A stretch of 25,046 bases of DNA from a virus. The DNA lies in the IMG/VR virus record IMGVR_UViG_3300034418_011916, positions 1 through 25,046 of that record, one strand, 5' to 3'. This document shows, in pieces, positions 1-25,046 of this stretch (positions are counted from its first letter, which is position 1; each line of letters starts with the position of its first letter). The position numbers were made by a program, and so were the translations under genes. Below the pieces are notes generated by a model. The model searched no databases and was not told where the DNA came from. It saw only the letters and a program-made list of their open reading frames with translations.

Positions 1-3000
1 CAGTTTATAGAGATTATACGACCAATAAAACTGTTCCTAATTTCTCACATCACAAACTCACATCATTTGAATATGCTGATGGTGTAAATGATGTATTAAT
101 TAATGATACATTTTTGACATATTCTACTAACAGAACTGACCTTGACATGTATTATGAAAAGGTTGGTATTGCTTATGGACCTTCTTCTGGTCGTGCAATT
201 AGTCCAGACTATCCTGATTCAGGAGTTGATATTCAAACAAAGATTGATGAATATCGTATTGTTGGTCCCACTGGTAATGCTGTAGGTGTAAGTAGTATTA
301 GATCAGGTGATGGTGTAACTGCAAGTACAACAATAACTGTCAATATTGATGAAGGTATTGCAGGTCTTAATGTTGATACTTATTTCCAAGTCAATGGTGT
401 CACAGATGATTCTTATAATGGAACATTTGTTGCCACTCAGGTTCTTTCACAGGATTCTGAAGGTAAAACAACTTCTTTCACTTATGAAACATCAACACTT
501 CCATCCACTCCTCTCCCTACAGTAACTGGTGTAACTGTAGAACTTTCCACTGACACAGTATCTGGTGCATCACCATATATCTTCAATATATCAATGAGAT
601 CTGTTTATGGTATGTGCGGTATGCATGCTGATGGATCTAAGGCATCTGGATTCAAGTCCATGGTTGTTGCTCAGTTTACTGGTGTTTCTCTTCAAGTTGA
701 TGATAATGCATTTGTAAAATATAATAGTACAACTGGAACATATGATGATTCCACCTCAGTAGATAATATTCATAGTGATCCTGATGCTAGATATAAACCA
801 GAATATGAAAACTTTCATATCAAGGCATCAAATAACTCTATCATTCAGTTAGTTTCGATCTTTGCAATTGGTTTCTCTGACCATTTTGTAACTGAAAGTG
901 GTGGTGACTTCTCTGTCACTAACTCCAACTCTAACTTTGGTCAGACTTCACTGAGATCTGTTGGTTATAGAGAAGAACCATTTGATGTGGATGATATTGG
1001 TTATATAACTAACATCATTCCACCAAGAAGACTTGACGGTGAAACTGTTAATCTTGAATTTAATTCAATTGATGTTTCTAGAACAGTTGGTGTAGGATCT
1101 ACGAGTAGACTTTATCTTTATAATCAAACCAATCCAGATTTAAAACCAAATTCTGTAATTCAGGGACATAGAATTGGTGCTAAAAATGATGATAGACTTT
1201 ATGTTATAATTCCAGAAGGTGGTGAAACTAAGGCATATAACGCAAGAATTGTTATGCCAGAGACTCAAATTGAGTCTAGTCAAGTTACAGGATATAAGTC
1301 ATCAAGAGTTGGTAGAAGTGTAGGAACTGGTAATAGTATTAGTAGTAATATCATTACATTTACTCAAAATCATAACTTCCAGAATGGTGAATCTATTAGA
1401 GTTCTGAGTGATAATTCAAGATTACCTGATGGATTGGAAGAGAGTTCTCTTTATTATGCTATCACAACTGGATTGAATGCTAATCAAATTAAGGTTGCAC
1501 AAACTTTAAGAGATTCGGAATTTGGAACAGAAATCACACTCAATAATCTTGGTGGAAATCTAATAGTTGAAAGTAGAGTTAGTGATAAGACTTCTGGTGA
1601 TGTAGGTCACCCAATTCAATTTGATACTTCTGTAAATCAATGGTATGTTACCGTTGGAACAGCTACATCTGACAACACACTTTATTCCAAACTTGTAAGT
1701 CTTGGAACAACTTCTCTTGGTGAAAGTACTTCTAGAACATTCATCACAAGAAACTCAGATAGTAGAACATCTAAAGATAGAATTTATCAGTACAGATATG
1801 TAATTCCTTCAACATCAGGTGTTGGTACTGCAAGAGTTCCTAAAGATAGTTTTGTTATTCAAGAGTCCTCTGATGTTATTGGAACAACAGATACTGAAGT
1901 AGCACTTCAATATAATCCAGGTTCTGTTACTATGAGTAACAGTGGAGAACTTAGAAATCCATCAATCATCAGTAAGGCAAAATATAGTGGTGGAATTGCG
2001 TACTATGAAACAGAACAAAATCACCACCTCTCAATCGGATCTACTGTTCAGGTTGAGAATGTAACAAGTACAAACTTTACTGTTGGTACAGCTCAATCTG
2101 GATATAATGGTAAGTTTAGAGTTATTGGTATCCAAAGTGCAAGATCATTCTCTGTAGAGGGTGTTTCAGTTGATCCTGGAACATTTACTAACAATGTTTC
2201 CAATAGAACTACAAGTCTTCCTACATTCAAGCGTAAGAATTACAATAATGATTATTATGCTTATGATATTGAACAGGTAAATCAATATATTCCTGGACAA
2301 CAAGATGGTGTCTATTATTTGACAATATTGAATTCCTCAAACACACCACAGGTTGCACCATTTAATGATAGTAAAAAATATGCGTTTAAACAACCAATTA
2401 TCAATCTATATCCTCAATTTGATAGAGATAATCCAGTTAATGATCCTCAATCATCAGTCACATATGCAGTTCCTAACAAAATTGGAAGAACAACTATTTC
2501 TGATCCAAGAAAGAGTCTAACAAGAGAGACTCTTGAAAAGGTCTCTAGAGATGTTAACATAGGAGTTGGAATTACAGATATTCAATCTAGTACTGATGGG
2601 ACAAGTGTTGTCATCTTCACTGATCGTGATCATGGTTTGAATGCTGTCACTAGAGTAAGTATCAGTGCTGCAGGTGCTGGATATGGTAATGGTACTGGTG
2701 GTGTAGAAAATCTCTACAATGCTATTCTTTCAGGTTCTATTTCTGGTACTGGTGGTCTTGCAAGAATTACAGTAGATGCCTCTGGTAGTGTTACAGATGT
2801 TCATATCATGAATGGTGGTAGTGGATATGTTCCAACTGAAACATTGAATATTGTTGGAACTTCTCAAACTACAGGATATAGTCAAGCCACTGTTACTGTT
2901 GATGATGTATATAATAATGTCAATGATACTATTCAAGTTGTTGGTGTAACCTCTGATTTCTATAATCAGTATAACCAACTTTATAGAATTACTGAAATTA

Positions 3001-5483
3001 TTAGTAAAACTTCTATTAGAGCTGTTCCTGTAACTACTATTAGTAGTACTGGCATCAATACTACTGGAATTGGTTCAGATAAAGTTTCTGATAGTATATT
3101 CATCCTTACAGGTCCAACACTTGGTATCAGTACATTTGTTTATGATAATGTTAGTGGTTTGGCAACTGTCACAACTAACCAAGGTCATGGTTTCAGAACT
3201 AACAATGTTGTTAGAATTGGTGGAGCAACTACAGACTTCTTTAATAAAGATTTTCTTATCACTGATAATGTAGGTATTAATACTTTCACTATTAATGTTG
3301 GTGTAAGTACTGTACCAGTTGGAACTGGTGGAGTACTCCGTGCATATCATTCAGGTAGAACTCCTCAAGGTGGACCATTAGTTGTTCTTAACAGTGAGAA
3401 CTTTGGTGCAAGGGATATCAATCCATACGCAGGTATTACAACAGCAATTTCTTCGGAAGTTCCTAATGCATCTACTGATGAAATCAATATTAGAAATCTG
3501 ACTGACTTCAACTTACAAATTGGTGATTATCTGAGGATTGATGACGAGATTGTTAGAATTAAAACTACAGTAACTTCTAACCCAGTTAAGGTGTTTAGAG
3601 GGTTGATGGGTACAAGACCAACAAGTCATGAAGATGAAAGTGTAATTAAGAAGATTTTTGTCTCTCCTGTTGAATTTAGAAGAAATTCAATTATTCGTGC
3701 ATCTGGTCATACATTTGAATATCTTGGTTATGGTCCTGGTAACTACTCTACTGCATTACCATCTAAACAGAAAAAACAACTCAGTGTTGAAGATCAACTG
3801 ACAGTACAATCACAGAGTTCTGGTGGTGGTGTTGTTGTTTATACTGGTATGAATGATTCTGGTGATTTCTTTATTGGTAACAAGAAGATTTCTTCTAATA
3901 CTGGTAAAGAAATTACATACAATACTCCAATCCAAACATTTTCTGGAGAAGATTTTGTTAATGGTAGAAATGCATCGTTTGGTATTGATGTTGTTGAAAC
4001 ACAAGAACTTATTGCATTAAGGTCACTTAAAGTTAATGGTGGATTCTCAAACGACCTCTTGTCAGAATTTGATGGACCAGTTATTTTCAGTGAGAAACTT
4101 ACTTCTACTTCGGATAAAGGTATTGAGGCTAATTCAATTTTCCTTCAAGGTAATGCAGTAGTTTCTAGAAACTTTACTGTTGGTGTTTCGACCCCAACAC
4201 AGGCAGCAAACCCTGGTGATGTAGTATACAATGCAAATCCATCTAAGGGTGGAACACTTGGTTGGACTTATACTGTAGAAAATGGTTGGTATGAATTTGG
4301 TAGTGTCACTTCTGATGGTGGAGAGTTTATCTTTGAGAAGGTTGGTATTGGAACTACAACTGTTGGTGATTGTACTTTTAAGGTTGGTTCAGGTTCTTCG
4401 ACATTTTGTGTTGACGAAACTGGAGTTGGTATCGGAACCACTTCTAGTGGTAGAAAACTCACAGTTGATGGTCAAATTTCAGCAACATCATATGTTGGAG
4501 ATGGTTCACTACTTTCTAACCTCTCTACTGATAGTCTTTGGTCTAATATTGGTTCTGCGGGAACCGCACTTTACCCACTTGATAATCTGACTGTTGGTAT
4601 TGGTACTACAGTTGTTGATGGTGAATATACGTTGGTTCTTGGTACTCCTGGAACAGGAACTACAGATTTGTATGTTGAAAATCAATCAAGATTTATCAGT
4701 ACAGCAACATTTGATGGTGATGTTAATTTTGATGGTCAAGTTAACATCACAAACTTGGTATCAAATGGTGGTAACGTTTATGCTGGATTCGTCACAGCAA
4801 CAGATGCACTGAGAGTTGGTTCAAGTTCAACAACTCTTTCTGCAGTAGTAGGTCAGGGTGTTGGTATCGGAACTACCACACCAAGAGAAAGTCTTGACGT
4901 TGAAGGTAGAGCAAGACTTAAGTCATACTATGAGATGACTACTAATGTCATAAGTTCAAGTAACATTGTCACTATTGACTTGTCTCAAGGTAACTCCTTC
5001 ACACATGTTACTACAGAAAATGTTGATTCTTTCAGAATCATTAATCCTCCAACAGGTGGAACATTTGCGTTTACATTGAAGATTTCACAAGGAAGTACAC
5101 CATATGGTGTTGGTATCGCTACATTTATTAATAACATTGGTAACGGAGTCGCCGTTTATTGGCCTGGTGGATTGATTCCTGAGATTACTGGAATTGGAAC
5201 AGCTACAGACGTTTATTCTTATATGAGTTTTGATGGCGGTACATCACTCTTTGGTGGTGTTATCGGTCAGAACTTTATCACTGGTGTTGGTGGAACCACT
5301 CCATTCAATGGTTGGTCTTACGATTCCAGTTCGAAGACACTTACCGTCTACGACAATCTTTCTACGGTTGGATCTGTCACTGCTGGTACTGGTGTTACCG
5401 TTGGTACTGATCTTACTGTTAATAATAATGTTAATGTCAGTGGTAACTTGAATGTTGACGGTGATGTCGACTCTGGAACCTAA
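1..5483 (+). CDS. Giant virion structural protein, tail/baseplate fibre type (5' end outside window)
   Basis: The frame is open from base 3 through the left edge, so the true start lies upstream; 1826 residues are visible. The sequence is rich in Gly, Ser, Thr, Val and Asn, with no signal peptide or membrane segment, as in long beta-rich virion proteins. At least five divergent beta modules recur, each with a motif like 'NHNF', 'NHHL', 'DHGL' or 'GHGF' followed by a V-x-V/I strand (near nt 330, 1370, 2020, 2630 and 3180). The last third (from about nt 4330) has repeated VGIGTT and 'TSYVGDGSLLSNL'-type segments typical of cyanophage fibres. It ends in a fibre-like stretch 'VNNNVNVSGNLNVDG'. 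It is probably a virion protein expressed late with the three fibre genes that follow. Whether it is a baseplate or a tail-fibre component cannot be decided here. Confidence 0.85.
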   Translation, partial: VYRDYTTNKTVPNFSHHKLTSFEYADGVNDVLINDTFLTYSTNRTDLDMYYEKVGIAYGPSSGRAISPDYPDSGVDIQTKIDEYRIVGPTGNAVGVSSIRSGDGVTASTTITVNIDEGIAGLNVDTYFQVNGVTDDSYNGTFVATQVLSQDSEGKTTSFTYETSTLPSTPLPTVTGVTVELSTDTVSGASPYIFNISMRSVYGMCGMHADGSKASGFKSMVVAQFTGVSLQVDDNAFVKYNSTTGTYDDSTSVDNIHSDPDARYKPEYENFHIKASNNSIIQLVSIFAIGFSDHFVTESGGDFSVTNSNSNFGQTSLRSVGYREEPFDVDDIGYITNIIPPRRLDGETVNLEFNSIDVSRTVGVGSTSRLYLYNQTNPDLKPNSVIQGHRIGAKNDDRLYVIIPEGGETKAYNARIVMPETQIESSQVTGYKSSRVGRSVGTGNSISSNIITFTQNHNFQNGESIRVLSDNSRLPDGLEESSLYYAITTGLNANQIKVAQTLRDSEFGTEITLNNLGGNLIVESRVSDKTSGDVGHPIQFDTSVNQWYVTVGTATSDNTLYSKLVSLGTTSLGESTSRTFITRNSDSRTSKDRIYQYRYVIPSTSGVGTARVPKDSFVIQESSDVIGTTDTEVALQYNPGSVTMSNSGELRNPSIISKAKYSGGIAYYETEQNHHLSIGSTVQVENVTSTNFTVGTAQSGYNGKFRVIGIQSARSFSVEGVSVDPGTFTNNVSNRTTSLPTFKRKNYNNDYYAYDIEQVNQYIPGQQDGVYYLTILNSSNTPQVAPFNDSKKYAFKQPIINLYPQFDRDNPVNDPQSSVTYAVPNKIGRTTISDPRKSLTRETLEKVSRDVNIGVGITDIQSSTDGTSVVIFTDRDHGLNAVTRVSISAAGAGYGNGTGGVENLYNAILSGSISGTGGLARITVDASGSVTDVHIMNGGSGYVPTETLNIVGTSQTTGYSQATVTVDDVYNNVNDTIQVVGVTSDFYNQYNQLYRITEIISKTSIRAVPVTTISSTGINTTGIGSDKVSDSIFILTGPTLGISTFVYDNVSGLATVTTNQGHGFRTNNVVRIGGATTDFFNKDFLITDNVGINTFTINVGVSTVPVGTGGVLRAYHSGRTPQGGPLVVLNSENFGARDINPYAGITTAISSEVPNASTDEINIRNLTDFNLQIGDYLRIDDEIVRIKTTVTSNPVKVFRGLMGTRPTSHEDESVIKKIFVSPVEFRRNSIIRASGHTFEYLGYGPGNYSTALPSKQKKQLSVEDQLTVQSQSSGGGVVVYTGMNDSGDFFIGNKKISSNTGKEITYNTPIQTFSGEDFVNGRNASFGIDVVETQELIALRSLKVNGGFSNDLLSEFDGPVIFSEKLTSTSDKGIEANSIFLQGNAVVSRNFTVGVSTPTQAANPGDVVYNANPSKGGTLGWTYTVENGWYEFGSVTSDGGEFIFEKVGIGTTTVGDCTFKVGSGSSTFCVDETGVGIGTTSSGRKLTVDGQISATSYVGDGSLLSNLSTDSLWSNIGSAGTALYPLDNLTVGIGTTVVDGEYTLVLGTPGTGTTDLYVENQSRFISTATFDGDVNFDGQVNITNLVSNGGNVYAGFVTATDALRVGSSSTTLSAVVGQGVGIGTTTPRESLDVEGRARLKSYYEMTTNVISSSNIVTIDLSQGNSFTHVTTENVDSFRIINPPTGGTFAFTLKISQGSTPYGVGIATFINNIGNGVAVYWPGGLIPEITGIGTATDVYSYMSFDGGTSLFGGVIGQNFITGVGGTTPFNGWSYDSSSKTLTVYDNLSTVGSVTAGTGVTVGTDLTVNNNVNVSGNLNVDGDVDSGT

Positions 5484-5486
5484 ATA
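5479..5486 (+). promoter_or_regulatory. Weak late-promoter-like box (CCTAAATA)
   Basis: The box differs from the T4-type late box (N-ATAAATA) at one position and overlaps the stop codon of the giant structural gene, 24 bases before the next ATG. Confidence 0.3.
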
Positions 5487-5509
5487 TCAATATAGGAAAG
5501 TAGAAACTA

Positions 5510-7159
5510 ATGATACCATTTGGTTTTAGGGGATTTAGAACACCACCTACAGATCTATATTTGAATGGACCTGTGTTGGAAATAAACTCACAACCGATAA
5601 GTTCAATTTCGGTTGTGGGTGGTTCAACCACTTTTGTTGTAAAAGTAAAAGTTTTCTATGAAAATGGTAGGGCAGGAGCAGTAGCAGACGGTGTAATTAA
5701 ATATCAATGGTATGATCAATCTGGTGAATTAAGTGACAATGCAAAAATTAGTGGTTCTAAATCAAATTCATTAACTGTCACAAACATACAATCACCAAGT
5801 GATGATGGTAGAAATTTTTATGTGAAAATAACTTATACTCCTGGTGGTTACAATAATACCAAGGAAGATTACTATTATTATTTCCCATTCAAAACTTCAG
5901 GTAGTGCTCTTAATTCTCCTCTATTATCAAACACTGGTACATTAACTGTTGTACCTATAATCACTATTACTACTCAACCAGTATCACAAACTATTGCAGA
6001 AGGTCAGACTGTAACATTTACTGCTGCTGCATCTACTTCAGACCCATCAAAATCACTTCAATATTATTGGACTGTTGATGGTATAATACAACCAAATTCA
6101 AATTCAACCTCTATAAGTCTTACTAAGAGTTCTATTGGAACTGAAAAGGTACAGTTTCATGCATATACGACAATTTGTCCTAGTGGATCTGACACAGGAG
6201 GAAGAGTAACTTGTAAAAATTACATAACTTCCTCTAATGAAGTTGACTTCATTGGTGTAGCACCTAGAAACATTGTTAAATTTGAAGTCTTTGCTGCTGA
6301 TAATTCATACTCTTCTCAAGAGGTGAATCTTGATGATGGTGATTTTACTCTGTTAGATACTGTATTTGGTACTAACTATAATATTATAACTTTCTATGCA
6401 AAAGAAAAAGACATACCATTAGAACTCACTCTAAAAGCATCTAAAGGTTCTAATAGAGGTTCTTTTAATGGTGGAGAAGGAGGTGTTTCTACAATATCAC
6501 TAACTTTAGATGAAAAGACTGAATATACAATACTAGGTATTTCAAATAATTCTGCTGTCTTCCTCTACAAAGGTTCAGAACTTTACGCAGTTGTAGGACA
6601 AGGTGGTTCTGCAGGAATATCTGGTAATGGTGGTAATGGTGGAGGTGTGGGACTAGCTGGTGTTAATGCTTCTGGTGGAAGTGATCCAGGAGCTGGTGGA
6701 CCAACTGACAGTTTGTCATTGAATGGTATTTTTGGTTCTACTCTAAGTTCTGTAACATTACAATCTGGAGATTCACTTGCAACTTCTCCAGACGGTGGTA
6801 GAACCATTTCATGTACAAAGGGTAGTTATTGGATCCAACAAGGAATATCACCCTGTTCAAACAACTCCACTTCCAATATTAAATTCGTAAATACTGATGG
6901 AACTGAAATCACTTCAAGTGATGAAATTATTAGAGGATTTAAACCAGGATATACAATTACTACAACCGCAGGTAAAGGTGTAGACACACCAAGTGTTGAT
7001 AGTGGTAATGGTGGTAATGGTGCCAGTGGTGGTGATGGAGGAACTAACGGTTCTGGTGGTGGAGGAGGAAGTGGATACACTGGTGGTTCTGTACAGGTTA
7101 TATCTACTTCATCAGGTGGAAATAGTTCTACTAAGTCTTCTGTAGTTTTCTCTGTCTGA
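5510..7159 (+). CDS. Ig-like and glycine-rich fibre/adhesin protein
   Basis: This is a 549-residue protein. The ATG follows a Shine-Dalgarno-like AGGAAAG 26 bases after the preceding gene. Residues about 20-115 look like an Ig fold (Y-Q-W-Y, then 'LTVTNIQSPSDDGRNFYV'). Residues about 145-230 look like a second one ('TQPVSQTIAEGQTVTFTA', then Y-Y-W-T-V-D-G). After about residue 305 the protein becomes glycine-rich, with GGEGG, GGNGGG and GGDGG clusters near residues 315, 365-396 and 495-530, resembling glycine-rich adhesin tips of T-even-like phages (gp38 type). No catalytic motif is visible. Its position between the giant structural protein and the S74 fibre suggests a surface-exposed virion adhesin. 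That role is inferred; the Ig and Gly-rich character is seen directly. Confidence 0.8.
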   Translation: MIPFGFRGFRTPPTDLYLNGPVLEINSQPISSISVVGGSTTFVVKVKVFYENGRAGAVADGVIKYQWYDQSGELSDNAKISGSKSNSLTVTNIQSPSDDGRNFYVKITYTPGGYNNTKEDYYYYFPFKTSGSALNSPLLSNTGTLTVVPIITITTQPVSQTIAEGQTVTFTAAASTSDPSKSLQYYWTVDGIIQPNSNSTSISLTKSSIGTEKVQFHAYTTICPSGSDTGGRVTCKNYITSSNEVDFIGVAPRNIVKFEVFAADNSYSSQEVNLDDGDFTLLDTVFGTNYNIITFYAKEKDIPLELTLKASKGSNRGSFNGGEGGVSTISLTLDEKTEYTILGISNNSAVFLYKGSELYAVVGQGGSAGISGNGGNGGGVGLAGVNASGGSDPGAGGPTDSLSLNGIFGSTLSSVTLQSGDSLATSPDGGRTISCTKGSYWIQQGISPCSNNSTSNIKFVNTDGTEITSSDEIIRGFKPGYTITTTAGKGVDTPSVDSGNGGNGASGGDGGTNGSGGGGGSGYTGGSVQVISTSSGGNSSTKSSVVFSV

Positions 7160-7165
7160 TAAATA
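7158..7165 (+). promoter_or_regulatory. Late promoter box (GATAAATA)
   Basis: It fits the N-ATAAATA consensus of T4-like and cyanophage late promoters. It overlaps the stop of the glycine-rich fibre gene and lies 39 bases before the S74 fibre ATG, as expected for a late transcript with a short leader. Confidence 0.6.
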
Positions 7166-7204
7166 TAAGAAAATAAGGGTGGATAGTGAAGCCCGAGGAG
7201 AACC

Positions 7205-9445
7205 ATGGCACTAAACAAAAATTTTGTAGTCAAGAATGGTGTTGAGGTTGCCACAAACCTCATATACGCAGAAGGTAGTGTTGGTAAAGTTGGTATTGGT
7301 GTCACTCAACCAGGTGCCAAATTAGAAGTCGCAGGTAATATTGTTGGTGTTGCCCTAACTCTCACAGGGTCAACTGATGGAACGGATGCATTATATACAG
7401 GAATTACAACATCAAATAGAGGTTTGGATGTTGGATCTGGTGGAACATCAATTCATGTTGATGTTACTAACAATAGTATTGGTTTTAATTCCACATCACC
7501 AGATACTGATTTTGTCTTAGATGTTCAACCAGGTGTTGGCCAATCGGCAGCTACTTTTGGTGGAGCTCTTGATGTTCAAGGAAATACTTGGATTAATGGT
7601 GATCTGGAAGTAAGTGGTGCAATTGATGGTACTTTTACAATTAATTTGGACAATACTGTCATCACTGGTGTTGTAACTGCAAATGATGCAGAAATTTACA
7701 AACAATTTGATATTATTAACAATAGTAATATTGCATATCAATTTCAATCAACTGGTATTGGATTTACACAAAACACAGATGATCCAACTTTATTCTTGAA
7801 TAGAGGTGAAAAGTATCATTTCAATCTAAATGCTACTGGGCATCCATTCTATATTAAAACCACTAGAAGTACTGGTTCTGGTGACCAGTATACAGCTGGT
7901 GTTACAAATAATGGTGCTCAGGTAGGGGTTGTTACTTTCTATGTTCCATATAATGCACCATCTGAACTCTTCTATCAGTGTGGTGCTCACTCTGGAATGG
8001 GTAACACCATGTATGTGCTTAAAGATTCACCAGCTGGTGTTTCCACAGAAACATTTGTAACCGACAATCTGTATGTTACTGGTGTTTCTACATTCATTGG
8101 TAATGCCAGATTTGATGGTGATATTGATGCTAATGGGAATATCTATCTTGGTGATACTGAGACAATTTATCTTGGTGATGCAAATGACCTACAGATTTAT
8201 CACAATGGCAGTAATAGTTATATTGATGATTCTGGAACTGGTTCTTTAATTTTTAAATCCAATATTTATTCATTCAGAAATACTGGTGATAGTGAACAAA
8301 TTGCAAAGTTCAATGAAAATGGATCTGTAGAACTCTACTACGACAACTCCAAGAAACTTGAAACCACATCAACTGGTATTACTGTAACTGGAACTGTTTC
8401 TGCTACATCATTCAATGGATCTTTGACAGGTAATGCAGATACTGCAACTAATTCCACCAATGTAAATCTTCTTGCAAGAAATACAGAGAATGCAACTCAT
8501 TATGTTACATTTGGCACATCAACCACTGGTAATCAGAGACTTAATACTGACACTGGATTAACTTATAATCCAAGTACTAACACTCTCACCGCAACTACAT
8601 TTAGTGGTAATGCGACTACTGCCACTAATACTACTAACATTACTGTTGCAGATGAGAGTTCAGATACCACTTGTTTCCCAGTATTCACCACAGCAGCAAC
8701 AGGTAACTTACCACCTAAATCTGGAACGAACCTAACTTTTAATTCTTCGACTGGACAACTAACTGCTACTAGTTTCTCTGGTAATGGTTCTTCTTTAACT
8801 AATGTTAATGCACAAACCCTTGATAGTATAGACAGCAGTCAGTTCTTAAGGTCCGATGCTGATGATACAGCAACAGGAACAGTAACATTCAATGGTGTTG
8901 TTAACATAAGATCTGCTTTAGATTTAGCAGATAATGATATGTTGAGAATAGGTGATAGTGATGACTTACAGATTTATCATAATGGTTCTCATAGTTATAT
9001 TGATGATGTTGGCACTGGAGACTTAAGGATTCGTGCAAATAATCTAAGCCTGCGAAACACAAGTGATGTAGCATACTTGTATGGTAATAGTGGTGGATCA
9101 GTCTTGCTTTATCACAATGGTAGCTCCAAACTTGAAACCACATCAACTGGTATCACTGTAACTGGTGATGTAAACTCTACTTCTGATATCAATCTCAAGA
9201 AAGATATTGAAGTTGTTACAAGTTCCACTGAGATGTTAAATCAACTCAGAGGTGTTAAGTTCACCTGGAAACAGAATGATGAGAGGTCTGTTGGTGTCAT
9301 TGCTCAAGAGGTAGAAGTAATTCTTCCCGAATTGGTTAAAGGTGAAGAAGGTGATAAGTCAGTCAACTACAGTGGTTTAGTTGGTGTTCTTATTGAAGCA
9401 GTGAAAGAACTTTCTGCAAGAGTTGATGAATTAGAAAAAAGATAA
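7205..9445 (+). CDS. Long tail fibre with cupredoxin-like insert and C-terminal S74 (ICE) chaperone domain
   Basis: This 746-residue protein starts at an ATG with GAGGAG just upstream (7195-7200). Its N-terminus (MALNKNFVVKNG) and 'VGIG' segment are of cyanophage fibre type. Residues about 165-275 form a cupredoxin-like domain with possible type-1 copper ligands His213, Cys259, His262 and Met265 (spacing C-x2-H-x2-M, as in amicyanin). Residues about 320-395 and 580-655 are paralogous units ('DLQIYHNGSNSYIDD' and 'DLQIYHNGSHSYIDD'). The last 87 residues are an intramolecular chaperone of endosialidase (peptidase S74). They begin with 'SDINLKKDIE', in which Ser660 and Lys665 fit the catalytic dyad, followed by 'GVIAQEVE' and a terminal coiled coil. 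In the known family the fibre trimerises and the chaperone then cleaves itself off before the Ser. Confidence 0.9.
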   Translation: MALNKNFVVKNGVEVATNLIYAEGSVGKVGIGVTQPGAKLEVAGNIVGVALTLTGSTDGTDALYTGITTSNRGLDVGSGGTSIHVDVTNNSIGFNSTSPDTDFVLDVQPGVGQSAATFGGALDVQGNTWINGDLEVSGAIDGTFTINLDNTVITGVVTANDAEIYKQFDIINNSNIAYQFQSTGIGFTQNTDDPTLFLNRGEKYHFNLNATGHPFYIKTTRSTGSGDQYTAGVTNNGAQVGVVTFYVPYNAPSELFYQCGAHSGMGNTMYVLKDSPAGVSTETFVTDNLYVTGVSTFIGNARFDGDIDANGNIYLGDTETIYLGDANDLQIYHNGSNSYIDDSGTGSLIFKSNIYSFRNTGDSEQIAKFNENGSVELYYDNSKKLETTSTGITVTGTVSATSFNGSLTGNADTATNSTNVNLLARNTENATHYVTFGTSTTGNQRLNTDTGLTYNPSTNTLTATTFSGNATTATNTTNITVADESSDTTCFPVFTTAATGNLPPKSGTNLTFNSSTGQLTATSFSGNGSSLTNVNAQTLDSIDSSQFLRSDADDTATGTVTFNGVVNIRSALDLADNDMLRIGDSDDLQIYHNGSHSYIDDVGTGDLRIRANNLSLRNTSDVAYLYGNSGGSVLLYHNGSSKLETTSTGITVTGDVNSTSDINLKKDIEVVTSSTEMLNQLRGVKFTWKQNDERSVGVIAQEVEVILPELVKGEEGDKSVNYSGLVGVLIEAVKELSARVDELEKR
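8173..8391 (+). repeat. Fibre repeat unit 1
   Basis: It encodes 'DLQIYHNGSNSYIDD' through 'LETTSTGITVTG' and is paralogous to the unit at 8951-9165. The last 38 bases (8354-8391) match 9128-9165 with one mismatch. Confidence 0.75.
8951..9165 (+). repeat. Fibre repeat unit 2
   Basis: This is the second copy of the unit at 8173-8391 in the same fibre, just before the S74 domain. The near-identical 3' ends suggest recent duplication or gene conversion. Confidence 0.75.
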
Positions 9446-9450
9446 ATTTT

Positions 9451-9458
9451 TATAAATA
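9451..9458 (+). promoter_or_regulatory. Late promoter box (TATAAATA)
   Basis: This is a perfect T4-type late box in the 45-base gap between the S74 fibre and the short lectin-like fibre, 32 bases before the ATG. Confidence 0.72.
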
Positions 9459-9490
9459 TTATATAGTAAACGCCTAGTGGAGACACGATT

Positions 9491-10300
9491 ATGGCAATTA
9501 AAATAAATAATACTACTGTTATTGATAATAGTTGTAATATTACCAATGCAACTGATATCACCGCTTCAGGAACTATTACTGCTGGAGCTATTAACCTTCC
9601 CGTTACAGGTACTACATTCAGTCCTGCTGATAATGCAACTGGAGTACCAGTTACAACTAACCAAATTTCTATTACATTTAATCAAATTATAGAAAAAGGA
9701 ACGGGTAATATTACTTTAAGGAGTGGAAGTGCCTCTGGTACTGTGATTCAGACAATTAGTGTAGGTTCAGGATCAGTTACTGTTAGTGGTGCAACTTTAA
9801 TAATTATTACTAACGACTTTAATTACTCAACTAATGTTTATGTTGTAATCGATGCTGGTGCAATTGTGGGTGCATTCCAGAGTAATACAATTATAAATAC
9901 CTACAATTTTACTACTGTTGCATTAAATCTTGGTGACTCTTATGGAGGTGGAAATCTTATTTGTAAAGCCAATCCAGTAAGATGGATTACAGCCCCTTCT
10001 GCAGCAGAAATTAGTACTAACTGGTTCAATAGAAATAGCGCAAATACTTGCGCACAAACTATTAGTGGTTGTAGTGGATGGTTTGTTCCAACAATTACAC
10101 AACTGCAGAATCCAGGTTCTGTCTGTAGAGCATATTGGCAAGATCCTAAGGGAAATAGTTTCTGGAGTAACTCAGACTGTGGTTATTTCTACACAATTGG
10201 CCGTGCATGGAGACTTAACTTATCTAATGGAAATGCATACTGTGTTGCATCAAAAACTAACTCATTGAGTATTAGATCTTTTAGGTGTGTCACTTATTGA
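9491..10300 (+). CDS. Short fibre: Big_5-like domain and Cys-rich lectin-like (DUF1566/FGE-like) tip
   Basis: This 269-residue protein is preceded by a perfect late promoter box and a GGAG Shine-Dalgarno site 8 bases before the ATG. It has a fibre-type N-terminus (MAIKINNTTVIDNS). Next comes a bacterial Ig-like Big_5-type segment at residues about 40-140 ('FSPADNATGVPVTTNQISI', then F-N-Q). The C-terminal domain (about 150-269) has the W-F-V-P-T...L, 'FWSNSDCG' and S-x-R-x-F-R-C-V pattern of DUF1566/formylglycine-enzyme/C-type-lectin-like folds. It carries seven Cys, many for a phage protein. The likely role is a receptor-binding tip. I saw no reverse transcriptase or template repeat nearby, so I do not call it a diversity-generating target. 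Confidence 0.8.
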   Translation: MAIKINNTTVIDNSCNITNATDITASGTITAGAINLPVTGTTFSPADNATGVPVTTNQISITFNQIIEKGTGNITLRSGSASGTVIQTISVGSGSVTVSGATLIIITNDFNYSTNVYVVIDAGAIVGAFQSNTIINTYNFTTVALNLGDSYGGGNLICKANPVRWITAPSAAEISTNWFNRNSANTCAQTISGCSGWFVPTITQLQNPGSVCRAYWQDPKGNSFWSNSDCGYFYTIGRAWRLNLSNGNAYCVASKTNSLSIRSFRCVTY

Positions 10301-10308
10301 TATAAATT
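10301..10308 (+). promoter_or_regulatory. Late-like promoter box (TATAAATT)
   Basis: This is a seven-of-eight match in the short gap before the first cassette gene. It suggests that the modification cassette is transcribed late together with the fibres. Confidence 0.45.
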
Positions 10309-10326
10309 TATTTTGATTATGTTGAT

Positions 10327-11142
10327 ATGAATAATTTAGATAATTTTCCACACGTTTATTATATCAATTTAGATTCTAGAGTTGATAGAAAAACGAGGAT
10401 AGAAAAGAAATTTGAAGAATATAACATTTCTTATACAAGAATATCTGCTTCAAATTATCTTGGAGATGAACAGGAAAAATGGGAACATTTAGTTCTTGAT
10501 AAAGAAGTTAAATGTAGTGCAAGTGACATTGGTTGTACTTTATCCCATCTAGAAGCCTTAGAAACATGGATTGCAACTTCAAATACAGAAGTTGCAGTCA
10601 TCATGGAAGATGATTGTGACATCACTATCAGTGATTATTGGAAATTTGATTGGGACACTCTAGTCAATAATTTACCTTTCAATTGGGATTGCATACAACT
10701 TTGTATGGATCATCACACCATGATACCCTTTTTTATTCATCCAATTATGAGGGACAGTGGTTCTGCGAGTTGTTATTTGATTAATCGTAATTACGCAGAA
10801 AAGGTTTTAAGGTTACATAAGTTTAGTGATGGTTACAGATTAGTAAATCACATTGGTGATTATGGTTATAGAGAAATACCATCACATATTGATTACTTGA
10901 TATTCGAAACTGGTAAGACGTATTCATTCCCAGTTTTTACTATCGACACCAGTTTTGAATCAGATCAAAGAAATTCTAAATTACATCCAAGACATCAACC
11001 TTGTAGAGATTCTGTTGTTAATTTTTGGAAAAATAAAAGTTCTGCATTTGACTTGGATGATTTTTTTTACTATCACAAAACAAATGACCATTTGATGATT
11101 GATAAACTAGAAATAAATAGTCAAAAATACAATTATACTTGA
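10327..11142 (+). CDS. Glycosyltransferase family 25-like protein
   Basis: This 271-residue protein has the GT25 signature: 'VYYINLDSRVDRK' at the N-terminus (about 10-22), 'GCTLSHLEALE' (69-79) and the acidic motif V-I-M-E-D-D (Glu94, Asp95, Asp96), which binds the metal-nucleotide sugar in this family. GT25 members build LPS glycans, and animal and mimivirus members glycosylate hydroxylysine in collagen. It is the first gene of the modification cassette. A late-like box (TATAAATT) lies 26 bases before the ATG, but no clear Shine-Dalgarno site is visible. It ends in K-Y-N-Y-T, a loose version of the cassette's shared tail. The acceptor is unknown: either host surface glycan or a virion protein. 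Confidence 0.82.
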   Translation: MNNLDNFPHVYYINLDSRVDRKTRIEKKFEEYNISYTRISASNYLGDEQEKWEHLVLDKEVKCSASDIGCTLSHLEALETWIATSNTEVAVIMEDDCDITISDYWKFDWDTLVNNLPFNWDCIQLCMDHHTMIPFFIHPIMRDSGSASCYLINRNYAEKVLRLHKFSDGYRLVNHIGDYGYREIPSHIDYLIFETGKTYSFPVFTIDTSFESDQRNSKLHPRHQPCRDSVVNFWKNKSSAFDLDDFFYYHKTNDHLMIDKLEINSQKYNYT

Positions 11143-11149
11143 GGTAATT

Positions 11150-11761
11150 ATGGATTTGATGAAGATTTATTCTGTACCATTTTGGCAATCAGAATATCCA
11201 GATTTTGAAGAACATCAGGAATTCTTTTTAGAGACGATTAGAAAATATAAAGAAGAAAATACTTCAGAAAATGATTGTGGGTATAAATCACCAGAAACTC
11301 TACATCAAGTAGGAGAGTTGAGACCTCTTTTTGAATATGTCTGTCAAATGGGGTTCAAGGCAGTTTTGGATCTTGATTTTGTTGACTGTGATATTGCACT
11401 TACTTCTGCGTGGTTAAATATTAATGACAGTCGTCAGTGTATGAGTAATGAACATGTACATGGTGACGTATTTTCTGGTGTCTTTTATCTTAAGGCACCA
11501 GATGAAAGTGGAAAGTTAGTCATCCAAAACCCAGCAATTAACCGTATGTGGGATGGATGTAAATTGACTTCACAAAAAAATCAATTTACCGCAGAGAGTA
11601 TAAAAATTGAACCAGTAGAAGGTAATGTTCTTGTTTTCCCTTCATATCTTTCACATTCAGTAGAAACTAATAACCACGACGAAGAAAGAATTTCGATCTC
11701 ATTCAATCTGATTGCACTTCCAAAAGGTTCGATTAATTATTCTCAATCACAAGATGAATGA
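11150..11761 (+). CDS. 2-oxoglutarate/Fe(II)-dependent oxygenase (2OG-FeII_Oxy_5 type)
   Basis: This is a 203-residue protein. Fe(II) ligands fit the family: His104-x-Asp106 within 'EHVHGDVFSGVFYL', distal His169 in 'FPSYLSHSV', and 2-oxoglutarate-binding Arg180 in 'RISISFNL'. Family members hydroxylate protein or small-molecule substrates with O2 and 2-oxoglutarate. The substrate is not evident here. The start used has a GAGG site 5 bases upstream; a second in-frame ATG at 11159 ('MKIYSVPFW') would also suit the family. It ends 'GSINYSQSQDE', so an N-Y-S tail seems extended by extra residues. Its stop overlaps the next gene's start region by 8 bases, consistent with translational coupling. 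Confidence 0.8.
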   Translation: MDLMKIYSVPFWQSEYPDFEEHQEFFLETIRKYKEENTSENDCGYKSPETLHQVGELRPLFEYVCQMGFKAVLDLDFVDCDIALTSAWLNINDSRQCMSNEHVHGDVFSGVFYLKAPDESGKLVIQNPAINRMWDGCKLTSQKNQFTAESIKIEPVEGNVLVFPSYLSHSVETNNHDEERISISFNLIALPKGSINYSQSQDE

Positions 11762-12263
11762 GAATATAATATCAAGAGAGGAATTAAGTTTCATTATGAA
11801 ATTTATTGATATTAATCAAGATTTATTTAAAAATAATGGAACTTTACCAAATAGAAAATATCTAAATCTGCCTAAAGAACCAGATACTCCAAAGTTATTT
11901 TTTGATATTAAAGAAAGAATTTTGGATAAAGAGAACATTAGAAATGATTATATTGATCATTCCGCATACGAAGATTATGTGGGATACATAACTGATGGGG
12001 GAAAAATACATCAACATAAGGATCCAACTATAGATGGATATGATCATGTAAGATTTAATTTATTCTTATCTGTTCCTCGAAAAGGTGGATTTCCAGTGTA
12101 TGATGGAGTAAGTATACCAGTGAAAATAGGAGATTATGTTAGGTGTAATTCAAGTAAAGACTTTCATGAATGTGAGGTTGTGGAAGGAGATGTTCCAAGA
12201 ATTGTAATATCTTACGGAATTTATTTAAAACGAAAAAAAGACAGGTTTATGAGTTATCAATGA
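11754..12263 (+). CDS. 2OG/Fe(II) oxygenase-like protein
   Basis: This 169-residue protein uses the ATG at 11754 (M-N-E-N-I-I), which overlaps the previous stop. A longer upstream reading would run deep into the preceding gene. The oxygenase core is 'GGKIHQHKDPTID' with H88-K-D90 as the HxD pair, the distal His138 in F-H-E-C, and Arg149 in P-R-I-V-I-S-Y. The segment F-N-L-F-L-S-V-P matches the strand after HxD in this fold. It closes with 'IYLKRKKDRFMSYQ', very like the end of the 13069 gene ('LYMKRSKKKLISYE'), so these two are related in their last strands and both carry the strict S-Y-x tail. The substrate is unknown. Confidence 0.72.
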   Translation: MNENIISREELSFIMKFIDINQDLFKNNGTLPNRKYLNLPKEPDTPKLFFDIKERILDKENIRNDYIDHSAYEDYVGYITDGGKIHQHKDPTIDGYDHVRFNLFLSVPRKGGFPVYDGVSIPVKIGDYVRCNSSKDFHECEVVEGDVPRIVISYGIYLKRKKDRFMSYQ

Positions 12264-13072
12264 AATCTTATTATTTTATCTCTGGACTTCCAAGATCTGG
12301 TTCCACATTACTTTCTGGTATCCTAAGACAGAACCCAGAGTTTTATGCTGATATTACTTCACCGTTAGAAGGTATTGTGTGTAACACAATAGACTTTATG
12401 ACTGGGTGTGCAAATAACATGGACATTACAGAGGACCATAGAAAAAATATATTACTCTCAATTTTTGAGGGATATTATAAACATCTAGATACACCTGTAG
12501 TTTTTGACACTTCAAGAAATTGGACTAGAAGTACAACACTTCTTCAGGAACTATTTCCATACACTAAGATGATTTGTTGTGTGAGGGATATTCCTTGGAT
12601 TATCAATTCTTTTGAACTTATCAATAAGAAGAATCCATTCCATACCTCCACATTGATTAGACCAGAAGACAAGGATAATGTGTTTTCTAGAAGTGATGCA
12701 ATGATGAGTAAAGACTGTGGAATTATTTTTGGTCCTTGGACAGGTCTTCAAGAAGGTTATGCAATGAGTCCAGAGATGATTCACTTTGTTGAATATGAAA
12801 ACCTATGTAAGGATCCAGAAAAAGAACTGAGATCCATCTATGAGTTCCTAGAAAGACCTTACCATTCTCACGACTTTGAGAATGTTGAGTATTCTAGTGA
12901 AAATTTTGACAGATATTGTAACCTTAAAAATTTACATACAGTACGAAAAAAAGTAGAATATAAGGAACAAAGGAAAGTATTACCAGTAGATGTATGGGAA
13001 AAGTATAAATCTATGGATATGGAATTTTGGAGAAAAACGAATCAACCTAAAAAGGGTATTAGTTACACATGA
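12260..13072 (+). CDS. Sulfotransferase, PAPS-dependent type
   Basis: This 270-residue protein starts at an ATG inside the ATGA overlap with the upstream gene. The 5'-phosphosulfate-binding loop is plain at residues 7-18 ('ISGLPRSGSTLL'). The 3'-phosphate-binding region is represented by V-R-D-I-P-W...N-S-F-E (about 107-118). Family members transfer sulfate from PAPS to hydroxyls or amines of glycans, proteins or small molecules. 'VEYENLCKDPEKELRSIYEFL' is the usual late-family segment. It lies between two oxygenases in one coupled run, so sulfation of the same glycan or protein built by its neighbours is likely. It ends 'KKGISYT', the strict cassette tail on a fold unrelated to the oxygenases. 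Confidence 0.87.
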   Translation: MKSYYFISGLPRSGSTLLSGILRQNPEFYADITSPLEGIVCNTIDFMTGCANNMDITEDHRKNILLSIFEGYYKHLDTPVVFDTSRNWTRSTTLLQELFPYTKMICCVRDIPWIINSFELINKKNPFHTSTLIRPEDKDNVFSRSDAMMSKDCGIIFGPWTGLQEGYAMSPEMIHFVEYENLCKDPEKELRSIYEFLERPYHSHDFENVEYSSENFDRYCNLKNLHTVRKKVEYKEQRKVLPVDVWEKYKSMDMEFWRKTNQPKKGISYT

Positions 13073-13704
13073 TGGAACACTTTTACTATAAAAATCTAGC
13101 CTATGTTCAAACAAAGGTAGATTCTGATACTTTAGAAAAAATAAAAATAGAATCAAAATTTATATTTGATAATCAAAGTACCTTTAAGAAGGTCAATACT
13201 GAATTGGCAGGGAACTTAGAAAAACAGTATTCGACAAACAAAGCCAAATCTATTTTAGAGTCATATCTAACACCACTCGCAGATGAATATTATAAAATTT
13301 CCCAAGAGACTGAAAGATGTCCTGGTTGGGAAATTGATGACTTGTGGATAAATTTTCAGAAAAAATATGAACACAACCCATTACATAATCATAGTGGAGA
13401 TTTATCATTTGTTATGTGGGTTCAGATACCTTACGATTTAGAAGAAGAACTTTCACTATCAAATTGTAAGGATTCAAATACACCTACAAACTCATTGTTT
13501 GAATTTGTTTTCACTGACTTTTTGGGAAGACTTGTAACCCATAGAGTAGAGGTGGATAAATCTTATGAAGGAACAATCATAATGTTCCCTTCTCTTTTGA
13601 ACCATGCGGTACATCCTTTTCACACTAGTGATGAATACAGAATTTCTATATCAGGGAATTTGTATATGAAAAGAAGTAAAAAGAAATTAATTTCATATGA
13701 ATAA
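13069..13704 (+). CDS. 2OG/Fe(II) oxygenase (2OG-FeII_Oxy_5 type)
   Basis: This is a 211-residue protein. The ATG at 13069 overlaps the upstream stop (ATGA), and a second ATG follows directly. Ligand candidates are His106 and His108 with Asp111 in 'HNPLHNHSGDLSFVMW', distal His179 in 'FPSLLNHAVHPF', and Arg191 in 'YRISISGN'. The pattern N-P-x-H-x-H-x-G-x-L-S-F is typical of phage members of the family. An AAAAAGGG stretch in the preceding gene's Lys-Lys-Gly codons may serve as its Shine-Dalgarno site. It ends 'KKKLISYE'. Since the next gene does not overlap it, the tail is not forced by a start codon here. The substrate is unknown. Confidence 0.8.
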   Translation: MMEHFYYKNLAYVQTKVDSDTLEKIKIESKFIFDNQSTFKKVNTELAGNLEKQYSTNKAKSILESYLTPLADEYYKISQETERCPGWEIDDLWINFQKKYEHNPLHNHSGDLSFVMWVQIPYDLEEELSLSNCKDSNTPTNSLFEFVFTDFLGRLVTHRVEVDKSYEGTIIMFPSLLNHAVHPFHTSDEYRISISGNLYMKRSKKKLISYE

Positions 13705-13707
13705 ATA
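13700..13707 (+). promoter_or_regulatory. Late-like promoter box (AATAAATA)
   Basis: It matches N-ATAAATA, overlaps the stop of the 13069 oxygenase gene and lies 23 bases before the small acidic gene at 13731, one of the few real gaps in the cassette. Confidence 0.4.
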
Positions 13708-13730
13708 GGTGAAAATAATTATTTAAAATT

Positions 13731-14006
13731 ATGAGTGACGAAAAACCCGTAAGAACTTATCAACTTGACCCTGATAAAATTGAAACAATTGAAGATGTTA
13801 GGAAAGTACTAGGTGCAGTGAAATTAAGAATTGACACTGACCATTATATGTTTGATGAACTTACTGAATATTTTACAACCGAAGTAGTGCCCAGAGGTTA
13901 CATCCCACTTTTGAATATGGTTGGAGATGAGAAAGTCGCAAAAATGACTTTTGAACAGATGGAAGAAAAAATAATTGAACTCAAAATCAAAGTTGATGAT
14001 GACTGA
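13731..14006 (+). CDS. Small acidic protein of unknown function
   Basis: This 91-residue protein is acidic and soluble, with no membrane segment or Cys. It begins 'MSDEKPVRTYQLDPDKIETI' and has a helical C-terminal half ending in Asp-Asp-Asp. A late-like box (AATAAATA) lies at 13700-13707, but Shine-Dalgarno support is weak. It is one of few cassette genes without the terminal Tyr tail, and its acidity contrasts with the Lys-rich tails of its neighbours. I do not recognise the family. A scaffold or adaptor role is possible but only inferred. Confidence 0.7.
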   Translation: MSDEKPVRTYQLDPDKIETIEDVRKVLGAVKLRIDTDHYMFDELTEYFTTEVVPRGYIPLLNMVGDEKVAKMTFEQMEEKIIELKIKVDDD

Positions 14007-14670
14007 ATTACCTATTGTAATTGACAATTTTTTTGAGGAGGATTATCAACAGAAAATAGAAGATTCCATGTTCGATTGTATATGGAAAGTTACAATGGAT
14101 AATACACGTTCCATTGATGCACAATCTACCCAAGACAAATATAGAAAATTTTTAGATCCATTTAAATATGATATTTCTCCCTCTATAACAACAAATCTTC
14201 TAAATTCGGTTAATGGGACATTTGAGTTATTTTATCCTGTAGTAGAAAAAGTTTGTAATCATATGGACTTTAGTATTGAAAAAATAAGTAGGTGTATCGC
14301 TGGAATCCAAGGTGTTCAAGTTTTAAGAGAGCAAAATAAACTGTGTGGAATCCATATTAATCAACAAACACCTCATTTAGTATTACTATACTATGTGAAT
14401 GATTCTGATGGTGATACTTTACTTTTCAACAAAACCACAAATGATGTAGAAGGTTGTCCTTTGTATTACGACCACAATGAATGTGACTTTGATATTGATT
14501 ATAGAGTAACACCCAAACAAGGAAGAGTATTATTATTTGATGGAAGAACTTATCATTCTTCTTGTTCACCCACCGAAGGAATAAGATGTATAATAACCTT
14601 GGATATATTTGGTAAGTTTAATGATAAAAGTTACAAATTTCCTGCTCCAAAAAATTATTTGTATACATGA
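13999..14670 (+). CDS. 2OG/Fe(II) oxygenase (prolyl-hydroxylase-like) with H-x-N in place of H-x-D
   Basis: The start is one of two adjacent ATGs (13996 or 13999). The second gives 'MTELPIVIDNFFEEDY', the usual N-terminus of phage prolyl-4-hydroxylase-like oxygenases, with an 8-base overlap on the preceding gene; the protein is then 223 residues. The core 'TPHLVLLYYVNDSDGDTLLF' is characteristic. Distal His186 lies in 'FDGRTYHSSCSP' and Arg196 in 'GIRCIITLDIFG'. The proximal motif reads His119-Ile-Asn121, where Asp is expected, so the iron site may be altered or another residue may supply the ligand. It ends 'PKNYLYT', a loose version of the cassette tail. Confidence 0.8.
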   Translation: MTELPIVIDNFFEEDYQQKIEDSMFDCIWKVTMDNTRSIDAQSTQDKYRKFLDPFKYDISPSITTNLLNSVNGTFELFYPVVEKVCNHMDFSIEKISRCIAGIQGVQVLREQNKLCGIHINQQTPHLVLLYYVNDSDGDTLLFNKTTNDVEGCPLYYDHNECDFDIDYRVTPKQGRVLLFDGRTYHSSCSPTEGIRCIITLDIFGKFNDKSYKFPAPKNYLYT

Positions 14671-14858
14671 GAAAACCTATTGAAGTTTTTTTGAGACAAT
14701 GTTATCATTTAAAGTTACAAGAACTTCCTGATAGGAAAAGACCGTCTTGGAGTACTCACTGTGACTCAAATCACATCAGTCCTGTGATAGATTGGGAAAG
14801 TTATATCAACATAGAAGAAACTAAATCAAAAAAAGTACAGAGACTTTCTTACCAGTGA
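14667..14858 (+). CDS. 63-residue orphan carrying the strict S-Y-x tail
   Basis: This small protein starts at an ATG in an ATGA overlap and ends in a TGA that overlaps the next gene's GTG. The sequence 'MRKPIEVFLRQCYHLKLQE' and L-P-D-R-K-R-P-S-W recalls the N-terminal edge of some phage or viral glycosyltransferases, but no catalytic core follows. The second half is polar and ends 'KSKKVQRLSYQ'. I do not recognise a function. It could be a relic of a larger enzyme, or an adaptor whose role is to carry the tail. Coupling on both sides and clean boundaries suggest that it is expressed. Confidence 0.7.
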   Translation: MRKPIEVFLRQCYHLKLQELPDRKRPSWSTHCDSNHISPVIDWESYINIEETKSKKVQRLSYQ

Positions 14859-15586
14859 AAAATAAATTATATTATCACTTTTTTATTCCAGACATTCCCT
14901 CTCACTGGAAGTTATTACTATATGAACAATTAGATTGTATTGAAGGATCTGAATTGCCATATTTCTGTGAAGTTGAAATGTGTGTTTCTTCCAATGAAGA
15001 AAACTTCAAGGAATTGAAAGAACTTGTAAATGATTATTCATTTCTCAATGTCACTTGGTTTGACACTTCTATTCAGGACAATAGAGAACATTATGAAGGG
15101 ACGACATTATTAAAACTGTACGATGAATGCTCTGATTACGACAATGTTGGATATATCCACAGTAAAGGAATAACCTCATTATCAAAACAAGTTAACCGTT
15201 GGAGAAAAGTACTGGAATATGGGGTGATAGAAAAATGGAGGAACAATATACAGGCATTAAATAATGGGTATGATGTTTCTGGAATTTGTTGGGATGTATA
15301 TGGTGATCATTTCTCAGGAAATTTTTGGTGGGGTAAAAGTTCTTACATAAAAACTTTACCAAGACCAGTTTTACAACAATGGAGAAAACAAATTGTCCCA
15401 GTGGACAGTCATTGGAGTAGTAGATTTAGATACGAGAGTTGGATAGGATTAGAAAACCCAAAATTCAATAATTTATATGAGAATAGATGTATCAGTCGAG
15501 GTGAAATAATAAACAAGTATGTCGTTGATGTAAAAAGAAAAACAATTTTGAACTTTCCTAATGAAAAAACTATTAGTTACTCTTAA
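14855..15586 (+). CDS. Glycosyltransferase-like protein (HSKG / HFSGNFWW type)
   Basis: This 243-residue protein starts at a GTG that shares bases with the upstream stop (CAG-TGA). Motifs 'VGYIHSKGIT' (His102-Ser-Lys-Gly105) and 'DHFSGNFWWGKSSYI' (His152-Trp159) mark a group of glycosyltransferase-like proteins found in phages and surface-polysaccharide loci. The rest is alpha/beta, with W-x-W and Arg/Trp-rich segments ('QQWRKQIVPVDSHW'). The donor sugar cannot be told. It ends 'NEKTISYS', and this tail lies inside a 26-base overlap with the next gene, read in another frame. Its GTG start suggests that the preceding gene's C-terminus was kept at the cost of an ATG. Confidence 0.75.
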   Translation: MKNKLYYHFFIPDIPSHWKLLLYEQLDCIEGSELPYFCEVEMCVSSNEENFKELKELVNDYSFLNVTWFDTSIQDNREHYEGTTLLKLYDECSDYDNVGYIHSKGITSLSKQVNRWRKVLEYGVIEKWRNNIQALNNGYDVSGICWDVYGDHFSGNFWWGKSSYIKTLPRPVLQQWRKQIVPVDSHWSSRFRYESWIGLENPKFNNLYENRCISRGEIINKYVVDVKRKTILNFPNEKTISYS

Positions 15587-16265
15587 TATTGGTGATTATG
15601 ATAAGGATATCACAGGACTTACATTTCCATATATGAGAGAGTACGCAAAAAATATTGGTGCAGACTTTCATGTCATTACTGAAAGGAAGTTTCCAGACTT
15701 CCCATTAATGCTTGAAGAATTTCAAATGTATGAGTTTTCACAAACTTATGACTGGATTATTTTTTTAGATGGGGATTGTCTAATCAATCCAAACACAGTA
15801 GATTTGACTACACTGGTAAAAGAAGACACTGTCATTATTGCAAAATATAATCCACCTGACCATCACTTCCATCCAGAGAACATTGAGGGTGAGTATGATT
15901 TCAAATATTATGCACCATTTTTCTTTCTAGTATTTCATAAGAACTCAAGAGACTGTGTAAAACCTTATGCAAATCCTTATGATTATTATGAACACATCAA
16001 CTTGAATTCTACTCATCCTGAGATGAAAAACTATATGAAAATTAGATCTCATCTCACCGAGAAAGAAATAAAAGATACTCTCATTGATGAATTTTTACTC
16101 ACTCTAAATCTACATAGATACAATATCAAAACTAATACTTTAGTAGAAGATTTCCCAGAACTTTCTGCAATATCACATACAAGTGACGCAAAGGAAGAAA
16201 AAATAAAACAACTAAAAAAAGATATTAAGAGAATGAATTTTATTCAGAGTATTTCTTATTCATGA
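15561..16265 (+). CDS. GT-A-fold glycosyltransferase (DGD motif)
   Basis: This is a 234-residue protein. The N-terminus (K-K-L-L-V-T-L-N-I-G) is a first beta strand. 'YDWIIFLDGDCLI' supplies the DXD motif (Asp70-Gly-Asp72) that binds metal and nucleotide sugar in GT-A enzymes. 'MREYAKNIGADFHVIT' is typical of GT8-like and related families in surface-glycan loci. The region 'YYAPFFFLVF' and 'LIDEFLLTLNL' would form the acceptor half. It overlaps the preceding gene by 26 bases. After a basic helix it ends 'NFIQSISYS', the strict tail. Sugar and acceptor are unknown. Confidence 0.8.
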   Translation: MKKLLVTLNIGDYDKDITGLTFPYMREYAKNIGADFHVITERKFPDFPLMLEEFQMYEFSQTYDWIIFLDGDCLINPNTVDLTTLVKEDTVIIAKYNPPDHHFHPENIEGEYDFKYYAPFFFLVFHKNSRDCVKPYANPYDYYEHINLNSTHPEMKNYMKIRSHLTEKEIKDTLIDEFLLTLNLHRYNIKTNTLVEDFPELSAISHTSDAKEEKIKQLKKDIKRMNFIQSISYS

Positions 16266-17233
16266 GAATTGAAAAAATGACTACAGTAATTTCATTGGGT
16301 GGTGGACTTGGAAGAATTATCAGTGCAATTCCTGCATTACTGAAATATAGTAAAAGTCATCCAGATGAGGAATGGTACGTCACAATTCCTGCATGGAATT
16401 ATGTCACCTGGGGATTTTCAGAACTTCAGAAAAGAACTTTCGATCCTGATGCTCACGGCACATTTGAATTATATTGGAAAGCAGATAAAGTAATTTCTCC
16501 AGAACCATATCAACTTCCTGCGTATTATCGTAATGAAATTTCATTGAGAGAAGCATTTGATGTCTGTATCAATAACTCTACAGATCATAGTGATTTGCCT
16601 CCAATGCAATTGGTTCTTTCGATGCAAGAAAAGAGAATGGCATATGATATCATAGAAATAGCAAAGGGGATTCACAATAAATCTAAGACTATCGTATTAC
16701 AACCTTATGGGTCCACTGCAACACCACACCCGTCTGGTATTTTTGATGATAGTTTGAGATCTATTCCCAAACCAATGTTAGATTATTTTATTGATAACTT
16801 ATCAAAAGACTATAATTTAGTTTACATGGGTGCAAAAGATTTTCATAATGTCAAGACTTATAGACCAGAACCAGACCCAAATATGAGAGAATGGGCAGCA
16901 ATCATTGGGGCTGCAGATTACTTTATTGGTTGTGATTCTTGTGGTCAACATATGTGTAAGGCACTGAACAAATCTGCATCAGTAGTAATCGCAGGTACTC
17001 ACCATATCAATGTAAGTTATGGTAATTTTCATATCATTCAAAGAGATGTTCCCTTTTATCCTGATGCGATGAGAATATCTGGTTTCGAGTCACATATGTC
17101 TTCCAGACTCAATGAACCAAGAATTAATTTCACACAAGAAGAAATTGAGAACTCATATCAAAAAATTATAGAGAACATAGGGGGGAATGAAATAGTGAAA
17201 CCTAAGAAAAGTAAGGGAGTATCTTACAATTGA
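16262..17233 (+). CDS. GT-B glycosyltransferase, family 9 (heptosyltransferase)-like
   Basis: This 323-residue protein begins at an ATG in the ATGA overlap; an alternative ATG lies at 16277. The N-terminal 'SLGGGLGRIISAIPALLKY' corresponds to the donor-side glycine loop of heptosyltransferase-like GT-B enzymes. The C-terminal half has 'IGAADYFIGCDSCGQHMCKA', the position where GT9 enzymes read D-S-G-x-x-H. The length fits the family. It ends 'KPKKSKGVSYN', the strict tail after a Lys-rich stretch. The codons just before the stop include AAGGGAG, which may double as a Shine-Dalgarno site for the next gene's TTG start. Confidence 0.75.
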   Translation: MRIEKMTTVISLGGGLGRIISAIPALLKYSKSHPDEEWYVTIPAWNYVTWGFSELQKRTFDPDAHGTFELYWKADKVISPEPYQLPAYYRNEISLREAFDVCINNSTDHSDLPPMQLVLSMQEKRMAYDIIEIAKGIHNKSKTIVLQPYGSTATPHPSGIFDDSLRSIPKPMLDYFIDNLSKDYNLVYMGAKDFHNVKTYRPEPDPNMREWAAIIGAADYFIGCDSCGQHMCKALNKSASVVIAGTHHINVSYGNFHIIQRDVPFYPDAMRISGFESHMSSRLNEPRINFTQEEIENSYQKIIENIGGNEIVKPKKSKGVSYN

Positions 17234-18039
17234 AAATACATCAAATACTGATAAACGATACCAATAAATTACCAAGTAAGTTTCCAAAGTTTCACAACCT
17301 ATGTTATGATCAATTACATCGATTATATCCAGATGTAGAGTATCATTTGTATTCTGGTGAAGAACTTGAGGATATCATTGAAAACAATTTTCATAGTGAT
17401 GTATTCACTGCATATAAAAAATTAAAACCTTATGCATGTAAGGCAGACCTTGGTAGATTGTGTTTACTATATCTTTATGGTGGTCTTTATGTTGATTTGA
17501 ATTTATATTTTATCAATACCATTCCACATTTAGATAGATTAGAGTTTTTTGCCTTTAGAGATAAACCTAAGGCGTCTAAACAATATTGGGCTGTTCAAAA
17601 TGGTATAATATACTCAGTAAAAAAATCAAAAATAATTAAAACTGCTATTGATTTAATTGTAGACAACTGTAAAACTGAATACTATGGTGTTAATACCATT
17701 GATGTCAGTGCCACACCAGTTCTTGGTAGGGCAATCACATTGTCATTACCAAATTTTGAAATGGCGACAAATGGACAATTGGATTATTTTAAAATATCAT
17801 GTTTCGGTGAAGAAATACAAGATGAGATAAAAAGTATGGGGTATTGTGATGACACGTTAGAAGGTTTTATTATGGATGATGATGACAAACTCATATGTTT
17901 AAAAAAACCATCAGGAGCAGGAGATATTGGGTCTCTGGGTTTTAATGGAACTAACAATTATACTGAGATGTGGCAGAAAGATGATGTTTATGACACATCA
18001 ATAAAATTCACTTCTAAATCAAATCACATGTATCAATGA
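17230..18039 (+). CDS. Glycosyltransferase, OCH1/Gly_transf_sug-like
   Basis: This 269-residue protein starts at TTG, which shares bases with the upstream stop (AAT-TGA). The core 'YACKADLGRLCLLYLYGG' and L-Y-V-D-L-N matches the sugar-binding region containing DXD (Gly_transf_sug, PF04488). Here the DXD position reads Asp89-Leu-Asn91, so the second acid is Asn. 'MKIHQILINDTNKLPSKFPK' is a typical first strand ('IHQIW' in relatives). The middle 'YWAVQNGIIYSVKKSKIIK' resembles the substrate half. It ends 'SKSNHMYQ', keeping the penultimate Tyr but with Met in place of Ser. The last bases overlap the next ATG. Confidence 0.8.
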   Translation: MKIHQILINDTNKLPSKFPKFHNLCYDQLHRLYPDVEYHLYSGEELEDIIENNFHSDVFTAYKKLKPYACKADLGRLCLLYLYGGLYVDLNLYFINTIPHLDRLEFFAFRDKPKASKQYWAVQNGIIYSVKKSKIIKTAIDLIVDNCKTEYYGVNTIDVSATPVLGRAITLSLPNFEMATNGQLDYFKISCFGEEIQDEIKSMGYCDDTLEGFIMDDDDKLICLKKPSGAGDIGSLGFNGTNNYTEMWQKDDVYDTSIKFTSKSNHMYQ

Positions 18040-18398
18040 CGATAGTAAATATACCAATATCTGTGGGAGAACTATTAGATAAGATTTCTATTCTTTCTAT
18101 AAAATCTGAACACACAGAGAGTGAGTATGTAAAGAAAGAACTTCAAGACCTTATTCGAATTGCACAAGAACATCAAGTTTATGATGTATCTTATGTTTCC
18201 CAATTACTCCAGGTCAATCGTGAACTTTGGAGAATTGAAGATGATCTAAGAGTTCTTGAGAAATCACAGACGTTTAATCAAGATTTTATAGAACTTGCGA
18301 GAAGTGTATATAAAACTAATGATCACAGAGCATCAATCAAAAGACAAATAAACAATAAATATGAATCCACATATAAAGAGGTGAAGGTCTATAAATAA
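18036..18398 (+). CDS. DUF6165-like protein
   Basis: This 120-residue protein is coupled to the upstream gene by ATGA. 'IPISVGELLDKISILSIKSE', L-W-R-I-E-D-D-L-R and 'ARSVYKTNDHRASIKRQIN' match, from memory, the DUF6165 family, which often sits among glycosyltransferase genes; its biochemical role is unknown to me. It is almost all helical, with no membrane segment. It ends V-K-V-Y-K, and the Tyr-Lys-stop codons are also the bases of a perfect late promoter box. Its terminal Tyr should therefore not be counted as independent evidence for the shared tail. Confidence 0.75.
   Translation: MTIVNIPISVGELLDKISILSIKSEHTESEYVKKELQDLIRIAQEHQVYDVSYVSQLLQVNRELWRIEDDLRVLEKSQTFNQDFIELARSVYKTNDHRASIKRQINNKYESTYKEVKVYK
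18390..18397 (+). promoter_or_regulatory. Late promoter box (TATAAATA) overlapping a gene end
   Basis: This is a perfect late box formed by the Tyr-Lys-stop codons of the DUF6165-like gene, 29 bases before the ATG of the 182-residue acidic protein. Confidence 0.68.
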
Positions 18399-18426
18399 AC
18401 AAAGAAAGGAGTAAATTAAATTAAAA

Positions 18427-18975
18427 ATGAGTAATAATGATCTAGCATCAAGAGGAATGTTCAGTCCGCCAAATGGTGGATATCCGCAAGTACTTCCAGA
18501 TCATTGGAAAACTAGTGATGAAGCGGAGGACACAACTGACCTCGCAGAACTTACTGATGAAGAACTGAATGCTATTGGTTGGAAAGGTCCAATTCAAAAA
18601 CCAGCAGGTACTAGTGACTTTACTCATGATTATCAGTGGAATGAAGAAACCCGCGAATATGATGCAACTACAATCACTGAATTTGATAGATTAGACAGAA
18701 TTGACTATAATCTCTTTTGGGAGTTACTTTTAGATTGTCCTTACTACTCAAGGATTAAGATTCAATCGGGAGAGTCATTGTCTGTAAACACTATTACAAC
18801 AGAATTTATTGCTCTTATTTCTGATGCGAAAATGGGACATGCCAATGTTCCCAAAATTCAAGAATCATTGACAGATCTTTTGAGTAGTGTTGCTCCTACT
18901 GAAGAGGAAAAAGAATTAATTCAAGAAATCATGACAATAACTGGAATGATCTACAGTTATACTTTACCTGTGTAA
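18427..18975 (+). CDS. Acidic conserved phage protein of unknown function
   Basis: This 182-residue protein has its own perfect late promoter 30 bases upstream and an AAGGAG Shine-Dalgarno site (18406-18411) set 15 bases before the ATG, a rather long spacing. The N-terminus is Pro/Gly-rich and disordered. Then come 'LTDEELNAIGWKGPIQKP', 'YQWNEETREYDATTITEF' and 'FWELLLDCPYYSRI'. The last third is helical and acidic. The general pattern is familiar from cyanophage proteins near fibre genes, but I cannot name a function. A fibre-assembly or virion-associated role is possible given the late promoter. It lacks the terminal Tyr tail of the surrounding enzymes. Confidence 0.75.
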   Translation: MSNNDLASRGMFSPPNGGYPQVLPDHWKTSDEAEDTTDLAELTDEELNAIGWKGPIQKPAGTSDFTHDYQWNEETREYDATTITEFDRLDRIDYNLFWELLLDCPYYSRIKIQSGESLSVNTITTEFIALISDAKMGHANVPKIQESLTDLLSSVAPTEEEKELIQEIMTITGMIYSYTLPV

Positions 18976-18981
18976 TTATAA

Positions 18982-19512
18982 ATGTCACATGAAATTATAG
19001 ATAATTTTCTTGAGAAAGAAGATTTTGACATTATCATCTCCACATTTTTTCCTAAAGACTTAAATAATCCAAACAATTTTACTTGGTATCATCAAAAGGG
19101 AATAGTTAGAAATCCGAAACTAAAACCAACGAATTATGAAGATAATGATTGGATCTATTCCCATGAATTATATTCTAGTGATAATGGGTTAAAATTTGAC
19201 AAGTACTACCATATAGTAAAACCAATATTAAACAAACTCAAAATAAAACGTTTGTTTGATATTCGTTCATACATTCTTGTTCCTACACAAGAACATATTT
19301 ACCACGAATTTCATGTTGATAGAGAAGTAGAGCATAAGGTTGCTTTACTTTATGTCACTCCATGTAATGGATTTACTGTACTCAAAGATATTGATGAAGT
19401 AAATTGTGTTGAAAATCGTATGTTACTTTTTGATGGGAGTATTCAACACCAATCAGTAACATCAACTGATCTCCCTCGATGTGTAATTAATATTAACTAT
19501 GAAAATTTATGA
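18982..19512 (+). CDS. 2OG/Fe(II) oxygenase-like protein
   Basis: This 176-residue protein begins 'MSHEIIDNFLEKEDFDIII', the usual start of small phage prolyl-hydroxylase-like oxygenases. The iron site is intact: His111-Val-Asp113 in 'FHVDREVEHKVALLYV', distal His156 in 'FDGSIQHQSV', and Arg166 in P-R-C-V-I-N-I-N for 2-oxoglutarate. It is closest in pattern to the 20157 gene, which has the same 'ENRxLLFD' segment, so the two are probably paralogues. It ends 'INYENL' and lacks the strict tail. It overlaps the next gene by 14 bases. Confidence 0.8.
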   Translation: MSHEIIDNFLEKEDFDIIISTFFPKDLNNPNNFTWYHQKGIVRNPKLKPTNYEDNDWIYSHELYSSDNGLKFDKYYHIVKPILNKLKIKRLFDIRSYILVPTQEHIYHEFHVDREVEHKVALLYVTPCNGFTVLKDIDEVNCVENRMLLFDGSIQHQSVTSTDLPRCVININYENL

Positions 19513-20155
19513 GAATGGAAACAATTGGTTGATTGAAGACCAATTGGATGATATCTTGCTAACAAGAATGAATGACCTTTTAGATAATAGTTTAGATAAA
19601 CTTTTAAAAGATAAAGAAGGTTACAGTACAACTGGTGAAAACATTGAACAATATTGGTTAATTAATAGAGGTAGTAATTTTTCTTTTCGGGATGAGGAAT
19701 TTAAAAATATAGAAAATGAATACAGAAGACAGATATTAGGTAGGTTAAACAGATCTGAATTTTTGAACAAAAGACGACAGAGTAAAATAACACTCAAAAA
19801 TGATAAAAATTGTTGGTCAGTGATTGGAGGAGAACATTCTTTTCATCAACCACATATTCATAACATAGGATCTTTTGATGGGATTTCTACCTTGGTATAT
19901 CTAAAGGTCCCAGAAACAAACGATGAGGATAGAGCTGAAAATAAACTATTTGCAATATTGGACTGTAATCCAACCAACAAGTATTATCAAATACAAACCA
20001 AAATTGTAACTATTAATCCAACTGTTGGTAAGGTATTAATATTTCCTGATTGGATTGTTCATGGGACTCACCCACAAAGTAAAGGCATCCGTCAGACATT
20101 TAATATTGATTATACACTTACTTTGAAATCAGAATCTTCACTAAATTATTCCTAA
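19499..20155 (+). CDS. 2OG/Fe(II) oxygenase (2OG-FeII_Oxy_5 type)
   Basis: This is a 218-residue protein. The core 'HQPHIHNIGSFDGISTLVYL' gives His119 and His121, and 'FPDWIVHGTHPQSKGIRQTF' gives distal His188 (or His191) and Arg198. The pattern is close to the 13069 and 11150 proteins, so the cassette holds at least three members of this subfamily. The N-terminal 100 residues are helical and charged. It ends 'SESSLNYS' before TAA, a loose version of the shared tail that no downstream overlap requires. The substrate is unknown. Confidence 0.8.
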   Translation: MKIYENGNNWLIEDQLDDILLTRMNDLLDNSLDKLLKDKEGYSTTGENIEQYWLINRGSNFSFRDEEFKNIENEYRRQILGRLNRSEFLNKRRQSKITLKNDKNCWSVIGGEHSFHQPHIHNIGSFDGISTLVYLKVPETNDEDRAENKLFAILDCNPTNKYYQIQTKIVTINPTVGKVLIFPDWIVHGTHPQSKGIRQTFNIDYTLTLKSESSLNYS

Positions 20156-20156
20156 A

Positions 20157-20648
20157 ATGAATTATAAAATCATTGACAATGCTCTTCCACAAGAAGAGTT
20201 TGAAAATATTAGAAACTCTATATTGAATCCAGTCTTTCCTTGGAATCTGACGACAATGATTACAAATGAAAAAGAAGTACTTCCTACATATGCTTCTTTT
20301 TACTTTACTCATATGTTTTGGGATAGATTTAACATAGATCCTCAATATCAAGTGTTTGCACCACTTCTGAATGTCATGGATTGTCATGCACTTGTGAGAA
20401 TCAAAGCAAATTGTTATCCATCCACACCAGAAGTGATAGTACATGATAATCACTATGATTACCCGTTTCCACATAAGGGTGCTATTTTTTATCTCAATAC
20501 TAATAATGGATTAACAATTCTTGAAGATACTGTGAAAGTTGAATCTATTGAGAATCGTTTATTACTCTTTGATCCTTCTAAAATACACACCAGTACAACA
20601 TGCACAGATACTAAGTGTAGAATCAATGTAAATTTCAATTACTTCTGA
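20157..20648 (+). CDS. 2OG/Fe(II) oxygenase-like protein
   Basis: This 163-residue protein starts at an ATG one base after the preceding stop. 'MNYKIIDNALPQEEFENIRN' is the family N-terminus. The iron site is His99-Tyr-Asp101 in 'VHDNHYDYPF', with distal His144 in 'FDPSKIHTST' and Arg155 in 'CRINVNFNYF'. The last strand of the oxygenase fold itself ends the protein, so its penultimate Tyr may belong to the fold rather than to the cassette tail. It is a probable paralogue of the 18982 gene and the last gene of the cassette; a hairpin-rich gap follows. Confidence 0.8.
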   Translation: MNYKIIDNALPQEEFENIRNSILNPVFPWNLTTMITNEKEVLPTYASFYFTHMFWDRFNIDPQYQVFAPLLNVMDCHALVRIKANCYPSTPEVIVHDNHYDYPFPHKGAIFYLNTNNGLTILEDTVKVESIENRLLLFDPSKIHTSTTCTDTKCRINVNFNYF

Positions 20649-20668
20649 ACCACTTCCCAAACTGTCAC

Positions 20669-20717
20669 AGACCTCACCAGAATCCTCTGTGTGGGGTCTT
20701 ATAGTATCTGGAGATAC
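20669..20717 (+). other. Hairpin cluster in the gap after the cassette
   Basis: AGACCTCAC (20669-20677) pairs with GTGGGGTCT (20691-20699) through one T-G wobble, around a 13-base loop. GTATCT-GG-AGATAC (20704-20717) is a second, perfect inverted repeat. CACAG/CTGTG offers a competing pairing with the first. No T-run follows directly, so it may be a processing or attenuation site rather than a classic terminator. The rest of the 170-base gap (20649-20818) holds a pyrimidine-rich stretch and a doubtful 34-codon frame. Confidence 0.45.
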
Positions 20718-20818
20718 ACAGACACCCATGAGGTTAACAGGACTAGAGAAACTTATTTTTGTGTCTTCTTTCTTTCTTCTTATGAATTGGGGTGTTCGTA
20801 TTTCTGAGAGGATTTTTT

Positions 20819-21163
20819 ATGCATTCTATTGAAGTAGTAGGAAAACCTTTATATCCACCTGTAGAACCCCCTGAAGAGGTTATTTACTGGTTTATGGGTG
20901 AATACTTAGAAAATCATTCAATTGACCTCACAGTGGTTCACATGGATCTATCTGATGAGGGTGTTGATGGTTGGTGTATGAGAGAAGATGAACATGAATT
21001 CATTATTCAAATTGAAGAATCTCTTGAAGGTAATGAATACATCAAAACAATTCTCCATGAGTTGTATCATCTAATGCAACATCTTCTTGATGTTCCTAGG
21101 TGTGAGATCTGTGCATATCTGAGTGAGAAGATAAACCTTGACAAATTCTCAAACCATGAGTAG
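20819..21163 (+). CDS. Zincin-like small protein with HExxH motif
   Basis: This is a 114-residue protein. The ATG at 20819 is preferred because a GAGAGG Shine-Dalgarno-like site precedes it; an upstream GTG at 20792 is also in frame. The motif His80-Glu81-Leu-Tyr-His84 in 'KTILHELYHLMQH' is the zinc-binding/catalytic helix of metalloproteases, after a strand 'HEFIIQIEESL'. Cys95 and Cys98 ('PRCEIC') follow. Its small size is that of minimal zincins seen in phages. The third zinc ligand may be Glu103 in the following helix, but that is uncertain. The substrate is unknown. Confidence 0.72.
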   Translation: MHSIEVVGKPLYPPVEPPEEVIYWFMGEYLENHSIDLTVVHMDLSDEGVDGWCMREDEHEFIIQIEESLEGNEYIKTILHELYHLMQHLLDVPRCEICAYLSEKINLDKFSNHE

Positions 21164-21206
21164 GATAGGTTTGTCCAGGATGAAAAGGATTTAACTTAAA
21201 GTTTTT

Positions 21207-21401
21207 ATGAAGACCAAATTCGTTACAGTTCAACCTAAATCTAAGAAAGCAAAGAATCGTTTTTTTAATATGATGAATAACCTTCATTCTTGTAGGGTTC
21301 AGCAAGAAGACGATACTAAGATGTTTCTTGAGTCAATTAGTGGTCGTTATTTCTTCTGGATGGATAAAACAGAAGATCCAAATTGGACTTTGATTAAATA
21401 A
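21207..21401 (+). CDS. Small basic hypothetical protein
   Basis: This 64-residue protein has a basic N-terminal part ('VQPKSKKAKNRFFNMMNN') and an aromatic end ('YFFWMDKTEDPNW'). No membrane segment or known motif is visible. The ATG lies 43 bases after the previous stop, with no strong Shine-Dalgarno site. The function is not recognised. Confidence 0.6.
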   Translation: MKTKFVTVQPKSKKAKNRFFNMMNNLHSCRVQQEDDTKMFLESISGRYFFWMDKTEDPNWTLIK

Positions 21402-21419
21402 TACAACTATCATTTCTGT

Positions 21420-21605
21420 ATGAATTCCGAAAAATACGAAAAGAGAAAAGATGCTCTTGGTCTTTTTGTTGAATCAGTTATTAAACCAGATCCACAACTT
21501 CGACAATGTTCTCACAACCAAGAATGTTTCCATGAATTGATGGAATGGAGACAAGAAGTATTGGATTACCTATCAAATAGGAGGAAAGAAGAGTTTGGAG
21601 GTTAA
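21420..21605 (+). CDS. Small hypothetical protein
   Basis: This 61-residue charged, helical protein contains 'ALGLFVESVIKPDPQLRQC', 'HNQECFHELMEWRQEVLDYL' and ends 'NRRKEEFGG'. There are two Cys in the middle and no membrane segment. It sits in the run of small same-strand genes. The function is not recognised. Confidence 0.6.
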   Translation: MNSEKYEKRKDALGLFVESVIKPDPQLRQCSHNQECFHELMEWRQEVLDYLSNRRKEEFGG

Positions 21606-21629
21606 ATAGTAACAACAGGAAAAGTGTGT

Positions 21630-21941
21630 ATGTTGTCAACACAATACCGACTTCGGTTAGAGTTTATTTGTAAGTGTATTGCAAATGGAGAAGAAGTAAA
21701 ACTTGAAGAGATGATATGGGCAGAAAAATTATCAAAAGCCAATACAACTGCCCGTGAAATGCTCAAGAAAGCAAGACGACAATCTTCAGGTATTGAAGAC
21801 GGAAGTATGGATGATTTTTTGAATAGAATGGGATTAGGAGATCCTGATCCATCTAATCATAAAACTGGATTTGATTCTGCAGATGATGTTGTTGACTGGT
21901 TTAAGAGAGATGATTCGGAGGACTGGAGAACACGTGATTAA
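21630..21941 (+). CDS. Conserved cyanophage hypothetical protein (LSTQYRLRLEFIC type)
   Basis: This 103-residue protein uses the ATG at 21630, with AGGAAA about 10 bases upstream; a GTG six bases earlier is also in frame. It begins 'MLSTQYRLRLEFICKCIANG', then 'LEEMIWAEKLSKANTTAREM' and a basic L-K-K-A-R-R. An acidic tail ends 'DSEDWRTRD'. I recall the N-terminal pattern as widespread in T4-like cyanophages, but no function is known to me. The helical basic middle could bind nucleic acid, which is only a guess. Its stop overlaps the next start by one base (TAATG). Confidence 0.72.
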   Translation: MLSTQYRLRLEFICKCIANGEEVKLEEMIWAEKLSKANTTAREMLKKARRQSSGIEDGSMDDFLNRMGLGDPDPSNHKTGFDSADDVVDWFKRDDSEDWRTRD

Positions 21942-22078
21942 TGACAAAACGACAATGGGAAGAAGTTGAAGCAATTGTCCGTAAAGAACAAGAAAAAGCA
22001 TTACAACACTTTAACTCTAAACGTTACAATGAACTTTCTGACATTCTAGATAATCTTTACGACTTGGCACACAATTAA
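21941..22078 (+). CDS. Small hypothetical protein (45 residues)
   Basis: This small helical protein begins 'MTKRQWEEVEAIVRKEQEK' and ends 'LSDILDNLYDLAHN'. The TAATG overlap with the previous gene and immediate abutment to the next ATG (TAAATG) indicate coupled translation. No motif is recognised. Confidence 0.6.
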   Translation: MTKRQWEEVEAIVRKEQEKALQHFNSKRYNELSDILDNLYDLAHN

Positions 22079-22225
22079 ATGACAAAGAAAACAATTCCTT
22101 GGTGGAGGTTACATAGAATCGCAGAAGAATTACAAGGTAATCTTAAGAGTGTAAAAGTAGTTGAAAGTAACGGTAAATCGTACTCAAAAATTGTGATAGA
22201 ATACCAGGAGGAAGAAGATGACTGA
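22079..22225 (+). CDS. Small hypothetical protein (48 residues)
   Basis: It begins 'MTKKTIPWWRLHRIAEELQG', a Trp-rich amphipathic start, followed by beta-like 'VKVVESNGKSYSKIVIEY' and an acidic end E-E-E-D-D. The ATG directly follows the upstream TAA. Its 3' codons contain AGGAGG, the Shine-Dalgarno site of the next gene. The function is not recognised. Confidence 0.6.
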   Translation: MTKKTIPWWRLHRIAEELQGNLKSVKVVESNGKSYSKIVIEYQEEEDD

Positions 22226-22460
22226 CACTGCAGTAATTTATTCTAACGGAAGTCAAGAGTGTGAGAGAATGGCATCTCTCTTGAAGAATCTTGGTGGTGA
22301 ATTTTTAGAGTATCATCTTGGTAAACATTTCTCAAAGAAATCTTTTTATGATGAGTTTGGTGAAGATGCAACATTTCCACAGATTGCTCTTGGTAACCAA
22401 CATATTGGATCAATGAAAGAAACCCTTCAATTTATGTCAGATAGAGGAATGTTTGTATGA
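22218..22460 (+). CDS. Glutaredoxin-like protein with SxxC in place of CxxC
   Basis: This 80-residue protein has a very strong Shine-Dalgarno site (AGGAGG, 22206-22211) inside the upstream gene. The thioredoxin/glutaredoxin fold is suggested by strand 'TAVIYSN', the active-site position Ser12-Gln-Glu-Cys15, the cis-Pro segment 'TFPQIALGNQHIGSMKE' and length. The first Cys of the usual CxxC seems replaced by Ser, so a disulfide-exchange role like that of ribonucleotide-reductase glutaredoxins is doubtful. A monothiol or binding role is possible. The next gene overlaps it by 4 bases (ATGA). Confidence 0.72.
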   Translation: MTDTAVIYSNGSQECERMASLLKNLGGEFLEYHLGKHFSKKSFYDEFGEDATFPQIALGNQHIGSMKETLQFMSDRGMFV

Positions 22461-22756
22461 TTAACACGGAAACAAAAAAACAAATTCCAAAACTCAGTGA
22501 TTCTTTCGGTAGTACAGTCGAAAAGAATATTCCTGATAATGTGGAGTGGATTGATGATGTATTTTACATCAAAGAAACCCGATTTGGATTGTTTACAAGT
22601 ATTCTCAAAGACCCATTGGGTCAACATTTTATCACTGGTGCAACTAAAGAGGGTGTGATTAAAACAACCCGATGGCATCTTAAGAGTTTACAAGAAGGAA
22701 CATTGCAAGATCATACCCGTGTGGTGAATAGTGGCGTCGTAGGTGGTAAATTGTGA
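22457..22756 (+). CDS. Conserved phage hypothetical protein (99 residues)
   Basis: It is coupled to the upstream gene by ATGA. It begins 'MINTETKKQIPKLSDSFG', then 'VEWIDDVFYIKETRFGLFTS', 'LGQHFITGATKEGVIKTTRW' and ends 'VVNSGVVGGKL'. It looks like a compact alpha/beta protein without a membrane segment. I recall similar proteins in cyanophages but no function. Its stop overlaps a GTG start of the next small gene. Confidence 0.65.
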   Translation: MINTETKKQIPKLSDSFGSTVEKNIPDNVEWIDDVFYIKETRFGLFTSILKDPLGQHFITGATKEGVIKTTRWHLKSLQEGTLQDHTRVVNSGVVGGKL

Positions 22757-22896
22757 CTAAAAAAACAAAGAAAAATTCAAAAGGTGATACTTTTGAATGG
22801 GAAGAAACTGAAGAAATGCGTAAAGCAGTAGAAGAACTACACAAGACTATCAGTAAATTAGAAGAAGAAGCACCTGATTATGGTGTCGGAAAGTGA
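22753..22896 (+). CDS. Small charged helical protein (47 residues)
   Basis: The GTG start overlaps the previous stop (GTGA). It begins M-T-K-K-T-K-K-N-S-K, followed by an acidic helix 'FEWEETEEMRKAVEELHKTI' that may form a coiled coil. No motif is recognised. Its stop in turn overlaps another GTG. Confidence 0.55.
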   Translation: MTKKTKKNSKGDTFEWEETEEMRKAVEELHKTISKLEEEAPDYGVGK

Positions 22897-23041
22897 CAGC
22901 ACTGTTCATTTTGATGTTCATCACATTGTTGACAGTGACAATGGAGATAACCTGGGGAGTAAAGAATCCCAAATTTTAGAACCATCTGTTCTACATTTGA
23001 TGAAGGATTTGACTGAGAGACTACTTCATGGTATAGTGTAG
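22880..23041 (+). CDS. Possible small protein (53 residues), alternative frame
   Basis: An ATG-started frame begins 'MVSESDSTVHFDVHHIVDSD' and ends in an amphipathic helix 'LEPSVLHLMKDLTERLLHGI'. It overlaps the upstream gene by 17 bases and fully covers the membrane-peptide frame. No good Shine-Dalgarno site is visible. It fills the otherwise empty stretch before 23120, which slightly supports it. Only one of the two may be real. Confidence 0.28.
   Translation: MVSESDSTVHFDVHHIVDSDNGDNLGSKESQILEPSVLHLMKDLTERLLHGIV
22893..22979 (+). CDS. Possible single-pass membrane peptide (28 residues)
   Basis: The GTG start overlaps the upstream stop by four bases, as in the gene before it. The peptide begins M-T-A-L-F-I-L-M-F-I-T-L-L-T-V and ends G-V-K-N-P-K-F, so most of it is one hydrophobic helix. 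It competes with a 53-codon frame at 22880-23041. The coupling and the clean hydrophobic helix favour this one slightly. Confidence 0.42.
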   Translation: MTALFILMFITLLTVTMEITWGVKNPKF

Positions 23042-23119
23042 ATGATTTACAAGACATAACTAATCTTCATGATTAGGTATTAACTTATACACATTAGATT
23101 CCACATAGAAGGAGAATAG

Positions 23120-23341
23120 ATGAAAATTCTTACACTTGAAGATTATCAAAAAGCAGGAGAAACATTCTGGCCTAAGTATTGGTACATCGCTAAAGAACTT
23201 GGAGAAGATTCTAAACCAGAAGATATTCTAAAGGTTATGGAAGCAATTGGTGGTGTTGCACTAAAATTGAAACTGGAAGATGCAATTGCACCCTTCGGAT
23301 TCAATAAAAAGAAAGAGACCACTGATGATGAAACCATCTGA
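23120..23341 (+). CDS. Small conserved phage hypothetical protein (73 residues)
   Basis: The Shine-Dalgarno site is good (AAGGAG, about 6 bases before the ATG). It begins 'MKILTLEDYQKAGETFWPKY', then helices 'PEDILKVMEAIGGVALKLKL' and a polar end. There is no membrane segment or known motif. It starts a run of coupled small genes after a short hairpin-containing gap. The function is not recognised. Confidence 0.65.
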   Translation: MKILTLEDYQKAGETFWPKYWYIAKELGEDSKPEDILKVMEAIGGVALKLKLEDAIAPFGFNKKKETTDDETI

Positions 23342-23735
23342 CATAAGATTAAATAAAGTTTCTAAAAACTTTGAATATGAAAAACTCTCTAGAGATATTG
23401 ACACAATCAATGATGTCAATACTCTTAAAGAGATGTTGAAGTGTTATGTGAAACTTTATTTCAAACAACAAGAAATTGTAACTTCACTTGGTTTGATAAG
23501 TGTCGTACCAAGAAAAGAAGGAGAGATTAACGTTGGTGATACTGTCAAGTTTATTGGTGGATCAAAAGAACAAAGAAATTGGGGTGGAACTGATCCAGCA
23601 TATCATTTGATTATCGATCATAAATATACAGTCACAAATGTGGAAGTTCGTTCTCAACACACTAGAATTGAAGTTAAAGGTATTCAAGGCGTCTTTAATT
23701 CTGTTCTATTTCAGGTAGTAAATGATCAGCACTAA
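23328..23735 (+). CDS. Conserved cyanophage protein with SH3/KOW-like C-terminal half
   Basis: The start is one of two adjacent ATGs (23325 or 23328), overlapping the upstream gene by about 14-17 bases; from 23328 the protein has 135 residues. The N-terminal half is helical ('FEYEKLSRDIDTINDVNTLK', then 'YVKLYFKQQEIV'). The second half, about residues 70-133, starts 'INVGDTVKFIGGSKEQRNWG' and continues with alternating beta strands ending 'FQVVNDQH', like a small SH3-type barrel. The N-terminal pattern is familiar from cyanophages. The function is unknown. Confidence 0.68.
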   Translation: MKPSDIRLNKVSKNFEYEKLSRDIDTINDVNTLKEMLKCYVKLYFKQQEIVTSLGLISVVPRKEGEINVGDTVKFIGGSKEQRNWGGTDPAYHLIIDHKYTVTNVEVRSQHTRIEVKGIQGVFNSVLFQVVNDQH

Positions 23736-23862
23736 CATCACAGAAGCATCAAAAAAAGATTGGGATGATTTTTGGAACTCTGTAGTCGAGGATTTGTCAC
23801 TCGAAAGAGTTTGGGATGAAATGGAAAAAATAGAATCACTGACACCTAAAGGAGAAAATTAA
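23722..23862 (+). CDS. Small acidic protein (46 residues)
   Basis: The ATG lies 14 bases before the upstream stop. The protein is acidic and Trp-rich: 'KKDWDDFWNSVVEDLSLERV' then W-D-E-M-E-K. Its last codons contain AGGAG, the Shine-Dalgarno site of the next gene. The function is not recognised. Confidence 0.55.
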   Translation: MISTNITEASKKDWDDFWNSVVEDLSLERVWDEMEKIESLTPKGEN

Positions 23863-24083
23863 TGTCATTGTCAGAAAGTGTAAATGAAAGTTTGAAAGAA
23901 GCAACAGAAAATCTACGGAATGCCCTTGCATTTGCTGCTCGTCATGAAAAACCTTTTGTATGTAAAGAAATTGCAGACATGATTAATCAGATTGAAAATA
24001 TTAAACAATCTGACAAGATTCTTGACATGTTAGAAAACCGTAAAAAAGGTGATAATGGTATGTTTGGTTCATTTTTTGACTAA
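23862..24083 (+). CDS. Small helical hypothetical protein (73 residues)
   Basis: It overlaps the upstream stop by one base (TAATG), with AAAGGAG about 9 bases before the ATG. It is nearly all helical: 'MSLSESVNESLKEATENLRN' and 'EIADMINQIENIKQSDKILD', with one Cys and a flexible Gly/Phe-rich end. I do not recognise it. A gap of 96 bases with promoter-like boxes follows. Confidence 0.65.
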   Translation: MSLSESVNESLKEATENLRNALAFAARHEKPFVCKEIADMINQIENIKQSDKILDMLENRKKGDNGMFGSFFD

Positions 24084-24087
24084 TGTA

Positions 24088-24095
24088 AATAAATA
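24088..24095 (+). promoter_or_regulatory. Late-like promoter box (AATAAATA)
   Basis: It matches the late consensus, but the surrounding stretch is very AT-rich and the next ATG is 84 bases away, so chance is possible. Confidence 0.28.
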
Positions 24096-24127
24096 TTACT
24101 ATATTCTAAAAATATAATAAAGAATCG

Positions 24128-24155
24128 TTGTTTTTCTCTTTTCTTGAACTAAAAT
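24128..24155 (+). promoter_or_regulatory. Sigma-70-like early promoter candidate
   Basis: TTGTTT (24128-24133), a 16-base spacer and TAAAAT (24150-24155) lie about 25 bases before the ATG at 24180. This fits an early promoter for the small gene and the CP12-like gene, as cyanophage early genes use host sigma-70-type promoters. Confidence 0.35.
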
Positions 24156-24179
24156 ATTAGTGTTTCCACACATACTTCA

Positions 24180-24344
24180 ATGACCCTTATCAACAACAAT
24201 CAAAAACTTACCTCAAAAGAGATTGAAAGTATTGAAATTGCTGTAGGTGATTCAGGTATTCGTGCAATTCATCCTGAAAAAATGGAAGCATTTGCTGCAG
24301 AATTGGTGGAGAAACTGAAAAATTCCGAACAAGAAAATAAATAA
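24180..24344 (+). CDS. Small hypothetical protein (54 residues)
   Basis: It begins 'MTLINNNQKLTSKEIESIEI', then 'AVGDSGIRAIHPEKMEAFAA' and a charged helical end. It lies downstream of a sigma-70-like promoter candidate (24128-24155) and just upstream of the CP12-like gene, so the two may be cotranscribed. The function is not recognised. Confidence 0.58.
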   Translation: MTLINNNQKLTSKEIESIEIAVGDSGIRAIHPEKMEAFAAELVEKLKNSEQENK

Positions 24345-24366
24345 GTTTATCGTGTTACAAAAATCT

Positions 24367-24582
24367 ATGGAAAAATCTATCGAGGATCATATCCAAAAGG
24401 ATAAAGATATCCTGGACGATCCAACCATTTCACCTCAACAACGTCGTCATATTGAGTCTGAACTTCATGATCTTGAGGAATATCATGAACACAATCCTGA
24501 TGATCATCATGATCCCACACCTTTAGAGATGTATTGTGATTCTCATCCTGATGCTGACGAATGTAGAGTGTATGAAGACTGA
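24367..24582 (+). CDS. cp12: CP12-like Calvin-cycle regulator
   Basis: This 71-residue protein uses the ATG at 24367; an in-frame GTG at 24352 is possible. The C-terminus 'DPTPLEMYCDSHPDADECRV' followed by Y-E-D matches the CP12 C-terminal loop, where Cys57 and Cys66 form the redox disulfide that binds glyceraldehyde-3-phosphate dehydrogenase. In cyanobacteria CP12 shuts down GAPDH and phosphoribulokinase. Cyanophages carry CP12 to push carbon toward the pentose phosphate pathway. The N-terminal part ('MEKSIEDHIQKDKDILDDPT') is charged and helical and lacks the N-terminal Cys pair and a clear AWD-VEEL core, as in divergent phage forms. A terminator follows directly. Confidence 0.72.
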   Translation: MEKSIEDHIQKDKDILDDPTISPQQRRHIESELHDLEEYHEHNPDDHHDPTPLEMYCDSHPDADECRVYED

Positions 24583-24593
24583 ATAAGTGTCAC

Positions 24594-24619
24594 AGGAGGG
24601 ATTACAACCCTCCTTTTTT
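24594..24619 (+). terminator. Rho-independent terminator
   Basis: A perfect 7-bp stem (AGGAGGG / CCCTCCT) with a 7-base loop is followed by a run of T to 24619. It lies 12 bases after the CP12-like stop and closes that transcript. Confidence 0.9.
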
Positions 24620-24678
24620 ATTGGTATTATTGTTAGTAACCTCTAAAGTGTCCCTGTAGTGACACCACACAACTTATT

Positions 24679-25046
24679 ATGACTCTGAACACACATATTG
24701 AACACCCAGAAGATCTCATCCTCACAGGTAATCTTGAGGTTCTTGATAGTCTTTATAATCCTGATCACATCTCTGTAAAGATCGATGGTGCACCTGCGAT
24801 TGTCTGGGGTACACATCCTGAGAATGGTAAGTTTTTTGTGTGCACCAAATCTGCATTCAACAAGAAAAAAATCAAGGTTTGTTATACCAAACGTGATGTC
24901 ATTCAACACTTTGGACATCAAGAGAATGTTGCATTAATTCTTATTAACTGTCTGAAGTATCTTCCTAAGACTGAAGGTGTCTTTCAGGGTGATTTTATTG
25001 GGTTTGGTGGTCAATCTACTTACAAACCTAACACTATCACTTATCA
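24679..25046 (+). CDS. KxDG nucleotidyltransferase/ligase-like protein (3' end outside window)
   Basis: The first 122 residues are visible and the frame is open at the right edge. 'ISVKIDGAPAIVWG' carries Lys34-Ile-Asp-Gly, the motif I of nucleotidyltransferases of the ATP-dependent DNA/RNA ligase and capping-enzyme superfamily. 'EGVFQGDFIGFG' (about 99-110) could be a later motif of that fold. The segment 'KFFVCTKSAFNKKKIKV' lies between them. Whether it is an active ligase cannot be judged without the rest. It starts after a strong terminator, so it probably has its own promoter. Confidence 0.65.
   Translation, partial: MTLNTHIEHPEDLILTGNLEVLDSLYNPDHISVKIDGAPAIVWGTHPENGKFFVCTKSAFNKKKIKVCYTKRDVIQHFGHQENVALILINCLKYLPKTEGVFQGDFIGFGGQSTYKPNTITY

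Follow-up and report, generated by a model that had tools for sequence, protein, structure and literature searches.

A fibre-adjacent enzyme cassette with a common C-terminal tail

The window analysed here, that is, the whole stretch of 25,046 bases of a virus record, carries fibre genes on the left, followed by about 17 tightly packed genes, hereafter the cassette, and then by small genes (Table 1). Searches with Pfam and PHROGs identified in the cassette a GT25-family glycosyltransferase, two kinds of 2OG-Fe(II) oxygenase, a sulfotransferase, a DXD-type glycosyltransferase and a DUF6165 protein. The model of the product of the gene at 16262 is that of a GT9-like heptosyltransferase, and its hits include WaaC and TibC; the enzyme encoded at 14855 showed weak similarity to proteins of other phage contigs. 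The fibre gene 9491..10300 matched PF13205 (E 9.8e-8) and PF07603 (E 0.0044, short of the cut-off for PF07603). Nearly all related cassettes likewise begin with a counterpart of this head oxygenase, also without the tag (the gene at 11150). The gene at 13069 lacks a downstream overlap because the next gene begins 27 bases further on.

Table 1. Genes of the fibre-adjacent cassette, with family evidence and C-terminal ends
Feature	Coordinates	Strand	Family evidence	C-terminal end
Fibre adhesin, Lcl_C-like C-terminus	9491..10300	+		SFRCVTY-stop, Tyr last
GT25-family glycosyltransferase	10327..11142	+	Pfam PF01755, E 4.9e-12	loose tail ..QKYNYT-stop
2OG-Fe(II) oxygenase, cassette head	11150..11761	+	PF13759, phrog_81	untagged family, ..KGSINYSQSQDE-stop
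Protein, no family assigned	11754..12263	+		tail KKDRFMSYQ-stop
Sulfotransferase, TPST-like fold	12260..13072	+	PF13469	tail QPKKGISYT-stop
2OG-Fe(II) oxygenase	13069..13704	+	PF13759	tail SKKKLISYE-stop (TAA)
Small protein, about 90 aa	13731..14006	+		acidic, untagged
2OG-Fe(II) oxygenase-like	13999..14670	+	phrog_274	loose tail PKNYLYT-stop
63-aa remnant of family-4 enzyme	14667..14858	+		tail KKVQRLSYQ-stop, retained
Enzyme without Pfam or NCBIfam match	14855..15586	+		tail NEKTISYS-stop (TAA)
Protein without Pfam match	15561..16265	+		tail FIQSISYS-stop
GT9 (heptosyltransferase)-like GT-B glycosyltransferase	16262..17233	+		tail KKSKGVSYN-stop
DXD-motif glycosyltransferase	17230..18039	+	PF04488/PF05704	loose tail KSNHMYQ-stop
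DUF6165 protein	18036..18398	+	PF19662	EVKVYK
2OG-Fe(II) oxygenase	19499..20155	+	PF13759	tail ESSLNYS-stop
phrog_274-type oxygenase	20157..20648	+		RINVNFNYF

The original prediction listed seven cassette proteins with a strict ending (FMSYQ, GISYT, LISYE, RLSYQ, TISYS, SISYS and GVSYN) and four with a looser one (KYNYT at 10327, NYLYT at 13999, NHMYQ at 17230 and SLNYS at 19499), and all of these are in the sequence. Its count of 13 of the 17 cassette ORFs with Tyr at position -2 is also correct (binomial estimate P(>=13/17) about 1e-15, at a Tyr content of about 4%), but two of the ends counted, KVYK and FNYF, may not be tags. To judge by the ends of relatives, KVYK at 18036 may be a family terminus, as DUF6165 relatives end in EVKxYK or IHK, and FNYF at 20157 may be a core strand or family terminus, as phrog_274 oxygenases end in CVININYx or RINVNFNYF. 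The cassette non-carriers at 11150, 13731 and 18427 belong to families that also have no tag in relatives, while the families of 11754 (family 19) and 15561 (family 54) are tagged in all of their members in related loci (5/5 and 3/3, respectively).

The tag is enriched at the C-terminus and confined to the cassette

Related loci were gathered with the sulfotransferase, the GT9-like protein, the first oxygenase, a reverse transcriptase and other queries. Loci with at least three carriers were classed as tag-bearing, giving 78 tag-bearing and 227 other loci; many of the 78 overlap or share contigs, so that the independent cases are fewer than 78. Because the loci were sorted by carrier count, the two groups depend on the motif itself, and the independent tests are the shifted-motif control and the counts over whole contigs.

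We compared 109 distinct tails, a set defined by I, L, F, V or M at position -4 and Tyr at -2. Position -3 is held by Ser in 28 tails and by Asn in 23, polar residues (Q, S, N, K, D or E) predominate at the very end, and Lys is the commonest residue at -12 to -6. The [ILMV]-Ser-Tyr-x tail first proposed is thus present but too narrow, with Ser at -3 in only 28/109 tails, and [ILMV]SYx is only a subset of the signature Phi-x-Tyr-x-COOH ([ILMVF].Y.$) after a Lys-rich linker. A variant lacking the final residue, Phi-x-Tyr-COOH, is sometimes seen.

Most cassette enzymes of the tag-bearing loci end in [ILMVF]-x-Tyr-x. In these 78 loci, the motif closes 179 of 711 distinct ORFs, versus 8.3 expected when the motif was moved 1-20 residues inward, an approximately 20-fold enrichment that bears out the expectation of enrichment in related loci. 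Among the other 227 loci the figure is at chance level (44 of 3,333 distinct ORFs versus 36.4 expected). Counted by offset, the motif occurs 141 times at offset 0 versus 3-23 times at offsets 1-29. The proposed restriction to fibre-adjacent cassettes also held in four whole contigs of 50-125 kb, where 28/28 carriers lie inside one such cassette per contig. A 243-kb contig contains only two carriers with a Lys-rich tail, on adjacent cassette genes, and four other, scattered motif matches, which is about the number expected by chance.

The tag appears to be selected as a peptide

Since many of the cassette genes overlap by a few bases, the tag could be a by-product of the stop/start overlap (translational coupling) or derive from a recombination sequence that the genes have in common, which we regard as very improbable. 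An ATGA overlap with the next gene is present in 54 of the 129 tagged genes that have a same-strand neighbour; the other 75 show different spacings, including gaps above 10 bases, and the untagged genes outside the cassettes include four-base overlaps, too. The start-stop overlap or shared DNA was rejected as the source, as a 4-base overlap is lacking in 75/129 tagged genes. Moreover, the codons for Phi, Ser and Tyr of the tag vary, as the original prediction had claimed for Ser and Tyr (Tyr is encoded by TAT in 81 and by TAC in 28 of the 109 distinct tails). Untagged members of the same tag-bearing operons are the first oxygenase, the 90-aa protein, DUF6165 and a second carbamoyltransferase, and this consistent lack in certain families indicates that the tag is not a matter of gene position. 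Inside one family, Tyr is constant, although linkers differ in length and other positions change. With codons that vary and a tag independent of overlap and position, these data support the proposed selection on the peptide.

The tail is an extension added to enzymes of unrelated families

By comparison of C-termini, the tail is an added extension: in four families, homologues outside such cassettes stop earlier or end otherwise. Shared endings outside the cassettes, which would have refuted the original prediction, were thus not seen. Among carbamoyltransferases that are about 65-72% identical, untagged members stop at LVIGNFIVRK, and tagged members continue to LVIGNYIVKKSEIAYS. Untagged relatives of the GT9-like protein stop at IVKDIEKKVK, and the tagged ones run 10-20 residues further. 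In the sulfotransferase family the core reaches up to FWR and is followed by linkers of differing length plus the tag; sulfotransferases of other phages, at 53-55% identity, mostly end in FAxKQLYKVKG. In family 4, the homologue of isolate S-SRM01 stops at SPCIDWSKYL, and the tagged members are longer by 10-20 residues. A retained C-terminus of each family was ruled out by these untagged homologues. AlphaFold predicted the ends to be disordered in the two proteins modelled, with pLDDT below 50 for residues 261-270 of 270 in the sulfotransferase and residues 309-323 of 323 in the GT9-like protein. No bacterial homologues of the GT9-like and carbamoyltransferase queries were found in scans of genome contigs.

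We also considered a second clade-wide tag, as the GT9-like relatives of loci L225-L229 end in ..KGF(x) and the sulfotransferases of other phages in QLYKVKG. This candidate was rejected: these ends recur on no other genes of the loci read out and therefore look like family features.

The carriers comprise sulfotransferases, GT9-, GT25- and DXD-type glycosyltransferases, carbamoyltransferases and 2OG-Fe(II) oxygenases, and such unrelated families support the view that the tail did not come to its carriers by common descent. In the tree of the GT9-like family the tag is scattered, with at least two changes of state, counts that do not separate gain from loss. AT-richness and the presence of paralogous families in the loci would speak for an origin by chance or composition, or by descent from a single ancestral C-terminus, but the probability of such an origin is negligible. 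Chance and AT-rich composition are contradicted, and were ruled out, by the shifted-motif control, and descent was ruled out by the unrelated folds of the carriers and the state changes on the glycosyltransferase tree, with close homologues being untagged.

A remnant enzyme retains the tag

The 63-residue protein had been taken for an orphan, which proved wrong. Its residues 1-28 match the N-termini of full-length family-4 relatives (254-267 aa) at 82%, and residues 26-63, the last 38, match their C-terminus at 63%. Since it matches both ends of family 4, the protein is, as read from the alignment, an enzyme whose middle was removed by an in-frame internal deletion and whose two ends were kept, together with the tag.

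The sulfotransferase and the conserved tyrosine

The cassette sulfotransferase contains a PAPS-binding P-loop (PRSGSTLL motif). Its top Foldseek matches are TPST1/2, which are the nearest solved structures, and its profile matches TPST1 at E 2.2e-7. Given this similarity, and given that the fibre also ends in Tyr, the conserved Tyr of the tail might itself be the acceptor of a modification, such as sulfation by the cassette sulfotransferase. We consider this decidedly unlikely. The profile alignment to TPST1, itself a weak one, shows no conservation of the residues that we take to be the catalytic Glu and Lys of TPST, which weakens the case for Tyr sulfation, and TPST sites are acidic, whereas the tails here are Lys-rich. 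Furthermore, nine tag-bearing loci, some of them fragments, show no sulfotransferase, and the same sulfotransferase is present in phages without tags.

Fibre type of the tag-bearing loci and their cyanophage setting

The original prediction saw no such ending in the fibre genes on the left; the gene 9491..10300 contradicts this, as its end, FRCVTY-stop, is related and has Tyr as the last residue. The fibre family was identified in 21/22 records, and in 69/78 tag-bearing loci versus 5/227 other loci. In the tag-bearing loci the fibre closes with [V/I/A]-x-Tyr, apart from one ICYT and one SFYN. Other loci contain fibres that share the C-terminal pattern and finish in VAV, IAV and similar; one tag-bearing lineage is an exception, with a fibre ending in VFL rather than x-Tyr. 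Fibre type is confounded with phage lineage, and this applies to the co-occurrence of fibre family and tag as well as to the fibre end; the link between fibre end and tag is therefore a lead and not a result.

A receptor encoded in the cassette was sought, and no non-fibre gene was both common to all tag-bearing loci and exclusive to them; the Lcl_C fibre comes nearest to the distribution required of a receptor gene. The 90-aa protein encoded at 13731 occurs in 46/78 tag-bearing and 0/227 other loci and is absent from some complete cassettes, which makes it a weak candidate for the tag partner.

In several tag-bearing relatives a reverse transcriptase lies between fibre and cassette, and L011 carries a TR/VR pair at that place with mismatches at template adenines. 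Two long tag-bearing contigs encode psbA, and the tail protein of another is nearest to T4-like cyanophages; the tag-bearing phages are therefore cyanophages.

A proposed C-terminal docking motif that may assemble the cassette enzymes

These results suggest that the tag is an undescribed address signal that brings the cassette enzymes together. With moderate confidence, we read it as a C-terminal docking motif that would gather the enzymes on one common partner. Phi-x-Tyr-x is fixed at the free C-terminus and enriched there over shifted positions, the models of two proteins place it on a flexible stretch beyond the folded domain, and it is common to non-homologous proteins and missing from their homologues in other contexts. 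These data describe a short linear motif on the enzymes of one operon-like cassette, in which a flexible Lys-rich linker of variable length precedes Phi-x-Tyr-x-COOH. The terminal Phi-x-Tyr would dock in a groove of the common partner, probably as an additional beta-strand that turns Phi and Tyr to the same side, and sulfotransferase, glycosyltransferases, carbamoyltransferases and oxygenases would thereby be collected in one assembly. The partner might be the fibre or a fibre assembly factor, another phage core protein or a host protein; the common substrate, a step further, could be the adhesin encoded by the adjacent fibre gene, or a glycan that this adhesin carries. Docking on one partner would account for the sharing of the tag by unrelated enzymes and its restriction to the cassette, as well as for the flexible, length-free linker and the loss of the tag in homologues used elsewhere.

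Alternatively, Phi-x-Tyr-x-COOH could be a stability tail that protects from tail-specific or Clp-type proteases or marks timed turnover. Such a role fits a tag at the extreme C-terminus that any fold tolerates, and it needs no cassette partner. We find it unlikely, as the tag is carried by cassette enzymes only, whereas these phages encode hundreds of other proteins without it, neighbouring co-expressed genes lack it by family, and the homologous enzymes of isolates do without it. A stability or modification role would suit most of the data cited for docking.

If docking is correct, a wider phage address system can be tentatively imagined, although we rate it as rather doubtful: a Phi-x-Tyr-(x) code, also present at the adhesin C-terminus, would load swappable enzymes on one receptor, and a fibre tip that retroelements can diversify would be decorated by combinatorial assembly. 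Phages swap fibre-adjacent enzyme cassettes freely, and a portable end-tag, acting like a plug, would explain how newcomers find the common substrate. The tag would also make it easy to recognise enzymes with a joint task and would provide a bait peptide for the receptor, and perhaps could be used as a compact tag for assembling unrelated enzymes.

Comparison with known terminal tags and cyanophage cassettes

The C-terminal tip of SSB and the ligands of PDZ domains are C-terminal docking motifs read by a hub. Like them, the phage tag places a short hydrophobic/aromatic signature at a free C-terminus after a flexible linker, to gather proteins; unlike them, it has another sequence and is one motif on many unrelated enzymes of one phage cassette. 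A PDZ ligand has a hydrophobic last residue (Phi-COOH), and the last residue here is mostly Q, S, N, K, D or E; an SSB-type tip has an acidic stretch and a Pro-Phe end, and the tails here are Lys-rich and end in Phi-x-Tyr-x. In addition, the SSB tip sits on the hub and not on the clients, whereas the phage tag is on the enzymes. Encapsulin cargo-loading peptides and microcompartment encapsulation peptides are cargo or encapsulation tags, which similarly put one short terminal peptide on unrelated enzymes for one destination. The phage tag differs from these in its motif and its viral fibre-cassette context, and no shell protein was identified. A literature search, with most subscription journals outside its coverage, found no description of such a tag. 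C-terminal docking or cargo tags are thus known as a kind, and the searchable papers describe no shared one with this sequence on a viral cassette for fibre modification.

The reverse transcriptase of several tagged relatives and the TR/VR pair of L011 mark diversity-generating retroelements, a known kind of system with Lcl_C/C-type-lectin adhesins. The tag itself differs in being on enzymes and not part of a retroelement, and no reverse transcriptase was found in the 25,046-base window.

The cyanophage isolates examined carry cassettes with the same enzyme kinds and no tag. In S-SSM7, S-SRM01 and B23, cassettes of glycosyltransferases, 2OG-Fe(II) oxygenases and carbamoyltransferases lie near fibres, with similar families that are partly syntenic, but their enzymes lack the tail, unlike those of the tagged cassettes. 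In S-SRM01, the synteny with the tagged cassettes involves DUF6165 and the sulfotransferase.

Fibre C-termini and a retroelement beside tagged cassettes

We found that the fibre adhesin of the window and its homologues in tag-bearing loci finish in Phi-x-Tyr (VTY, VCY, IFY and, once, ICYT), while fibres sharing the C-terminal pattern in untagged loci finish in VAV or similar, a comparison confounded with phage lineage; in one tag-bearing lineage the fibre ends in VFL. Immediately upstream of the tagged cassette of the related phage locus L011 lies a diversity-generating retroelement, in which the mismatches of the TR/VR pair fall at template adenines. The retroelement is present likewise in L006, L007, L009, L010 and L223; no reverse transcriptase was identified in the window, although the adhesin is present there.

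Endings and identities of cassette enzymes

GT9-like relatives from other phages (L225-L229) carry a Lys-rich extension finishing in ..KGF(x) in place of the tag, and this ending is not common to their neighbouring genes. The 63-residue ORF is an enzyme with an internal deletion, in which the start and the tagged end are retained. The nearest solved structures to the phage sulfotransferase are protein-tyrosine sulfotransferases; in a weak alignment, their catalytic Glu and Lys are apparently missing from it. Separately, a second carbamoyltransferase, untagged, was observed amid the tagged genes of one operon in three loci.

Coordinates of the features in the window and related loci
Feature	Location	Remark
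Fibre adhesin	window 9491-10300	
Sulfotransferase	window 12260-13072	
63-residue ORF	window 14667-14858	
Diversity-generating retroelement	L011:2283-4523	Lcl_C adhesin, template repeat, reverse transcriptase
Second carbamoyltransferase	L222:8987-10621	untagged
Second carbamoyltransferase	L218:8987-10606	untagged
Second carbamoyltransferase	L303:8507-10141	untagged
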